DNA from: Acidobacteriota bacterium
GTDB lineage: Bacteria; Acidobacteriota; Terriglobia; UBA7540
NCBI GenBank assembly: GCA_004298155.1
Contig: SCRD01000016.1
Span: 62,001 to 126,000 of the forward strand
Reading direction: 5' to 3'
DNA: 64,000 nucleotides
Shown: piece by piece, positions 1 through 64,000 of the stretch
How positions within the stretch are numbered: position 1 is the stretch's first letter
Layout: every line of letters starts with the position of its first letter
Notes under the pieces: model-generated
Told to the model about the DNA's origin: nothing
Databases searched by the model: none
Seen by the model: the letters and a program-made list of their open reading frames with translations, nothing else
Position numbers and translations under genes: made by a program

Positions 1-318
1 ACCTTGTGTCCACTTTTTCGATCATTCGAATAACTTACCATTTCTCAGATAGATATACGTTGCTGCAACATCGAGGGTTTCATAAACCGTCTGGCTCGAC
101 TATGCCTTTTAAGTAAAATCTACAGACGATTTGGTGTAAGGCAGCTTTCCTCAAACTTTGCCCCACGTAAGTACCCGGTTGAGCTTCGAATCGCAAATGC
201 GTCGAGAGCCATGCAAAATCAACGCTGCTCCGCAGCATAATGCGGCTGCCTCATTTGGAACAATGACCTTTTGCATCTGCCCCTTCCGGGGTGTAGACTT
301 CCGCACCAAGGAGGAGAC
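1..318. other. Upstream non-coding region, no gene seen
   Basis: This stretch is AT-richer than its surroundings and has no convincing reading frame on either strand. A small hairpin (GCTGC-TCC-GCAGC) lies near 223-235. The last bases carry the Shine-Dalgarno sequence AGGAGGAG (309-316) of the downstream glycosidase. The promoter of that gene is presumably here, but I could not pick -35/-10 boxes with confidence. Confidence 0.5.
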
Positions 319-2277
319 ATGGAGAGCGAGGAGAAGGATGGAATCAGCCGAAGAGATTTTCTGATGAGCGTTGGCATCGCCGGAGGCGCCGCTGCAGCCG
401 GGCCCACTGCGCTGGCAGGTGCGAGTGCCGCCATGGAGGCGCCGCACGGTGGTGCAGCGCCGGAGGCTGAACAGTCAGGATTACTGGCGAGCATGCGCCC
501 GCAGCAAAACGAATTTCGCAATCTGATGGACCTCTCGGGCTTCTGGGAGTTTCAGCTTGACCCGAAAGGCGAAGGCGAGCAGGGCAACTGGAAAGACGGC
601 CTGCCCTCGCCGCGCGTAATTCCGGTGCCGGCCAGTTGGAACGACCTGTTCGACGATGCTGCTGATTACCTCGGCTACGCCTGGTACTCGCACGAGGCGT
701 GGATTCCGGCGGCGTGGCGCCACCAGCGGATTTTTCTGCGCATCTATTCCGCCAACTATGCCGCCAAGGTATGGATGAACGGCGTCCTGCTGGGCGAGCA
801 CCTGGGCGGCCATCTGCCCTTTGCGTTTGAAGTCTCAAGCCACGCGCGCCTCGGGGCGCCCAACCGTATCGTCATCCGGGTGGAGAATCTGCAGCAGCCG
901 GATCGCGTTCCGCCCGGCAATCCGCCCGGACGCCGCGGCTTCTTCAACGGATTTCCCGACACCACCTATGACTTCTTCCCTTACGCCGGCCTTGGCCGGC
1001 AGGTGGCGCTCTACACCTGCCCGGGGACGCATGTGGAAGACATCACTGTGATGACTGAGATTGACAGCCGGGACGGAATCGTCAAGGTAGCTGCCCAGGC
1101 GAGCCGGGGATGGAACGGCAAGGGACGGGCAGTGATCAAGACAGATCTCGGGAGCGGCGCGGTCACGGCTGATCTGAATTTCACAAACGGCGAGGCCCAT
1201 GCTGAATTGCGGCTGGGCTCGGCGCGCTTCTGGTCTCCCGGCCATCCCAATCTCTATCCGCTTACCGTGGAATTGCTGGAAGCCGGAAAGCCGTTCGACT
1301 CATATCGGCTTGAGATAGGGGTGCGCACATTCACCATCAGCGGCGAGCAGCTTTTGCTGAACGGCGAGCCCATCAAGCTGCGGGGCTTCGGAAAGCACGA
1401 GGATTTTCCGCTGCATGGCAAAGGACTCGACCGCGCGCAACTGGTGCGGGATTACGAGCTGCTCAAGTGGGTTGGCGCGAACTCATACCGCACCTCGCAC
1501 TATCCTTACTCCGAAGAGGCCATGGAACTGGCCGATCGTTACGGAATCATGATTATTGATGAGATCCCGGCCGTGGGTTTGAACTTCGCAGAAAGCGATG
1601 AGCACGTGCAGGCCTGGACCCGCATGGCCGGCAGCCAGCTTCGCAGCCTGATCGCGCGCGACAAAAACCATCCCAGCGTCGTCATGTGGTCCGTGGCCAA
1701 TGAGCCCGGCGCGGGCCGCCCGCTTTCCGGCCAGAAGGCCGGCCAGAGCGCCATCGCGGCCGGCGATCGCTACTTCGACCAGCTCGTGCGATTGGCCCAC
1801 AAACTCGACGCTACCCGCCCCGTCACCTTCGCCGCCGTGCAGGGCGGGCCGGCGGAGTGGATGGCGCACGTGGACGTGGTGGCGCTGAACCGCTACTACG
1901 GCTGGTACACTCTGGGCGGCCAGCTTGACCTGGCGATCCAGGCGCTTGCCAAAGAACTCGACGCGCTGCACGCGGCATATCCAAAGCCCATGATCTTTAC
2001 CGAGTTTGGAGCCGAAGCGCTGGCGGGCTCGCACGGCACGGCGGCGGAAATGTGGACGGAGGAATATCAGGCGGAAACGATCAGCCGCTATCTCGATGCC
2101 GCGGCCCAGCGCTCATTCATGGCGGGAACGCTGATGTGGTGTTTTGCGGATTTTAAAACGTCCCAAAGCATCATCCGCACGAATGGCATGAACAATAAAG
2201 GCGTCTTCACGCGCGACCGCCACCCCAAACGTGCCGCTCACATGCTGCACGAACGGTGGAGGGGGGAAGGCGTGTAG
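319..2277 (+). CDS. uidA: Tat-exported GH2 beta-glucuronidase-like enzyme
   Basis: A 652-residue glycoside hydrolase family 2 enzyme, probably a retaining beta-glucuronidase acting outside the cytoplasm. The start at 319 follows AGGAGGAG and opens directly into a twin-arginine signal (SRRDFLM, about residues 10-16, then an Ala/Gly-rich stretch). Next come a sugar-binding jelly-roll (about 75-240), an Ig-like domain (240-340) and a TIM barrel. The acid/base is E462 in ANEP and the nucleophile E562 in FTEFG. The C-terminal part (SQSIIR, then N625-x-K627, GVFTRDRHPK) closely follows E. coli GusA, and N-x-K is the glucuronate-recognising motif of that family. Beta-galactosidase activity is the alternative, but N-x-K argues for glucuronide. 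The gene stands alone and is followed by a terminator at 2283-2309. A longer frame from 271 lacks a ribosome-binding site. Confidence 0.85.
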   Translation: MESEEKDGISRRDFLMSVGIAGGAAAAGPTALAGASAAMEAPHGGAAPEAEQSGLLASMRPQQNEFRNLMDLSGFWEFQLDPKGEGEQGNWKDGLPSPRVIPVPASWNDLFDDAADYLGYAWYSHEAWIPAAWRHQRIFLRIYSANYAAKVWMNGVLLGEHLGGHLPFAFEVSSHARLGAPNRIVIRVENLQQPDRVPPGNPPGRRGFFNGFPDTTYDFFPYAGLGRQVALYTCPGTHVEDITVMTEIDSRDGIVKVAAQASRGWNGKGRAVIKTDLGSGAVTADLNFTNGEAHAELRLGSARFWSPGHPNLYPLTVELLEAGKPFDSYRLEIGVRTFTISGEQLLLNGEPIKLRGFGKHEDFPLHGKGLDRAQLVRDYELLKWVGANSYRTSHYPYSEEAMELADRYGIMIIDEIPAVGLNFAESDEHVQAWTRMAGSQLRSLIARDKNHPSVVMWSVANEPGAGRPLSGQKAGQSAIAAGDRYFDQLVRLAHKLDATRPVTFAAVQGGPAEWMAHVDVVALNRYYGWYTLGGQLDLAIQALAKELDALHAAYPKPMIFTEFGAEALAGSHGTAAEMWTEEYQAETISRYLDAAAQRSFMAGTLMWCFADFKTSQSIIRTNGMNNKGVFTRDRHPKRAAHMLHERWRGEGV

Positions 2278-2282
2278 GAGGA

Positions 2283-2309
2283 GGCTGGCCGGCGTGGCCT
2301 GCCGTTTTT
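2283..2309 (+). terminator. Rho-independent terminator after the GH2 gene
   Basis: An 8-bp stem with one mismatch (GGCTGGCC / GGCCTGCC) and a five-base loop is followed by GTTTTTC. It starts six bases after the stop codon of the GH2 gene. A second hairpin with a GCAA tetraloop (2350-2365, GCCTGC/GCAGGC) lies just downstream without a T run. Confidence 0.6.
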
Positions 2310-2436
2310 CAGTAGTAAGTTCCCTCACACCGGCAGCCGGCTGCAACCTGCCTGCGCAAGCAGGCACAGGACGCGCGAGCGCCGGAGTGGTTTGCCGGGC
2401 TGTGGCAAAACCACCCGCGTCGCTACGCTCGCGCAA

Positions 2437-3798
2437 CTATTGGTCGCCGCCTCCTCCGTGGCCGTTGTTCCCGCCACGCCCATGGTCGCCGCCGCCTCCG
2501 TTCCCTCCGCTACGCCCGGAGTCACCGCCGTGACCATTTCCGCCGCCACGCACTTCCTGGGGCGCATAATTGCCGCGCTGCTCCGGTGCGGGCCGGCTTT
2601 CACTCCGTCGCATTTCCTGCGGCCGATACTCTGGCTGGCTGCGCCCGTAGGAACGCTGCTGATCGTTGCTGTACATCGGCCGCTGGTTCCCACGCTCGAC
2701 AGGCGCACGGTTCTCATAGCGCCCATATTGATCTGCGGGCCGGCTTTCACTCCGTCGCATTTCCTGCGGCCGATACTCTGGCTGGCTGCGCCCGTAAGAA
2801 CGCTGCTGATCGTTGCTGTACACCGGCCGCTGGTTCCCACGCTCGACGGGAGCACGATTGCCCCAGTTTGTATTGCGTTCTGCAGGACGGGAAGACCCGA
2901 ATGATTGGAACCCTCTGTCGTTGCCCCCGCGGCCCTGAGCGGGGCGGGAAAAGTGCTGGCCGCCTTCCCTTTGCGCAGGCTCCCGGTAGGGAGCGCCGGC
3001 CCGTTCGGCACGAACGACGTCCCGGCCCTTGAAATCGCCCGCCCTTGGCGTTGCGGCAATATCCGGCCTCCCGTGGTTAAACGACGCCCGCTGCATGCGG
3101 TCTGACCTTGCAAATTGTTCCTGCCGCCTCTGCTCGTTAACCGGCCCGAACCGCCTTCCTCGTTCCGCTGCCACATCTTCGCGAGTGGGGCGTGCATAGG
3201 TTCCACCCTGGCCGCCGTTATAGCTGACGCGCGGGCCGTGTTCATTCTCAAACACTCTCTGGTTGTAGACGTTCACAATATTGACGTTGTTGATCTGGTT
3301 GGCTTCGCGATTGTAGTAGAAATCTCCGCCGCGCCAGTAGCCGCCGTAGTAGCCGTCGCCCGTGTAGCCGTAGCCGTAATCGATTCCTCCGTAGAAGCCG
3401 ACGGAGTAACCCCAGTAACCCGGATACCAGCGGTAGCCGTCACCATCGTCCTCGTCTTCGTCATAACCCCAGTATCCCGGCGTCCAGAGCGCGCCGACAA
3501 AAGGTGCAGGCACCCACGTACCGGGCACCCAGTAGTAACCATAGTTCGGGTCCCAGGCCCAGTATCCCGGCGTCCACATATATCCTGGGGCAGGGCAGGG
3601 CGGCTGCACGTAAACAGGCAGCGCCGGCGGGCCGAACCCAACGAAGACGCCAATGCTTACTCTTGCAGACAACGGAGTTGGAGCCACAGCCATCGCCAGC
3701 ATTAGTAACAGCGCCCCGGCCAGGCACACCACAAACGACCGCTTGCCCGCATGCATTGTGTTTTCAGGTTGGACCACATTAAAGTTGTTCTCTCTCAT
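2437..3798 (-). CDS. Secreted Tyr/Gly-rich YXWGXW-type repeat protein
   Basis: A 453-residue exported protein of unknown function. The chosen start (3798) has GGAGGTG six bases upstream; a hydrophobic signal segment follows at about residues 20-43, ending near PLSARVS. The N-terminal half is built of short aromatic turns (TPGYWAW, VPGTWVP, TPGYWGY, YPGYWGY), the pattern of the YXWGXW repeat family seen in secreted proteins. The middle is Arg/Gln/Glu-rich and disordered. It contains a direct repeat of about 43 residues (NRAPVERGNQRP...SESRPA) encoded by the DNA repeats at 2588-2700 and 2735-2847. The tail is almost pure Gly/Asn/His/Asp. A structural, surface or metal-binding role is possible (His/Asp/Gly tail), but nothing here proves it. 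It is convergent with the GH2 gene. Confidence 0.7.
   Translation of the reverse strand: MRENNFNVVQPENTMHAGKRSFVVCLAGALLLMLAMAVAPTPLSARVSIGVFVGFGPPALPVYVQPPCPAPGYMWTPGYWAWDPNYGYYWVPGTWVPAPFVGALWTPGYWGYDEDEDDGDGYRWYPGYWGYSVGFYGGIDYGYGYTGDGYYGGYWRGGDFYYNREANQINNVNIVNVYNQRVFENEHGPRVSYNGGQGGTYARPTREDVAAERGRRFGPVNEQRRQEQFARSDRMQRASFNHGRPDIAATPRAGDFKGRDVVRAERAGAPYREPAQREGGQHFSRPAQGRGGNDRGFQSFGSSRPAERNTNWGNRAPVERGNQRPVYSNDQQRSYGRSQPEYRPQEMRRSESRPADQYGRYENRAPVERGNQRPMYSNDQQRSYGRSQPEYRPQEMRRSESRPAPEQRGNYAPQEVRGGGNGHGGDSGRSGGNGGGGDHGRGGNNGHGGGGDQ
2588..2700. repeat. Direct repeat copy 1 (113 bp), in-frame
   Basis: Nearly identical to 2735-2847, with only a couple of mismatches seen by eye. The offset is 147 bp, exactly 49 codons, so the repeat keeps the reading frame of the Tyr/Gly-rich protein. 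Weaker similarity extends about 15 bases further downstream. Confidence 0.85.
2735..2847. repeat. Direct repeat copy 2 (113 bp), in-frame
   Basis: Second copy of the 2588-2700 unit. The close nucleotide identity points to a recent tandem duplication or gene conversion inside the disordered part of the coding sequence. Confidence 0.85.
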
Positions 3799-4010
3799 CA
3801 CGCACCTCCAGCGTTCGGGCTCTACCCCTGGCAAATCTGCCCACCATTTTCTCCGCAAGCCTCTCGCCATTCGCAGGGCCGATCGAGCAAGTTACTGATT
3901 TGATAAGTGATAGGGCTAACAATGGCTGGCAAGATTTGCCTCCATAACCCGGCAAATTTGTCACCGAAAAGTAAAACTTACCAGCCTGCAACGCGCTCAA
4001 AAAGAATAGT

Positions 4011-5114
4011 TTATTCCCGAGTTATTGACTGCGCAGGCAGGCTCCGGGGCGGGTAATTCACCTTGAACCCGTTGCGGGAGTTGGTCACCGTAAACCCGCC
4101 ATCCGGGTGCGCGGAAACCTCGATATAATTTCCCTGGTCCGGCTGGTCCACGCTGTTGGCTATGTAATCCGGCTCGGCATTGGCTTCGTTCCCGCCCTCC
4201 ACCGAATAGTGGATCTCCCAGATGCGCTCGCGGCCCGGCGCTTCATAGATCCGCTTCCATGCCTCAGGTGTGCCGCCTTTCTTCGCCGCATTGTCGATAA
4301 TCGTAACGCGCGGCTCGAGCGCCCACACGAGCGCTTTGGAATTCGAGATGGATTCGCCGTGGTGGCTGGCCAGAAAGACGTCGGCCCGGCCCAGGCGGTT
4401 CACAGGGCACATCAGCGCGATTTCTTTGTTCCACGTGAGGTCGCCGAGATCGACAAAGCGGAATTTCCCGTAGGTGAGCACAATGCCTGACGACTGGGCG
4501 TTTTCCGAGGGGTCAGGCTCGATGGGTTTGGTTTCGCTGCAATAAGGGTTCGTCTGCCCCGCGCCCCGGAGCGGTTTCCGCAGGCGTCTGCCCGCGGCCG
4601 CAACCACCACAACTTTCACCCCGCCCAATAGGATTATCCCGCCCGGCTTCACCACGCGATGCTGCCCCTTTTGCGCCGTTTTCAGGTAGGCGGCATAAAG
4701 CTTGCGCGCATCCGGGCTATTCTCCACGTCAGGACCATGGTCGAAGAAGGTGTCGATCGGGATCCGCTCGGCAAGCTGTGGAACGCCGCCCACGTGGTCG
4801 GCGTGATAGTGTGTGATCAGCAGAGCATTGATGCGGTCGATTCCCGCCAGCTTTGCGGCCTGCAGGATGCGCTCCGTATCCCGGCCGTTGAAGCCCGCCC
4901 ATCCCGTATCCACCAGCAGCGACTGTCGCGCCGGCGTCACGATCAGCGTGGATTGCCCACCCTCGACATCGATGACATAGATGCGAAGGTCCGCCGGATT
5001 CGCTGCCTTCTCCTGCCCGCTCGCGGCGGGGCTGGCAGCGCAAGCCGGTTGCACGCCCGGCCACGCGGCCAGCGCAAAGAGGGTTATAAAGCCCAGGACG
5101 CATTTCAATCGCAT
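4011..5114 (-). CDS. Secreted metallo-beta-lactamase-fold hydrolase (ComEC C-terminal-like)
   Basis: A 367-residue exported hydrolase of the metallo-beta-lactamase superfamily. The start follows GGGGGAG with good spacing, and a signal peptide spans about residues 1-27 (cleavage near PACAA-SP). The metal site is visible as THYHADHVGG, with further His/Asp ligands in DHGPD, DLGDLTW and ASHHGES. The fold resembles the soluble domain of ComEC, but the competence membrane channel is absent, so this is the free-standing secreted form found widely in acidobacteria-like genomes. The substrate cannot be told; a phosphodiesterase or nuclease is plausible. It is transcribed alone, with palindromic repeats immediately upstream (5158-5278). 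Confidence 0.75.
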   Translation of the reverse strand: MRLKCVLGFITLFALAAWPGVQPACAASPAASGQEKAANPADLRIYVIDVEGGQSTLIVTPARQSLLVDTGWAGFNGRDTERILQAAKLAGIDRINALLITHYHADHVGGVPQLAERIPIDTFFDHGPDVENSPDARKLYAAYLKTAQKGQHRVVKPGGIILLGGVKVVVVAAAGRRLRKPLRGAGQTNPYCSETKPIEPDPSENAQSSGIVLTYGKFRFVDLGDLTWNKEIALMCPVNRLGRADVFLASHHGESISNSKALVWALEPRVTIIDNAAKKGGTPEAWKRIYEAPGRERIWEIHYSVEGGNEANAEPDYIANSVDQPDQGNYIEVSAHPDGGFTVTNSRNGFKVNYPPRSLPAQSITRE

Positions 5115-5157
5115 AACAGTTCTCCCCCGGTGGTGGATTGCGGCTTTCTCTTGCGCC

Positions 5158-5186
5158 GTAGCGCGGGCCTTTATGGCCCGCGGTAC
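5158..5186 (+). repeat. REP-like palindrome, forward copy (R1)
   Basis: GTAGCGCGGGCC-TTTAT-GGCCCGCGG forms a strong hairpin (GCGGGCC/GGCCCGC). It matches the copies at 5806 and 8251 and is the reverse complement of the type at 5249, 5951 and 8308. Confidence 0.8.
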
Positions 5187-5193
5187 TTGTCTC

Positions 5194-5226
5194 TGTAGCG
5201 TGGACCTCCGCTCTGGAGGTCCGCGG
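5194..5226 (+). repeat. REP-like palindrome, divergent forward copy (R2)
   Basis: Starts TGTAGCG and ends CCGCGG like R1, but the stem is different (GGACCTCC/GGAGGTCC), so the edges are conserved while the stem has changed with compensation. Confidence 0.65.
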
Positions 5227-5248
5227 CCCTTTTGATCGAGGAGCCTAA

Positions 5249-5278
5249 GTACCGCAGGCCCTAAAGGCCTGCGCTACA
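5249..5278 (-). repeat. REP-like palindrome, inverted copy (R3)
   Basis: ACCGCAGGCC-CTAAA-GGCCTGCGCTACA is the reverse-complement orientation of R1, about 60 bp away, giving a head-to-head pair of the REPIN type. It ends three bases before the stop codon of the small membrane protein at 5282. Confidence 0.8.
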
Positions 5279-5281
5279 GGC

Positions 5282-5770
5282 TCAGAACGGCCGCCACTGG
5301 TCGCTTGAAACGTACACGCTCTTGCCGTGGCCGGTGCTGTTGTCTTTGAGCGACAGGCAATAGAGCTGGCCCTTGTTGAAGCTGGCCTCGAGCGTGTGGC
5401 CCGTGCCGATCCAGGTGAGGTGCAGGCCGCCGGCAAAATCGGTGGTGCTGGTGTCGGCCCCGCCGAGCGTCTGCTGCACCTCCGCGACCTGCGGAGTGCC
5501 TCGCAGGCTTTGCGGATGCGTCCTGCCGACGCCGGGCGCTTCCACCATGCGGCTCGAATCCTCGGCAACCATGGAGTTGAAGAAATCCTGGATGCGGCTT
5601 TCGCGCTCGGCAACTTGCGCCGCCGCCTGCTCCTTTTCCATCCGCGGGGCGTAAATTTTGACGTAGGCCAACACAGCGGCCACCGCAGCCAGGACGGCGA
5701 GCTGCATAATAATCACGCGCGTTGAGATTTTGCCGGTGTCGGAAAGGGTCAAAGTGCTTTTCCTCCGCAT
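5282..5770 (-). CDS. Membrane-anchored protein of unknown function
   Basis: A 162-residue protein I do not recognise. It has a short basic N-terminus, one transmembrane segment at about residues 19-41 and a Glu/Gln/Ala-rich helix after it (about 44-60). A soluble domain follows, in which GLHLTWIGTGHTLEASFNKG looks like beta strands. The topology suggests a single-span anchor with a periplasmic domain. The only start seen (ATG at 5768-5770) has a GGAGG about 14 bases upstream, a poor spacing, so the true start is uncertain. It is flanked on both sides by REP-like palindromes and has no obvious operon partner. Confidence 0.55.
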   Translation of the reverse strand: MRRKSTLTLSDTGKISTRVIIMQLAVLAAVAAVLAYVKIYAPRMEKEQAAAQVAERESRIQDFFNSMVAEDSSRMVEAPGVGRTHPQSLRGTPQVAEVQQTLGGADTSTTDFAGGLHLTWIGTGHTLEASFNKGQLYCLSLKDNSTGHGKSVYVSSDQWRPF

Positions 5771-5805
5771 CGAGTAGGGGAGCCCTCCGGGTTCCCGTGG
5801 GTTTT

Positions 5806-5834
5806 TGTAGCGCGGGCCTTTACGGCCCGCGGTT
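5806..5834 (+). repeat. REP-like palindrome, forward copy (R4)
   Basis: TGTAGCGCGGGCC-TTTAC-GGCCCGCGGTTC, the same sequence type as R1, with an uninterrupted GCGGGCC/GGCCCGC stem. Confidence 0.8.
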
Positions 5835-5895
5835 CTTTCTTAAAACAACTATTACAAAAACTCGATCCAAAACCCCAAAATCAAAACCTGGAACT

Positions 5896-5919
5896 GCAGC
5901 CCGCAAGGGCCTGCGCTAC
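5896..5919 (-). repeat. REP-like palindrome, partial inverted copy (R5)
   Basis: A shortened copy (GCCCGCAAGGGCCTGCGCTAC) that keeps the GCGCTAC edge but has lost part of the stem and the loop. Confidence 0.5.
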
Positions 5920-5950
5920 CGTGGCCTCTGCATCTTTTGTAAACCAAAAA

Positions 5951-5978
5951 CCCGCAGGCCGTAAAGGCCTGCGCTGCA
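5951..5978 (-). repeat. REP-like palindrome, inverted copy (R6)
   Basis: CCCGCAGGCC-GTAAA-GGCCTGCGCTGCA, the inverted partner of R4. The edge reads GCGCTGC instead of GCGCTAC. Confidence 0.75.
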
Positions 5979-6221
5979 CCAGCCGCCTGATTTTCCACTC
6001 ATTATTCGAATTTGTAATTCGTAATCGATTTTGCTCCCCGCTCGTCGCTCACCACTGCTTTTCTAGTTTTCCTTTGCATTTGAGTTTGTTGAGGCGTATA
6101 TATTTGCAGGCAATTGTGCGGTTATGGTCGGCCTGTTGGGCTGCGAAGGGTGCGGTGGATGCCCCCGGCACAAGGTGAGAGCCGACATAAGCCCATAAGG
6201 AGGCGGCTAGCAGTTCAGCGA

Positions 6222-7628
6222 ATGTCCACTACGCCAGCGCAAATTGACGATTGGTTGTCTTCTCCAAGCGAGCTTCCACAGCTTGAATTTAAAGAGGCCA
6301 AGGACTCTTTCAGCTTGGAGAAGCTATTTCAATACTGCGTCGCCATTCATAACGAGTTAGGCGGCAAATTAATCCTTGGTGTGTCGGACAAACATCCCCG
6401 CAAGGTCGTTGGGAGCAGTTCGTTCAAGAATCCGGTCAAGACAGCTCAGCAAATCCTAGACAAGCTTCATTTTCGAGTAGACATTGAGGAAGTAAATCAC
6501 CCACAGGGAAGAGTCCTAGTTTTCCTTATTCCACCTCGGCCTGTAGGAACGCCTTGCAGCTTAGACGGAGCCTTCCTAATGAGAAACGGCGAAAGTTTGG
6601 TAGCGATGACCCCTGACCATCTTCGAACTATCTTTGACGAAGGTAAACCAGATTGGTTAGAGGAGCACTCAAAGAGCGGTCTGGACGATGGCCAGGTTGT
6701 GGATCTGCTTGATACTCAGACATTTTTTGAATTGATTCGGCTTCCGTATCCCACAGATCGCGGTGGCGTCATTCAGCGTCTCATGGAAGTGAAACTTGTG
6801 GACCTCCTAGATGGCGGCTACGCAATCCGAAGGATGGGCGCGTTGTTGCTCGCAAAGCGCTTGGACAGGTTCCCTGAACTAGCGAGGAAAGCCCCGCGAG
6901 TTATTACATACTCCGGAAACTCTAAAATGGAAACCAATGCCGACTTTCCCGGAAACAAGGGATATGCCGTGGGGTTTAACGGGCTAGTGGAGTTTGTTTC
7001 CAGCCGCTTGCCACAGAATGAAACGATGGAAGGCGCGCTGCGCGTCTCCGTAAAATTGGTTCCCGACGATGCCATTCGAGAACTTCTTGCCAATGCGCTT
7101 ATCCACCAAGATTTCATGCGCAGGGGAACGTCCATGACTGTGGAAATCTATGCCAATCGAGTAGACATCTCGAACCCGGGGGAGCCCATTGTTGCGGTCG
7201 AACGATTTATCGACGGGTGCCAGTCGCGAAACGAACGCTTTGCCAGCTTGATGCGCCGATTCGGAGCGTGCGAGGAGAAAGGCAGTGGAATTGATCGGGT
7301 CGTAAGAATGGCCGAGATTTACCAGTTACCCGCCCCAGACTTTCGCGCTGGATTAAACAGCACTATGGTTACAATTTTTGGCGGAAGAAAGTTCGATCAA
7401 ATGGACCGGCAGGACCGAGTGCGCGCCTGCTACCAGCATTGTGCCCTTAAGTGGGTTATGTCCGAAAGAATGACTAACGAAACACTGCGAGAGCGCTTCA
7501 ATCTACCGAAGGCGAAGACATCAATCGCCTCCCAAATCATCTCTCAGACCATCGAATCAGGATTAATTCGGCCCGAGACGATAGGTGGATCAAGGAAATA
7601 TGCACGATATGTGCCGTTCTGGGCATAA
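6222..7628 (+). CDS. AlbA_2 (Schlafen-like) / HATPase_c_4 putative regulator
   Basis: A 468-residue protein. The N-terminal AlbA_2 domain (about residues 14-130; LEFKEAKDS and GGKLILGVSD are typical) is the divergent DNA-binding/Schlafen-AAA_4 fold. The middle and C-terminal part carries a GHKL-type domain of the HATPase_c_4 kind (IRELLANALIHQDF, then VDISNPGEP, and EEKGSGIDR), followed by a winged-helix-like tail (about 400-468). Relatives are annotated as transcriptional regulators or ATP-dependent helicase-like proteins; some sit in defence islands. The start is uncertain: ATG 6222 matches the domain start, but AAGGAGG is 19 bases upstream. Codon use is clearly more AT-rich than in neighbouring genes and it lies among REP-like repeats, which suggests acquisition. 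It has no operon partner here. Confidence 0.75.
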   Translation: MSTTPAQIDDWLSSPSELPQLEFKEAKDSFSLEKLFQYCVAIHNELGGKLILGVSDKHPRKVVGSSSFKNPVKTAQQILDKLHFRVDIEEVNHPQGRVLVFLIPPRPVGTPCSLDGAFLMRNGESLVAMTPDHLRTIFDEGKPDWLEEHSKSGLDDGQVVDLLDTQTFFELIRLPYPTDRGGVIQRLMEVKLVDLLDGGYAIRRMGALLLAKRLDRFPELARKAPRVITYSGNSKMETNADFPGNKGYAVGFNGLVEFVSSRLPQNETMEGALRVSVKLVPDDAIRELLANALIHQDFMRRGTSMTVEIYANRVDISNPGEPIVAVERFIDGCQSRNERFASLMRRFGACEEKGSGIDRVVRMAEIYQLPAPDFRAGLNSTMVTIFGGRKFDQMDRQDRVRACYQHCALKWVMSERMTNETLRERFNLPKAKTSIASQIISQTIESGLIRPETIGGSRKYARYVPFWA

Positions 7629-7824
7629 ACTTTATTTAAATTGCGGGTTCGCGAAAACGACCCGATTATGGCTAAGTTCTTTTCTATGTGTAGGATTCTT
7701 ATTTAAGCGGTTTTAAGCTTGCGTTCTTGGAGGACTGCCACAGGGCACAGAGAAGAAAAGATCCGCGGAGTAATGCGCTCGGCGCATAACTCTTCCCTAT
7801 CGACTAGCAATTTGCGGGTGTGCG

Positions 7825-7846
7825 GCAGCGGCGCGTTTACCTCGCC
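7825..7846 (+). repeat. Short palindrome, forward, GCAGCGGCG type
   Basis: GCAGCGGCGCGTTTACCTCGCC resembles the reverse complement of the element at 7862-7884, with an imperfect stem. The TTTAC loop is shared with the R1/R4 family. Confidence 0.5.
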
Positions 7847-7861
7847 ACGTGCGGGACCCGA

Positions 7862-7884
7862 TGGCGGCGTAAAGCCGCCGCTAC
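7862..7884 (-). repeat. Short palindrome, inverted, GGCGGCGTAAAGCCGCC type
   Basis: GGCGGC-GTAAA-GCCGCCGCTAC shares the GTAAA loop and GCTAC edge with R6/R8 but has a different stem, so it looks like a second subfamily of the same element. Confidence 0.6.
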
Positions 7885-8000
7885 GGGGAAGGCCGGAGGT
7901 GGGGACACAGTGCATCGGCCGGGCTGAATCCCGGCCCTCCTAAGACGCCATCCTCAGCCGCCGAAGAAGCGCTGGCCGCGAGGGCCTTCAGTGCGCGCTG

Positions 8001-8231
8001 CTACCGGGCTTTTTCTGATGTGCGGCTGGCGATCCAATTCAGGATGCCGAGTGCCGGGACCCAATAAGGGAAAATTCCGTAGAGAGTGTCGCTCACGGAA
8101 TGCGAATAGCAGTCAATGGCCAGGAAGGTATTCGCGCAGAACAGAAGCGTGAGAACCACGGCCAGCCATCCCGCCGCCGAAACCGGCGCGTAAATCCATT
8201 TCCAGGGCTTGAACCAGATTTGATTCTTCAA
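8001..8231 (-). CDS. Small two-span membrane protein, unknown
   Basis: A 76-residue protein of unknown function. It has two hydrophobic segments (about residues 14-38 and 48-65) joined by a short polar loop, a Lys/Trp-rich N-terminus (KNQIWFKPWKW) and a charged C-terminus (RTSEKAR). It starts at TTG (8229-8231), chosen because GGAGGAG sits six bases upstream; no ATG is available. It lies between REP-like elements, and I see no partner gene. Confidence 0.55.
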   Translation of the reverse strand: MKNQIWFKPWKWIYAPVSAAGWLAVVLTLLFCANTFLAIDCYSHSVSDTLYGIFPYWVPALGILNWIASRTSEKAR

Positions 8232-8250
8232 GAGGGGCTCCTCCGAATTC

Positions 8251-8276
8251 TGTAGCGCGTTCTTTACGGCCCGCGG
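8251..8276 (+). repeat. REP-like palindrome, forward copy (R7)
   Basis: TGTAGCGCG-TTC-TTTACGGCCCGCGG, the R1/R4 type with a partly degraded 5' stem arm. Confidence 0.7.
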
Positions 8277-8307
8277 CTCGTCATTTGAAATAACATCTAA
8301 GAACTAA

Positions 8308-8337
8308 GAACCGCAGGCCGTAAAGGCCTGCGCTACA
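8308..8337 (-). repeat. REP-like palindrome, inverted copy (R8)
   Basis: GAACCGCAGGCC-GTAAA-GGCCTGCGCTACA, the inverted partner of R7 31 bp away. It lies just upstream of recJ. Confidence 0.8.
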
Positions 8338-8419
8338 AATCCCGGTGGTGGGAGATACCGGCGCTAGAGCATTTGCCGTTGCAACCCTTCGCGCGAACTG
8401 TCAACATGATCTTCACGCG

Positions 8420-10117
8420 ATGCGGTGGAAACAAGAAACAGGCGACAATGAAACGGCAGCGCTGCTGGCGCTGGAGCTCGAGACATCTCCGCTCGTGGGG
8501 CGGCTCCTGGTGCTGCGCGGAATCACCGATCCCGAAGCAGCGCACACCTTTCTGAATCCTCGACTCGATCACCTGCACAATCCTTTTCTGATGGCCGGCA
8601 TGGATGCTGCAATCGAGAGGCTGAAGCGCGCCGTGGCCAACAGGGAAACAATTCTGATCTACGGCGACTATGACGTGGACGGCACGACGGCCGTGGTGGT
8701 GCTGCTGGCGGGGCTCGAGCGGCTCGGCGCGCGCGTCAAGGTGCACATACCCGACCGGCTGAAGGATGGCTACGGCATGCGCATCCCGGTCGTCGAGCGG
8801 GCGGCAGCCCAGGGAGTCACTGTATTGTTGAGCGTGGACACGGGTATCCGCGAGCATGAGGTGGTGGCCCGCGCCCAGGAACTGGGAATCGACTGCATCA
8901 TCACTGACCATCACCTGCCGAAAGAGTCGCTGCCGCCGGCGCACGCGCTGCTGAACCCGCGGCGGCCTGACTGCAACTATCCGGACAAAAATCTTTCGGG
9001 CGTGGGCGTGGCCTTCAAGCTGGTGCAGGGATTGCTTGGCGAGCGCATGACCGAGGCGCTGCTGCAATCCTTTCTGAAGATTGTGGCCATCGGCACCATT
9101 GCCGACGTGGTTCCGCTCGTGGGCGAGAATCGCGTGATTGCGAAGTTTGGCCTCGAGGGATTGCGGCGGCCCGTGCAGGCGGGGCTGGCCGCGCTGATGG
9201 AAGTGGCGCGCCTGGATGGCCGCACTCCCACGGCAGGTGACATCGCCTTCCGCATTGCGCCGCGCATGAACGCCGCGGGACGCATGGAAGACGCCAGTGA
9301 GGTGATCGAACTGCTGCGCACCACGAATGCCATTAAGGCGCGAAAGATTGCCGGCCACCTGGACCAGTTGAACAGCGAGCGGCAGCGTGCAGAAGAAGCG
9401 ATATTGAACGAGATTGATGAGAGGGTGAAGGCGCGGCCGGAAATCGGCGAGCGCTACAGCCTGGTGTTTGCGGGCGAAGGCTGGCATCGGGGAGTGATCG
9501 GGATTGTGGCGCAGCGAGTGGTGGAGCGCCATTACCGCCCGACGCTGGTGATTGGAGTAGAAGACGGCGCTGGACAAGGATCGGGCCGTTCGATCGCAAA
9601 CTTCCACTTGCTGGACGCGCTGACCGATTGTGAGAACGTCTTTGAACGGTACGGCGGGCACGCGGCCGCGGCAGGATTCGCTCTGGCGGCTGACCGAATC
9701 GGAGAATTGACGGAACGGTTTGAAGCCTACGCGCGAAGGTCGCTGGCGCCGCATGACCTGGTGCCTCTGCTGCGCGTGGATGCGGAAGTCGATCTCGACC
9801 AGATGACCTGGCCGGTGTATGAGCAGTTGAAACGCATGGAGCCGTTTGGCATGGGAAATCCCACTCCGGTGTTTGTGGCGCGCGGGCTGCGGCTGACGCT
9901 TCCGCCGCGTGTGGTGGGGGAAAAACATTTGAAACTGAAGGTGGCGAACGGCTCGCACGATTGGGACGCCATCGGATGGAGAAAAAGCGAGCAGGCAAAA
10001 TTGCTGGGGACGGGCGATGCCATCGACGTGGCGTTTACGCTGGATGAAAATACCTACCAGGGAATGTCATCACTGCAAATGGTGATCAAGGATTTCCAGA
10101 TAACCGGCGGCCGATAG
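8420..10117 (+). CDS. recJ: Single-stranded-DNA-specific exonuclease RecJ
   Basis: A 565-residue DHH-family 5'-3' ssDNA exonuclease used in recombination and mismatch/base-excision repair. Motifs are in order: RGI..P..A..FLNPRL near the N-terminus, the DHH phosphoesterase motifs YGDYDVDG, SVDTGI, ITDHH (motif III), and NPRRPDC, then SGVGVAFK. The DHHA1 part carries GEGWHRGVIGIVAQRVVE and YGGHAAAAGF, followed by an OB-like tail. Length matches the family (E. coli 577). The start at 8420 (MRWK) is chosen because RecJ proteins begin at this point; no clear ribosome-binding site is seen and a start further upstream (8345) is possible. REP-like element R8 lies immediately upstream. Confidence 0.93.
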   Translation: MRWKQETGDNETAALLALELETSPLVGRLLVLRGITDPEAAHTFLNPRLDHLHNPFLMAGMDAAIERLKRAVANRETILIYGDYDVDGTTAVVVLLAGLERLGARVKVHIPDRLKDGYGMRIPVVERAAAQGVTVLLSVDTGIREHEVVARAQELGIDCIITDHHLPKESLPPAHALLNPRRPDCNYPDKNLSGVGVAFKLVQGLLGERMTEALLQSFLKIVAIGTIADVVPLVGENRVIAKFGLEGLRRPVQAGLAALMEVARLDGRTPTAGDIAFRIAPRMNAAGRMEDASEVIELLRTTNAIKARKIAGHLDQLNSERQRAEEAILNEIDERVKARPEIGERYSLVFAGEGWHRGVIGIVAQRVVERHYRPTLVIGVEDGAGQGSGRSIANFHLLDALTDCENVFERYGGHAAAAGFALAADRIGELTERFEAYARRSLAPHDLVPLLRVDAEVDLDQMTWPVYEQLKRMEPFGMGNPTPVFVARGLRLTLPPRVVGEKHLKLKVANGSHDWDAIGWRKSEQAKLLGTGDAIDVAFTLDENTYQGMSSLQMVIKDFQITGGR

Positions 10118-10522
10118 CGCAGGGACTTGCGGCGTGGCGCTCTTGCGTTCGAGGTTCAGAGAGCGCAGGGCGGGCAACGCATGGGTTTCGCGGTTTGGAA
10201 TGCGTGCAGGGCCGTGGGGCTGGTGGCGAGCGGCGCAGAGGCTCACTCAAGTAGGCTACATACAGTCGGAACGCCTTGAGGTGGGACGTGTGAGACGTTT
10301 GAGACGGTTTTTGTAAAATCGTAAAGTGTTGATAATAATATTGTTGATGAGAATTAAAGCCGCTCATTTGCGCGATTCTTTAAATTGTTGTTCAAATAAC
10401 GAACAGTGGGCAAATTTTACCTGGTCCGTTGGATTCAGGCTAGAAAGCGTGAACTGCCGGAATCCAGGAGAATACTTCCCTGCCGGGGTTTAGAATAGAG
10501 GGCGGAGAATGTAGGCGGGCTA
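10118..10522. other. Intergenic region upstream of the lptCA-rpoN block
   Basis: No gene is seen. The first half is GC-rich. The segment at about 10310-10400 is strikingly AT-rich and is the likely place for the promoter of the long co-oriented block that follows, but I find no box pair that I would defend (a TTGATA near 10328 lacks a good -10). Confidence 0.4.
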
Positions 10523-12871
10523 GTGAACGGCAGCATTCAACGACACGTCCGGGGCAGGCGCTGGATCAAGTTGCTGACCGGTGCAGGGCTGGTGATCACG
10601 GCCGGGATCGTCCTGGGAACTTACTGGCTGGGCAGGGCCCCGCAGCAGGCGCCGCTGTCCAAACCTCCCGAGCTTCCGAAGGACGCGAACCAGCAGCTTT
10701 CCGGAGTCACGTTTACCCGGTCGGACAATGGACAGCAGCTTTTTGTCATCCATGCTGCTCGCACGTTGGCCTACAAGCAGGGCGGCTCGACTTTGTTGAA
10801 AGACGTCTACGTGGAGTTCTTCGGGCGTTCTGGAAACCGTTACGACATTCTCCGAACTTCGGAGGGAGAATACAACACTTTGACCGGGAACCTTTCAACG
10901 CCCGGCGATGTTGAGCTGGTGCTGAACGCCTCGCCCAGCCAGCTGAAAACACTGGAAGCCAATCCCGACGAGCCCATCGATCAGGCGCCTGCCGACACCA
11001 ATGCTGCACGCCAGCCTGTGTATATCAGAACATCCAAGGTGATTTCCACCGAGCATGGGACGCAGCTCGAGAGCGACACTCCGGTACGGTTCCGTCTGGG
11101 GGACGTTTCCGGATCTGCGCGCGGACTCATTTACGGCAGCGACAAGAGCGAGATTACGCTGGAGCAGGACGTGCTTGCAGCGTTCCATCCCCCGAAGGGG
11201 GCGCAGGCGGGCATGCCCATTGAGGTGTCCGCCAGCCGCCTTCACTATGCCGGTACTGCCGAGGGGGTGCAACTTTGGGGGCCGGTGAAAGTCCACCAGG
11301 GTGATCGAGTTGTTACGGCAAGCCAGGGGTTGATTTCGATGAATGGGCAAAACCGCGTTACGCAGGTTCTGCTGCAAGGCAATGTTCACGCTCTCGACAA
11401 CACGCCGGGCGGTCAACTGAAACTGCAGTCCGACGTGATGCGAGGGCATCTTAATCCCGTGACAAGCCGCCTGAGCACACTTGTCGCGGCGGGCCGCGTG
11501 CGGGGTGTATCCACGCAGGGCGGCGCGCTGAGCCAGGTTGAAGCGCATGAAGTTGATCTGAACTTCGATCCCACCACTCACGTTCCGGCTAATGGCGCGG
11601 CGACGGGTGAAGCCCATCTGACAATTACCCAGTCAAAGAGCAGGCAAGATGGTCATTCAGCATCGCAGACGCCGGGCGGAAAGATCGCGAAGGAAGAAAT
11701 TGCAACCGAAAAGGTGCTGTTCTCTTTTCGGCCCAGGGGTAAAAATCTCAAGGAGGCCCAAACGGCTGGGCCCGGGACACTGGTTCTTTATCCAGAAAAT
11801 CCCAGGGCTGGAGACAGGACGGTGACGGCGGCGAAGTTTCTGATGGCCTTTGATTCGGCTAGCCACCTCGAATCGCTTCGCGGAACCGGTGGAACTCGCA
11901 TTGTCTCCTCTCCGCCGCGAGATTCACGCAACCAGGCCCCGGCGGTTTCGACCGCACACGAAATGGTGGCGACTCTTGACCCAGCCACTGAAGTAGTACA
12001 AACGATCCAGCAGAGCGGTGATTTCCATTTCAACAATGGAGCGCTTGAGGCGAAGGCTGACCAGGCCCGTGACTTTGCGCGCGAGCAGAAACTGGTTTTA
12101 ACCGGGCGCCCGGAGATTTGGGACTCGAGCACTCGGGCGCGCGCCGACCAGATTGTTGTGCTGCTTGCCTCAGACAAGGCGGAAGGGATCGGCGGCGTTC
12201 ATGCCATTCACACTGATCCTAAGGACCCATCAGCGCTTCCCACCAGCGTGGTAGCTCAGCGCATGATCGCCGACCGCAGCAGCCAGGTAGTCCACTACGA
12301 AGGGCACGTTCGGGCCTGGCGCGGGACTGATGTAGTAGAGTCGCCGTCGCTGGATGTCTACAGGAATGAGCGCCGCGTGAGCACGAACTCCCGGGTTGTA
12401 ACATCTCACCTGCAGCCTGGGTCAGCCAAAACTGGTGCAGAGAAAGGGGGCGCGTCAGGCCCGAAGCCTATCACGATTCGGGCAGACCGGCTTGACTACT
12501 TTGATGAGGGCCGGAAGGCGCGCTACGCCGGCAACGTTGAGTTCGAGACGGAAGACACGCGGATACAGGGAGACCGGCTGGATGTTTATTTTTCATCCGG
12601 CCAGAAGCCGGGGGATTCCGAAGTGGATCGTGCCGAGGCGGAAGGACATGTGAAGATTGTGCAGCCCTTGCGTTATGCTAAGGGGGAGAACGCAGTTTAT
12701 GACGCGCAGACGGGAAAAGTGGTGATGACGGGGGGACCGCCGACAGTTTACGACGCCGAAAAAGGATCAATAACAGGGCAACGTTTGACCTTCTATATTC
12801 ACAATGACCGGTTGCTCGTCGATGGCAGCGCCAATTTTCCCGTCACTTCTAAACACCGTGTCTCGCAGTGA
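10523..12871 (+). CDS. Fused LptC-LptA-like LPS transport protein
   Basis: A 782-residue bitopic protein of LPS export. It begins with a basic stretch and one membrane span (about residues 16-36), then an LptC-like periplasmic domain (about 50-180, with GVTFTRSDNGQQLFVIHA and LKDVYVEFF). A long middle part of repeated beta-jelly-roll strands follows, and a C-terminal OstA/LptA domain lies at about 650-770 (ITIRADRLDYFDEGRKARY, AEGHVKIVQ, GNVEFETEDTRIQGDRL). LptC and LptA are separate in E. coli (about 190 residues each), so this is a much enlarged bridge protein. It starts at GTG (10523) with a weak GGAGAAT upstream. Six bases separate it from lptB, so it is surely co-transcribed. Confidence 0.8.
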   Translation: MNGSIQRHVRGRRWIKLLTGAGLVITAGIVLGTYWLGRAPQQAPLSKPPELPKDANQQLSGVTFTRSDNGQQLFVIHAARTLAYKQGGSTLLKDVYVEFFGRSGNRYDILRTSEGEYNTLTGNLSTPGDVELVLNASPSQLKTLEANPDEPIDQAPADTNAARQPVYIRTSKVISTEHGTQLESDTPVRFRLGDVSGSARGLIYGSDKSEITLEQDVLAAFHPPKGAQAGMPIEVSASRLHYAGTAEGVQLWGPVKVHQGDRVVTASQGLISMNGQNRVTQVLLQGNVHALDNTPGGQLKLQSDVMRGHLNPVTSRLSTLVAAGRVRGVSTQGGALSQVEAHEVDLNFDPTTHVPANGAATGEAHLTITQSKSRQDGHSASQTPGGKIAKEEIATEKVLFSFRPRGKNLKEAQTAGPGTLVLYPENPRAGDRTVTAAKFLMAFDSASHLESLRGTGGTRIVSSPPRDSRNQAPAVSTAHEMVATLDPATEVVQTIQQSGDFHFNNGALEAKADQARDFAREQKLVLTGRPEIWDSSTRARADQIVVLLASDKAEGIGGVHAIHTDPKDPSALPTSVVAQRMIADRSSQVVHYEGHVRAWRGTDVVESPSLDVYRNERRVSTNSRVVTSHLQPGSAKTGAEKGGASGPKPITIRADRLDYFDEGRKARYAGNVEFETEDTRIQGDRLDVYFSSGQKPGDSEVDRAEAEGHVKIVQPLRYAKGENAVYDAQTGKVVMTGGPPTVYDAEKGSITGQRLTFYIHNDRLLVDGSANFPVTSKHRVSQ

Positions 12872-12877
12872 GCGACG

Positions 12878-13606
12878 ATGCATACTCTCTCCACTGTTGA
12901 CCTGAACAAGGCATACAAAGGCCGCAAGGTTGTTGACAACATCAGCCTGACCATCGCCCAGGGCGAGGTTGTCGGCCTGTTGGGTCCGAACGGGGCGGGC
13001 AAAACGACCACGTTCTACATTATCGTCGGCCTTGCCAGCCCGGATTCCGGCCAGGTGGTTCTAGACGACACAGATATTACCGCCTATCCGATGTATTTGA
13101 GGGCGCGGAGCGGGATCAGCTATCTTCCGCAGGAACCGTCGATCTTTCGCAAGCTGACCGTGGAAGAAAATGTTCTGGCCGTACTGGAAACCCTCCCGCT
13201 CAGCGCGCACCAGCGCCGCGAACGCCTCGAAGAATTACTCGAAGAGCTTGGATTGCAACACGTTAGGCGCAGTCATGGGTATCTACTATCAGGGGGCGAA
13301 AGGCGGCGGGTGGAAATTGCACGTTCCCTCGTCATCTCCCCATCGTTTATACTTCTGGATGAGCCGTTTTCCGGCATTGACCCTTTAACCGTGCTGGATA
13401 TTCAAGAGATTATCATCCGGTTAAAGGACAGCGGTATCGGTGTATTGGTCACAGACCACAACGTACGCGAGACTCTGCGGGTGACCGATCGGGCGTATAT
13501 CATCAATAACGGAAGGATCTTTCGCACCGGCTCACCCGAAGAGCTTGGGAATGACGCTGAAGTGAAAAGGATCTATCTCGGCGATAACTTCAAGCTGGTA
13601 GTGTGA
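12878..13606 (+). CDS. lptB: LPS export ABC transporter ATPase LptB
   Basis: A 242-residue cytoplasmic ATPase that powers LPS extraction with LptFG. Visible motifs are Walker [10 protein letters not shown] (about residues 36-44), the Q-loop region [10 protein letters not shown], signature LSGGERRR, Walker B FILLDEPF with GIDP, and H-switch [19 protein letters not shown] and the overall length are diagnostic of LptB rather than a generic ABC ATPase. It lies between lptCA and rpoN as in the classical proteobacterial locus. Its stop overlaps the rpoN start (TGATG), pointing to translational coupling. lptF/lptG are not in the window. Confidence 0.95.
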
Positions 13607-15060
13607 TGGGCGGAACTCAACCAAGAATCGGTCTGAACCTCAAGGTGGCGCAGAAGCAGATCCTGACGCCCGGCCTTGTGCAGATGGTCAGTGTGCTGGC
13701 CCTGAACAGGCTGGAACTGCGCGAGATGATTAATGAGGAAATGATCGCCAACCCGGTTCTCGAAGAGGTGCCCGAGGACGCTCCCTCGATGGAGGAGGTT
13801 GCCCAAAAAGTTGACGTCAACGGGACAGCGGAACTCCTTCCTGATGAAAACCACGCGGAAAACGGTAAACGGGATTCCTTTGAGGAGATTGATTTCGGGT
13901 CCTTTTTCCGTGATTACCTGGACCCGGGCTTCAAGGCCCCAGCCGGCGAAGTTTATGAAAAGACCTCATTCGAAAACTTCCTTTCCCAGCCATCGTCCTT
14001 AGCAGACCATTTGGAATGGCAGTTGAGCGTTTCCAGGTGCTCAAAGGCGGTTCGGAGCGCGGCGGACTCGATAATCGGGAATCTCAACGAAGACGGATAT
14101 CTGACGGCCTCGGTGGAGGAGATTGCCCGGACCGGTGGCCACGAGCAGGGCGATGTTGAAGCAGCGCTGGCGCTTGTCCACGAGTTTGACCCACTCGGCG
14201 TTGCAGCAAGGGACGTTCGCGAGTGCCTTCTAATTCAGCTCCGCACCATGGCTCCTGAAAGCACCCTCGCGGCACAGATTGTTTCCGACCATCTGAAGCT
14301 GCTCCAGAACAAGCATTACCGGGAAATTGCCCGTGCGCTCGACCGGCCGGTCCCTGCCGTCGAGAGGGCCATTGAGATCATCCGCAAGCTTGATCCCCGG
14401 CCCGGCCAGCGATACAACAAGACGCAGCCTCAACTGATTGAACCAGACGTTTTTATTGTGAAGACAAGCAGCGGGTATGAAGTCCGCCTGAATGAGGATG
14501 GAGTGCCCCAGTTACGTCTCAGCCGGCAATACCGGCGGCTGCTCTCGGACGGGGCCGCTACGCGGGAGGTGCGCAGCTATGTGAAGGAGCGCTGCAACTC
14601 CGCATTACAACTCATCAAGAACATCGAGCAGCGCAAGCATACCATCGTGCGGGTGTGTGAATCCATTATTCAACGCCAGGGTGAATTCCTTGAGAAAGGT
14701 ATCGATTTTCTGCGGCCCATGATGATCAAAGAGGTGGCCGAAGAAGTCGGCGTTCATCCCTCGACTGTCAGCCGTGCTGTTGCCAACAAATATGCTCACA
14801 CGCCACAGGGTGTTTACGAGCTCCGCTACTTCTTTTCTGAATCCGTCCAGGGTCCGCGCGGAGGAGATACCTCTCTGATCCGCTTGAAGCGGATTGTGAA
14901 GAGCATGATTGAAGAAGAAGATCCCGCCCGTCCCCTCACTGACGAAAGCATCATGCAACATCTGCGTGAACAGGGCTTCAACGTGACCCGCCGGACGGTG
15001 GCGAAATACCGCGAAGACATGAAGATTCCCAGTACGCACCAGCGTCGGGTTAAGGGATGA
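13606..15060 (+). CDS. rpoN: RNA polymerase sigma-54 factor
   Basis: A 484-residue sigma-54. The N-terminal activator-interacting region (GLNLKVAQKQILTPGLVQMV, about residues 7-27) is followed by an acidic linker, the core-binding domain and the helix-turn-helix. The RpoN box RRTVAKYRE, which contacts the -24 element, sits near the C-terminus (about residue 463). The ATG at 13606 overlaps the lptB stop; a GTG one codon earlier is possible. Two sigma-54 activators with GAFTGA loops are encoded at 33-36 kb in this window, so the factor has local clients. Confidence 0.95.
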   Translation: MGGTQPRIGLNLKVAQKQILTPGLVQMVSVLALNRLELREMINEEMIANPVLEEVPEDAPSMEEVAQKVDVNGTAELLPDENHAENGKRDSFEEIDFGSFFRDYLDPGFKAPAGEVYEKTSFENFLSQPSSLADHLEWQLSVSRCSKAVRSAADSIIGNLNEDGYLTASVEEIARTGGHEQGDVEAALALVHEFDPLGVAARDVRECLLIQLRTMAPESTLAAQIVSDHLKLLQNKHYREIARALDRPVPAVERAIEIIRKLDPRPGQRYNKTQPQLIEPDVFIVKTSSGYEVRLNEDGVPQLRLSRQYRRLLSDGAATREVRSYVKERCNSALQLIKNIEQRKHTIVRVCESIIQRQGEFLEKGIDFLRPMMIKEVAEEVGVHPSTVSRAVANKYAHTPQGVYELRYFFSESVQGPRGGDTSLIRLKRIVKSMIEEEDPARPLTDESIMQHLREQGFNVTRRTVAKYREDMKIPSTHQRRVKG

Positions 15061-15110
15061 ACAATCCTGCCGCATCGCCAATTCGAAAGACGGTCAAGGG
15101 AGGTGCTGTT

Positions 15111-15647
15111 ATGGATGTCGATTTCACGGGACGTCAAGTGAATGTGACTGCCGGACTGCGCCAATATACCCACCAGCGCCTTAGAAAACTCGGCAGACTG
15201 CTCCCAGGTGATCCCAAGCTGCATGTGATCCTTACGGCGGAAAAGCACGGCCGCTCGGTCGAAATTACAGCCACTTTCCCCGACCAGACGCTGGTGAGCG
15301 TCATGAAGGCCGGCGATAATCGAGGCGCCATCAAGGGAGCTCTCGACAAGCTGGAGCGGCAGGCTGTGCGGCGCCTCGAGCGCAAGCGGACGAAGAAGCG
15401 TCGCCCCAAACCCACGTCTAAGATTACGCTGAACGTTTTCCGGAGCAGCCAGGTTGACCACGAGGCACGCATCGCGATTGAATCCGAACGCCTTCCGGTG
15501 AAACCGATGACGATTGAAGAGGCCATCGAGTCCCTTGGAGCAATCAAGAGCGGATTGGTTGTCTTTCGCAACTCCGAAAGTGAGCGTGTGAATGTCGTCT
15601 ATCGTCGGCCCGACGGAAAACTGGGACTGGTAGAACCAGAACCTTAG
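15111..15647 (+). CDS. hpf: Long-form ribosome hibernation promoting factor
   Basis: A 178-residue protein that dimerises 70S ribosomes in stationary phase. The N-terminal Ribosomal_S30AE domain (about residues 1-95; FTGRQVNVTAGLRQYTHQRL, LERQAVRRLERKR) is joined by a basic linker to the C-terminal dimerisation domain (about 122-178; KPMTIEEAIE, VFRNSESERVNVVYRR). The start at 15111 follows AAGGGAGGTG at ideal spacing. A longer frame from 15057, overlapping the rpoN stop, lacks such a site. The position directly after rpoN is the conserved one. The usual next gene (ptsN or hprK) is missing. Confidence 0.92.
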   Translation: MDVDFTGRQVNVTAGLRQYTHQRLRKLGRLLPGDPKLHVILTAEKHGRSVEITATFPDQTLVSVMKAGDNRGAIKGALDKLERQAVRRLERKRTKKRRPKPTSKITLNVFRSSQVDHEARIAIESERLPVKPMTIEEAIESLGAIKSGLVVFRNSESERVNVVYRRPDGKLGLVEPEP

Positions 15648-15854
15648 GACCCGAATTCAACCGGTAATTGTCGTGGCACATACGTCGAAGTGTTATTTGA
15701 TGTATGGGCCGAATGGAACGTGGCCATCACCCGGCGCGGCCTTCGTATCGTTGCAGTCCCGCGCGGAACTCGGGGTTCCTGACTTTGGATATCCGACAAA
15801 GGCCATGGATTTTGCAGGAACCGAAACCCTAAGCAATCCGGATGTGCAGCGCGC

Positions 15855-16751
15855 ATGAAGAAGAAGGGCCATTCCAGAAAGATAACTCGCCGCCTCGTTG
15901 TGATCACTGGCCTGAGCGGCTCGGGCAAGGGCTCAGCGCTGAAGGCCTTTGAAGATCTGGGCTACTACTGCGTTGATAACCTGCCGGTCGGGCTGATTCC
16001 CAAATTCGCCGACATGTGCGCGGCGCCCGCAAGCCACATCCGGCGTTCGGCGGTGGTGGTCGACATTCGCGAAGGTGAATCCCTCAGCCAGCTTCCTGTT
16101 GCTTACCAACGCCTGGGCCGCGACGGCCTGAATGTGGCGCTGGTTTTTCTTGAAGCCTCCGATGAGGCGCTGATTCATAGATTTGAAGAGACCCGCCGGC
16201 CCCACCCTCTGGGCCGTAACCTGCCGGTCCGCGAGGGCATCCGCCTCGAGCGATCTCTGCTCAAGCCCATGCGCCACCTGGCCGACACTGTAATTGATAC
16301 CAGCCGGATGAACGTGCACGAGCTTCGCCAGCTCATCCAGGACCGGTTTGGAGGTCGCCGGCGCAAGACCATGCTGGTTTCGGTCCTGTCGTTCGGGTTT
16401 AAGCACGGGGTTCCGCACGATGCTGACCTGGTCTTCGACGTTCGTTTCCTGCCAAACCCCAACTTCGTTACAGGCCTGCGCGAAAAATCCGGGATCGACG
16501 CGGAGGTGAGGGAATACGTGGAGTCGCAGGCCCTGACCCGCGAATTTATCAGCCGCGTTTCGGACTTCCTCCTGTTCCTGCTGCCGAACTACGTCCGCGA
16601 AGGCAAGAGTTACCTGACCATTGCCATCGGCTGCACCGGCGGACGGCATCGCTCTGTAGCCCTTGCCGAGCACATCGGCGACCTTCTGGATGAAGAGGGA
16701 TTCAAGACCAAAGTTATTCATCGCGACCTGCAGCGGAACCATTCCGACTGA
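15855..16751 (+). CDS. rapZ: RapZ-type P-loop nucleotide-binding RNase adaptor
   Basis: A 298-residue RapZ/YvcJ family protein. In E. coli it steers RNase E to the small RNA GlmZ and so controls amino-sugar supply for the envelope. Walker A GLSGSGKGS is at about residues 19-27 and the conserved GYYCVDNLP follows. DTSRMNVHELR and SFGFKHGVPHDADLVFDVRF are hallmark segments, and the C-terminal domain ends with IAIGCTGGRHRSV, the RNA/metabolite-binding part. The ATG overlaps the end of an unsupported short frame. The link with the neighbouring LPS export genes suggests envelope-precursor control, although GlmZ itself is not known outside enterobacteria. Confidence 0.93.
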   Translation: MKKKGHSRKITRRLVVITGLSGSGKGSALKAFEDLGYYCVDNLPVGLIPKFADMCAAPASHIRRSAVVVDIREGESLSQLPVAYQRLGRDGLNVALVFLEASDEALIHRFEETRRPHPLGRNLPVREGIRLERSLLKPMRHLADTVIDTSRMNVHELRQLIQDRFGGRRRKTMLVSVLSFGFKHGVPHDADLVFDVRFLPNPNFVTGLREKSGIDAEVREYVESQALTREFISRVSDFLLFLLPNYVREGKSYLTIAIGCTGGRHRSVALAEHIGDLLDEEGFKTKVIHRDLQRNHSD

Positions 16752-16814
16752 AGGCATCTGCGGGTTGGAACGTTACATTCAGGCAAATCAGGACCGTAGA
16801 GAGACTTGCGCAAG

Positions 16815-17768
16815 ATGAGCAATGTGCTGGCGGTTGACATCGGCGGCACCCACTTCCGTGTGGCCCTATTTGATGCCAGTGGGCGTCGCCTTCTTCTCTC
16901 GGAGGGCCGGACCGAATCCGCCGGCGGGCGCGAGTGGATGCTCAACGAGATACGAGAGCGGGCCCATGACCTCGTCACAAAATCAGGCCACCCTGTACAG
17001 TCTTGTGGCATCAGTTTTGGCGGGCCGGTTGACTACAGGAGGCAATTGGTCAGTTCAATGCACGTCTCCGGGTGGCGAGGTTTCCGGCTGGGCCAATGGA
17101 TGGAAGACAATCTCAGCCTCAAGTGCTGCGTCGACAACGATGCCAATGCCGGGGCCCTGGGAGAGTTCCATTGGGGAGTCGGCCGCGGCACGGAATCACT
17201 GCTTTACCTCACGATCAGTACGGGCATCGGCGGAGGAGTGGTTTGCGGCGGGAGAGTGCACAGAGGCAAAGACTCCATGGCCGGAGAGGTGGGCCACATC
17301 CAGGTGTCAGACGCGGGCACCCTGTGCTCCTGCGGCGCGCGCGGCTGCCTTGAAACCGTCTGCTCTGGAACGGCCATCGGAACGCGAGCCCGCGGGTTCG
17401 CGCGAAGAAAGCCCGAGGCCATGGCAAGGACCCTCGCGCTTGCCTCCGGCAACCCTGACCAGATTACCGCAGAACTGGTTTTCCGCGCCGCCGGCGAGGG
17501 CGAAGAGAGTGCCCAGCTCATCGTGCGCGAAGCGGCCCGAGCGCTGGCCAGGGCCCTGCTGACCGCTATCCGCATCCTGAACCCTGACGTGATCGTTCTG
17601 GGGGGCGGTGTGGCGCTCTCAGGACCGACCCTTCTGGATCCTGTGCACGAGTATATGGATGAATTCTCAGCCCCAATGCTCGAGCATTCCACCAAAGTTG
17701 TCCAGGCCGAGCTCGGCAATTATTCTCCCTTGCATGGCGCTGCTGCTATGGCTCTCGAGCTGACCTGA
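16815..17768 (+). CDS. ROK-family sugar kinase
   Basis: A 317-residue ATP-dependent sugar kinase. It has the actin-fold phosphate-1 motif DIGGTHFRVALFD, the catalytic Asp segment DNDANAGALGE, STGIGGGVV, the GEVGHI His and the zinc-binding ROK signature CSCGARGCLE. The adenosine motif is VIVLGGGVALSGP. This set fits glucokinase, N-acetylglucosamine or N-acetylmannosamine kinases, and sequence alone does not separate them. With no DNA-binding N-terminus it is a kinase, not a repressor. ATG 16815 is preferred; a TTG three codons upstream is also possible. It sits between rapZ and msbA. Confidence 0.85.
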   Translation: MSNVLAVDIGGTHFRVALFDASGRRLLLSEGRTESAGGREWMLNEIRERAHDLVTKSGHPVQSCGISFGGPVDYRRQLVSSMHVSGWRGFRLGQWMEDNLSLKCCVDNDANAGALGEFHWGVGRGTESLLYLTISTGIGGGVVCGGRVHRGKDSMAGEVGHIQVSDAGTLCSCGARGCLETVCSGTAIGTRARGFARRKPEAMARTLALASGNPDQITAELVFRAAGEGEESAQLIVREAARALARALLTAIRILNPDVIVLGGGVALSGPTLLDPVHEYMDEFSAPMLEHSTKVVQAELGNYSPLHGAAAMALELT

Positions 17769-17827
17769 CAAGGCTGCGGCTTAGATGCCTGCGGCACTCA
17801 ATAACGCTCCTGTTTTCAATAAATTGC

Positions 17828-17836
17828 TGATATGAT
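17828..17836 (+). promoter_or_regulatory. Putative extended -10 promoter for msbA
   Basis: TGATATGAT fits the extended -10 pattern TGnTATAAT in the 183-bp gap before msbA. No good -35 box is present, as is common for extended -10 promoters. It would give the msbA-yicC-gmk-rpoZ group its own start. Confidence 0.35.
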
Positions 17837-17951
17837 AAGCTTGGAAGTCTGGAGCATGCGCCCGGCCCCGCAGCTTGACTTCGCTTTTGACGAAGATTAA
17901 GATTCTATTTCCACGCCCGGCGGGCTCTCCAGCCTGTGGGTAGGACGCCGG

Positions 17952-19763
17952 ATGAGCCAAGTTCAACGCCTGCTAGGATTTCTCCGACCTTACAGACTGC
18001 GTTTCAGCATAGCTGTTGTCCTGATGGCTGTGGTGGGCGCTTGTGAGGCGATTACCGCCCTGCTCATCAAGCCTGTTGGCGACAACGTCCTCAAGCCCGG
18101 ATCCGACTCTTCCAGCATTCGGCTCTTCGATCTTCCCTGGAACCATCACACCGTCTATCTGCAGGATCTTTTTCCCGGTCATATCCACAATGTCTGGACC
18201 GTCGTCGCACTTTCGATTATCGGCGTTTCCATTGTGAAAGGCATCTCGCAATACACCGCCACCGTCAGCATCAATTTCATTGGCCAGTCTGCCGTCCGGA
18301 ATCTGCGCAACCAGCTTTACGCCAAAATCGTTGAGCAGTCGATAGCCTTTTTTAAGCGGAACCCTACAGGCCGCCTGATGTCGGCGATCAGTAATGATAC
18401 TGACAAGATTCAGTATGCGGTTTCCCAGGTATCGGCAGACTTCCTGAGATATTCCTTTACCCTGATTGGGCTGCTCGCCGTCATTTTTTCCGTCGATTGG
18501 AAATTGGCGATGGTGTCGCTTCTGCTGGTGCCGCTGGTGGTTTTGCCATCGGCCAATATTGGAAGGTCAATCCGCCGTTCCAGCCGCTCCAGCCAGGACA
18601 GAATGGCCGATATCAACAACCTCGTTCAGGAGACTTTCACGGGAATCGGGATTGTGAAGGCTTTCGTGATGGAGCACTTCGAGGTAGCGCGGTTCAAGGC
18701 AGCGACGCACAAGCTGCTCCACACCAACATGCGCTGGGTGAGGGCGCAGGCCGTGACGGCCCCGTTGATGGAACTTCTGGGCGCTATTACCATAGCCGGG
18801 CTTCTGCTTTACGAGCGCAATGAGATTCTCCACCACGCGCAGACGATGGGTGGTTTCCTCGTTTTTCTTTATGCGCTGATCAAAATGTATGAGCCCATCA
18901 AGCGGCTGACTGGCGTCAACAACGCTGTCCAGCAGGCGGTCGGAGCTTCTGAGCAGGTCTTTCAGTTCCTGCAGGTCAATCCGGAGGTGAAAGAAAAACC
19001 CGGCGCCGTTGAACTTCCCACCTTTCACGATGAAATCGTTTTTGATCACATCGACTTTGAATATGAGCCGGGTGTTCCGCTGCTACAGGGCGTCAATTTG
19101 AGAATCAGGAAGGGCGAGGTTGTGGCGCTGGTGGGGTCAAGTGGAGCTGGAAAAACAACTCTGGCGAGCCTGCTTCCCAGGTTCTACGACGTGACGCGCG
19201 GACGGCTGCTGGTTGACGGCCGGGACGCCCGTGACCTCAAGCTGGGTTCCTTGCGTTCCCAGATTGGGATGGTCACCCAGGGGACCATTCTTTTTAACGA
19301 CACCATTTTTAACAATATCTGTTATGGTAACGGGTCGCGGTCCCAAGCCGAGGTGGAGGGGGCTGCCCGGGCCGCGCTGGCGCACGACTTCATCGTAGAG
19401 AGACCCAAGAAATATCAGGGCATGATCGGCGAGCGAGGCCAACGCCTCTCCGGCGGGCAGCGGCAGAGACTGGCGATTGCCCGCGCGTTGCTGAAGAATG
19501 CTCCAATCCTGATTCTGGACGAAGCGACTTCTGAACTCGATACGGAATCCGAAGCCCTGGTCCAGAAGGCCTTGGGAAATCTCATGGCGGGCCGGACGGT
19601 CCTTGTGATTGCGCACCGGCTCAGCACGGTCCGGCGCGCGGACCGCATTGTTGTGCTGGACCGCGGCACCATCTCGGAGGTGGGCACCCACGAGGACCTC
19701 GTGACGCGTGGCGGAATCTACCAGCGCCTTCACGAACTTCAATTTGTGGATACTGAAGCATAA
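17952..19763 (+). CDS. msbA: Lipid A export ABC transporter MsbA
   Basis: A 603-residue half-transporter that flips lipid A-core across the inner membrane. Six membrane spans fill about residues 15-320. The nucleotide-binding domain follows, with Walker A GSSGAGKTT (about 397-405), signature LSGGQRQR, Walker B ILILDEATSELD and the H-loop IAHRLST. Helix-coupling segments such as KRNPTGRLMSAISNDT are typical of the MsbA/LmrA group. Context with lptCA and lptB supports lipid A as substrate over a generic multidrug role. The ATG has only a weak ribosome-binding site. Confidence 0.88.
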   Translation: MSQVQRLLGFLRPYRLRFSIAVVLMAVVGACEAITALLIKPVGDNVLKPGSDSSSIRLFDLPWNHHTVYLQDLFPGHIHNVWTVVALSIIGVSIVKGISQYTATVSINFIGQSAVRNLRNQLYAKIVEQSIAFFKRNPTGRLMSAISNDTDKIQYAVSQVSADFLRYSFTLIGLLAVIFSVDWKLAMVSLLLVPLVVLPSANIGRSIRRSSRSSQDRMADINNLVQETFTGIGIVKAFVMEHFEVARFKAATHKLLHTNMRWVRAQAVTAPLMELLGAITIAGLLLYERNEILHHAQTMGGFLVFLYALIKMYEPIKRLTGVNNAVQQAVGASEQVFQFLQVNPEVKEKPGAVELPTFHDEIVFDHIDFEYEPGVPLLQGVNLRIRKGEVVALVGSSGAGKTTLASLLPRFYDVTRGRLLVDGRDARDLKLGSLRSQIGMVTQGTILFNDTIFNNICYGNGSRSQAEVEGAARAALAHDFIVERPKKYQGMIGERGQRLSGGQRQRLAIARALLKNAPILILDEATSELDTESEALVQKALGNLMAGRTVLVIAHRLSTVRRADRIVVLDRGTISEVGTHEDLVTRGGIYQRLHELQFVDTEA

Positions 19764-19799
19764 AGCTGGGAAGGGCCGGCAAGGGTTGCGGGAGCAGAA

Positions 19800-20693
19800 A
19801 TGATTCGGAGCATGACAGGGTACAGCAAGGTTCGGCGGGAGGAGGGCGGCTTCTCTCTGAATATCGCCGTCAAGTCGGTGAATCACCGCTTTCTTGATCT
19901 GCAGTTCCGTATGCCAATCGCGCTTTCGCCAACGGAACCAGCGCTGCGCAGGATCGTGAAAAACCATGTCCTCCGGGGCCATGTGGAAGTCAGCGTTAAC
20001 ATGGATAGAGCAGGCGCGGAAGAGTTGAAAGTGAACCGTGATCTTTTGAAAGCATATATCAAGGTGTGCCACGAAGTGCGGGATGAACTGGGCTCTGCAT
20101 CTGAGCCTGATGTCGTGCAGCTTTTGAGGATTCCCGGCGTGCTGTCAAACGAGAGTGAACTTTCTGAAAAGGAACTGACAGCGATCCGAAAAATTCTGGA
20201 ACCTGCCTTGGCCGGGGCCCTGGAAACTCTGAACACGATGCGGGACCGCGAGGGTACGGCTCTGGAGAAGGACTTTTTCGAACGGTTGGATCATCTGGAG
20301 TCCCTGCGGAAATCCATCGGCAGGCAGGCCCGCCGCATACCGCAATATGCACAACAGCGGCTGGAGAATCGCCTACATGAACTTCTGGGAGCCGTGCATG
20401 TGGATGCCGCACGGCTTGCCCAGGAAGTTGCTTATCTGGCCTCACGGTCGGATATATCTGAGGAACTGACCCGTTTTCAAAGCCACCTTGTTCAGGCGCG
20501 CCAGTTGATAGCCGAAAGTCCCGAGGTGGGGAAGAAACTTGACTTTCTGCTACAAGAGCTGAACCGGGAAGCCAATACGCTTCTGTCAAAAACCTCAGAT
20601 GTGCCCGAGATCGGCGCAGAGGTTGGGCGCCAGGCGATTGAAATGAAGTCAGAGATTGAGAAACTACGCGAGCAGGTGCAAAACATCGAGTGA
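19800..20693 (+). CDS. yicC: YicC-family endoribonuclease
   Basis: A 297-residue YicC/YloC protein. The family was shown in E. coli to act as an endoribonuclease affecting small-RNA stability. The N-terminal YicC-like domain opens with the invariant SMTGY, then VKSVNHRFLD and RGHVEVSV. The C-terminal DUF1732 ends in a helical stretch with EELNREANTLLSKTSD and GRQAIEMKSEIEKLREQVQNIE (about residues 255-297). The start follows GGGA. Its last four bases overlap gmk (GTGA), the usual yicC-gmk coupling. Confidence 0.93.
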   Translation: MIRSMTGYSKVRREEGGFSLNIAVKSVNHRFLDLQFRMPIALSPTEPALRRIVKNHVLRGHVEVSVNMDRAGAEELKVNRDLLKAYIKVCHEVRDELGSASEPDVVQLLRIPGVLSNESELSEKELTAIRKILEPALAGALETLNTMRDREGTALEKDFFERLDHLESLRKSIGRQARRIPQYAQQRLENRLHELLGAVHVDAARLAQEVAYLASRSDISEELTRFQSHLVQARQLIAESPEVGKKLDFLLQELNREANTLLSKTSDVPEIGAEVGRQAIEMKSEIEKLREQVQNIE

Positions 20694-21337
20694 TCGCACG
20701 CGGACCCAACGTGCCGCCGAACAGACTTGGCAGCGTCTTCGTGATCTCAGCCCCCTCGGGCGCTGGCAAAACCACGCTGATCAAGAAGCTGAGGGCCTCT
20801 GTACGCGGCTTGGTTTTTTCCGTTTCATTTACGACGCGGCCCCCGCGCGCAGGAGAGAAAAACGGCCGGGAGTACTTCTTTATTTCCCAGCAGGAATTCA
20901 AACGGCGAAGGGCACATGGCGAATTTGTCGAGTGGGCGCGGGTCCACAGCCACTATTATGGTACTTCCTGGCGCAAGCTGCGGGAAGCCCAGGAAGCCGG
21001 GCAGGATATTCTGCTGGATATTGACGTTCAGGGGCATAGAAAGCTGCGGCAGCGGATTCCAGATGCCGTGAGCGTGTTTGTGGTGCCACCGTCCTTCGCC
21101 GATCTCGAAGAGCGGCTCCGGCACCGCCACGAGGATTCTACTGAGGTCATTGCCGAACGTCTTGCAATGTCACGCCGGGAAGTGGCACATTGGAAGGAGT
21201 ATGAGTACGTGATTGTGAATGATCGGCTCTCCACGGCTGCCCAGGCCCTCCGCAACATTGTGCTCGCTTCTCGCTTGCGCCGCCAGTGCCAGGACCGGCG
21301 CGTCAGGGAGATTATTGGAACGTTTATTGGAGGATAG
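20690..21337 (+). CDS. gmk: Guanylate kinase
   Basis: A 215-residue GMP kinase that makes GDP for nucleotide pools. The P-loop is SAPSGAGKTT (about residues 20-29). The GMP-binding segment follows as SFTTRPPRAGEKNGREYFF, with the lid region IDVQGHRKLR after it. A GTG start is used because it overlaps the yicC stop; the 19-residue extension before the P-loop is slightly longer than in E. coli. The last codons contain the GGAGG ribosome-binding site of rpoZ, which starts one base after the stop. Confidence 0.95.
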   Translation: MIARGPNVPPNRLGSVFVISAPSGAGKTTLIKKLRASVRGLVFSVSFTTRPPRAGEKNGREYFFISQQEFKRRRAHGEFVEWARVHSHYYGTSWRKLREAQEAGQDILLDIDVQGHRKLRQRIPDAVSVFVVPPSFADLEERLRHRHEDSTEVIAERLAMSRREVAHWKEYEYVIVNDRLSTAAQALRNIVLASRLRRQCQDRRVREIIGTFIGG

Positions 21338-21538
21338 ATGGAGTTACCCAACAACATTGACAGTAAATTTCGCTACATTCTCATCGCTGCCAAGCGGGCC
21401 CGGCAGCTTCAATCAGGAGTGAGACCGCTGGTGCAGACGCAGACGAAAAGGGCCACCAAAATCGCTCAGCAGGAAGTTTCTTCCGGCCTGATCCCATTCG
21501 AAGTAATTCAAGCGAAAGCAGAGGACGGTAACAATTAA
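21338..21538 (+). CDS. rpoZ: RNA polymerase omega subunit
   Basis: A 66-residue omega subunit that helps assembly of beta-prime into RNA polymerase. RYILIAAKRARQLQSGVRP contains the conserved AKRARQL core, followed by KIAQQEV. The start lies immediately after the gmk stop, with GGAGG inside the end of gmk, as in the common gmk-rpoZ order. Confidence 0.92.
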   Translation: MELPNNIDSKFRYILIAAKRARQLQSGVRPLVQTQTKRATKIAQQEVSSGLIPFEVIQAKAEDGNN

Positions 21539-21684
21539 TAACGGCTGGCCGGGACCCTGGCCCGGCGCATGCGGTTCGTGAGTGCAACGCGTTCGAGTTC
21601 CGGGCACGTTCCAATGGCATCCGGTTACACAATCAGGACGCTTCAGGGAGTTTTCCGCTCGGCTTTGCAGTTGGGGGCTGCGTG

Positions 21685-22908
21685 ATGCGTGTGGTGCTGG
21701 GAGTTACGGGCGGAATAGCAGCCTACAAGGCGGCGGAACTGCTCCGTAAGCTTCAAGACCGCGGTTTGGACATTCAGGTCGTGATGACGGCGGGAGCGCG
21801 CAACTTTGTAACCCCACTCACTTTCGCAGCACTCTCCGGGCACAAAGTCATCACGGAAATGTTTGGCGAAAGCGGTGAAGAGCCTAACGTCGAGAGCGCC
21901 ATCGAGCACATTGCAGTGGCGCAAGGGATCGATGCCCTGGTCATCGCGCCCGCAACCGCAAACGTCATCGCCAAAATGGCCAACGGCATTGCTGACGATT
22001 TCCTTACCACGCTTTGTCTGGCGACGACAGCTCCGATCATTGTCGCCCCCGCCATGAATGTCAAGATGTGGGGCAACCAGGCAACGCAGCATAACCTGCA
22101 GGCCCTGCGCACGCGTCGCATTCGAGTTCTCGAGCCCGATGAAGGCTACCTGGCATGCGGCATGATCGGTTCGGGGCGCCTGGCGTCGGTCGAATCAATT
22201 ACCCGGGTTGTTTTTGAAACTCTCCACCTTCGCGATGATTTGAGGGACGAAACGGTCTTAATCAGCGCCGGACCAACTGAAGAGCCGCTGGATCCTGTTC
22301 GATACATCTCCAACCGTTCTTCCGGCAAGATGGGTTATGCACTGGCCGAGGCCTGCCGAAGGCGTGGCGCCACGGTAACTCTGGTCAGCGGTCCCACACG
22401 GCTGCCTGCGCCTGCCGGCGTCACCGTTGAAAATGTGCGCACCACAGCCGAGATGAGGGAAGCGATGCTCCGCTCCCTTGACCGGGCAACAATGGTTCTG
22501 ATGGCTGCCGCCGTGGTTGACTTTGCGCCGGCGGGCGTCGTAACCGAAAAGATCAGGAAGCGCCAGGGCGATCTCCACCTTGAACTTAAACCCACGGAGG
22601 ATATTCTTGCAGAGATTTCGCTGCGGCATAGAGCCCATCAGCTCATCGTCGGCTTTGCCGCCGAAACCAACCGCTTGCTTGAGAACGCTGCCGCGAAGGT
22701 GCGCGAAAAGAACCTGGACATGATCGTGGCCAACGATGTGACGCAGGCCGGCGCGGGATTCGATTCCGACACCAACATTGTCACGCTTGTTTTTGCCGAC
22801 GGCCAGGTGAAGCCGCTTGAAAAGATGAGCAAGTTCGATGTGGCGAACGTGATTCTTGACGAAGCGATCGGGCTGCGGTCAAAACGCGCGGCGGCAGGCA
22901 AGCGCTAA
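21685..22908 (+). CDS. coaBC: Bifunctional phosphopantothenoylcysteine decarboxylase/synthetase
   Basis: A 407-residue two-domain enzyme for two steps of coenzyme A synthesis. The N-terminal CoaC flavoprotein (about residues 1-180) shows GVTGGIAAYKA, the active-site region around HIAVAQ, APATANVIAKMANGIADDF, the PAMNVKMW loop and the substrate-clamp Cys in ACGMIGSGRLA. CoaB (about 190-400) has SAGPTEEPLDPVRYISNRSSG, AAVVDFAP and KPTEDILAE, with NTP and phosphopantothenate sites. GTG at 21682 is an alternative one codon upstream. It lies 146 bp after rpoZ, the conserved neighbour. Confidence 0.95.
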   Translation: MRVVLGVTGGIAAYKAAELLRKLQDRGLDIQVVMTAGARNFVTPLTFAALSGHKVITEMFGESGEEPNVESAIEHIAVAQGIDALVIAPATANVIAKMANGIADDFLTTLCLATTAPIIVAPAMNVKMWGNQATQHNLQALRTRRIRVLEPDEGYLACGMIGSGRLASVESITRVVFETLHLRDDLRDETVLISAGPTEEPLDPVRYISNRSSGKMGYALAEACRRRGATVTLVSGPTRLPAPAGVTVENVRTTAEMREAMLRSLDRATMVLMAAAVVDFAPAGVVTEKIRKRQGDLHLELKPTEDILAEISLRHRAHQLIVGFAAETNRLLENAAAKVREKNLDMIVANDVTQAGAGFDSDTNIVTLVFADGQVKPLEKMSKFDVANVILDEAIGLRSKRAAAGKR

Positions 22909-22935
22909 TATGGTCTTCCCCCGGAGTGTCAAGTA

Positions 22936-23817
22936 ATGGACGAACGCCAAAGAAGAAAAGTAGCAACGATGCTTGAGTTCTACGAGGACTTGGGCATCGA
23001 GGAGTTCTATATCGGCCGGGCGGGGATCGCGAAGGTGGCTTCGGACCGCGGACGCGCCATCTCTGGCGATGGCGCAAGGCGTAGCGCCTCTGCAGAAGTA
23101 AAACATGGCCCTCGGCCGCAGACGTCAAATGTTGGGTTTGAGAAGCCTCCGGCCGCGCAATCCAAGCAGGCCGCTGCGCTGCAGACGACCGCAGCCCCTG
23201 GCCCTATGGCACAATCGATGAGCTTGTTTGAAACTTCATCTCAGGCAATGGCCCCGCGCGAGGATGAAACTCTAGAACAGATCCGCGAAGACCTGGGTGA
23301 CTGCCATCGCTGTCGCCTGGCTTCCGGCCGCCACACAATTGTCTTCGGCCAGGGCAATCCACACGCCGACCTGGTTTTTGTGGGTGAAGGGCCGGGCGCT
23401 GACGAAGACGCCCAAGGACTTCCTTTTGTGGGTCGTGCCGGCCGGCTGCTGAACCGGATGATCGAGCTCGCGGGAATGAAGCGTGAGGATGTTTACATTT
23501 GTAACATCGTGAAGTGCCGCCCGCCCAACAATCGGACTCCGCTTCCGGACGAAATTGAAACCTGCTCGCCCTTTCTGCTGCGCCAAATCAGGACGATCAA
23601 GCCTCGCCTGGTGTGCTGCCTGGGGGCTCCGGCTGTCAAGACGCTCCTCGGGGTCAAGGAAGGCATTACGAAGATTCGCGGACAGTTTTATGACTTCCAA
23701 GGCACAAAAGCCCTGCCAACATTTCATCCAGCATACGTTCTCCGCAATCCTCGTGAGGAGAAGATCCTTCGCGAAGATTTTCAGAAGATCGTTGAATTCC
23801 TGGCCTCGCTCCACTGA
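22936..23817 (+). CDS. Family-4 uracil-DNA glycosylase with extended N-terminus
   Basis: A 293-residue enzyme that removes uracil from DNA. The catalytic core (about residues 110-293) carries four Cys for a 4Fe-4S cluster (CHRC near the start; the Cys of VKCRPP and ETCSPF), the water-activating motif GEGPGADED, and the leucine-loop motif HPAYVLRNP. Family-4 enzymes are normally about 200-220 residues; here about 100 extra residues precede the core. These contain a conserved-looking N-terminal helix ([20 protein letters not shown]) and a low-complexity linker that includes a DNA palindrome (23054-23075). GGAG lies upstream of the ATG. It is 27 bp after coaBC and probably in the same transcript. 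Confidence 0.9.
23054..23088. repeat. Palindromic element inside the uracil-DNA glycosylase gene
   Basis: GCGCCATC-TCTGGC-GATGGCGC is a perfect 8-bp hairpin, followed by GGCG-TA-GCGCC. It lies in the linker of the coding sequence and keeps the frame. The GTAGCGCC edge recalls the REP-like elements at 5-8 kb. Confidence 0.55.
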
Positions 23818-23949
23818 AGCGGTACGTGCCCTCCTGCCTCTTCTCGGGATGGTCCTGCGGCAGACGATGCTAGAATGTTTGTATTGCTTTGTTTCCAGCG
23901 GCAAACAGACAAGGCTGGAAGAATTGAAGGCCGCTCGGATTGACTTCTG

Positions 23950-24882
23950 ATGGACTTCAAGACCAAAATCCAGAACCCCCATATTCCGGTCAGCTTTTTT
24001 GAGATGGTGCCTCCGCCCGCAGGGAAGCCGGAGGCGCTTAGGTCTGCGATGGCTGAGGTTGCCAAGATAAAGGACCTGGCCGACGCCATCAATCTTCCGG
24101 AAATTCATGACGAATCCCGGGGAGGCGACAGAACGTTCAAATTCGTTGAGAGAATTGAACCGCGTTTTCTCGGTGCGGAAATCCGTAAAGAGTTCAATCT
24201 TGACGTGGTCATCAACCGTTGTGTAGTTTACGAGGCTGATCAGGCCCGATGGATCAGGGAAACGCAGGACAAATTTGACATCGGCAACTTTATTCTCGTA
24301 GGCGGGGAATCGAGCGATATCACGTATCCTGGACCTAGCGTCATCGAGACTGCGCGCCAGGTGCGCACCGCGGGCTTACCGGTGGCGATGGGGGGGATCA
24401 GCATTCCCAGCCGCGCCCATGAGGTGGATCGCATCCGGCGCAAAGTGGTGGAGGGGCTCTGCTTTTTCACAACCCAGGTTCTGTTCGACTCGAACGACAT
24501 TGTCTGGCTGATTCAGCGCCTCAACGGGCTTGAAGCCCGGGTCTTCCTGAGCTTCGCTCCCGTCAGCCATTATCGTGACATTGAATTTCTGCGCTGGCTG
24601 GGGGCAGATGTTCCGGCTGACCTTGATCGCTTTCTCATCAACAAAGCCACGGGAGACACGTCTTCGCTCCATTCGGAGGAAGCTTTCGAGCGCTGCTTAG
24701 ACCTCGCGCAAAGAATTCTGATGGACGTTTTTGATAATCTGCCCCCTGACCCGCCGCCCCTGGGAATTAACATCGAGCACATCAACCGCCGTAATCTTGG
24801 CTCTGCAGTGCGAATGCTGGACAAGCTTGGGACTTTCTACGCCAATCTCGTGCGGGCGCGCAGGCGAGCCAGCTTTGCCTGA
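23950..24882 (+). CDS. Divergent methylenetetrahydrofolate reductase (MetF family)
   Basis: A 310-residue TIM-barrel protein of the MetF family, which reduces methylene-THF to methyl-THF with FAD. The N-terminal FFEMVPP (about residues 16-22) aligns with SFEFFPP of E. coli MetF, keeping the catalytic Glu (E18). VGGESSD matches the position of the conserved RGD-type loop, and AVAMGGISIP-like and FFTTQVLFD segments match the barrel strands. Overall similarity looks low, and the LRGDxP motif is altered to LVGGESSD, so a different pterin or one-carbon substrate is possible. The gene starts 132 bp after the glycosylase and has no clear ribosome-binding site. Confidence 0.7.
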   Translation: MDFKTKIQNPHIPVSFFEMVPPPAGKPEALRSAMAEVAKIKDLADAINLPEIHDESRGGDRTFKFVERIEPRFLGAEIRKEFNLDVVINRCVVYEADQARWIRETQDKFDIGNFILVGGESSDITYPGPSVIETARQVRTAGLPVAMGGISIPSRAHEVDRIRRKVVEGLCFFTTQVLFDSNDIVWLIQRLNGLEARVFLSFAPVSHYRDIEFLRWLGADVPADLDRFLINKATGDTSSLHSEEAFERCLDLAQRILMDVFDNLPPDPPPLGINIEHINRRNLGSAVRMLDKLGTFYANLVRARRRASFA

Positions 24883-24987
24883 AAGCGACAAGGTAACGAT
24901 GGTGGAAGACTGAACTCCACAATTCTGCCAGGGGATAGCTGTTTAATCAGCATGCCAGATGGATTGCTTCGAAGGGGTGTCCCTCAG

Positions 24988-25554
24988 TCAGGACGAACTG
25001 GTTGCGGCTTGCCCCGGGCCGGATTTTTCCTTTTCTTCGAGATAACGCTTGCGGCTCTCCAGGATTGCCAGGCGGGCTTCCCGTGGGCCTTGCCAGCCTT
25101 CCATGCGTGTCTTCTTGCCCTCGAGCTCTTTGTAGATGGTGAAGAAGTGTTCGATTTCCGTCAGAATGTGAGGGAAGATCTGGTCGATGGTATGAATCTG
25201 GTCGTAGCGGGGGTTGCGGTCGGGAACCGAAATAATTTTGGTGTCTGGTCCCTGGTCATCAACCATGGCCAGCAGTCCCACAGGGCGTACTTCCAGCATG
25301 CACCCCGTAAAGGTCGCCACGTCTGCTGAGACGAGGACATCCAGGGGGTCGTTGTCCTCAGCTAGGGTCCCGGGGATAAAACCGTAATCGCCCGGGTAGT
25401 GCATCGGAGAATAAAGAGTACGGTCAAGGCGAAACACGCCGAGCGTCTTATCGTATTCATATTTATTTGATGAATGCCTCGGGATTTCCACAATCATTCG
25501 CACAATTTCCGGCGAATGTGGGCCTGGATCAAGATTCTGTATCAAGTTGGACAC
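24988..25554 (-). CDS. ppa: Family-I inorganic pyrophosphatase
   Basis: A 188-residue soluble pyrophosphatase that pulls biosynthetic reactions forward by hydrolysing PPi. The signature EDNDPLDVLV with its three metal-binding Asp is present (about residues 66-75). Also seen are EIPRHSSNKYEYDK and YPGDYGFIPGTLAED. The C-terminal part (YKELEGKKTRMEGW) is standard, and the last ten residues are a low-complexity tail. GTG (25552-25554) is the start, with only a weak ribosome-binding site. It is convergent with metF and divergent from priA. Confidence 0.93.
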   Translation of the reverse strand: MSNLIQNLDPGPHSPEIVRMIVEIPRHSSNKYEYDKTLGVFRLDRTLYSPMHYPGDYGFIPGTLAEDNDPLDVLVSADVATFTGCMLEVRPVGLLAMVDDQGPDTKIISVPDRNPRYDQIHTIDQIFPHILTEIEHFFTIYKELEGKKTRMEGWQGPREARLAILESRKRYLEEKEKSGPGQAATSSS

Positions 25555-25751
25555 CTGTTCAGCCTATCTAAATCCCAACTTTATTGCAACAGAGGCGGAG
25601 GTGCGTTGCTCCGCTAACAAGGCCTGCGGGCGCAGATTGACTGCGCGCGATAAAGGTCCGATTGAAGCGAAAAGACCTGCTGAATACTCTCACAAAAAAG
25701 CTCTCTGTTTCCACACGGGCCAGGCCAGCCTGTGTAGTATAGAGTCCTGCC

Positions 25752-28238
25752 ATGAGTGAATCGCAATTCAGGCCGAAAGCCAGCCGCAGAAGGAGCCCGA
25801 CACCCACGCTGGTGAGTGTGGCCGTGCTGGCAGCCCTCCAACGACAGCTCACCTATTCCGTGCCGAACGGACTGGACGTTCGAATTGGCCAGCGCGTGCT
25901 GGTTCCGCTTGGTTCACGACGAGTGACCGGCGTCGTCCTATCCGCTGCCCCGCCCTTGCCCCCCGGCGTAGACGCGCGGGCGGTAATTCAGGTGCTTGAT
26001 TCTGAGCCCGTGCTTTCGCCGGAACTCCTGACGCTGGGAATGTGGATTGCAGAATACTATCTTTCGCCGCTTGGTGAAGTGTTTCGCGCCATGCTTCCCC
26101 TGCGGCCTCACTCCCGCAAAGTCCCTGTAGTTAGATTGACGGAGGCTGGCCGGAAGCATCTGGGTAAGATGTCGCACAGTCTGCTCGAGGAAACACGGCA
26201 GAGTTCTGAGTTGGACCTGCTGAAGCATGTGGCAGATCACCCGGCGGTGGCTCTCGAAGCGTTGCGCCGGAAATTTCAAAGCACTTCACCCGGAATCGTC
26301 CGCAGGGCGATTGAGAGACGCTTGCTGGCAGTTTCGAGCGTTGAGCGCGAACGGGGTGAACGAAAGGTAATGGCCATCCGCCTTGCGGGTCCTCTGGGCA
26401 GGAAGCCGCCGAAGCTCTCGCCGGTGGCCCGCCGTATTGTTGAGGCGCTCGATCGCGACGGCGAGGTTCACGACCATCGCGAGCTCCTGAAATCCACGCG
26501 CGGTTCTCTTGCCCACTTGAGGACACTGCAAGCGCTGGGATTGATCGAATTCGCCGATGCTGTGGACGACGGGGCCGCATCCATCGGTTTATCCGAATTT
26601 CGTCACACCCTGACTGCTTCGCAGGGACGAGTGCTCGAAGATTTAACCCATCGCCTCCATTGTGGCGAGTTCAGAACCGTATTGCTGCATGGCATAACGG
26701 CAAGTGGCAAGACGGAAATCTACATGCGATTGGTTGAACGATGTCTCGAGTCCGGGCGGACTGCGTTGATCCTTGTGCCGGAAATCGCCTTGACCCCCGC
26801 CATTCATGACCAGTTTCGGATGCGTTTTGGAAGCGCGATGGCCGTGCTGCACAGCGGCCTTGCCGAAGGGCAGCGCCATGACGCTTGGTGGCGCGTACGG
26901 CGTGGGGAGGCCCGTGTCGTGCTCGGGACGCGGTCCGCCTTGTTTGCGCCGCTCGAGAATTTGGGCGCCATCATCGTAGACGAAGAGCATGAGTCCAGTT
27001 ACAAGCAGGACGAAACGCCGCGTTATCACGCGCGGGACACGGCTGTTGTGCGGGGCCGATTGTCGAAAGCTCTTGTTGTTCTCGGGTCTGCCACACCTTC
27101 ACTTGAGAGCTACGCCAACACGGAAGAAGGCAAGTATTACCTGCTGACGATGAGTGAGCGCGTGGGCCGGCGCCCGCTGGCCAGCGTCGAGATTATTGAC
27201 ATGCGGGAAGAGTTCCGGCAGACGCAGACGCAGACGCAGGTGCCCATTTCGCGCCGCATGCGCGAGGAGGTGGAAGCGCAACTGCAATCCGGACAACAGA
27301 CCATGTTTCTCCTGAACCGGCGCGGCTATTCCTGGTTCTTGCTTTGCCGGAGCTGCGGACAGGCAGAGCAATGCGTAAACTGCTCGATTTCACTGACGTA
27401 TCACCGGCGTGAAAACCGGCTGATCTGCCACTACTGCGGCTATCAGGCCTCGGTGCCAGTGCGCTGCCGGTCGTGCGACAGCGAATATCTCTACTATGTC
27501 GGGGAAGGAACAGAGAAGCTGGAGCAGAAACTCGCCGAAATGTTTCCCGCCGCGCGAGTTGCAAGGCTCGACCGCGATGCAGCCCGGCGGCCGGGCCAGT
27601 ACCTCAAAATCCTGGCGGACTTTCGTGACGGGAAAATTGACATCCTGGTGGGAACCCAGATGATCGCGAAAGGGCACGATTTTCCCGGCGTGACGCTGGT
27701 TGGTATTGTTTCAGCTGATACTTCCCTTTCGCTGCCGGATTTTCGTGCCGCGGAACGCACGTTCCAGCTTCTGACGCAGGCAGCGGGGCGCGCGGGGCGT
27801 GGTGAATCTCCGGGCCGCGTGCTGGTGCAGACTTTTTACCCGGAGCATTACGCAATTCGTCTTGCCGCCGAGCAGGACTACATCAAGTTCTTCAACAAGG
27901 AGTTACACTTTCGCCGGATGATGCATTATCCTCCAGCCGCTGCCCTGGCTGATGTTGTGGTTCGGGATAAAAAACTTGAACACGCAGTGCGAATGGCTGC
28001 GAAAATTGGAAAGTTCTTTGAAAGCCTGGGCGAACTGACTCGCGGAGTTCGCATCCTGGGCCCGGGCCCCGCTCCGTTGGCAAGGATTGAAAGGTACTAC
28101 CGTATCCAGTTTCTGCTGAAAGCGTCTTCTCGGTCGAGACTGAACGTGATCCTTCGGCGGTTGGCTGAAGAGTGCGACCAGCTGGACGTGCCTTCACACG
28201 CGCTGATGATTGATATGGACCCGGTGAATTTGATGTAG
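25752..28238 (+). CDS. priA: Primosomal protein N' (PriA helicase)
   Basis: An 828-residue 3'-5' helicase that restarts stalled replication forks. The N-terminal DNA-binding domain (about residues 18-115) is followed by a winged helix and the helicase core. Walker A is GITASGKTE (about 313-321), Walker B DEEHESSYK, and motif III GSATPSLES. A zinc-binding insert carries paired CxxC motifs (CRSCGQAEQCVNC, CHYCG, CRSC). Motifs V/VI (GTQMIAKGHDFPGVTLVG, QAAGRAGRG) complete the core. The length is somewhat above E. coli (732). Confidence 0.95.
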   Translation: MSESQFRPKASRRRSPTPTLVSVAVLAALQRQLTYSVPNGLDVRIGQRVLVPLGSRRVTGVVLSAAPPLPPGVDARAVIQVLDSEPVLSPELLTLGMWIAEYYLSPLGEVFRAMLPLRPHSRKVPVVRLTEAGRKHLGKMSHSLLEETRQSSELDLLKHVADHPAVALEALRRKFQSTSPGIVRRAIERRLLAVSSVERERGERKVMAIRLAGPLGRKPPKLSPVARRIVEALDRDGEVHDHRELLKSTRGSLAHLRTLQALGLIEFADAVDDGAASIGLSEFRHTLTASQGRVLEDLTHRLHCGEFRTVLLHGITASGKTEIYMRLVERCLESGRTALILVPEIALTPAIHDQFRMRFGSAMAVLHSGLAEGQRHDAWWRVRRGEARVVLGTRSALFAPLENLGAIIVDEEHESSYKQDETPRYHARDTAVVRGRLSKALVVLGSATPSLESYANTEEGKYYLLTMSERVGRRPLASVEIIDMREEFRQTQTQTQVPISRRMREEVEAQLQSGQQTMFLLNRRGYSWFLLCRSCGQAEQCVNCSISLTYHRRENRLICHYCGYQASVPVRCRSCDSEYLYYVGEGTEKLEQKLAEMFPAARVARLDRDAARRPGQYLKILADFRDGKIDILVGTQMIAKGHDFPGVTLVGIVSADTSLSLPDFRAAERTFQLLTQAAGRAGRGESPGRVLVQTFYPEHYAIRLAAEQDYIKFFNKELHFRRMMHYPPAAALADVVVRDKKLEHAVRMAAKIGKFFESLGELTRGVRILGPGPAPLARIERYYRIQFLLKASSRSRLNVILRRLAEECDQLDVPSHALMIDMDPVNLM

Positions 28239-28427
28239 CAGGGACTCTGTCGCGCAGGCCCCCGGAATGCGCTGCCGCTCCAGTTGTGGTGATGGCTGAA
28301 AAGCCGAGGGCTATCTGGCCGTAGGCGCCCCTGCTCCGGACCAGCAACTGCTACTTCTTTCAACCGCGAGGAAAACGGCTTGAAACAGCCTGGATGCTAC
28401 AATCGCTGTATGAACCCATCAGGCTGC

Positions 28428-28697
28428 TCACGGAAGTGACTGCAATTCTTTCCCAGGTTTGAAGCGGACGGCTTTGCCGGGTACGATATTGACCTCGGCG
28501 CCTGTGCGCGGGTTTCTTCCAATTCCCGTTTTACGAGGTTTCACATTGAAGACGCCGAATCCGCGCAATTCTATCCGCTCTCCCTTGGCCAGGGCCTTCT
28601 TCATCGAACCAAAGACAGTTTCGACGGCGATCTCAGCTTTGGTCTTCGTAATTCCAGTACGGTTGACTACATCGTTGACAAGGTCGAGCTTAATCAA
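28428..28697 (-). CDS. HU/IHF-family DNA-bending protein
   Basis: An 89-residue histone-like protein. It begins MIKLDLVNDVV with a TTG start (28695-28697), supported by AGGAGG six bases upstream and by the standard HU N-terminus; a frame open to 28823 would add an implausible tail. TKTKAEIAVETVFGSMKKALAKGERIELRGFGVFNV is the dimer core, and RKTGIGRNPRTGAEVNIVPGKAVRFKPG is the DNA-binding arm with the Pro at its tip. IHF-alpha, IHF-beta and HU cannot be separated safely; GRNPRTG..V.I fits IHF/HU-like single-subunit forms. A promoter lies just upstream (28726-28754). Confidence 0.9.
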   Translation of the reverse strand: MIKLDLVNDVVNRTGITKTKAEIAVETVFGSMKKALAKGERIELRGFGVFNVKPRKTGIGRNPRTGAEVNIVPGKAVRFKPGKELQSLP

Positions 28698-28725
28698 AAG
28701 GAACCTCCTGAAAACACAGGATTTT

Positions 28726-28754
28726 ATCGTAAAAAGTCGCTTCGGCGTTGTCAA
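28726..28754 (-). promoter_or_regulatory. Sigma-70-type promoter of the HU/IHF gene
   Basis: On the minus strand TTGACA (28754-28749), a 17-base spacer and TACGAT (28731-28726) form a near-consensus promoter. The expected transcript start is about 28719, leaving a leader of about 20 bases that contains the AGGAGG site. Confidence 0.7.
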
Positions 28755-28777
28755 GTTGTTTTCTCCTGTATTATGAT
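28748..28777 (+). promoter_or_regulatory. Putative promoter of dcd
   Basis: TTGTCA (28748-28753), an 18-base spacer and TATGAT (28772-28777). Its -35 box occupies the same bases as the -35 box of the HU/IHF promoter on the other strand, so the two promoters would compete for polymerase. Confidence 0.4.
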
Positions 28778-28867
28778 GCGATGCTCTGCGAGCTCTTGGA
28801 AAGGCCGCCCGCCCGAGGGGCAAACCACAAAGTTGCGTTCCGCCAATTTCTGATTAAGGGAGAGCCG

Positions 28868-29422
28868 ATGTCTGTTAAAAATGACCGCTGGATCCGTCGT
28901 ATGGTGCAAGAAAAACAGATGATTGAGCCATTTGCTGAAAACCAGAAACGCGATGGCGTCATCTCGTATGGACTTTCTTCCTACGGTTATGATCTGCGAG
29001 TGGCCGATGAATACAAAATTTTCACCAATGTTAATAATTCTATCGTGGATCCCAAGAGCTTTGACGAGCGCTCCTTCGTCGAGTTCAAGGGGCCAGTCTG
29101 CATTGTTCCTCCCAATTCCTTCGCCTTGGCGCGGTCAGTCGAATACTTCAGAATTCCGCGCAGCATCTTAACAATATGCGTGGGAAAATCGACATACGCC
29201 CGCTGTGGCATTATTGTGAATGTGACGCCGCTGGAACCGGAATGGGAAGGGTATGTGACGCTCGAGATCTCGAACACCACTCCGCTGCCTGCGCGCGTGT
29301 ATTCAAACGAAGGATTGTGCCAGATTGTGTTTTTCGAGTCCGACGAGGTTTGCGAAACTTCCTACAAGGACAAGAAGGGCAAGTATCAGTCGCAGCAGGG
29401 TATAGTTCTGCCCCGAATTTGA
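28868..29422 (+). CDS. dcd: dCTP deaminase
   Basis: A 184-residue trimeric enzyme that deaminates dCTP to dUTP for dTTP synthesis. The key segment GKSTYARCG (Ser and Arg of the active site), [17 protein letters not shown] with the catalytic Glu of TLE, and GLCQIVFF are all present. ATG 28868 follows AAGGGAGA; a longer frame upstream runs through the promoter and is not used. Whether it also hydrolyses dUTP (the bifunctional archaeal/actinobacterial type) cannot be decided. Its stop overlaps the start of the M48 protease (TGATG). Confidence 0.93.
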
Positions 29423-30786
29423 TGAAAATTTGCCTTAGGCTCGCCGCCGTGCCATTTTTGGCAGTTGTCTGTTTTCAAGGTTCGGCCTGCGGCGGCGTCC
29501 ACCACCAAGCGTTTGAAAATTCGGCCCTGCAAGAACAACGCTCTGCGGCGCCGCCCAGAGTTCAGGCGCTGACCGTCCCGAAGGGTTACGAACTTTCAGC
29601 CCAGAAAAAGGCAGAGGCGCTGGCATATTCGCATATCCAGTATGTGCTGTATTTTTCGGGCGTCGTCCTTGTCCTCCTCATCTATTCCTTCCTCTGGCGC
29701 GCGAAGATTGCGCTGGCGTTTCGCAACTGGGCGCGCCACCTCTCTTCGCGACACTTTGTGCAGTGTCTGGTCTTTGCTCCTCTATTCTTTTTTACCGTCA
29801 GGCTGCTGCTTTTTCCATTTGTTTACTATTCGGACTTCATCATCGAACACCGGTTCGGCCTTATGACGCAAGGAGTCGGATTGTGGATGGCAGACTGGGG
29901 CAAGGACCTCGTTCTATTCCTGGTCGCGGGCACGCTGATGGTCGCGATTTTCTACTGGGTTGTCAGGTGCAGTCCGCATCGTTGGTGGTTTTACTTTTGG
30001 GTGGCTACGATCCCGATCACTCTGTTCGTGATATTCATCGAGCCCTTTGTTGTCGAGCCACTTTTTTACAAGTTCACACCGCTAGACGCCACCCACCCTG
30101 CACTGGTCACGCGGATCGAGCTGATGCTCCACCGCGCTGATCTCGAGATTCCCCGGCAGCGCATTCTGGAGATGGACGCCAGCTCAAAAACCAACACTCT
30201 TAACGCATATGTTTCCGGCCTGGGAGCAAGCAAGCGCGTGGTGGTGTGGGACACCACGCTAGAAAAAATGACGGAAGATGAGACCCTGCTAGTGCTTGGG
30301 CACGAGGCCGGCCATTACGTTTTAGACCACATCCTTAAAGAGTTTGCCTTGATTGAACTGGTGATGCTGGCATTCATCGCGCTGGGGTTTGTCTCGGTTA
30401 GAAAGTTGATCAGGCAATACGGCCCCCGGATGGGGCTGGAAGGAGAAGGCGACCTGGCATCGCTGCCCGTGATACTGCTAGTGCTGACGCTTTTAACGTT
30501 TTTCTCGTCACCTTTGGTGAATGGTATTTCACGGTACTACGAACACCAGGCAGACCAGTTCGGGCTGGAAGTCAACTACGGTGTGGTGCCGGACCCCAAC
30601 GCGGCCGAAGCACTGGCTTTTCAAATCCTCGGCGAGCAGGACCTTGCTGACCCTGGCCCCAACCCCTTCATAGTATTTTGGCTTTACAGCCACCCACCAA
30701 TTGACCAACGCATCCAGTTTGCCTTGAACTACAAACCCTGGGAGGAAGGGAAGCCCCTAGAGTTTGTCCATTCTGCTAAGTTTTGA
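29422..30786 (+). CDS. M48-family membrane metalloprotease (Ste24/CAAX protease-like)
   Basis: A 454-residue integral membrane zinc protease. It has an N-terminal signal or lipoprotein-like segment (about residues 1-25, with GSAC), then several membrane spans between about 75 and 230. The HEAGH zinc motif is at about residue 293, two more spans follow, and the third ligand Glu lies in YYEHQADQFGLEV. The family includes yeast Ste24p and HtpX-type quality-control proteases; CAAX processing is unlikely in bacteria, so membrane protein quality control is the better guess. It overlaps dcd by one base, so translation is coupled. Confidence 0.85.
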   Translation: MKICLRLAAVPFLAVVCFQGSACGGVHHQAFENSALQEQRSAAPPRVQALTVPKGYELSAQKKAEALAYSHIQYVLYFSGVVLVLLIYSFLWRAKIALAFRNWARHLSSRHFVQCLVFAPLFFFTVRLLLFPFVYYSDFIIEHRFGLMTQGVGLWMADWGKDLVLFLVAGTLMVAIFYWVVRCSPHRWWFYFWVATIPITLFVIFIEPFVVEPLFYKFTPLDATHPALVTRIELMLHRADLEIPRQRILEMDASSKTNTLNAYVSGLGASKRVVVWDTTLEKMTEDETLLVLGHEAGHYVLDHILKEFALIELVMLAFIALGFVSVRKLIRQYGPRMGLEGEGDLASLPVILLVLTLLTFFSSPLVNGISRYYEHQADQFGLEVNYGVVPDPNAAEALAFQILGEQDLADPGPNPFIVFWLYSHPPIDQRIQFALNYKPWEEGKPLEFVHSAKF

Positions 30787-30817
30787 TCAGAATACGTGGT
30801 GGGTCCGGGCGCTCTGA

Positions 30818-31816
30818 TTACGCCGTATCCTGGGCTCCCTTGGCCTCGCGGGCGGATGTGAGGTCAGCTTCCACCATCATTCTGACCAGCTGGATAAAGT
30901 CCACGCTTGGCTGCCAGCCAAGTTCCATGCGGGCGAGGGTGGCGTCGGCTCGAAGATCGTGGATCTCTCCAGTTCTCATCAGGTGGGAGTCAATTTCCAC
31001 CCACTCCTCGATGGAAGGAACGTCGCCGCCGGCAGTAATCTGGCGGAGTTCCACGAAAACCTGCCGAAGGAAATCTTCCACGCTATGCGAAATTCCTGTT
31101 CCAATTACGTAATCTTTGGCCGAGCCGTTCTGCAACATGGCGTGCATGGCCTTTACATAATCGCCAGCAAACCCCCAGTCGCGTCTGGAACGCAGATTCC
31201 CCAATCTGAGTTTAGTCCGATCGCCCAGCGCCCAGCGCGCGACCGCGCGGGTGATCTTTCGAGTTACCATTTCCGGACCGCGACGTGGCGACTCGTGGTT
31301 AAACAGAATGCCGGAAACCACATAAAGGCCGCGAGCCCGGTATATTTCAGCCATCCGGTGGGCCGCCATCTTGGAAATTCCGTAGGGAGACATGGGCTGC
31401 AATGGGGTCTGCTCGCTGCGCGGGCCGTCGGCATTTCCAAACATCTCGGAAGTTGAAGCCTGATAAACACGCGTGTCGGGCTTCAGGCGTTCGACAATTT
31501 GGAGCAGGCGCGCCGTCCCTCCCGCGTTTATGTCCATTGTTTCAGCCGGGCATTCCCAACTTGTGGGAACAAACACCTGGCCGGCCAGGTTGTAGATTTC
31601 GTCGGGCCAGGCCTTTTGGAATGCCACGGCAAGGGACTCAGCGTCTCGCATGTCGCCATAGACAAACTCGATGCGGTGGACCACAGACTCGATCCAGCGC
31701 AGCGTGGCCGGTTCGCGGCGAATCAGCCCACAGACCTCATAACCCAGACCCAGCAGGTATTCGGCAAGGTAACTTCCGTCCTGTCCCGATATTCCCGTGA
31801 TCAGGGCTTTCTTCAT
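30818..31816 (-). CDS. gmd: GDP-mannose 4,6-dehydratase
   Basis: A 332-residue short-chain dehydrogenase that makes GDP-4-keto-6-deoxymannose, the precursor of GDP-fucose and GDP-rhamnose. The NAD(P)-binding TGISGQDGSYLAEYL is at residues 7-21. The catalytic region is STSEMFG followed by the YGISK Tyr/Lys pair. FNHESPRRG and LGNLRSRRDWGFAGDYVKAM are specific to the GMD family. No reductase (fcl or rmd) lies next to it, so the final sugar is unknown. It precedes no gene on its own strand within the window except across the M48 gene, and follows the GT4 gene 107 bp downstream of it, likely in one transcript for a surface glycan. Confidence 0.92.
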   Translation of the reverse strand: MKKALITGISGQDGSYLAEYLLGLGYEVCGLIRREPATLRWIESVVHRIEFVYGDMRDAESLAVAFQKAWPDEIYNLAGQVFVPTSWECPAETMDINAGGTARLLQIVERLKPDTRVYQASTSEMFGNADGPRSEQTPLQPMSPYGISKMAAHRMAEIYRARGLYVVSGILFNHESPRRGPEMVTRKITRAVARWALGDRTKLRLGNLRSRRDWGFAGDYVKAMHAMLQNGSAKDYVIGTGISHSVEDFLRQVFVELRQITAGGDVPSIEEWVEIDSHLMRTGEIHDLRADATLARMELGWQPSVDFIQLVRMMVEADLTSAREAKGAQDTA

Positions 31817-31923
31817 TTTTCAAAAGTCTGTGAAGCCGATCGCGTTAAAGGTTTTGAGCCGTCGGTTTGCCCACAGCCTCAAATATTATGGTGCGCCAGG
31901 GCGCAGCTGAGATTTTACCAGCG

Positions 31924-33033
31924 CTACAGCGCTAAAACTTCATTATAGACTTGCAGATTCGCTTCTGCGGTACGGCGCCAGGTGAATGCTGTGGCGCGAG
32001 CAAGACCGCGCTCAATCATCAGCTTCCTCTGGCCCTCATCCTCCACGGCTCTGACAACCTTCTCAGCAATGTCTTTCGGGTTGTTCGGATCGACGTAAAG
32101 TGCAGCGTCGCCCCCGACTTCAGGCAATGACGACGTTGCTGAAGCCACCACCGGCAGCCCATGGGCCATGGCTTCCAGTACCGGAAGACCGAAGCCTTCT
32201 TCAAACGATGGAAAGAGGAACACACTCGCGGCGTCATAAAGTACGAGAAGTCGCTCCGCTGGGACATAGCCCAACAGCACTACACGAGAGCCGAGTCCTT
32301 CGGTCTGGATAAAGTTGTGGACTACTTCACTGCCATGCCCATTTCCGCCGGCGATCACGAGTCGGTAACGATCTGGCAGGTGGCGGAGCGCCTTCAAAGC
32401 ATTCAGCGTGTTCTTTCGTGTCTGGATCACGCCTACGGTAAAAATCATCTCATTGCCTTTCCCTACTAGTTGCTCGCGTTCTGCGGAACGGCGCTCCTGG
32501 CTGAGGGATATAGCAGGGAGATCAACTCCAAAAGGAATCAAGCGGACCTTTTCGCGTGGCACGCTCGAGTGCTTCAACAATTGATCCATGGTGTACTGCG
32601 AAGGCGTAACAATGCAGATGGCCCGCTCCACGGCTTCTAGAAGTAATGCGGCAAACTTCTGCTGGAAATCCCCGGTGGAATAGTTCTTTCCGGTGAGAGG
32701 AAACAGGTCGATGACGGTGACGATCTCTTTCCTGAACCGAAACGCCGGCGGCCGTTGCACAAGGCTGTGGAACACATCCGTTTGCCATGGCAGCCAGAAT
32801 GTCCATGGATTATGATAGTAGCGAACTGAAAAATGCGGTCCGAGTGACCTCGGGCCTGGTTTCGGATGAAGAAATTCCCGTCGCGACCTAAACCTTGAGA
32901 GCCGGTAGCAGAGCAGGTAGTGGTGCTCGCATTTAATTTCGGCAAGAGATTCAATGAGTCTCCGGCAATACACTCCCACGCCAGAAGGCTGGGCGCCCAC
33001 AGTATAAGTTGCATCAACAGCAATCGTCGCCAT
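31924..33033 (-). CDS. GT4-family glycosyltransferase
   Basis: A 369-residue GT-B glycosyltransferase (family 4, group 1). The N-terminal acceptor domain begins MATIAVDATYTVG and contains the Gly-rich turn GVGVYCRRL. The C-terminal nucleotide-sugar domain has GVIQTRKN, LVIAGG, and the signature FPSFEEGFGLPVLEAMAHG with its two Glu. Start 33033 matches the family N-terminus, but no ribosome-binding site is visible. Given gmd next to it on the same strand, the donor may be a GDP-deoxyhexose or GDP-mannose; this is inference. Confidence 0.87.
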   Translation of the reverse strand: MATIAVDATYTVGAQPSGVGVYCRRLIESLAEIKCEHHYLLCYRLSRFRSRREFLHPKPGPRSLGPHFSVRYYHNPWTFWLPWQTDVFHSLVQRPPAFRFRKEIVTVIDLFPLTGKNYSTGDFQQKFAALLLEAVERAICIVTPSQYTMDQLLKHSSVPREKVRLIPFGVDLPAISLSQERRSAEREQLVGKGNEMIFTVGVIQTRKNTLNALKALRHLPDRYRLVIAGGNGHGSEVVHNFIQTEGLGSRVVLLGYVPAERLLVLYDAASVFLFPSFEEGFGLPVLEAMAHGLPVVASATSSLPEVGGDAALYVDPNNPKDIAEKVVRAVEDEGQRKLMIERGLARATAFTWRRTAEANLQVYNEVLAL

Positions 33034-33103
33034 TAAATGGATTTTCGGTTTTGCAGTCCGAATTGTCGAATGATTTTTTCTGCAGCCGGCGGCACCAAGG
33101 TCC

Positions 33104-34468
33104 TCAGGCCTGCTGGGCGCCCACAGCGTCTTCCAGGCCGTATTCTTTGATTTTCCGGTACACCGTAGTTTTGCCGATCCCGAGCAGTTTGGCAGCACGC
33201 AGGCGGTCACCCCCTGTCATTTCCAGGGCCCGTCGAATGGCGTCCCTCTCCATCTCCCGCAAAGTGGAAAACCGTTGCTTTCCACTTTCGGCCTCCGTTG
33301 CGTACAGAAGGCTCGACGGCAGGTCTTTCACCTGAATTTCAGAGGTTGATCCGAGCGCCAACGCGCGCTGAATGCAGTTCTCGAGTTCACGGACATTGCC
33401 CGGCCAGTCGTAGCCCATCAGCCTGCTCATGGCATCGTAGGAGATGCCTCTGGTACTGCCTGAGTGGCCGGCGTAACGGTCGATAAAATGATGGGCCAAC
33501 AGCGGGATGTCATTCTTTCGGTCCCTCAAGGGTGGCAGCTTGATCGAAACAACGTTGAGCCGAAAGAACAGGTCCTTCCGGAAAGTTCCTCGCGTAATGG
33601 CGCTTTCCAGGTGCTGATTGGTTCCCGCGATGATGCGGGCTTCTAGCGGCATTCGCTGGTTGCCGCCAAGGGGCCTTACCTCGCGCTCTTGGATGGCCCG
33701 CAGCAGTTTGGCCTGGAGTTCCACTGGAAGTTCCGCAATTTCATCCAGAAAGACCGTACCTTTCCCTCCGGCCACCAGCAAACCCACGCGGTTCTGGCTG
33801 GCCCCTGTGAATGCGCCCCGAACGTGTCCGAACAGTTCGCTTTCGATGAGGGTCGAAGACAACGCGCCGCAATCCACTGGAACGAATGGAAGATCGTGCC
33901 ACGGTCCGTAGGCATGGATCGCCCGCGCCACCAGCTCCTTTCCCGTCCCGCTTTCTCCCAAAACCAATACAGGATGGCGTTTGGTACCGACCTTGAGGAC
34001 CGTCTCATAGACTTTTTGCATCCTGGCGGAAGCGCCGATCAACGCCCCCAGCCCCTGGCGAGCTTCAAGCTGCTCGCGAAGCAGGCGGTTTTCAGTCGAC
34101 ATCTGTTTTTTCTGGATCAGCCGATTGAGCAGGCGCTCGAGGTCTTTCCGTTCGAAGGGGTCAATCAAGTAGTCGTGAGCACCTTGGTTGATGGCGTGAT
34201 AAGCAAGGCCGGCATTGGTGGCGGTTGCGATGACGATAACGTCAGGCTCTGGTGATGCCCCACGAGCCGTTTTGATCAGCTCGATCATATTAAAGGCTGG
34301 CATTTGGGCATCGGCCAGGATGATATCAACCCCGCCGCTCCTGATGGTGTCAAGCGCATTGGAAATTGATTCGGCGGAGCGGCCCTCAAATCCCATCAGT
34401 TTCGCGGCGCTGGAGCACAAGTCTCGAATGTGCTTGTCGTGTGAAGCGACCAAGAGGCTGATATCCAT
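33104..34468 (-). CDS. Sigma-54 activator with degenerate receiver domain
   Basis: A 454-residue NtrC-type regulator. The receiver-like domain (about residues 1-120) keeps the acceptor-position D53 (ILADAQMP), but the acidic pair is replaced by S9/H10 and the conserved Lys by D103 (YLIDPF). The AAA+ domain is complete: Walker A GESGTGKE, the sigma-54 contact loop GAFTGA, Walker B FLDEI, and the sensor region RKDLFFRLNVV. A Fis-type helix-turn-helix closes the protein (RAAKLLGIGKTTVYRKIKEYG). Start 34468 fits the domain; a GTG at 34510 adds 14 residues, and neither has a clear ribosome-binding site. It is divergent from the canonical activator at 34743 and upstream of the glycan genes. Confidence 0.88.
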   Translation of the reverse strand: MDISLLVASHDKHIRDLCSSAAKLMGFEGRSAESISNALDTIRSGGVDIILADAQMPAFNMIELIKTARGASPEPDVIVIATATNAGLAYHAINQGAHDYLIDPFERKDLERLLNRLIQKKQMSTENRLLREQLEARQGLGALIGASARMQKVYETVLKVGTKRHPVLVLGESGTGKELVARAIHAYGPWHDLPFVPVDCGALSSTLIESELFGHVRGAFTGASQNRVGLLVAGGKGTVFLDEIAELPVELQAKLLRAIQEREVRPLGGNQRMPLEARIIAGTNQHLESAITRGTFRKDLFFRLNVVSIKLPPLRDRKNDIPLLAHHFIDRYAGHSGSTRGISYDAMSRLMGYDWPGNVRELENCIQRALALGSTSEIQVKDLPSSLLYATEAESGKQRFSTLREMERDAIRRALEMTGGDRLRAAKLLGIGKTTVYRKIKEYGLEDAVGAQQA

Positions 34469-34690
34469 CGTTTGTGTGCGCAGCCAGCAGGTGTTTGAAC
34501 CGGAAGGCACACTCAGTATATGAAGGATGTTTGAACGAAGTCAAAACAAATCCCGAAATGGAACTTCAACGGGTATCAACATTCCTTAAACAGGAATTAT
34601 TGGGGAAATAGACTGATTCCAAAATGGATCGACTGATTACGGCAAGAAGCGTGCGACCTGGCCTGGTTGCTACACACTTTAGGGACTAAT

Positions 34691-34719
34691 TTAAAAGTCT
34701 ATTTTTCTCAGACTATACT
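34691..34719 (+). promoter_or_regulatory. Putative promoter of the response regulator-kinase operon
   Basis: TTAAAA (34691-34696), a 17-base spacer and TATACT (34714-34719). The spacer contains an inverted repeat AGTCT-N9-AGACT (34696-34714 region), a possible operator. The predicted leader is short and carries AAGGAG. The -35 is weak. Confidence 0.4.
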
Positions 34720-34742
34720 ATATTGATTAGAAGGAGATTCAC

Positions 34743-36113
34743 GTGCCACGACAAGACAAGATACTCGTGGTTGACGACGACGCCAGCGAGAGAGAAGGCT
34801 TGGCGGAGCTGTTAAGAGTGTGGGGCTACGAAGCCGACGTTGCTATCGACGGCCAGCAAGCCCTTAATCAGGCCGCTGCGTTTAATCCCAGCGTTATTAT
34901 TTCGGACCTTCGCATGCCCGGAATGAGCGGCATGGATGTCCTGCGCCAAATGCGTGAATTGCGCCCTGATGTGACCTTTATTATGCTGACCGCCCAGGGC
35001 ACTATCGAAGAGGCCGTGGAGGCCACCAAGCTGGGGGCCTTCAACTTTCTGGAAAAGCCTGTTGACCCTAAGCGCTTGCAAGTTGAACTCCGCAATTGTC
35101 TGGCGCGCCGCGATAGTGAGCTGCAGCTTGAAATCGCCCATCGGCGGCTTCGTGAAGCCGGCATCCTAGGGCAACTGGTGGGACGATCGAAGAAGATGCA
35201 GGAGGTCATGTCCATCATCGCCACCGTGGCGCCCTCGCGCGCCAGTATTTTGATAACAGGTGAAAGCGGAACCGGAAAAGAATTGGCAGCCCGGACCATC
35301 CACGAGTTGAGCCCCCGAAAGAGTAAGCCGTTCGTGGCTGTTAATTGTGCCGCGATTCCCGAAAGCCTGATGGAGAGTGAAATCTTCGGCCACGAGAAGG
35401 GTGCTTTTACCGGAGCCGTGGAGAGACGCATGGGCTGTTTTGAACTGGCCGACGGGGGCACTCTACTGCTGGATGAAATTGGCGAAATGCCGGCGCAGAC
35501 ACAGGCCAAGCTTTTGCGTGTTCTCGAAGACTCCAAGCTCCGGCGCCTGGGCAGCAAAAACGAGACCTCTGTTGATGTTCGGGTGCTTGCCGCAACGAAT
35601 AAAGTTCCCGCTGAGGCCGTTTCGAAAGGGGAACTGAGAAACGACCTCTACTTTCGGCTCAATGTCGTTCAGATTACCATGCCGCCGCTTCGCGAGCATC
35701 TGGGTGACCTGGAACCTTTGACCCATGCGCTTATCGAAGACCTGAATCGCAAACACCATACTTCGGTCAAAGCATTGGATAGTGGTGTTTTGGACTCGTT
35801 CCGTCGCCATTCATGGCCTGGCAACATTCGTGAACTCCGCAATACGCTGGAACGCATGATGGTCTTAAGCCAGGGAGAGATTCTGCAAAGCAAGGATCTC
35901 CCTGCTGATTTTGGAAAGGCTTCAGCGACCGCTATGGGGGATGATCTCCATCTTCGTCCGGGGATGACGGTTGGGGAGGCGGAACGGCGGCTGATTTTTG
36001 AAACGCTGGCTTTTACCAGTAACAACAAGACACGTGCGGCTGAAATGCTCGGTATCAGTTTAAAGACTCTTCATAATAAGTTGAAGGAATATGAGGCTGA
36101 GCCTCAAAGCTAA
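34743..36113 (+). CDS. Sigma-54-dependent response regulator (NtrC family)
   Basis: A 456-residue response regulator with all canonical parts. The receiver has acidic triad DDD at residues 11-13, phospho-acceptor D55 (ISDLRMPG), Thr in FIMLTA, and Lys in FLEKP. The AAA+ domain has GESGTGKE, GAFTGA, LLLDEIGEM and FRLNVV. A Fis-like helix-turn-helix lies at the end (RAAEMLGISLKTLHNKLKEY). It starts at GTG after AAGGAG. Its last 23 bases overlap the start of the sensor kinase, so the two form a translationally coupled two-component pair that should activate sigma-54 promoters. Confidence 0.93.
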   Translation: MPRQDKILVVDDDASEREGLAELLRVWGYEADVAIDGQQALNQAAAFNPSVIISDLRMPGMSGMDVLRQMRELRPDVTFIMLTAQGTIEEAVEATKLGAFNFLEKPVDPKRLQVELRNCLARRDSELQLEIAHRRLREAGILGQLVGRSKKMQEVMSIIATVAPSRASILITGESGTGKELAARTIHELSPRKSKPFVAVNCAAIPESLMESEIFGHEKGAFTGAVERRMGCFELADGGTLLLDEIGEMPAQTQAKLLRVLEDSKLRRLGSKNETSVDVRVLAATNKVPAEAVSKGELRNDLYFRLNVVQITMPPLREHLGDLEPLTHALIEDLNRKHHTSVKALDSGVLDSFRRHSWPGNIRELRNTLERMMVLSQGEILQSKDLPADFGKASATAMGDDLHLRPGMTVGEAERRLIFETLAFTSNNKTRAAEMLGISLKTLHNKLKEYEAEPQS

Positions 36114-37929
36114 ACTGACGGCACTGATCGGTCTGCTAGTGCTGGTCGTGGTGCTGGCTATTTCCGCCCTCTACCTTTTTATCCTCACACATGAAGCCCT
36201 TTCTGCTGTGGGGCGAAGGGGATCATTTGTGGCGGATGAAGTTTATCATCAGACGCAGACCGTCCTGGCACAGAGTTATCTCCCAGCTGGGGTCCAGCCA
36301 ACCGATACTCAGGCCGTGCTTCAGTTCGTTCGAACCCGGCTGGCAGAAGACCCGAACCTCAATTCCACCATCGAATCCGCCGTGGGCTATTCTCCGACCA
36401 TATATTACGTGGCGATAACAGATCCAAAGGGGATTATACTTGTTCACAATGACCCGACTCAGATCGGCAACCAATTCACCCCAGCTCCACCATTCGAGCA
36501 ACTCCTGAACTCGGGCGTATTGCAGCAGCTCCAGGTTATCTATGGACCGCAGCAAATATATGAAGTTGTCCACTCCAGCAGGGTAGGTGACCGCCCACTC
36601 GACGTTCGCGTGGGTGTCTCAACGCTGTTTGTCGCCAGCGAGTTGACGCCTGAATTGCATCGGGCGCTGCTACTTGCCGTTCTGGCACTGGTCCTGGCGA
36701 CGCTTTCCGCGAGCTTGCTTTCTTATGGCATACTTCGTCCTCTCAAGACGATCTCGCGCAGCGTTGAGCGGATGGCGCGTGGAGAAAATCCCGAGCAGTT
36801 GATGGTGAATCGTAAAGACGAATGGGGCATTCTTTCCTCCAAGTTAAATCTGCTGGGCGAGCAGATCCGGGGCGAGAAAACCGCCTTCACCCAGCTTAAG
36901 GAAAATCTAGACCAGCTCTTTTCCAATCTTGCGGACGGCCTGATGCTTTTTGACAAACAGGACCAGTTGGTGCTTGCCACTCCAGCGGTAGAGCGGTTCC
37001 TGGGCGAGAACCCGAAGTTGCTGCTACACCGCACTGCAACAGACATTTTCTGGAGTGACCATCCGATGGACCGTGTGCTACGCGAGGCGTTTATGGTGCG
37101 TCAGACTGTTACTTGGGAATCACAGAATGAAAACGATGGCGATGACAATGAAACCCCTCGCATCTCCGCCAGTGTGCAGTTTGCCGAGACGGAAGGAGAA
37201 CCGGTGGGCGCTCTGGTAACGGTGCGGGATGCCGGCACACGCGCACAATTGGAGGACCAGATCGCAGTGGCAACGAGACTGGCGGCCCTCGGCCGGATTA
37301 CTTCCGGAGTTGCGCACGAAGTCAAGAATCCTTTGAACGCAATGGTTCTGCAACTGGAAATCCTGAAGGCAAAACTTGCCGAGAATAGCGCTGCCGTTAA
37401 GCCCCAGCTTGACACACTTTCTTCAGAGATCCGGCGGCTTGATCGTGTTGTGAAGACCTTCCTCGATTTTACACGGCCGGTGGAGTTGCGATTGAGCGAG
37501 ACAGACCTGGAGCAGATGGTCGAAGAAGTCTTCACTCTCGCTGAACCGCAGGCCCGGCAGAACCATGTGCGCCTGAAGATTGAGAAGGACGGTCCTGTCC
37601 CCAGGTTAAAGGTCGACCGTGATCTCTTTAAGCAGGCCCTCCTGAACCTGGTGCTGAACGGGTGCCAAGCCATGCCTTCCGGAGGAATTCTGAAAATCAG
37701 ACCACGGAAATCGGAACGCCGAGTGGAACTTGAAATCGAGGACCAGGGCGTGGGCATTCCCCCTGATGTGCAGCCCAGGATATTCTCACTCTTCTTTACG
37801 ACCAAGCCCGGCGGTTCAGGTGTGGGCCTGGCCATGGCATATCGAATTATCCAGTTGCACAATGGTTCCATCGGTTTCTCAAGCAAACCGAACCATGGGA
37901 CAGTCTTTCGAATTGCCCTCCCTGCTTAG
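36091..37929 (+). CDS. Membrane sensor histidine kinase
   Basis: A 612-residue sensor kinase paired with the upstream NtrC-type regulator. A first membrane span lies at about residues 9-32, an extracytoplasmic CACHE-like sensor at about 35-190 (YYVAITDPKGIILVHND), and a second span at about 190-212. A HAMP (RPLKTISRSVERMARGE), a PAS-like domain (about 265-390), and HisKA with H409 (GVAHEVKNPLNAM) follow. The ATPase domain has the N box NLVLNGCQAM, G1 EDQGVGIP, F box FSLFFTTKPGG, and G2 GSGVGLAMAYRI. The ATG follows AAGGA inside the regulator gene. The signal is unknown. Confidence 0.92.
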   Translation: MRLSLKAKLTALIGLLVLVVVLAISALYLFILTHEALSAVGRRGSFVADEVYHQTQTVLAQSYLPAGVQPTDTQAVLQFVRTRLAEDPNLNSTIESAVGYSPTIYYVAITDPKGIILVHNDPTQIGNQFTPAPPFEQLLNSGVLQQLQVIYGPQQIYEVVHSSRVGDRPLDVRVGVSTLFVASELTPELHRALLLAVLALVLATLSASLLSYGILRPLKTISRSVERMARGENPEQLMVNRKDEWGILSSKLNLLGEQIRGEKTAFTQLKENLDQLFSNLADGLMLFDKQDQLVLATPAVERFLGENPKLLLHRTATDIFWSDHPMDRVLREAFMVRQTVTWESQNENDGDDNETPRISASVQFAETEGEPVGALVTVRDAGTRAQLEDQIAVATRLAALGRITSGVAHEVKNPLNAMVLQLEILKAKLAENSAAVKPQLDTLSSEIRRLDRVVKTFLDFTRPVELRLSETDLEQMVEEVFTLAEPQARQNHVRLKIEKDGPVPRLKVDRDLFKQALLNLVLNGCQAMPSGGILKIRPRKSERRVELEIEDQGVGIPPDVQPRIFSLFFTTKPGGSGVGLAMAYRIIQLHNGSIGFSSKPNHGTVFRIALPA

Positions 37930-38129
37930 CCATCCATCAGGGCCTACACGCTCGCCATCCACCCGGGTTTACTCGAACAAAAGGTTGTTGCTACCCCTTG
38001 ATGAATATCGGGAGTAAAATGGGGTCAGAATGATTGGAGGCCAGCGAGGAAAGATACCGTTTCGTTGCCATGGAGCGTACGGAAAGCGATGTCATTCGCC
38101 TACTAAACTTGGGTTCGAGAGGAGGAGCC

Positions 38130-38501
38130 ATGCCCCTGAAACAGCTCCAGAAGTTTTTCGCCGGGCCCGCGCCACACCTGTCGCGGGAAGACGCCATGAA
38201 GGTGTTCAGTCGTGATCAATTTCAATGCCAGTATTGCGGACTGGATGGCTTGCACCAGTTCACAAACTGGATGGTCCTCACCGTTGACCACGTTCACCCC
38301 CACTACCATGGCGGGCCACGAAAGATGGAGAACCTCGTGACCTGCTGTCAGCCCTGCAATGTGATCAAGGGGAAACGCCTCTTCAAATCGTTCGATGATG
38401 CCAAAGCCTTTGTCGTGAAGAAGCGAAAGGAATGGGAGCATCTTTATACGCAGCAGGCCAAGACGGCTGAGAAAAGCGTTGCGAGCCACCATTCTGCCTG
38501 A
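38130..38501 (+). CDS. Small HNH endonuclease
   Basis: A 123-residue HNH-family nuclease. The start at 38130 has a very strong AGGAGGAG directly upstream; longer frames from 38034 or 38070 lack one. A zinc finger CQYCG (about residues 30-34) pairs with CQPC (about 73-76). Between them, VLTVDHVHPHYHGG carries the catalytic DH, and ENLVTCCQPCNVIKG is the Asn/His part of the motif. Its relatives are stand-alone HNH proteins of unknown role, common outside mobile elements; a repair or defence role is possible. It is not next to a methylase, integrase or terminase. Confidence 0.8.
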   Translation: MPLKQLQKFFAGPAPHLSREDAMKVFSRDQFQCQYCGLDGLHQFTNWMVLTVDHVHPHYHGGPRKMENLVTCCQPCNVIKGKRLFKSFDDAKAFVVKKRKEWEHLYTQQAKTAEKSVASHHSA

Positions 38502-38673
38502 CAGTAAGGACTTCTACACCTGACCAACTCACGGCGCGAGTTGAAGAGAACAGGCTCCTTAAGGCGGGAAGTGTATCCATTGCTGGCCTAACCACTGCAC
38601 AGATTGCAGCAGGACGGAAGCGGAGAAGTAAACGCGCCCACTGTCCACGTTGAAGTGATAGAATCAGAATACG

Positions 38674-39219
38674 TTGACTTGGAAAGCCGCAATTTTCGGT
38701 ATTGCCGTCATTTTTGGGGGGTGCCCCAAAAGGCAGATGGGACCGCAAGTTGTTTACGTTCCCACGCCGCCGCCGGCCGTGACCACCTCGCAGTCAGACC
38801 AGAGCATCGTTGTGCAAGCCCCGGTCCCTCCGTCCCGTCCCGAAGTCAAGCAGGAGGCCCCCACGCAGGCTCCGTCGGAGCCTGCACCCAATAGGCCTTC
38901 ACCTCTCAAACGTGCCGAGGCGAAAGCCCCTCCCGAGGAGCCGCAGGGTGCGGAGGTTCCTGCCCTGCAATCTGCCGTCAATTCAGGCCAGGCAACAGCA
39001 TTGCAGGGACAAGTGGTCCGGTTGCAACAGGGGATTGAAAAGCGGATCCTTGTCCTCAGCCGCGAATGGCTGTCGCCGTCTCAGCGGAAAATGCTGGACG
39101 ATGCGCGCGGTTTCCTACAACAATCTCAGAAGGCACTCCAGAAGTCAGACCTTGACCTAGCTTACAACTGGGCTAACAAGGCCGACCTTATAGTGGCCTC
39201 GCTCGATCAGTCTCGATAA
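38674..39219 (+). CDS. Proline-rich putative lipoprotein
   Basis: A 181-residue exported protein of unknown function. A short hydrophobic leader ends in IFGGC (Cys at residue 17), a plausible lipobox though the -3 residue is unusual. A Pro/Glu/Ala-rich spacer (about 25-95, many PP and EAP repeats) would reach away from the membrane. The C-terminal helical domain (about 100-181; LQSAVNSGQATALQGQVVRL, LSPSQRKMLDDARGFLQQS) resembles a small coiled or helical bundle. It starts at TTG (38674) with only a weak ribosome-binding site, so the start is uncertain. Confidence 0.55.
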   Translation: MTWKAAIFGIAVIFGGCPKRQMGPQVVYVPTPPPAVTTSQSDQSIVVQAPVPPSRPEVKQEAPTQAPSEPAPNRPSPLKRAEAKAPPEEPQGAEVPALQSAVNSGQATALQGQVVRLQQGIEKRILVLSREWLSPSQRKMLDDARGFLQQSQKALQKSDLDLAYNWANKADLIVASLDQSR

Positions 39220-39402
39220 CCGTAGAAACCAACTACAACCCGCCGCCCTGAACATTCAATGGTATTTTGGGGACATCCAGAGCTTTGGATTGCCAATCGC
39301 TCAAAACCTTGCTCTGAAAGATGCTCCGTCAATGTGGAATCAATGCGGCAGACGTGTCTTGATGGGCAGCCACAAGGCTTCATCGAATATTAAACCGCGT
39401 CT

Positions 39403-40077
39403 TCACATCCACTGGTGGCGGTTTGAATAGAACGTAATCTGGCGCTGGGGATACCTTTCCTTGAAAGCCCGATAGCGCCGCAGGACATTCATATACCGGT
39501 AATTTGAGGTTTTCAATTTAGTGTGGGGCAGATCAATCAATGCCTCTTCGACGCTCCATACATTTTTCGGGGAGAATCGCCAGTCCGTCGTGACTAATTT
39601 TCGAAGGTCAGCCATGGCATACCCGATGATCCGCGCCTCTTCGGTGACAAAGGGATCAACATAGCTCATCACCAGGTGGCGGAGGGTCCGGTATAGAGGT
39701 CTGCGACCCTGAAGACTGAAGTCGCGGGACTGCCCGACGGATCCCCACCGGCCGCGCTGACGGAAAGCAAACACCACATGGTCCAGCTTATCTTTGGATT
39801 CCAGGTCTAGAAGTAGTGGCGGGTAGCCATGCTGTTCCAGGATAGTGGCCGCAACGAAAGCTGCCTCAAGGCAATGGGACGTTGAACACCTGAGCGTGGC
39901 GCGAAAACTTCGCAGAGTTTCCCCGTTTTTTTCATGATTGTAAGTGAACAAACGGATAAAATTCTGCACTTGGCGGGGTGTCTTGTACGTTTGGATAATC
40001 CCCCACTCTTTGGGTGTGAAAGCTTCTCGCGGAGGCAGATCGTAAGGCGATTTCGGCTTGAATTTCCGGGTACGCAA
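39403..40077 (-). CDS. Transglutaminase-like conserved protein, partner of asnB
   Basis: A 224-residue protein with a transglutaminase/cysteine-peptidase-like core: Cys in TSHCLEAAFVAATIL (C69) and His in KLDHVVFAF (H100). The expected Asp is not at its usual place, with D119 the nearest. The rest (YRTLRHLVMSYVDPF, DWRFSPKNVW) matches a widespread family of hypothetical proteins rather than a known peptidase. It starts at TTG (40075-40077) with AGGAGAG 10 bases upstream. The gap to asnB is five bases, so they form an operon. Cys protease plus AsnB-like enzyme recalls lasso-peptide maturation, but no precursor or RRE protein is seen. Confidence 0.6.
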   Translation of the reverse strand: MRTRKFKPKSPYDLPPREAFTPKEWGIIQTYKTPRQVQNFIRLFTYNHEKNGETLRSFRATLRCSTSHCLEAAFVAATILEQHGYPPLLLDLESKDKLDHVVFAFRQRGRWGSVGQSRDFSLQGRRPLYRTLRHLVMSYVDPFVTEEARIIGYAMADLRKLVTTDWRFSPKNVWSVEEALIDLPHTKLKTSNYRYMNVLRRYRAFKERYPQRQITFYSNRHQWM

Positions 40078-40082
40078 GCGTT

Positions 40083-41999
40083 CTAATCTCTCCTATTCCA
40101 GCGATCATACCAGAGCTGGAAGCAGAGAAGCGTCCATAGGGCTTTTCGGTGGTCGGCTTGGGCGGTTGAATGTTCGCGAATCAACTTTTGGACAAATACG
40201 CTATTGAATAACCCTTGGCGTTTCAGCTTTCCTTCTTCCAGCGTTTCAGCCACCAGTGGCTGGAGTTCGTTTCGAAGCCAGCTTGCGACGGGTACAGTGA
40301 ACCCACGTTTCTGTCGGTAAACAATCTTCTGCGGCAGCCACTTCTCGACAGCCTTCTTCAATATGTATTTGGTCTTGAAGCCGCGCACCTTCAGGTTTGT
40401 CGGCAACCCGGCTGCAAACTCGATCAGGCGATGGTCCAGGAAGGGAGTCCGTAGTTCCAGCGAGCACGCCATGCTGGCACGGTCTACTTTTACCAGCAAA
40501 TTATCTTCAAGATACATTCGGAAATCGAGATAGAGCATTTCTGCCAGGACGTCGTCAAAGCGAGTGCCTTCCAAAACCCGAGATAAGGGATTGAAAATAA
40601 CGCCGACGGGTGAATGCGGGCCAGTCCACTGGGGGGTGTAAAGCTGCTCCAGTTCGTCAGCTGAAAACATGCCAAACCACGAATGATGGCGCACCGCCGG
40701 ATCCTTTTCGGCATGTGTCAGGAACCGGCGGAGGAACAGCCCCTTGGGCACGGCGTCTGAAGAAACCGGCAGGAGTTCCCGAACCCGATCAAAGACCTGC
40801 CGCCGAAGGAATCCCGGAAGCATCAAATAATATTCAGCCGCCCGGGCTCCCAGATAGGTAGGGTAGCCGCCAAAAAGTTCATCACTGCCTTCGCCGCTCA
40901 ATGCGACCTTGATGTGTTCGCGTGCGAAGCACGACAGGAGATAGGTTGGAATAATAGCAGGATCGGCCATCGGTTCGTCGAGGTGATCCATCAGGGCTAG
41001 CAATGCGCCGCGCATGGTTTTATCGTCGGACGTCAGCACGTGGTGCTTGGTGTTGAAATGCCTGGCCACAAACTCCGCGTATTCTCCCTCGTCAAAAGAG
41101 CGTTCTGGGAATGAGACTGAAAAGCTGTTGACGTTTCCGGGCGAAAGCTCGCTCATTGTAGCGACCACGGTGGAGGAATCGATGCCGCCACTCAGAAACA
41201 CTCCCAGGGGAACGTCACTGACCAGGCGCGAGATCGCCGCCTCCCGCAACTTTTCGCGAAGTTCCTCACAGGCTTTTTCTTCCTGCTCACGATTCATCTT
41301 TCCGGCTTCGGGTGTACGCAGATAAGTCTGGATTTTCCAATAGCACTCGATGTGCATTTGTTGATTTTCAATCACCATTATGTGCGCGGCAGGAAGCTTC
41401 TTGATGTCTTCGTATACGGATCTGGGCGACGGGAAGTAGCCGTAAAAGAAATATTGGGAGAGGGCCTCGCGGTCGATTTCCCGGCGGATAGCCAAATGTT
41501 CCAGTAATGCTTTTATCTCTGATCCGAACACCAGCGTGCCGTCAGACTCCCAGTAATAGAGCGGCTTCTCACCAGCCCGGTCGCGTGCCAGGATCAGCCG
41601 CTTTGCGCGGTTGTCCCAAAGTGCGATGGCGAACATGCCATTCAGCTCACGGACGAATTTTGTTCCTAATTCCTCGTAGAGATGGGCGATGACCTCGCCG
41701 TCGGATTGCGTCTTGAAATGGTGGGCGCGTTCAAGAAGGCCCTTGCGAAGCTCGCGGTAATTGTAGATCTCTCCATTAAAAACCAAATTGATCTCGCCGG
41801 TCTCGTTGGACAACGGCTGGTCGCCGGTCTTGAGGTCGATAATACTCAGCCGTCGAATGGCGAGCGCCAGGTGGGGTAGTTCGAATTTGCCCTGGCTGTC
41901 CGGCCCCCGATGTCTGAGCCTGGCCGACATTCGATCGACCAGTTCAGGGTCTTCGATCGGTCGAAGAAACAGGTTATGAATACCGCAAATGCCACACAT
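40083..41999 (-). CDS. asnB: Glutamine-hydrolysing asparagine synthase-like amidotransferase
   Basis: A 638-residue two-domain enzyme. The N-terminal class-II glutaminase has the catalytic Cys2 (MCGICG), RHRGPDSQG, and NGEIYNY. The synthetase domain has the PP-loop SGGIDSS (about residue 263), GEGSDELFGGY, and the C-terminal VDRASMACSLELRTPFLDH. Length and features fit the AsnB forms found in exopolysaccharide clusters as well as true asparagine synthetase. Neighbours (GT39, GT2, gmd, GT4) favour a glycan-amidating role, but asparagine synthesis cannot be excluded. It heads a two-gene operon with the transglutaminase-like gene. Confidence 0.9.
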   Translation of the reverse strand: MCGICGIHNLFLRPIEDPELVDRMSARLRHRGPDSQGKFELPHLALAIRRLSIIDLKTGDQPLSNETGEINLVFNGEIYNYRELRKGLLERAHHFKTQSDGEVIAHLYEELGTKFVRELNGMFAIALWDNRAKRLILARDRAGEKPLYYWESDGTLVFGSEIKALLEHLAIRREIDREALSQYFFYGYFPSPRSVYEDIKKLPAAHIMVIENQQMHIECYWKIQTYLRTPEAGKMNREQEEKACEELREKLREAAISRLVSDVPLGVFLSGGIDSSTVVATMSELSPGNVNSFSVSFPERSFDEGEYAEFVARHFNTKHHVLTSDDKTMRGALLALMDHLDEPMADPAIIPTYLLSCFAREHIKVALSGEGSDELFGGYPTYLGARAAEYYLMLPGFLRRQVFDRVRELLPVSSDAVPKGLFLRRFLTHAEKDPAVRHHSWFGMFSADELEQLYTPQWTGPHSPVGVIFNPLSRVLEGTRFDDVLAEMLYLDFRMYLEDNLLVKVDRASMACSLELRTPFLDHRLIEFAAGLPTNLKVRGFKTKYILKKAVEKWLPQKIVYRQKRGFTVPVASWLRNELQPLVAETLEEGKLKRQGLFNSVFVQKLIREHSTAQADHRKALWTLLCFQLWYDRWNRRD

Positions 42000-42018
42000 A
42001 AAGCTTTACATTAGGCGG

Positions 42019-42037
42019 CCCAGCCTTACGGGCTGGG
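42019..42037 (-). terminator. Hairpin between GT39 and asnB genes
   Basis: CCCAGCC-TTACG-GGCTGGG is a perfect 7-bp stem in the 53-bp gap between the GT39 stop and the asnB start. It could terminate GT39 transcription, but there is no T run, and the TTACG loop also recalls the REP-like family. Confidence 0.4.
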
Positions 42038-42052
42038 GTCCCATTTTGGTGT

Positions 42053-43915
42053 TCAGTTACTCTTTCCCGGGGCGCTGGGCGGGCCTGAGCCGGCGGGTAT
42101 CTCCCAGACGGAATATTGCCACCCTGTCCACATCGGATTCATTTCGCGAACAGCGCTGGCCATTTGTGCCACTTGGATGTTTCTTACCAGCACGAGCACG
42201 GGTGTTGAAGGCCGTTTCGCCAACCATTCGTCCTTATCCATTACCAGAGGCATACCGTCCATCTCTGGAGGAAAAAGGTTTTGGGGTAATTGTCCGTTTT
42301 CGGCTTCACGGCTAATTCCGGGCCACTTCGTCACAATGTAATTGCTGGTCAATTCATCCGCTGTGGAAGAAATCAGACCTATCGGCCTCCGTAAATAGAA
42401 AGGTAGTCCCGTTCGAAAGTAATAATAGCCATAAATTGGATAATTTCGTTGTGGACTGGCAAGAATGGTCTGTGCAAGCGCCCGGCTTGATTTTGCGGAA
42501 GCAAAAAGCTCGAGCGGACGAAACCACCGAACGAGCATCAGTGGAAAACAGCATGCAAGCAGAACGAACATAATGACGGTGGGATTTTTCTCTCTGGCCC
42601 GCGAACAGAGATTCCGTCCGATGACTCCCAATGCAGCCAGGATGACTCCGGAATAAAGCAATGTGGGACCCAGCAAGACGAAAACTTCATGGGGCATTTT
42701 TGTTTCGAGGTGGCCACGCGGGAAAAGAAAGCGTTGGAAGTGAGGGGCTGCCGCAACGATGATTCCCAGTGCAATTAAGGTGGCAAAGCCGCCTGTAAGC
42801 CAGTCGGGTGTTCGCGATTCTTTCCGGGGTTCAGGCCCCGTCCACACTTTCGCCATCAAAATGCCGAGTGGGACCATAGCGGGAAGAAAGTAGCCCGGAA
42901 GCTTGGATTGTGAAATCGTAAAAAAAACGAAAACTACTCCCGCCCAACTCAGTAGGAAAAGGGTTGGAGCATGCTGCTCCTGCTGGAGATCTCTCCACCT
43001 TCTGGCCCGGTGGACGGCGGCGTAGAGAAGGAAGAAGCTCCATGGGAGAAAACCCGCAAGATAGATGATGAAGTAGTAGTAGATGTGGCCTGTACGGTGA
43101 GAATGCCCTGTGGCAAACCTTTGCAGGCTTTCCTGCCAGAAGGCGTATCCCGGAAAGTCAGGGTGCCGAACTGACACCGCGATAAACCAGGGTAGCGTTA
43201 TGGCAAAGAACGCCGCCAGGCCGACAAGCCAGTTCAAGTCTTTCAGGCGGGAGAATTTCCTGCGCAACGCCTGGTAGACTGCGATGGAAAGCAACGGCAG
43301 CAGAAATCCCACAGGGCCCTTCGTGAGGGTTGCCAGGCCCAATGCCGCGAAAAACAGGATGTCGAGTAACTTTTGGTTTTCGGATCCGGCTTCCCGCAGC
43401 CAATAACAGACCATCGCTCCGGTGACAAAAAGGGTGAGCATCATGTCGAAGATGACGTCGCGTGCAAAAATCACTACTAGTGGTGAAGTTGACAGAACAA
43501 TTCCCGCATAAAGGGCCGTTGAGGTTTCAAACATCCTGCGCGCAAGCACCCACGCAAAGAAAACCGTCAGAAGGGCCGCCAGCGCTGAGGGGAAGCGCGC
43601 ACTGGCTTCAGACAACCCCGCCACCTTAAACGTTGAGGCTACCGCCCAGAAAAAAACAGGAGGCTTGTCCAGGTAGGCAAAGTTGTTAAAGTGCGGAGTG
43701 ATCCAGTCACCTCTGGCAAGCATTTCACGGGCGACCTCCGCATTCCTTCCCTCATCGGGCTCGATCAAGGCAAGGCGCCCAATACCCACAAAAAACATGC
43801 AGGCAGCTACCACCATCAGGACAACGAAATGAACTGCTGGAATTTTACGACCGGTCGTATTCGCAGGCACCGCTTCACATAGATTTGAAAGGATTTCACC
43901 ACTCAAAGGGTTCAT
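42053..43915 (-). CDS. GT39/ArnT-like membrane glycosyltransferase
   Basis: A 620-residue membrane enzyme of the PMT/ArnT group, which moves sugars from polyprenyl phosphate onto lipids or proteins outside the inner membrane. The first periplasmic loop has the family motif LIEPDEGRNAEVAREM with the Asp-Glu pair, followed by YLDKPP. About 11-12 hydrophobic spans follow (to about residue 480), then a soluble C-terminal domain (about 500-620). AGAGGT precedes the ATG. Together with the GT2 gene 45 bp upstream (an ArnC/DPM-like synthase), it suggests a two-step lipid-linked sugar transfer to lipid A, glycan or protein. Confidence 0.85.
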   Translation of the reverse strand: MNPLSGEILSNLCEAVPANTTGRKIPAVHFVVLMVVAACMFFVGIGRLALIEPDEGRNAEVAREMLARGDWITPHFNNFAYLDKPPVFFWAVASTFKVAGLSEASARFPSALAALLTVFFAWVLARRMFETSTALYAGIVLSTSPLVVIFARDVIFDMMLTLFVTGAMVCYWLREAGSENQKLLDILFFAALGLATLTKGPVGFLLPLLSIAVYQALRRKFSRLKDLNWLVGLAAFFAITLPWFIAVSVRHPDFPGYAFWQESLQRFATGHSHRTGHIYYYFIIYLAGFLPWSFFLLYAAVHRARRWRDLQQEQHAPTLFLLSWAGVVFVFFTISQSKLPGYFLPAMVPLGILMAKVWTGPEPRKESRTPDWLTGGFATLIALGIIVAAAPHFQRFLFPRGHLETKMPHEVFVLLGPTLLYSGVILAALGVIGRNLCSRAREKNPTVIMFVLLACCFPLMLVRWFRPLELFASAKSSRALAQTILASPQRNYPIYGYYYFRTGLPFYLRRPIGLISSTADELTSNYIVTKWPGISREAENGQLPQNLFPPEMDGMPLVMDKDEWLAKRPSTPVLVLVRNIQVAQMASAVREMNPMWTGWQYSVWEIPAGSGPPSAPGKSN

Positions 43916-43960
43916 ACCTCTTCTTGAGCGCTAAGTCTGCGCCGCAAATGTCCCGACGCC

Positions 43961-44728
43961 TCACTTTTCCTCTGTCCCATTCATGTGGACTGTGTTGTAC
44001 GCGCCGGATTCCCTCTCGATCAGCTGCAGCTTGGATTCGAAACTTATATGGTTCCTTTTCATCCACCGAACGGCCCAGACGTCTTCAAGCCCTTTCACCA
44101 GCCGGCCCCAAGTGCCGTACTTGGTCTCTCCCGCGAACCGTGGATGATGGGACACGGGCACCTGCGTCACGCGGTACCCCCGCATCTTGATCAGTGTGGG
44201 GAGAAAGCGGTGCATTCCCTTATAAAGTTCCAGGCCGTCCAGACATTCTCGCCGGTAGACTTTTAACGTGCACCCGGTATCAGTAATGTTGTCGCCCGTC
44301 GCCCAGTTCCGGAAAGCGTTTCCGATGAGTGATGAGATCCGCTTCCACAGATTGTCCTTGCGTCGTGTACGGACTCCACATACCAAGTCCCAGCCATCCA
44401 GCATTTCAGCCAGCCGGGGAATTTCCATGGGGTCGTTTTGAAGGTCAGCGTCAAGGGTTGCTAGGATTTCACCGCGCGCCAGCCGGAAACCTGCTGCCAT
44501 TGCAGCGGTCTGCCCCATATTGGTGTGGAAATGAGCAATCCGAATCCTCGAGTCTTTGGCCTGAGATTCCTTCAGCAATTCCAGAGTTCGATCACTGCTG
44601 CCGTCCTCAACAAAGAGAATCTCAACTGTGCCTTCCCATCCAGACATGGCCTCCGAAATGCGGGTGACAAGGGGACCGATATTGCCCTCCTCGTTGTAAA
44701 TCGGAATGACGATTGAAAGACTCTGCAT
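43961..44728 (-). CDS. GT2 dolichol-phosphate mannosyltransferase-like synthase
   Basis: A 255-residue GT-A enzyme that would load a sugar onto undecaprenyl phosphate. SIVIPIYNEEGNI (about residues 5-17), VEDGSSDRT, the DxD region LDADLQNDP (with Gln-Asn-Asp as in DPM1/ArnC), and the acceptor segment ITDTGCTLKVYRRE are visible, plus AGETKYG. It has no membrane spans, so it is the soluble DPM1-like type. The gene lies 45 bp upstream of the GT39 gene on the same strand, and the pair probably acts in sequence. Confidence 0.9.
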   Translation of the reverse strand: MQSLSIVIPIYNEEGNIGPLVTRISEAMSGWEGTVEILFVEDGSSDRTLELLKESQAKDSRIRIAHFHTNMGQTAAMAAGFRLARGEILATLDADLQNDPMEIPRLAEMLDGWDLVCGVRTRRKDNLWKRISSLIGNAFRNWATGDNITDTGCTLKVYRRECLDGLELYKGMHRFLPTLIKMRGYRVTQVPVSHHPRFAGETKYGTWGRLVKGLEDVWAVRWMKRNHISFESKLQLIERESGAYNTVHMNGTEEK

Positions 44729-45007
44729 TTCACGCTTGATCTGGCAGATTGAAGAGACCGAATTGGACCTAGCACGCCAAAAAAGCTGAATCTCCGCGAC
44801 TTCTGTTAGTCTGTCTTACACGAGAAATTCTAGCATGCCAGAGGCCTCAAGGAAGAAATTACCTCCGTGCAACCCCGCAATATCATTGGACTTTGGTTTT
44901 CCAATAGGGTTAAACTGAAAACCAGGGTGGGGGAACGAAATCAGCAGTTTCACCTTTGGGCTGAAACTGGTGTGAGCCGCAAATTCCCCGGCGGCGGAGA
45001 GGTGCAT

Positions 45008-46009
45008 ATGATCCATCCTCAGAACCGCGTAGCAGCCTTAGTAGCAGCCCTTGTGCTTACTTTCGGCAGCTGCAGCCTGTTCAAAAGTTCAAGTGCGCCG
45101 AACGACGAAGCAATTGTTGCTTCCATCCAGGCAAAACTCTATCAAGACCCCGTCTTGAAGACGCGCGATGTCCGCGTGATTTCGCAGCAGGGAGTCGTTG
45201 CCTTGTCGGGCACGGTGGGCAGCGACCAGGAAAAGTCTGCGATCGAGCAATTTGCTCACAGCGCAGATGGTGTCAAACAGGTGATCGACCAGCTAGCGGT
45301 CAATGCTCCTCAGCAGGCCGCTGCGGAAGTCCCTGCGCAACCCGAACCAAGGGCCACACGGCGCCATTCCCGCGCAAGGGCAGAGAGCGGGTCTCCATCT
45401 GGATCGCAGCCTCAGGCCCCGGCGCCTGTTGAGCGGAGCTCTCCATCTGCTGCGCAGGCCCCGAATACCCCTCCCCCAGCGCCCCAGCCAGTTGAAGTTA
45501 CCATCCCGGCGGGGACGGTTATCAGTGTGCGAACAGTGGATCCTATCGACTCCTCAACCAACAAAACTGGAGACGAATTCGCAGCAACCGTCGATTCGCA
45601 AATTGAAGAGAACGGCCAGATCATTGTCCCTCGCTATGCCAGAGCGCGTTTGCAGCTTGTTGCTGCGCGGAGTGCTGGCCACATTAAAGGGCAGTCGGAA
45701 GTTGAGCTGCAACTGGTCGGCCTGACCGTAAATGGCAAGAACTACGCCGTGAGCACCGGAGTTTATCAGCAGGAAGGATCCTCCCGGGGAAAGCAAACCG
45801 CCAAAAGAGTTGGCATCGGCGCTGCTGTGGGAGGAATTATTGGCGCCATTGCTGGAGGCGGTAAAGGCGCTGCGATTGGCGCAGGCATCGGCGCGGGGGC
45901 CGGGACGGGAGTCCAAATGGCGACGAAAGGACAGACCGTCAAGATCCCTCCGGAGACAAAGTTAGACTTCACCCTAAGCAGCCCTCTAAACGTCACAGTG
46001 AATCCGTAG
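45008..46009 (+). CDS. BON-domain lipoprotein with glycine-zipper tail
   Basis: A 333-residue exported protein. A signal segment (about residues 5-22) ends at FGSC, a plausible lipobox. A BON domain (about 30-95; IQAKLYQDPVLKTRDVRVISQ, VVALSGTVGSDQEK) is of the type that binds phospholipid membranes. A Pro/Ala-rich linker (about 100-155) and a beta-rich domain with PAGTVISVRTVDPIDSSTN (about 160-270) follow. A glycine-zipper segment (about 278-310; AAVGGIIGAIAGGGKGAAIG) that could insert in a membrane is next, and then KIPPETKLDFTLSSPL. GGAGAGG lies five bases before the ATG. An envelope-stabilising role is likely; no substrate is implied. Confidence 0.75.
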   Translation: MIHPQNRVAALVAALVLTFGSCSLFKSSSAPNDEAIVASIQAKLYQDPVLKTRDVRVISQQGVVALSGTVGSDQEKSAIEQFAHSADGVKQVIDQLAVNAPQQAAAEVPAQPEPRATRRHSRARAESGSPSGSQPQAPAPVERSSPSAAQAPNTPPPAPQPVEVTIPAGTVISVRTVDPIDSSTNKTGDEFAATVDSQIEENGQIIVPRYARARLQLVAARSAGHIKGQSEVELQLVGLTVNGKNYAVSTGVYQQEGSSRGKQTAKRVGIGAAVGGIIGAIAGGGKGAAIGAGIGAGAGTGVQMATKGQTVKIPPETKLDFTLSSPLNVTVNP

Positions 46010-46125
46010 TCGTTCCGACGGGTGAATCTCTTGTCTCGGTCTGTAATCACTCTCACGCGGTTTCCTAACAGACGCTTGAGGGGGCGTGTAGCATATTCAT
46101 CAGGCCGTATTCACTCCACTCGACA

Positions 46126-46653
46126 TCACTTTAAGGTGAAGGTTTTGATGCACTTCCATTGGTGCACGGACCCACTCACTTTGTAAAGTGCCAGTCGGCG
46201 GACCTGAAAGGTCTGGCCTGACAGAGAGTTGAGGCCAGCGGCTATTTCGTGCTTCATTTCCACCGGAAGCTTCCCGTACAAAAGGCTCACATGCGGCATA
46301 AAGGGCGTGTTCTGACGGGCAAACACCCGGCAAGCTGCCCGGCGGGCGCTGGAGAGCGAAGAGCCTGCGATCACTGTGACAAAGAGGCAACGAAAGTATT
46401 CATCGAGGAAGCCTATCTCACCGAGTTCAACTTTGACTGGTTCGAGGATGCGTGCCAGTGAATCCAATTTTGCCATGGCTTTCCGATCCTGTAGTGCGAT
46501 CCCGCCAAGTAAGGTAATGTGAGGTTCAAACCGTGGCGCGGAGTGATCCCGGCCCAGGCGCGAAATTACGCCGGCCAGTAGGCTGTGCGCCGGCTCGCTG
46601 GGCACCAACCAGAGAGAGTAGCCCTTTCCGGTTGGATTTTCGTCCAGCAGCAT
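46126..46653 (-). CDS. 2H phosphoesterase (2'-5' RNA ligase / cyclic phosphodiesterase-like)
   Basis: A 175-residue protein with the two H-x-T/S motifs of the 2H superfamily: H45-x-T47 (PHITLLGG) and H121-x-S123 (PHVSLLYG). The spacing of about 76 residues and the small size fit cyclic nucleotide phosphodiesterase-type members (ADP-ribose cyclic phosphate or 2',3'-cyclic ends) more than tRNA 2'-5' ligase proper. It precedes the secreted unknown gene on the same strand with an 18-bp gap (46654-46671), so the two may share a transcript in which the unknown gene is first. Confidence 0.8.
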   Translation of the reverse strand: MLLDENPTGKGYSLWLVPSEPAHSLLAGVISRLGRDHSAPRFEPHITLLGGIALQDRKAMAKLDSLARILEPVKVELGEIGFLDEYFRCLFVTVIAGSSLSSARRAACRVFARQNTPFMPHVSLLYGKLPVEMKHEIAAGLNSLSGQTFQVRRLALYKVSGSVHQWKCIKTFTLK

Positions 46654-46671
46654 TCGAGTCTCCGGGAAAGT

Positions 46672-47436
46672 TCACGGTTTATCTTTTGTAGTGCCTTCGC
46701 TGCTCTCTGCCTTCTTGTGGACGCGCCTTCCTTTGAATTCGGGCAGGACATTTCGCATATTTGTTGCGGAGCCATTGGCTTTGTAATTCTTATAGCCCAG
46801 TTCGTTCTGGCACCCGGCCAGATTGGCTTCCATGGTTACGAAGATCTGGTCGTGGTTACGCAACAGGAATGAAAGATAGGGTTTGAGCGACTGGCGCATC
46901 GTCAGCATATCGTTCCATGACTGATTAAATTCGCCTTCCAGGCTCGGATTGTTGTGTCGAGAAATGGTTCTTGTAAGCCTTTCGATCAACGGCAGGACTT
47001 CACTGATGCCGGCATAGGTTTCAAATCCCAGATATTCACTGTCAACCCGTCTGTCAAATATCTGGCGGCTTTCTTCCAGGTAAGCGAGGCTGCCGCGCAG
47101 CACTTTCAGGTCGTTGTTAAAATTGTCAAGGTCGACTGCCGCCATCTTCAGCTCTTCGGGGCGAATTTGGGTAACCAGATCGTTCACGCGCGCTTCCGCC
47201 TGCCACAATTTTACGAGCAACTGATGGGTCTGTGCCGGTTCCATGTATCCCGGTTGGTTCGCCATGGAGCGCGGTGGTGACTGCATGTTTTCAGGGACTT
47301 TGATTTTTTCCGTTTCAATCTGCTCTGGCGGTGCGGTTTCGGACGCGGGCTTTGTTGCTTCCTGGCCGGGCGTTTGGGCCGCCAGTGTGCAGGGCGTTAG
47401 TAGCCCTAAGGCAATTAAGAGGGCAAGAGATCGCAT
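46672..47436 (-). CDS. Secreted protein of unknown function
   Basis: A 254-residue exported protein I do not recognise. Start 47436 has AGGAGT five bases upstream and opens a signal peptide (about residues 1-20, TPCTLAAQ), whereas the frame extended to 47685 has no such site. A Pro/Glu-rich segment is followed by a helical domain (about 70-220; LVKLWQAEARVNDLVTQIR, LKVLRGSLAYLEESRQIF). The C-terminus is Lys-rich (KGRRVHKKAESSE). It is divergent from the VOC gene at 47557 with 120 bp between them, which must hold both promoters. Confidence 0.6.
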   Translation of the reverse strand: MRSLALLIALGLLTPCTLAAQTPGQEATKPASETAPPEQIETEKIKVPENMQSPPRSMANQPGYMEPAQTHQLLVKLWQAEARVNDLVTQIRPEELKMAAVDLDNFNNDLKVLRGSLAYLEESRQIFDRRVDSEYLGFETYAGISEVLPLIERLTRTISRHNNPSLEGEFNQSWNDMLTMRQSLKPYLSFLLRNHDQIFVTMEANLAGCQNELGYKNYKANGSATNMRNVLPEFKGRRVHKKAESSEGTTKDKP

Positions 47437-47556
47437 GGCAACTCCTGGGTCTGAACTTGGATTCCAAAAGCCAGCATGGCAGGAGCGGGAGGGATACGTC
47501 CAGATGTTTTTCAGGTGGACCTTGACCCCGCGGGAGCGGCGACATAATCTTCCAGC

Positions 47557-48501
47557 ATGAAGCTTTTCATTGCTTTCATTGGAACCATTACTGCGATCCT
47601 TCTCGCAGCGACGGCAGTCCTTATGAATGGAACACCAAAGAGAGATAAAGACGAGAGACGGCCTCAAATCCTTGGTATCGCCCATGTCGCGCTCAGGGTG
47701 AAGAATGCCGCCGCGGCCCGCAATTTCTTTGGAAATGTTTTGGGTTTGGACGCATTGCCCCGCCAGGAAACGACCAGGAGCAAGATGGCCTGCATCTATT
47801 TTAAAGTGAACGACGACCAGTACATTGTGGCTTCTCCCACCCTTTCATCTCCCGGGGAGGATCGCTTGATTCACATTGCCTTCCGCACAACGGACGCGAA
47901 AAGCCTGCGCCGATATCTGACCAGCCATGGCTTGGATGTTCCAGGAGACCTCCGAAAGGACTCCGAGGGCGACCTGAGTTTCACCCTGAAAGATCCTGCC
48001 GGCCACACCGTGGAATACATTCAGTATCTTCCGGGGTCGGTTGAAAGCCGAAATTTCGGAAGGTTTCTTTCCCGCAAACGCACCTCACGGCAGATTATTC
48101 ATGCAGGCGAAACGGTGGGCGACCGGACTGCCGCCGATGGGTTTTACAGTGGCGTCCTGGGTTATCGCGTAATGTGGACTGGCGGCATGACGGACACCAG
48201 CACGGACTGGGTGGATATGGTTGTGCCCGACGGCAGCAATTGGCTGGAGTTCATGCTGAACGTCCACAACCCTTCACCTCGCCTGCTGGGCGTGATGAAC
48301 CATCTCTCATTGGGTGTTAAGAACATCCAGCAGGTTTTTGAAACCGTAAAAGCTCGCGGCTATAAGGCACAGAAACCAGAAATCGGACGCGATGGAAAGT
48401 GGCAACTGAACCTTTACGACCCAGACATGACGCGTGTGGAGTTCATGGAATTCAAACCTGTAAAGAAACCATGTTGCTCGCCGATGCAGACTTTCAACTG
48501 A
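47557..48501 (+). CDS. Two-domain VOC (glyoxalase/dioxygenase-like) protein
   Basis: A 314-residue exported or membrane-anchored protein with an N-terminal hydrophobic segment (about residues 3-22). It carries two vicinal-oxygen-chelate domains (about 36-150 and 165-300). Metal-ligand candidates are H43 in GIAHVALRV with HIAFR and VEYIQYL, and in the second domain NHLSLGVKN and VEFMEF. The final CCSP is unusual. The family covers glyoxalase I, extradiol dioxygenases and fosfomycin resistance proteins; the substrate cannot be inferred. A membrane leader is not typical of glyoxalases, so a detoxifying or sensing role at the envelope is possible. Confidence 0.7.
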   Translation: MKLFIAFIGTITAILLAATAVLMNGTPKRDKDERRPQILGIAHVALRVKNAAAARNFFGNVLGLDALPRQETTRSKMACIYFKVNDDQYIVASPTLSSPGEDRLIHIAFRTTDAKSLRRYLTSHGLDVPGDLRKDSEGDLSFTLKDPAGHTVEYIQYLPGSVESRNFGRFLSRKRTSRQIIHAGETVGDRTAADGFYSGVLGYRVMWTGGMTDTSTDWVDMVVPDGSNWLEFMLNVHNPSPRLLGVMNHLSLGVKNIQQVFETVKARGYKAQKPEIGRDGKWQLNLYDPDMTRVEFMEFKPVKKPCCSPMQTFN

Positions 48502-48597
48502 GGCGGGCCGGCGAGTGCCTTCCCGGCAACTAAGTGCTTGCATTAACCGCTTGCCTTCATCTCACAGCCCTGTCTACCTGTTGCACCTGGGCTAACA

Positions 48598-50199
48598 TCA
48601 TCTTTGTGGTGTCAAAGCTCCGGGCCACTCAACCACAATGACATCTCCTTCTGGTAAACGCTCCACAACAGGTGCGTAAAGGCCCAGGAAAGTGCGGTGC
48701 CACCAGGATCCCGTTTCGTGTTTCGTGCGGAGGTCGGTAAACCAATACTGCCAGGCTACGGCCCGAACCTCAAACGGCGGGTGGCCGGGAAAGGGGTTGG
48801 AGCGGAAGAGGGAAAGTACGCTTGGATCGTTCTTGAGCAGTAAATTCTCCGTTTGCATCACCCATGGATTGTGCTCAAAGTCACCGAGGGACGCGAACCA
48901 CAGATTCCAATCGAAGCGTGGCTGATAGGGAGCGTAAATTCCTGGCGGCTGCTTGGGGTCCTGGGGCTTGTAGCGAAAAGGATATGCAATCCAATTCTTG
49001 CCGTCCGGTGACCCCTGGAATTCAATTTCATACCGCGCTCTGGTCATGACGGCAAAAAGTCCGTACTGATTGGCGATGCGGAAAGGTTGAAGAACTTCGG
49101 CGGGTTCTAGCGGCAGCGGGAGCGCCGGAATAAACATCATGAGCAGCAGCACCGCCGTGGCATAAAAAATCCAGGTGAGAAAAACTCCTGAGACCACCAA
49201 TCCAACTGCGGATACCGTCGGCTGACCGGCTGCCGGGAGAGTTTTCCATTCAAGAAAACTGGGCCTGCATATCCTGCCCATCCGGGAGGATTTCAACCGG
49301 CTGAGCCATTCTGTGAAATACTGGTCATCAAGCAGCAGAAATCCGAGCGAGAGAACAAAGTAATTCAGGAACGCGTAGTTTGCCGTCAGGAGGATCCCTA
49401 TCTGGAACGGCGTCAGGACCAGAAAGCAGATCAGCCGGCTTCGGCGAGAAAAGATGAACATCCAGCAAATGCTGAGTTCAGCGACGAGCGTGAGAAGTGT
49501 CAAGGCCGCCTGAAAGGGATGAGGGATTTGCTGCGCGTACCAGCCGATCCAAGTTGGCAGCGGCCCATTCTGATAATACCGATCCATGGCCGTAAGGTGC
49601 TGCCAATGAGGATCGCCGCTGGCCAGCTTGGCCACCCCTGACTCAAAATAAATTCGAAACCATTCCCACTGCAGCAGAAACAGGCTAGCGGGCGAGGGTG
49701 GTCGGGATTCCCCCAACCCGGGTCGAAATCCCGCCGGGGCAAAGAATAGCGACACAAAACCAGCGGCCAGCAGCATGCCGTCTGACTGATAATCCGCGAA
49801 GTTGCGCGCAGCGGCAACGAAGGAAAGATAAGCCACCAGAGCAACAGCGATTGTTCCACGCGGCCAGACGTTAAAGACGAGGCCGACGGAAGCTAAAAGC
49901 CCAGCCCACACCAGGACGTGCAGGGCCAAAGAGCCATTCCCCAGCCAGAGGAGCGTGGGCGCGAACCAGTATCGCAGGAGTCCCACGTGATCCTTGAGAA
50001 TTGTGAGATATTCATGAGCAGGCAGTATGCCGTTCGGGCCCACCAGGCCCTCAATCTGGAAAGCCAGTGAGTAAAACGCTGAAAAGAAGATCAGGCCGAG
50101 CGCGCGAAGAAACAGCCAGCGCGGCCAGAGGTGGCCTGGTCCGCCGGGTTGCCCGGGACTGAATATCCTGCGAAGAGTGGCCTTGATATCCAGAGCCAT
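48598..50199 (-). CDS. Lipase-maturation-factor-like membrane protein
   Basis: A 533-residue polytopic membrane protein of the lipase maturation factor family. Characteristic segments are LWPRWLFLRALGLIFFSAFYSLAFQ, GPNGILPA, and LFLLQWEWFRIYFESGVAKLASGDPHW. YYQNGPLPTWIGWY and the C-terminal NPWVMQTENLLLKNDPSVLSLF are also present. About 8-9 spans occupy residues 20-380, and the last 150 residues are soluble. The family was first defined by vertebrate LMF1, which matures secreted lipases in the ER; the bacterial role is unknown. Start 50199 matches the family N-terminus, although the ribosome-binding site is weak. It is divergent from the GH2 gene at 50417. Confidence 0.82.
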   Translation of the reverse strand: MALDIKATLRRIFSPGQPGGPGHLWPRWLFLRALGLIFFSAFYSLAFQIEGLVGPNGILPAHEYLTILKDHVGLLRYWFAPTLLWLGNGSLALHVLVWAGLLASVGLVFNVWPRGTIAVALVAYLSFVAAARNFADYQSDGMLLAAGFVSLFFAPAGFRPGLGESRPPSPASLFLLQWEWFRIYFESGVAKLASGDPHWQHLTAMDRYYQNGPLPTWIGWYAQQIPHPFQAALTLLTLVAELSICWMFIFSRRSRLICFLVLTPFQIGILLTANYAFLNYFVLSLGFLLLDDQYFTEWLSRLKSSRMGRICRPSFLEWKTLPAAGQPTVSAVGLVVSGVFLTWIFYATAVLLLMMFIPALPLPLEPAEVLQPFRIANQYGLFAVMTRARYEIEFQGSPDGKNWIAYPFRYKPQDPKQPPGIYAPYQPRFDWNLWFASLGDFEHNPWVMQTENLLLKNDPSVLSLFRSNPFPGHPPFEVRAVAWQYWFTDLRTKHETGSWWHRTFLGLYAPVVERLPEGDVIVVEWPGALTPQR

Positions 50200-50416
50200 T
50201 TGACCGCTTATTCTACAGGTAACGGGGGAACGCAGAGCCGCCTTTCTCCGGGGGGCGGACGAGATGGGCTGTGGGAAGTTTGCCATTTGCGATCTGCGCG
50301 TTGCGTTATTCCTATGGGAACGCATAAACTCTCTGGGTAGAACGAAGCGAGAGGGACCCAGCGCTTTTGCGCGTGGTCGGCCTGGCCAGGCATGATGCCT
50401 GGAGGGGAGGGAGAAC

Positions 50417-53281
50417 TTGGTTCGAGTAAAAAACTTCGCCGTGCTGTTCCTGCTGGTTTTGATTTGGACCACGTTAGCTGCCGGTTCCGTTCCTGAAAAG
50501 GCTGGAAGCGAGCCATTGCCCACAATCTCTCTTGACGGCAAATGGGACTTCATTGCCGACGCATCCGGTTCTCTGCAGATTCAAGACCTTGCTTCAGCCA
50601 GGAATGCGAGAATAATTCAGGTGCCGGGGTCGTGGCAGTCGGAATTTGCTGATTTGCGCGATTATGCAGGCGTGGGTTGGTATTGGCGCTCGGTGCAAAT
50701 TGACGAACTCCAGACTTCGCATGTTGCAATCCTGAAATTCGGCGCTGTTGATTATCGTGCTGTGGTTTATGTCAATGATCATCAGGTGGGTTCTCATGAA
50801 GGCGGGTACTTGCCTTTTGAGTTTGACGTGACTTCGTTCCTCCATGCAGGTGAAAATCATATTGCTGTTCGCGTCTCGGACCCGGGAGCAAAACCGGACG
50901 AGGTGGAAGGAATCAAATACGCTGAAATTCCTCACGGCAAGCAAAACTGGTACGTCCAGACGAGCGGGCTGTGGCAGAGTGTCGAGCTCGATATCCGACC
51001 ACTGGTCTACGTGGGGGTTGTCCATGTTTCGGCAGGAGCAGGGGGAAACTTCACATTCAGCATTCATCCCATGAACGCGCCTTCTGACGCTTCCGAAGGG
51101 TCGACGGTCGAAGCGGAAATTCTGGATCCCGATGGACGCATCGTGTGGAAAGGCCCGGAAAACGTCATCACGACGAAGGGTGTCTACATGTTTTCTGGCA
51201 AACTATCAAACCCGGATCTCTGGAGCCTTTCCCACCCGGCCCTTTACACGCTGAGCATTAACACCAGTTCCGGCGAGCACCAGTCATATCGCTTCGGATT
51301 TCGGACCTTCGAGACCCGCGACGGGAAGTTTTACCTGAACGGCAAAGTGGTTTACCTGCGGGGCGCGCTGGACCAGGCTTTTTACCCTGACACAATTTAC
51401 ACTCCCCCCTCGCTGGATTACCTAGAGAATGAAATGCGGCAAGCCAAAGCCATGGGACTGAATTTGTTGCGCTGCCACATCAAAGTGCCGGACCCGCGCT
51501 ATCTGGAGGCGGCAGACGAAGTGGGCATGTTGATCTGGTACGAAATTCCGAATTGGGACAAGCTGACCGCGAAATCTGCGGCCCGCGCGCTTGAAACCCT
51601 GCAGGCCATGATCCAGCGCGACTGGAACCATCCTTCGATTGTAATAGTCAGCATCGCCAATGAGAGTTGGGGCCTGGATCTTGACCAGGCCGCTGACCGC
51701 GCCTGGCTGAAACAGGCCTATCACAAAGCAAAGCAAGCTGTCCCGGGATGGCTGGTGGAGGATAACAGCGCCTGTTGCCATAATTTCCATATCTCGGCCG
51801 ATCTGGCGGATTTTCACGAGTACGACTCCATACCCGACCACGCTGCCGATTTCGACCGTGTTGCCAGTGATCTGGCGACTCGGCCGAAGTGGGTTTTCAG
51901 CCAGTACGGAGATGCGGAGCCTAAAGGCAATGAGCCTCTAATGCTGTCCGAATTTGGCAACTGGGGCCTGCCCTTTGTACCAAGAGAGAAGCCCTGGTGG
52001 TTCTCTCGGGATTTTCACGGACGCACGATAACCCTTCCGGAAGGATTGGAGAAACGATTTGAGGATTACCAGTACAACACGCTTTTCCCTGATCTTCACG
52101 CCCTCCTGGCCGCGACACAAGTGCATGAATTCAAATCACTGAAGTATGAGATTGCGACTTTGCGCAGCCAGCCTTCCATCCAGGGTTATGTCATCACAGA
52201 GCTGACAGATGTGATGTGGGAATCGAACGGCCTGATGGACATTTGGCGAAATCCCAAGAGCTTCGCGAACGATCTCGGAGCCATCCAGCAGAATGACGTC
52301 TTGCTGGTCCGTCCTGTCAGGCGCAATTACTTTGCAGGGTCTGGTGCTGAGGCCGAGGTTTACTTTTCGCATTACGACAACAGGGACCTGGAGGGAGCAA
52401 TGGTCACCTGGGATGTGGAGGGAACATCGCTAAAAGGCACTTTCCCGGCTCCGGCGGTTGCTGTCGGCTCGTCCGGAAAAGTGGGGACTATCACTTTTAC
52501 AGTTCCGCCCTCCGCTGCGCCATCCCGGAACGTTCTGAGCGTCCGGATTGTCGCAGGCGATAAAGTGATTGCGAAGGAATCAGTTGACTTATATTTTTAT
52601 CCTGCTGCAATGCCCACACTTCCGCCGCCGGTAAGTTTTCACGATCCTGAAGGCAAACTACGCCGCCTTGCGGGCGAGATGCAGAGGCGCGACTACTTTG
52701 AGACGGACAGTCCGCAGGCCCACCCTGTCCTGATCACGCCTGTTTTTGATGATGATGTGAAGAAAGCGCTTGAATCTGGCAGCACAGTTATTCTCCTGTC
52801 CAGTACACCGGTAACCATCGCACGAGAGGTCAAGATCGTGCCTCGATCGGAAGATTCATTCGATGGGAACTGGGTTTCCAATTTTGCCTGGGTGCGCAAG
52901 ACTGCACCCCCGTTCAACAAAATCGGATTTGATACGCTAAGCGGTTTTGAGACGGGAGAAGCCACTCCGGGAGCTGTCGTTGTGGGAATTCCGCCCGGAG
53001 AATTTCAGGACGTCCTGGCAGGAGAGTTTTACGGATGGATTCATTCGAATGTTGGGACCCTGGTCCAGGCGCGCTATGGCAATGGCAAGATATTGATCTG
53101 CACGTTTTCGCTGAATACGCCTTATAGTACCGGCCCCTATGCCACGTTTCTGATGGACGAGCTTGTCAGTTACGCTGCGTCTGGCTTTTCTCCTAAATTT
53201 GACATCACTCCGCAGGACAGAACGCAGCACACGACCGGCCAGGAGGCCGGTGTTGCGGCAAAGCCGGCCACCTCGCACTGA
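50417..53281 (+). CDS. Secreted GH2-family glycosidase
   Basis: A 954-residue exported GH2 enzyme. A TTG start (50417) follows GGAGGGAGA. A signal peptide spans about residues 1-23. Next come the sugar-binding domain (about 35-210), an Ig-like domain (about 215-310), and the TIM barrel, with acid/base E416 in IANESWG and nucleophile E512 in LMLSEFGNWG. More Ig-like/beta-rich domains fill 620-930. NES instead of NEP and the long C-terminal extension differ from the GusA-like enzyme at 319, and no N-x-K glucuronate motif is seen, so substrate differs (beta-mannosidase, galactosidase or glucuronidase cannot be separated). The Sec signal also contrasts with the Tat signal of the first enzyme. Confidence 0.85.
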   Translation: MVRVKNFAVLFLLVLIWTTLAAGSVPEKAGSEPLPTISLDGKWDFIADASGSLQIQDLASARNARIIQVPGSWQSEFADLRDYAGVGWYWRSVQIDELQTSHVAILKFGAVDYRAVVYVNDHQVGSHEGGYLPFEFDVTSFLHAGENHIAVRVSDPGAKPDEVEGIKYAEIPHGKQNWYVQTSGLWQSVELDIRPLVYVGVVHVSAGAGGNFTFSIHPMNAPSDASEGSTVEAEILDPDGRIVWKGPENVITTKGVYMFSGKLSNPDLWSLSHPALYTLSINTSSGEHQSYRFGFRTFETRDGKFYLNGKVVYLRGALDQAFYPDTIYTPPSLDYLENEMRQAKAMGLNLLRCHIKVPDPRYLEAADEVGMLIWYEIPNWDKLTAKSAARALETLQAMIQRDWNHPSIVIVSIANESWGLDLDQAADRAWLKQAYHKAKQAVPGWLVEDNSACCHNFHISADLADFHEYDSIPDHAADFDRVASDLATRPKWVFSQYGDAEPKGNEPLMLSEFGNWGLPFVPREKPWWFSRDFHGRTITLPEGLEKRFEDYQYNTLFPDLHALLAATQVHEFKSLKYEIATLRSQPSIQGYVITELTDVMWESNGLMDIWRNPKSFANDLGAIQQNDVLLVRPVRRNYFAGSGAEAEVYFSHYDNRDLEGAMVTWDVEGTSLKGTFPAPAVAVGSSGKVGTITFTVPPSAAPSRNVLSVRIVAGDKVIAKESVDLYFYPAAMPTLPPPVSFHDPEGKLRRLAGEMQRRDYFETDSPQAHPVLITPVFDDDVKKALESGSTVILLSSTPVTIAREVKIVPRSEDSFDGNWVSNFAWVRKTAPPFNKIGFDTLSGFETGEATPGAVVVGIPPGEFQDVLAGEFYGWIHSNVGTLVQARYGNGKILICTFSLNTPYSTGPYATFLMDELVSYAASGFSPKFDITPQDRTQHTTGQEAGVAAKPATSH

Positions 53282-53334
53282 TTTGTAGTTGTCCCTATTT
53301 CTGCGTCGCGGACGGCGTGCCTACGCCCGGGGGG

Positions 53335-54507
53335 TCACACTCGTTTATTCAACTTATTCAAGCGGCGCGCCGCTTCATCAAGAGTATCTTGCTTCTTACA
53401 AAAGGTGAAACGTATCTGCTGGCGGCCCAGCCCGCCATCGCTGTAAAAACTGCTGCCGGGCACTGCTGCCACGCCGACATCTTCAATCAGGTGCCGCGTG
53501 AATTCGATGTCATCAGAGAAACCAAACCTGCTGATGTCTGTCATGATGTAGTATGCACCAGACGGTTTGAAGCATTTGAATCCGGCATCTTCGAGAACCT
53601 GAAGCAGGCGGTTGCGTCGATCGAGATAATCGGACCGCAGCTTTTCATAATAATCTTCGCCGAGGCGCAACGCTGTGATTCCAGCCTGCTGCAAGGGCGC
53701 GGCGGCACCGACTGTAAGAAAATCGTGCATCTTGCGAATGGCCTGCGAGATCTCAGGTGGCGCAATGGCATAACCCACGCGCCACCCCGTGACACTGTAG
53801 GTTTTCGACATGGAATTGATGGTGACGGTCCTCTCGCGCATGCCCGGAAGGGTTGCCATTGAGATGTGCCGGCAGTCGTCATAGACGAGATACTGATAGA
53901 TTTCATCGGTCAGCACATAGGCATTTGATCTCTGGACGACTCTCGCGATGGTTTCAAGCTCATTTAGCGAGAAAACCTTCCCGGTGGGATTATTGGGTGT
54001 GTTCAGGATCAGCGCGCGTGTGCGCACATTAAACACAGCAGCCAGATCGTCCGGGTCGAACGTCCAATCGGGGGGGCGCAGCGGAACAAAGCGGGGCACC
54101 GCACCGCTGATGATGGCATCCGGGCCGTAATTTTCGTAGAAAGGCTCGAAAACGACAACCTCTTCACCCGGGTTTACCAACGCCAGCAGCGACGCGATCA
54201 TCGCCTCCGTCGAACCACAACAAACAGTAATCTCCCGCTCGGGATCGATGGCAAGGCTGGTATCCTTTTCAAAACGCTCGGCAATAGCCCGGCGAAACTC
54301 GCTTGCTCCCCAGGTGATGGCGTACTGATTGATGTCCGCCTGGACGGCTCGCATTGCAGCTTCCTTTACCTCAGTCGGAGCGGGGAAATCAGGGAATCCC
54401 TGAGCCAGATTAACCGCGCCGTGATGGATGGCAAGGCGCGTCATTTCGCGAATAACGGACTCTGTGAACCTCTGAGCTTTGTGTGACACCAAGGAGTGTT
54501 TTGACAT
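53335..54507 (-). CDS. PLP-dependent class I/II aminotransferase
   Basis: A 390-residue fold-type I aminotransferase. The PLP site is complete: NLAQGFPDFPAP near the N-terminus, CCGSTEAM (about residues 97-104), NTPNNPTGKV, DEIYQYLVYDD, the Schiff-base Lys in SMSKTYSVTGWRVGYAI, and Arg near the C-terminus in QQIRFTFCKK. QGFPDF and the overall pattern resemble the kynurenine/methionine aminotransferase group (YbdL-like) more than aspartate aminotransferase. It is monocistronic, convergent with the GH2 gene. The ATG has a weak ribosome-binding site. Confidence 0.88.
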   Translation of the reverse strand: MSKHSLVSHKAQRFTESVIREMTRLAIHHGAVNLAQGFPDFPAPTEVKEAAMRAVQADINQYAITWGASEFRRAIAERFEKDTSLAIDPEREITVCCGSTEAMIASLLALVNPGEEVVVFEPFYENYGPDAIISGAVPRFVPLRPPDWTFDPDDLAAVFNVRTRALILNTPNNPTGKVFSLNELETIARVVQRSNAYVLTDEIYQYLVYDDCRHISMATLPGMRERTVTINSMSKTYSVTGWRVGYAIAPPEISQAIRKMHDFLTVGAAAPLQQAGITALRLGEDYYEKLRSDYLDRRNRLLQVLEDAGFKCFKPSGAYYIMTDISRFGFSDDIEFTRHLIEDVGVAAVPGSSFYSDGGLGRQQIRFTFCKKQDTLDEAARRLNKLNKRV

Positions 54508-55050
54508 GGGGCATTCCTTATCGAATGCGTAGGCATTCCCCAGCGGCTATCCAAACTGGGTCTGGTAAACATGTCTCAGACTGTATTTCGATCACAGGGT
54601 TCAGTGAACTCGGGATGGGATTGCAATACACCCTCATCAGGCCATTCAATCTTCCTTGCTTTTGGCCGACTGTCATCTGAGGTGAGCCATTCGAGCTGCG
54701 GCTAAAGGTGGGGTACTGAACTGCCGGACCATAATCTTCGCGTAAACATTGGGGTCCCCCATGACAAATTATTTTTTCCCATGCCGCTGATCACATTGGG
54801 TATTTCGAGCCAGATACGATGGAAATCATTAATAAATGTAATCCATTATTAAACCAAAAAAAAGCATTGACAGTTATTCGAAAGACAGATTATATTTAGC
54901 TTTGCGAGCACTGTAGCATTACGATGTTCTGTTGCAGTTTGCTTTTGAACCTGCGGTTAGCCTACCTCAACTCTTCTATCGGCCCTCCGTTGCGTCTGGC
55001 TTTGGGTTAAATCTTGTCTTTCCAGATTTGGATGGAGGTTTCTCAAGATT
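54508..55050. other. Long regulatory region upstream of the TonB-dependent receptor
   Basis: No gene is seen in 543 bp. The segment 54826-54866 is very AT-rich with A and T tracts and precedes the promoter at 54867, so it could work as an UP element. About 155 bases of leader separate the promoter from the receptor start, long enough for regulation in the 5' UTR, though I recognise no riboswitch. Confidence 0.55.
54867..54896 (+). promoter_or_regulatory. Strong sigma-70-type promoter of the TonB-dependent receptor
   Basis: TTGACA (54867-54872, consensus), an 18-base spacer and TATATT (54891-54896), with an AT-rich stretch directly upstream. The expected transcript start is about 54903. Confidence 0.65.
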
Positions 55051-58000
55051 ATGTTACCTCGCTTTGTCCGTTCAACTCTTGTTTGCCTTGTCGCAATTGC
55101 TGCTTTCGGGCTTGTTTCTGCCCAGCGATTACATGCGCAAGTTCTCTACGGCTCCGTCGCCGGAACCGTAACCGACCAGAGTGGCGCAGTCGTGCCAGGG
55201 GCGGCAATCACGATCGTCAATGACAACACAAGTCTCACCCGTAATACCACTACAGGATCGGCCGGCGATTACCGCCTCACCGACCTTCCGGCAGGAACCT
55301 ACACCCTGACTGTTAACGCTAGTGGCTTCAAGCCTGTCAAGCAGACCGCGATCAATGTCACCGTCGGTTCAGTTAACCAGCAAAATGTCCAGCTCTCAAT
55401 CGGAGCTGTAACTCAGGAAGTGACGGTTTCCGGAGCTGCTGCGACACTCCAAACTCAAGAGGCAAACGTTCACACGACGATTTCAAATTACGCGGTACAG
55501 AACCTGCCGCTGAACATTTACCACAACTTCCAGAGTGTTGAGTTGCTGTCACCGGGCGTGGTTTCATTGTCCGGTTTTCAGGACTTTGGGTATCCCAATG
55601 CACTGGCTGACACGCCGGACCGGTCTTTCGCCATCAACACAAACGGCCTGCCACAGCACATCAACACCTCGCGGGTGGACGGCGCCACGGATGTGTTTCT
55701 CTGGCTTCCTGACCACATGGTGATCATACCTCCTGCATCGACGGTCGAGGAAGTCAATGTTCAAACGGCTAACTTCAACGTTCAAAAGGGATTGACCGCC
55801 GGCGCTGCAACCGACGTGATCACCAAGTCTGGGACCAACGCCTTCCATGGCAACATTTACGGGTATCACACCGATGCTGCCTTGGACGCGCAAAATGCTC
55901 TGGTCCACACCGACAGCGGCAAAAAGCCGAAGAATATCCAGAACAATGATGGCGCCGCCATCGGTGGGCCGATTGTGAAGAACAAGGTGTTCTTCTTCGG
56001 TAACTGGGATGGATACTTCCAGCGCCAGAACGCTGCGGACCAGAACCTGATTCCTCCTATGGATATGAGGAACGGAGACTACTCCGCCTATCTCGGAGCT
56101 CCGCTGTTTAATTCTGCCGGCAGCCCCATTACAGTCTGCACGAGCACGGCCACTGGACCTGGCCCTAACGTCCAACTGCGTGAAGGAATGGTCTTTGACC
56201 CGACCACCGGAAATCCCAATACGGGCGCGGGCCGTTGTGCTTTCCAGAACAACATGATTCCGGCCAACCGGATGTACCAGGGTTCAACCAACTTCTGGCA
56301 GCTAATGGCGCCCTACACCCCTAACACCGCGGTAGTGGGGCCCTTCAACGAGACCACGTCGATAAACGACACTCGCCTGCGAAGCTCCAACTGGAACCGG
56401 AACATCTACACGGGCAAGGTGGACTTCAACATTAGCGACCGCCAGACCATCTGGGGCAAATACACTCTCCAGAAGGCCCTCCTGAATGACGGCACCGACT
56501 ACGGCGTTGCCGGGCAGGGCGGCGGCACCGGCATTACCGACGATACTGCTCAGACGGTGACGATTGGTCACAACTGGACCGCGAAGTCTAACCTGGTCCT
56601 GACAGGGCATATCGGTTTCACCCGCATGGGGGAAACAAATACGACGTCGGATTTCGGCAAGCCCTACGGCCAGTCTGTTCTCGGCCTGGTCAATAGCAAC
56701 ACGCCTTCGGGTGACGTGAGGTATACCGGAATGCCCGGAATTCAGTTTAACGACAACTGGACTACTCTGGGCACCAACCAATCATGGGAACCCGTTGAGC
56801 GGAATGACTGGCAGTTGACGCTCGACGAGAATGCCACCTGGATCAAGAACAAACATACGATCGTGTTTGGATTTGATGCGGCCCACAATCACATGAACCA
56901 CTGGCAGCCGGAAATCGTCTGCTGCCCGCGCGGTAACGTCATTACATCAGATTACAATACGTTCCTGAACTACGCCGGAGACGGGAGTGCGGTGACGCTA
57001 TTCGATGGCAGTGGAACGCCGCTTGGTTTTAACCCCGGACCGTGGAACACGATTGCCGCATTCAATCTGGGCTTGTCAAGTGAAGTTCAGAACGGTCAGC
57101 AATTCATTAAAGCCACCAACAAGGACTGGCAGGAAGCTCTCTATATCGGTGATACATTCCGCGTCACATCCAAGCTCACCGTGGACGCCGGAGTCCGTTG
57201 GGAGTATTTCCCGCTGATCACTCGAGATGGTGTCAGCAAGTTCGAGGTTTATAACACCGCCACCAATCAGCTTTACCTGGGCGGACTTGGCAACCATGAC
57301 ACGCATCTCAACAACACGGCCCTTGGCGTTACGAGCAGTAAGGCGCTGTTTGCGCCACGCCTGGGCATTGCCTACCAGTTTAACGACAAGACGGTATTTC
57401 GGGCTGCCTATGGCATGACTTATGACACTCTGCCTCTCGAACGGCCGTTGCGAGGTTTCTGGCCCTACACAATCGGTGCAGACGATTTCGTCGCACTCTC
57501 CGGGGTCAGCAGTGCCGTTACCCAATACCTGCCGTTTTCGACGTTCAATGCTACAACCAACTCCGTGAACAACATCCCGGGATCTCCTGTGACCTCCACA
57601 GGCCTTTTCGAGGGTGTTCCGCTCATCGGAGCCCCTACAGGGTTCGAGTCCGGCGTCATTACGCCTCCGGGCGATGTGACGATCGGCACGCTTGCACCGG
57701 GCGATTTCAAGCGCGGATACGTGCAATTCTGGAACTTCACCGTGGAACGGAAGCTGCCGGGCAACTTCCTGTTGAACGTTGGCTACGTTGGCAATCACCT
57801 CGCCCACGAATTCAACGGTCGCCAGGTTCAGGCCGCACCGCTGGGTTCAGGGTCTGACGGTCAGCCGCTGTTCGCAGCTTTCGGTCGCACAGGTGACACG
57901 TATCTGTTCAACGGCTACCTTGATTCTCACTACAACTCACTGCAGGTCTCGGTGAATCGCCAGGTTACCAACGGCCTCTTCATTCAGGGAGCCTACACCT

Positions 58001-58686
58001 ACTCGAAGGTGATCGGCTATATGGATGACGAAGGATGGGAAAACGGCCTGTACTTCAACTGCACACCCAATTCCCTGATGCCCAATGGCTGCCAGTCTCT
58101 GAACCGGCACACATTGAGCTTCGACCGCACACATGTGCTAAAGATGGCGTTTATCTACGACCTGCCCTTCGGCGCCGGCCAGAAGTACGCAACCACCGGG
58201 GCCGCCAGTGCGGTGTTGGGTGGCTGGCAACTAAACGGGATCGTTTCAGGCCTCTCGGGCAGCCCACTCTTCCCGAGCCAGGATAGCAGCTTCCTGAACA
58301 CTCCCTGGACATCTCAGGTTCCGGATTTTACTGGAACTCTCAACATGACCAAGGGGAGAGGACCGGGCGAACAGTGGTTTAACACAACGGCCTTTACCCC
58401 GATTGAAACCGTCCAGATCGGCAATTCAGGCCGGGGTCTTTCATGGCTGCGAGGACCTGGACTGATGCAACTTGATCTCAGCCTCTTCCGCACCTTCAAG
58501 CTCACCGAGCGGTTCAAGTTGAAGGCTCGGGCAGAAATGCTGAACTTTACCAATACGCCCCACTGGTTCAATCCGGACACGGGCTGCAGCATCACTACCG
58601 TTGGGGTGTGCGGCGGTAGTCTTGGGCAGATTACTGGCGCGTTCGGACAGAGAATCCTCCAGTTAGGGGCTGAAGTCGACTTCTAA
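55051..58686 (+). CDS. TonB-dependent outer-membrane receptor with CarboxypepD_reg domain
   Basis: A 1211-residue Oar-like receptor. The signal peptide spans about residues 1-29 (cleavage near LHAQ). A carboxypeptidase-regulatory-like beta-sandwich (about 34-120; GTVTDQSGAVVPGAAITI, GDYRLTDLPAGTYTLTV) is followed by a plug domain (about 125-260; DGATDVFLWLPD) and a long beta barrel with many aromatic-ended strands. The protein ends in GAEVDF, with the C-terminal Phe typical of Bam-inserted barrels. This type is abundant in acidobacteria and is linked to uptake of large molecules or proteolysis-derived peptides. GGAGG lies 12 bases before the ATG. A strong promoter and a hairpin downstream suggest a monocistronic, well expressed gene. 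Confidence 0.9.
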   Translation: MLPRFVRSTLVCLVAIAAFGLVSAQRLHAQVLYGSVAGTVTDQSGAVVPGAAITIVNDNTSLTRNTTTGSAGDYRLTDLPAGTYTLTVNASGFKPVKQTAINVTVGSVNQQNVQLSIGAVTQEVTVSGAAATLQTQEANVHTTISNYAVQNLPLNIYHNFQSVELLSPGVVSLSGFQDFGYPNALADTPDRSFAINTNGLPQHINTSRVDGATDVFLWLPDHMVIIPPASTVEEVNVQTANFNVQKGLTAGAATDVITKSGTNAFHGNIYGYHTDAALDAQNALVHTDSGKKPKNIQNNDGAAIGGPIVKNKVFFFGNWDGYFQRQNAADQNLIPPMDMRNGDYSAYLGAPLFNSAGSPITVCTSTATGPGPNVQLREGMVFDPTTGNPNTGAGRCAFQNNMIPANRMYQGSTNFWQLMAPYTPNTAVVGPFNETTSINDTRLRSSNWNRNIYTGKVDFNISDRQTIWGKYTLQKALLNDGTDYGVAGQGGGTGITDDTAQTVTIGHNWTAKSNLVLTGHIGFTRMGETNTTSDFGKPYGQSVLGLVNSNTPSGDVRYTGMPGIQFNDNWTTLGTNQSWEPVERNDWQLTLDENATWIKNKHTIVFGFDAAHNHMNHWQPEIVCCPRGNVITSDYNTFLNYAGDGSAVTLFDGSGTPLGFNPGPWNTIAAFNLGLSSEVQNGQQFIKATNKDWQEALYIGDTFRVTSKLTVDAGVRWEYFPLITRDGVSKFEVYNTATNQLYLGGLGNHDTHLNNTALGVTSSKALFAPRLGIAYQFNDKTVFRAAYGMTYDTLPLERPLRGFWPYTIGADDFVALSGVSSAVTQYLPFSTFNATTNSVNNIPGSPVTSTGLFEGVPLIGAPTGFESGVITPPGDVTIGTLAPGDFKRGYVQFWNFTVERKLPGNFLLNVGYVGNHLAHEFNGRQVQAAPLGSGSDGQPLFAAFGRTGDTYLFNGYLDSHYNSLQVSVNRQVTNGLFIQGAYTYSKVIGYMDDEGWENGLYFNCTPNSLMPNGCQSLNRHTLSFDRTHVLKMAFIYDLPFGAGQKYATTGAASAVLGGWQLNGIVSGLSGSPLFPSQDSSFLNTPWTSQVPDFTGTLNMTKGRGPGEQWFNTTAFTPIETVQIGNSGRGLSWLRGPGLMQLDLSLFRTFKLTERFKLKARAEMLNFTNTPHWFNPDTGCSITTVGVCGGSLGQITGAFGQRILQLGAEVDF

Positions 58687-59090
58687 CATTGGCTGCCGGA
58701 AGCATGCCGCTTGGGACTAGGTGCGAACAGTCTCCCGCGACATGCTACGGCCTAACCTGTTCCACGGACAACGGCGGGCAGAGGTCGCAAGGCCTCTGCC
58801 CATATTAGTTACCGCCTTTAGCACCGGGTTCTCTCGGGCTCTCTTCAAAGAAATGCACGTGATTTTGTCAGCAGTCAGCGGCCTCGCGACTGACTCTTAA
58901 GGGCTTCTGAAAATACTGAAGTGGGATTGTCCGGAACGTGATCGAAACGACACAGATGAATGTGAGGCCAGTCCTGACCTGGCTTCGATAAGTAACCCTC
59001 CCAGCGCTGCGATGATCATCTCTTGCGCCTGCCTTGGCCTTAAAGCGAACGAGATTCGCCGGCATCGGACAGAAACGGTCCGCACTGGGA
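58687..59090. other. Intergenic region after the TonB-dependent receptor
   Basis: Apart from the hairpin at 58776-58801 I see no feature. Reading frames in 58868-59161 overlap the end of the lytic transglycosylase gene in another frame and lack ribosome-binding sites. Confidence 0.5.
58776..58801 (+). terminator. Hairpin terminator candidate after the receptor gene
   Basis: GGGCAGAGG-TCGCAAGG-CCTCTGCCC is a perfect 9-bp stem about 90 bases after the stop. The following ATATTAG is only weakly T-rich, so termination may be partial; the stem could serve both strands. Confidence 0.45.
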
Positions 59091-61355
59091 TTAGATATTC
59101 GGGCGAAAACCTGCTGCTGATCGTCCCCGCTCTCTCGGGGATTTGCTGGTACATTTGGCAAAATCAGCAGTCCCTTTCAGCAGCTGCCGATAAACGCCAC
59201 TGTCGGCAAACACAGCTTTAAGATAAATCCGCGTTTCCGGATAAGGAATAGATTCCACAAATTCTTGCTGATCGCGATAGTTGTGCTGGCTGAGCCATTG
59301 ATCCACGCGGGTTGGTCCGGCGTTATAGGCCGCAAGCGCCGCCGCCACGTTGCCGTTGTAGTGCCTGATAAGCCGGCTTAGAAATGCGCATCCATAACGC
59401 ACATTATAGGCTGGCTCGTAAAGCCTTCGGCCAACGGAGTTCAAGTAGCGACTTGAATGGGGGACCGTGGACGCCACAACTTGCATCAAGCCGCGGGCGT
59501 TAGCAGATGAAGTCGCGTGGGGATTGAATCCTGACTCCTGCCGGATGATCCCCATCACCAGGTAAGGGTCCAGATGATTAATTGCGGCATAGCTCCGGAT
59601 GACGCTGATGTGGTCGGTTGGATAAAGCAGTTGCCAGATCTCACGCGGCAACTCGGAAAATTGATGAGAATAGTAATCCGGGACGATCTTCTTCGTTGTG
59701 TGCAGAGCACGGTCCGTTCGCCCCTGCTCTGCTTCAAGCCTGCTGAGGGCGATGACCAGGTCGGGAGAATCCGTGTGACGGTCAAGCTGGGCACGAACCT
59801 CCTGCATGGCGAGATCATCAAGGTGCAGCGCGCTGAGTGTATTGAAGACAATCAGGTTTTTGCCGGGGGTGGAGGGGAGGCAAGCACCGACTCCGGGCGG
59901 GTCGGCATTCGGAATCCTGGCTGCGAGTTCTTGAAGCGAAAACAAAGGGCTTTTGCCCGGCACGGTTAACGGGACGGTGCTCCTCTTCAGCAAGGAAAGG
60001 CGGTTGGAGGCTTCCAGCGCGTAGTAGCCGTACCGGTAACGTTTGATCAGGAATTTATACAATGCTCTGGCTTCTGTTGGCTGTCCGTCTTCTTCCAGCC
60101 GCCCCAGAAAGTAGAGAGCTGCCGGGACGTGCAGGGAACCTGGATATTTTCGAATGTGGTTCAGCAGTGCTCTGCTCGCGTCGTCAGGTTGCCCTGTAAG
60201 ATAGGTTATCCAAGCGGCTCGCCAGTTTGCTTCGGAGGCCTGCGGGGATTGGGGAAATGCGTCCTGGAGCGTGCGGTAGTACAGGGGAGCAATGTCCAAC
60301 TCACCTTTGTACATAAAGTAATTGGCCGCCCTCAATAGGGCCACCGCGTGCCAGGGCGAGTTAAAGTGATCCGCCCTGAGCTTGTTGAGAGTCCTGGCAA
60401 CTGCGGTGTCATCTTCTATCCGGGCATAAGCATCAACCAGAGCCGCCAGCTTCTCGGCATCCAGTTCCGGAGTTGGCGCAATAACGTTCACCAGCGTTTC
60501 AGCGGCATCGGCGCCATGGTCTAGGCGGATCAGGCATCTGGCACGGCCAAGGTTCCATCTCCAGGCCCAGCTGCTGTCAGGCCGCTCCCTCAGCAACTGA
60601 TTGTATCCGTCGAGTGCCTCAGAGTAATTGGAGGCCGAGAAAAGTTTCTCATTTCGTGCTGTGGCGATTTCGTCTGAGACCGGCGGATAGTTGATCCCCA
60701 GCTGAGTTTTCAATTTATCCAGAGCATCGCTGGCAGCGCCGGCTTGTGGCGTCGTGGGGAATGCGTAATAGATCTCCTGGAATGTTTGCGCTGCCTGGCG
60801 TAGTTGCCCGCTGTCAGTATATGCCCGGCCCAGCACTAGCGCCAGAGCAGGCCGCTCGCGTACCCGGGGCTCACGCTGGAGCAACTCGGAAGCCTTCTCA
60901 GGGCCACCGGTCTGGAGGTATGCCCAGGCCAGCAACTCTATGGCGTCGTAATATTCTGTGCTGGATGGGTAGCGTCTATTGAAACCCTCCAGGATGCTTG
61001 GGACAGCTTCAGGATGGCCGCCCTTATAGGCGGCCGATGCGCGGTAATAATCCGCGAGATCGGCTAATGGGGAAGACGGCGAAGAAGCGTTTGCCAGATC
61101 TGTAGACGCAGAATCGTATTGCTCTGATTTGTATTCGTAGTATCCAAGCACGAAATAGGCCAGGGCACGATTGTTTGCCGTCTTGAGAGATTCTGCGTAT
61201 CGCCTCAGCTCAGGCCAGGCGACTGCAGAATTGGCCCGTGAAGCCAGGCGAACCAATGCGGGCGGAAGCCCCGCCGGGCTGGCAGGCGGCATTTCGGTGG
61301 CAGACGCCAACGGAAAGAACAAAACACTTATGAGCAGAGTGAGGAGAATTTTCAC
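59091..61355 (-). CDS. Slt-type lytic murein transglycosylase
   Basis: A 754-residue exported enzyme that cleaves the peptidoglycan MurNAc-GlcNAc bond to a 1,6-anhydro end. A signal peptide (about residues 1-19) is followed by a long alpha-superhelical region with TPR-like units (about 40-540). The C-terminal SLT domain (about 575-720) has catalytic E607 in RQESGFNPHA, ARGLMQV and the AALAAYNAGPTRVD motif. This architecture matches Slt70 (618 residues in E. coli) with an enlarged N-terminal part. The GTG start overlaps the stop of the upstream GAF-like gene (GTGA), so translation is coupled. A role in wall turnover linked to the upstream partner is inferred. Confidence 0.9.
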   Translation of the reverse strand: MKILLTLLISVLFFPLASATEMPPASPAGLPPALVRLASRANSAVAWPELRRYAESLKTANNRALAYFVLGYYEYKSEQYDSASTDLANASSPSSPLADLADYYRASAAYKGGHPEAVPSILEGFNRRYPSSTEYYDAIELLAWAYLQTGGPEKASELLQREPRVRERPALALVLGRAYTDSGQLRQAAQTFQEIYYAFPTTPQAGAASDALDKLKTQLGINYPPVSDEIATARNEKLFSASNYSEALDGYNQLLRERPDSSWAWRWNLGRARCLIRLDHGADAAETLVNVIAPTPELDAEKLAALVDAYARIEDDTAVARTLNKLRADHFNSPWHAVALLRAANYFMYKGELDIAPLYYRTLQDAFPQSPQASEANWRAAWITYLTGQPDDASRALLNHIRKYPGSLHVPAALYFLGRLEEDGQPTEARALYKFLIKRYRYGYYALEASNRLSLLKRSTVPLTVPGKSPLFSLQELAARIPNADPPGVGACLPSTPGKNLIVFNTLSALHLDDLAMQEVRAQLDRHTDSPDLVIALSRLEAEQGRTDRALHTTKKIVPDYYSHQFSELPREIWQLLYPTDHISVIRSYAAINHLDPYLVMGIIRQESGFNPHATSSANARGLMQVVASTVPHSSRYLNSVGRRLYEPAYNVRYGCAFLSRLIRHYNGNVAAALAAYNAGPTRVDQWLSQHNYRDQQEFVESIPYPETRIYLKAVFADSGVYRQLLKGTADFAKCTSKSPRERGRSAAGFRPNI

Positions 61356-62605
61356 ACTGAGGGACCCGGATAGCCGGAACCGAGAAGCAAGGGATCATTA
61401 TCAGCCAGCGTTCTTACCAGCTCTTCGTGAAAGTAATCAAATTGTTTTGCCACTGTATGAGCAAACCGCTTCTCGTACGTTTCCCGGCTGCGATCGATAT
61501 CTTTCTTGAGACGTTGATAAAGATCCCTGTTCCTGCGCCCTTCTTCAACGCCGTTCTTATTGTACAGTTCGATTTCAGACACCAGGAGTTTTGAAAACCG
61601 TCGTGCGTCACGAAGGATCCTCTCTTCACCTTCCGGAGAATGCGTGATGCCAACTGCCTCGGTCGGTGCAGGAGCTTCCTCAGGCGGGGGAACTGCTTCC
61701 GGGGGTGCTGTTACCGCGTGTTTCGACTGTGCCGGCGGTGCAGCCGGCTCTGACGAAACAGCAGCAGACGCCATCAACAATGGAATTTCGGGGCAAGCCT
61801 TAGCTTCCGACGGTGCAGCCTGTAGTTCGTCTCCGTCTGCTTGTTCAGTGGCACTCTCGGCATAGTCGGTTCCCGGGGTCAGATCGACCGCCGCAATGCC
61901 ACCGTTGACAACCAACAGGCGATCCATCTGGGCCCCCGCAAACTCCGCGTAAACCTTCAGGGAGTCCAAAAGGGGTGTATTTCGCCGTTCGCCAGTTTCG
62001 GCATAAAAAATGCCAACGACGGAACCTGCTGCCCGGACAGGAATCAACAAGATTCGCGCATTCGCGGAAGGAGTAAGCTTCGCCAGCAAGTTGCGGTTCT
62101 TCTCGAGGTCTGCAGCTCTTGCTTCCACGCTTTCACCCGATTCAAAAGCCTGGCCAAAGGGGCCCTCATGATTCAGTGGAACGGCCAGAATCCGCAGATT
62201 ATTTCCAGATAATTCCGGGCCATAACCGCCGGCCGAAGCCCCCCAGGCAACACGGCCTCGAACGCCAAACACCACCGCGCGGACACCCATGCGCACCGCT
62301 CGCTCGGCAAGGGCGTCAAAAACCTGCTCGACGCAAGTTGCCGCGGTAAGTCTTCGAACGCCTGCCAGGATGCCAGAAGGCGAGTAAGTTTCAGTCCCGT
62401 CTTCGCCTGCGAGCGATCTCTCCAGAGGTTCAAGTATCTGGGATGCAACCGCTTCCAGTTGCCGTTGTTCGTCCTGCAAGGATTTGAGGCTGTGGCTGAG
62501 CCGTTCAATCTGCTCAGTTTGCCGGCTTAGGACATCGCTGAACTGCTTGTGGACCTGCTGGATTGCATCGCGTGTATGATTTGATTGTGTAGTTTCCAAC
62601 TGCAA
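61352..62605 (-). CDS. Coiled-coil/GAF-like protein coupled to the lytic transglycosylase
   Basis: A 417-residue cytoplasmic-looking protein. A coiled coil occupies about residues 10-65 (QQVHKQFSDVLSRQTEQIERL). A GAF-like domain follows (about 80-235; FDALAERAVRMGVRAVVFGV, ILLIPVRAAGSVVGIFYAET). A low-complexity Ala/Pro/Glu region (about 255-320) comes next, then a charged C-terminal helix domain (about 325-405; EERILRDARRFSKLLVSEIELYNK). The start is TTG (62603-62605) with AAGGA just upstream; no ATG is near. The C-terminal part resembles segments seen in acidobacterial GAF proteins of unknown role. Its stop overlaps the transglycosylase start. Confidence 0.6.
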   Translation of the reverse strand: MQLETTQSNHTRDAIQQVHKQFSDVLSRQTEQIERLSHSLKSLQDEQRQLEAVASQILEPLERSLAGEDGTETYSPSGILAGVRRLTAATCVEQVFDALAERAVRMGVRAVVFGVRGRVAWGASAGGYGPELSGNNLRILAVPLNHEGPFGQAFESGESVEARAADLEKNRNLLAKLTPSANARILLIPVRAAGSVVGIFYAETGERRNTPLLDSLKVYAEFAGAQMDRLLVVNGGIAAVDLTPGTDYAESATEQADGDELQAAPSEAKACPEIPLLMASAAVSSEPAAPPAQSKHAVTAPPEAVPPPEEAPAPTEAVGITHSPEGEERILRDARRFSKLLVSEIELYNKNGVEEGRRNRDLYQRLKKDIDRSRETYEKRFAHTVAKQFDYFHEELVRTLADNDPLLLGSGYPGPSV

Positions 62606-62753
62606 AAATCCTTGGCCTCGCTCCCCCTCGCGCCTCTCTTATCGTAACGCCAAAACCGGGCATGTCAACAGGCATCTCCGGACGGGCACTAATTTATAAG
62701 GGCGCTCTTATTCTCCAGAGCGTTTACCAGCACACTGTAATGCGCGCACCGTG

Positions 62754-62782
62754 TTGACACGCCGTTTCCCGAGCGACATACT
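62754..62782 (+). promoter_or_regulatory. Sigma-70 promoter of tmRNA
   Basis: TTGACA (62754-62759), a 17-base spacer and CATACT (62777-62782) place the transcript start at about 62789-62791, exactly where the mature tmRNA 5' end is predicted from the acceptor stem. Confidence 0.75.
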
Positions 62783-62790
62783 TGTAATGA

Positions 62791-63158
62791 GGGGGCGTTC
62801 CGGTTTCGACGGAAGCTCTCGCGTTCGAAAGGCACGCCGGGGGTCCACACCACCCGTAATCGGAGTGGAACAACATAACTGCCAACACGCAGTTTGCATA
62901 CGCTGCCTAACCAAGGCTAGCGCGTCTCCTCCGCCAGCGCCCGCGGGGCGGAATGAGGCGTCATCCAGCGGGCTGGCCTGGGACCTGCCGCCTGAGGGTT
63001 CCGGGTAAGATCCGGGCAACCGGATCAGGCTAGCCGGCGGTTCGTTCTTGCTCGTTCCTGAGGGCCGCCAGCGAAAGCATCAAGCGAACGCGATAAGCGT
63101 GTAGGCTTTCGACCGTAAGGCTTTTCGGACGGGGGTTCGACTCCCCCCGCCTCCACCA
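62791..63158 (+). ncRNA. ssrA: Transfer-messenger RNA (tmRNA), ssrA
   Basis: A 368-nt one-piece tmRNA for ribosome rescue. The 5' end GGGGGCG pairs with CGCCTCC at the 3' end (one G-U pair) as the alanine-type acceptor stem, followed by the diagnostic TTCCGGTTTCGAC-like 5' segment. The 3' end carries the T arm (GGGGGTTCGACTCCCCC) and an encoded CCA. The tag reading frame at 62881-62910 gives ANTQFAYAA then TAA, a degradation tag with the usual hydrophobic AA end. Several GC-rich pseudoknot-like stems follow between about 62925 and 63100. It is convergent with the efflux gene. Confidence 0.95.
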
Positions 63159-63174
63159 AATTCCTCATCTGTAA

Positions 63175-64000
63175 TCAATAGGCTATTTTGTTTTTCACCC
63201 CGAGAACCTGCCCGGGCCGGGTACTGGAGATAAGGCTGCCTGCACTCCAGCCGCCGCCTAATGCGCGATAGAGCGCAACGAGGTCTGCCGTGACTCCGGT
63301 TTGGCTTTGCACCAGTTGATCTTCGTTGGTGTAGAGGTCGCGTTGTGCTTCCAGGACCGACAAAAAATCGGTGAGCCCCGCGCGGTACTGCTCATCAGCA
63401 AGATGCACTGACAACTGACTCTGCTTCACGGCCTGGCCCAAGTGGTCACGGCGTTCCTGTTCCTGGGAATAGTTCACCAATGCGTTCTCAACTTCTTCGA
63501 GCGCATTCAAGATTGTTGATTGATAACTGATCAGGGCCTGGCGCTCGCGTGAGCTCTGCACCTTGATGTTGGAGCGAATGCGTCCTCCGGTAAATAACGG
63601 CAGACTGATCCCAGGACCCACGGAATAGAAGTTGCCCAGCCCGAGGGTCAGATCGTGCAATTGAGTGGCCTGGCGTCCCGCCGTCCCGGTAAGAAAGAAG
63701 TGAGGGAAGCGCTCGGCCTTCGCTTCCCCAATCCGGGCCGTAGCGGCCGCGAGCTGCGCCTCAGCACGGCGAATATCAGGCCTCCGCTGCAACAGGTCAG
63801 AGGGCAGGCCGACTTGAACGTCGGGACCCGCTGAAGGAATCGGCCTGGTCTTTTCGAGCTCCGTACGCAGCGCGCCGGGTTCTTCGCCAAGCAGAACGCC
63901 CAGCCGATGAATAGAAATATCGATGCCAGCCAGCAGAGTTGGAACAACGGATTGTGTGGCAGCGAGTTGTGCCGCCGCGCGCGACACATCGAGTTCGGTC
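63175..64000 (-). CDS. RND-efflux outer-membrane factor (NodT/OprM-type), partial
   Basis: The C-terminal 275 residues of a TolC-like outer-membrane channel; the 5' end lies beyond the window, since the frame is open to base 64000 (TELDVSRAAAQLAATQ). LPSDLLQRRPDIRRAEAQLAAATARIGEAKAE is the NodT-family signature, followed by the barrel and helix repeat with PLFTGGRIRSNI and NALEEVENAL. EQYRAGLTDFLSVLEAQRDLY matches the second structural repeat. Inner-membrane and adaptor genes would be expected upstream, outside the window. The usual N-terminal lipobox cannot be seen. Confidence 0.9.
   Translation of the reverse strand, partial: TELDVSRAAAQLAATQSVVPTLLAGIDISIHRLGVLLGEEPGALRTELEKTRPIPSAGPDVQVGLPSDLLQRRPDIRRAEAQLAAATARIGEAKAERFPHFFLTGTAGRQATQLHDLTLGLGNFYSVGPGISLPLFTGGRIRSNIKVQSSRERQALISYQSTILNALEEVENALVNYSQEQERRDHLGQAVKQSQLSVHLADEQYRAGLTDFLSVLEAQRDLYTNEDQLVQSQTGVTADLVALYRALGGGWSAGSLISSTRPGQVLGVKNKIAY

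What the first reader, a model, noticed from the sequence alone, without database searches (positions are those of the whole stretch)
5158..8337. Cluster of REP-like palindromes in inverted pairs, with changing stems
At least eight elements share a GTAGCGC outer edge and a TTTAC/GTAAA loop: four forward or variant (5158, 5194, 5806, 8251) and four inverted (5249, 5896, 5951, 8308). They occur as head-to-head pairs 30-110 bp apart, the layout of REPINs. A second subtype (7825/7862) keeps the loop and the GCTAC edge but has another stem, and R2 has a wholly different but compensated stem. All lie in non-coding gaps around the AlbA_2 gene and two small membrane genes. A REP-associated transposase (RAYT) could have spread them, but none is in the window. 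Such elements may also shape transcript ends or bind gyrase/IHF.
Basis: partly seen in the sequence, partly recalled or inferred. Interest (0 to 1): 0.6.

Follow-up and report, generated by a model that had tools for sequence, protein, structure and literature searches.

The report
REPIN cluster from several RAYT families
A cluster of tiny inverted DNA hairpins near a bacterial repair gene belongs to three families of small, probably mobile elements that go with dedicated transposase genes elsewhere in the genome or in a sister species; it is a known kind of element.

Summary
Ten hairpin arms lie at window 5158-8336 in intergenic gaps; seven fold well, three are decayed. They form three GTAG-tagged families: A (seven arms), B (7825/7862) and C (R2). 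Pattern lists give 200 arms genome-wide (A 48, B 101, C 51; reversed-pattern controls 0); 153 have a neighbour within 150 bp; adjacent pairs are HH (GTAG outside) 58, HT 25, TT 8. RAYT genes exist outside the window: family A arms surround an intact RAYT on contig C10, family C arms one on C18; family B REPINs flank a RAYT in a sister species, of which only a fossil remains here. The last pair in the window is a copy of an 85-bp REPIN whose spacer recurs at three other places. Unlike arms are paired in 30 of 30 family B dimers. Of 33 RAYT-like segments, 20 lie inside an inverted GTAG-hairpin pair, against 0.15% of random segments, and REP sequence tracks RAYT sequence. So these are GTAG-type REPINs with RAYTs: a known kind, a new member. 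Movement itself was not shown; no clean empty site was found.

The parts
5158..5183 (+). R1, family A arm (stem CGCGGGCC, loop TTTAT)
   Evidence: -12.6 kcal/mol, z -4.39
5195..5226 (+). R2, family C arm (11-bp stem with one G-T pair)
   Evidence: one of 51 genome matches; z -5.21; same A-then-C order with 11-bp gap at C17:91813-91881
5252..5277 (-). R3, family A arm (stem CGCAGGCC), inverted partner of R1
   Evidence: z -4.70
5807..5832 (+). R4, family A arm (stem CGCGGGCC)
   Evidence: z -4.21
5894..5919 (-). R5, decayed family A arm
   Evidence: z -1.13
5952..5977 (-). R6, family A arm with tag GCAG
   Evidence: z -4.26
7825..7847 (+). R7, decayed family B arm (tag GCAG)
   Evidence: (z 0.01)
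7862..7884 (-). R8, family B arm (GGCGGC before the TTTA loop)
   Evidence: z -2.97
8252..8276 (+). R9, decayed left arm of an 85-bp family A REPIN
   Evidence: (z 0.01), 73, 74: spacer identical to C17:93669-93754
8311..8336 (-). R10, family A arm, right arm of the same REPIN
   Evidence: (z -4.69)

Best explanation
The cluster is a set of REPINs (inverted pairs of GTAG-tagged REP hairpins) of three families that were copied into the same intergenic gaps. Each arm is a GTAG tag plus a hairpin; two arms, mostly unlike, in inverted orientation make the copied unit. Inferred: a RAYT (HUH/Y1 tyrosine transposase) binds tag plus hairpin on single-stranded DNA, cuts beside it and rejoins the unit elsewhere; binding, cutting and strand transfer are known in vitro for TnpAREP of E. 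coli, and cutting for those of Stenotrophomonas and Marinomonas (PMC8266576 passages). Family A most likely goes with the RAYT at C10:37050-37589 and family C with that at C18:109874-110389. Family B most likely belonged to a RAYT now reduced to a fossil at C7:63415-63561 but intact in sister genome G038. Shown: sequence, pairing, association with RAYTs, recurrence of one whole unit. Inferred: transposition, and which RAYT moves which family.
For: Counts: A 49 rows (48 after dropping one reverse reading), B 51 rows and 80 with both arm types allowed, C 51 rows; reversed-pattern controls 0. Pairing: 91 adjacent pairs within 150 bp, HH 58, HT 25, TT 8; 153 of 200 arms have a neighbour; in the earlier list of 150 arms 50 adjacent pairs against 0.78 for random positions. 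Unit copy: the spacer of 8252-8336 recurs with 0 substitutions in 25 nt at C17:93.7 kb and C13:26.6 kb and with 1 at C17:95.3 kb, in different outer flanks (held stretches only). RAYT: the C10 protein scores 102.3 bits on NF047646 (cut-off 80) and matches PDB 4ER8, TnpAREP, at 6.8e-19. Of 33 RAYT-like segments in 28 loci, 20 have an inverted GTAG-hairpin pair around them, 7 one properly placed arm, 6 none; random segments 0.15%. RAYT against REP distance: 27 RAYTs, Mantel r 0.45, 0 of 5000 permutations. Family B: a G038 RAYT (90.4 bits on NF047646) between two B REPINs; five relatives of it at 55-62% identity carry B-like REPs, four at 40-46% carry GTAGCGCCG types.
Against: No insertion with a matching empty site was seen: in the held stretches the DNA upstream of recJ has no counterpart in the two genus relatives, and the C8/G038 comparison is not clean. 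Family A REPs occur in G037 (13) and G038 (9), but no close C10-type RAYT was found there; best matches are 54% and sit among other REP classes (assemblies 93% and 98% complete). The window's genome has no intact close relative of the B RAYT. Under the strict rule the C10 RAYT itself counts as one-sided: its nearest left-hand arms point the other way (four on the left, three on the right within 400 bp). Six of 33 segments had no properly placed arm: three had no GTAG hairpin within 400 bp (one of them 2 bp from a contig end), three had hairpins in other orientation or distance. Arms and RAYTs are related to each other, so P values are rough.
Confidence: 0.93

Rival explanations
1. The hairpins are host regulatory parts (terminators or mRNA 3'-end stabilisers) multiplied by selection and segmental duplication; RAYTs are incidental.
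For: They are strong hairpins in gaps; several sit just behind permease genes, and some of these look like gene-plus-REP duplicates.
Against: Two of the four gaps in the window (5771-6221, 8232-8419) are divergent promoter regions, not gene ends. RAYT-like segments are inside inverted pairs in 20 of 33 cases against 0.15%. An 85-bp unit recurs in unlike flanks.
Confidence: 0.05
2. A variant of the best explanation, not exclusive of it: the elements are REPINs but no longer move; RAYTs are domesticated and copies now spread only by recombination or gene conversion.
For: 3 of 10 window arms are decayed; the B RAYT is a fossil in this genome; A REPs stand without a close RAYT in G037 and G038.
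Against: 36 of 45 family A matches in G000 fit the (degenerate) pattern without mismatch, the C10 RAYT frame is intact, and one REPIN spacer recurs unchanged.
Confidence: 0.25
3. Chance palindromes in a GC-rich genome.
For: None found.
Against: Shuffles and reversed patterns gave 0; hairpins per 1000 tags: GTAG 41.6 against 1.8-10.6 for nine other tetranucleotides.
Confidence: 0.005

Closest known systems
GTAG-tagged REP superfamily (Di Nocera et al. 2013, PMC3733652; abstract, sections 5, 14, 16 and passages seen)
   Same: GTAG tag at one end, stems of 6-13 bp, HH dimers mostly 20-100 bp apart, preference for heterodimers, repeat-specific RAYTs, TAG of the tag serving as stop codon.
   Different: For Acidobacteria the parts I saw describe transposases with unrelated terminal inverted repeats (TIRtrons), not GTAG REPs. 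Its Figure 1 is not held, so a match to one of its 24 families was not checked.
REPINs with RAYTs (PMC3116915, search listing only; PMC8049555, passages)
   Same: Inverted REP pair as a non-autonomous unit beside a RAYT gene; genomes with and without the RAYT both keep copies.
   Different: Several families share one genome and one set of gaps; sister genomes keep different RAYTs.
TnpAREP systems of E. coli, S. maltophilia and Marinomonas (PMC8266576, passages)
   Same: C10 RAYT is a sequence relative of E. coli TnpAREP (4ER8); family A and B arms are plain stems with short loops as in the group 3 systems, and family B has the TTTA loop of the Marinomonas REP.
   Different: Marinomonas REPs have a 5-bp stem set 2 bases from the tag; binding and cutting are untested here.
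Class 3 TnpAY1 proteins (PMC6006769, section 10 and passages)
   Same: HUH/Y1 proteins found in Acidobacteria, with high-copy flanking structures (about 600 in Solibacter usitatus).
   Different: The C10 RAYT has a YIxxNP motif, not the Y....Q signature of class 3, and GTAG REPs as flanks.
RepRanger survey (PMC12306157, passages)
   Same: Counts REP-like palindromes in three Acidobacteriota genomes (5,307, 7,776 and 3,109), so REP-like repeats in the phylum are in print.
   Different: The term RAYT does not occur in its main text, and GTAG occurs only once, in a reference title.

Membership tests
GTAG REP superfamily | GTAG tag within 0-2 nt of a stem-loop, many dispersed copies | tested here: met
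GTAG REP superfamily | HH dimers predominate | tested here: met
   HH 58 of 91 adjacent pairs
GTAG REP superfamily | Mostly intergenic | tested here: inconclusive
   met for the 10 window arms; not scored for the other arms
REPIN | Inverted pair plus spacer recurs as one unit | tested here: met
   one 85-bp family A unit, same spacer at 4 places; 9 family B dimers in G000, spacers mostly not the same
REPIN | Mobilised in trans by a RAYT | not testable with these tools
   needs strain polymorphism or an assay
RAYT / TnpAREP | HUH motif, tyrosine motif, curated family score | tested here: met
   HWH and YIHMNP in the C10 protein; NF047646 102.3 bits over cut-off 80
RAYT / TnpAREP | Gene flanked by its own REPs | tested here: met
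   for A and C; for B in G038; for the set (20 of 33 both sides)
IS200/IS605 TnpA | Score over the NF033573 cut-off (55) | tested here: not met
   no match listed for C10 and C18 proteins; 22.4 bits for C16:999, 19.6 for C16:267 kb
Class 3 TnpAY1 | Y....Q motif | tested here: not met
   C10 protein read against the table passage

The most novel reading that the evidence does not exclude
In this bacterial family a functional REPIN is as a rule a heterodimer: the two arms are distinct end types (family B: one arm with C, one with G before the TTTA loop), as the two ends of an IS200/IS605 transposon are distinct, and the RAYT needs one of each; like-armed pairs are dead ends. Di Nocera et al. say that the preference for heterodimers has no obvious explanation and suggest that unlike arms escape hairpin-cutting enzymes; the two-end reading is the rival to test.
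Probability: 0.3. Interest if true: 0.55.

Novelty: new member of a known kind. Interest (0 to 1): 0.38.

Why it matters
It shows GTAG REPINs and several RAYTs together in a probably acidobacterial genus and offers a natural experiment: sister genomes differ in which RAYT they keep (A here, B in G038), so the fate of a REPIN population after loss of its transposase can be followed. The 30-of-30 heterodimer count makes the two-end question directly testable in vitro.

Tried and rejected
A first pattern for R2 found nothing, not even R2 (the gap was written too short); one search replaced it. Empty-site tests: at recJ nothing upstream of window 8370 is conserved in the held stretches of G037 or G038; at one site near the C8 RAYT, G038 has a RAYT flanked by REPs where G000 has none, but neighbouring genes differ too; at C7:61-68 kb synteny also stops close to the REPs.

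Stop codons: of 142 GTAGCG hairpins in held stretches (relatives included), frames of 150 or more open codons end on the tag's TAG in 18 cases against 4 and 3 in the other phases. Against it: some of these frames are spurious (one is antisense to recJ), 2 of 10 frames sent to Pfam had a domain, permease paralogs are partly duplicates, and GTAGCG or GTAG[AT] words in general also show phase bias, though towards another phase.

Heterodimers: over all HH pairs the tests for A and C are weak (A 2 homodimers of 10, P 0.09; C 1 of 11, P 0.017). The cut at gaps up to 61 bp (A 8 of 8, C 10 of 10 unlike) was made after seeing that the three homodimers have gaps of 99, 100 and 119 bp. One of the eight A pairs (C16:67807/67894) has a decayed arm. 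The pair R1/R3, split by R2, is not in that count. In one search one of 49 family A rows (reverse reading of the arm at C16:67252) was dropped.

Class 3/TIRtron membership was rejected on the Y motif. Searches of the held papers for reports in Acidobacteria: 2 papers; 8 listed; 20 of 48 listed; general ones. No GTAG REPIN/RAYT report for this genus was seen there; subscription papers are not held and the genus is unnamed.
Full report
What was checked. They fall in the four gaps around a 162-aa gene, a Schlafen AlbA_2/HATPase_c_4 gene, a 76-aa gene and recJ. Window shuffles gave no match to the family A patterns. In 460 kb of held sequence (partly chosen for REPs), hairpins stand behind GTAG at 41.6 per 1000 tags, against 1.8-10.6 for nine other tetranucleotides. 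Folding supports 7 of 10 window arms; 5894, 7825 and 8252 are decayed.

Three families. Family A (GTAG, stem CGCRGGCC) has 49 pattern rows in the 5.21-Mb genome, one of them a reverse reading; family B (GTAG, CGGCGGC-TTTA) 51 rows, and 80 when both of its arm types are allowed; family C (GTAG, stems with GGACCTC or AGACCGC) 51. All reversed-pattern controls are 0. R2 is family C and 7825/7862 is family B; the other seven arms are family A. The merged lists hold 200 arms; 153 have a neighbour within 150 bp; adjacent pairs are HH 58, HT 25, TT 8. The lists are limited to what the patterns reach.

Units. The pair 8252-8336 shares its inner spacer with C17:93669-93754 and C13:26573-26658 without change in 25 nt, and with C17:95313-95391 with one substitution; the outer flanks differ (held stretches only). 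The triplet R1-R2-R3 has a counterpart in the same order at C17:91813-91971, which carries one further arm. So whole REPINs, and perhaps a composite, were copied.

RAYT genes. The genome has 7 matches to Y1_Tnp (PF01797), none in the window; the C1 copy has an internal stop. That on C10 (37050-37589) is open and has family A arms on both sides, inside two similar blocks of about 300 bp (block length by eye); its TAG stop lies in the tag of the next REP. It scores above the NCBIfam REP_Tyr_transpos cut-off and matches TnpAREP, PDB 4ER8. The C18 RAYT lies between family C arms and the C16:999 RAYT between arms of another type, GTAGCGCAGAGTT.

Relatives. 39 genomes of the same family were searched. 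Family A (up to 1 mismatch) occurs in 6: 45 in G000, 13 and 9 in the two genus relatives, 1 each in three others. RAYT-like matches occur in 35 of 39. In 28 loci chosen by RAYT similarity, with 33 RAYT-like segments of 96 or more aligned residues, 20 lie inside an inverted GTAG-hairpin pair, 7 have one properly placed arm, 6 none; 30 of 33 have some GTAG hairpin within 400 bp; random 520-bp segments of the window's genome score 0.15% for both sides. The C10 RAYT counts as one-sided under this rule. RAYT and REP distances correlate (27 RAYTs, Mantel r 0.45, 0 of 5000); recent paralogs may inflate this.

Family B and its lost RAYT. In G038 a RAYT (C3:101328-101840; NF047646 90.4 bits, cut-off 80) lies between two family B REPINs. 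In the window's genome only a fragment matching its last 47 residues, 64% identical and with a stop inside, was found, at C7:63415-63561, directly before a family B REPIN. Of nine other relatives of this RAYT examined, five at 55-62% identity have family B-like REPs beside them and four at 40-46% have GTAGCGCCG types. REP type thus changes with the RAYT lineage.

Heterodimers. Thirty exact family B dimers from 9 of 39 genomes (the pattern allows equal arms) contain no pair with equal last stem dinucleotides; 7.7 are expected from shuffled arms, P about 3e-5; 29 of 30 join a C-type with a G-type arm; one sequence occurs twice. In family A 8 of 10 and in family C 10 of 11 HH pairs have unlike arms; the three like pairs have gaps of 99-119 bp (weaker statistics, see Tried and rejected). 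Di Nocera et al. report the preference in most of their families, call it without obvious explanation, and suggest protection from hairpin-cutting enzymes. One relative (L167) has only equal arms beside its RAYT, which speaks against an absolute rule.

Reading. The cluster is a landing zone for REPINs of three families around a low-GC AlbA_2 gene (about 50% GC) that is not found upstream of recJ in the held stretches of the two genus relatives. How RAYTs act is taken from the literature (PMC8266576 passages: cutting at CT, role of GTAG) and was not tested here. The organism is probably an acidobacterium: the nearest named RAYT is from an Acidobacteria MAG at 49% identity, and a permease beside a REP belongs to the ADOP family, recalled as typical of Acidobacteria. 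This is an inference.

Noticed in passing
window 6222-7628: AlbA_2 + HATPase_c_4 gene of about 50% GC among neighbours near 60%; not found upstream of recJ in held stretches of G037 and G038; possibly acquired. Not searched elsewhere in those genomes.
   Followed up: partly
L048 9980-10755 (C16:266980-267755): RAYT-like gene with six direct, not inverted, copies of a GTAGCAC hairpin (GTAGCACRGCCACTCYTGGCYGTG); in-cluster spacings 43, 29, 43 and 43 bp; a 73% relative in G038.
   Followed up: partly
L010, L014, L015, L022, L057 (two), L029, L141: Permease genes ending ...RYE-TAG whose stop is the TAG of a family A (four) or family B (two) tag; in L029 and L141 the tag follows one codon later. 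L010 and L015 look like duplicates, as do the two in L057. One such protein was tested and is ADOP.
   Followed up: partly
L053 8415-8561 (C7:63415-63561): Fossil 3' end of the family B RAYT beside a family B REPIN.
   Followed up: yes
window about 8370; L054 6504 (C17:91504); L053 near 8330 (C7:63330): Detected synteny with genus relatives stops next to REP clusters at several places; REP-linked rearrangement or only fast-changing gaps.
   Followed up: partly
L040 6968 and 7017, L053 11393: A further GTAG type in this genome, GTAGCGCCGGGCTTCAGCCCGGCA and a variant; the same or nearly the same hairpin lies beside RAYTs in G016 and G001.
   Followed up: no
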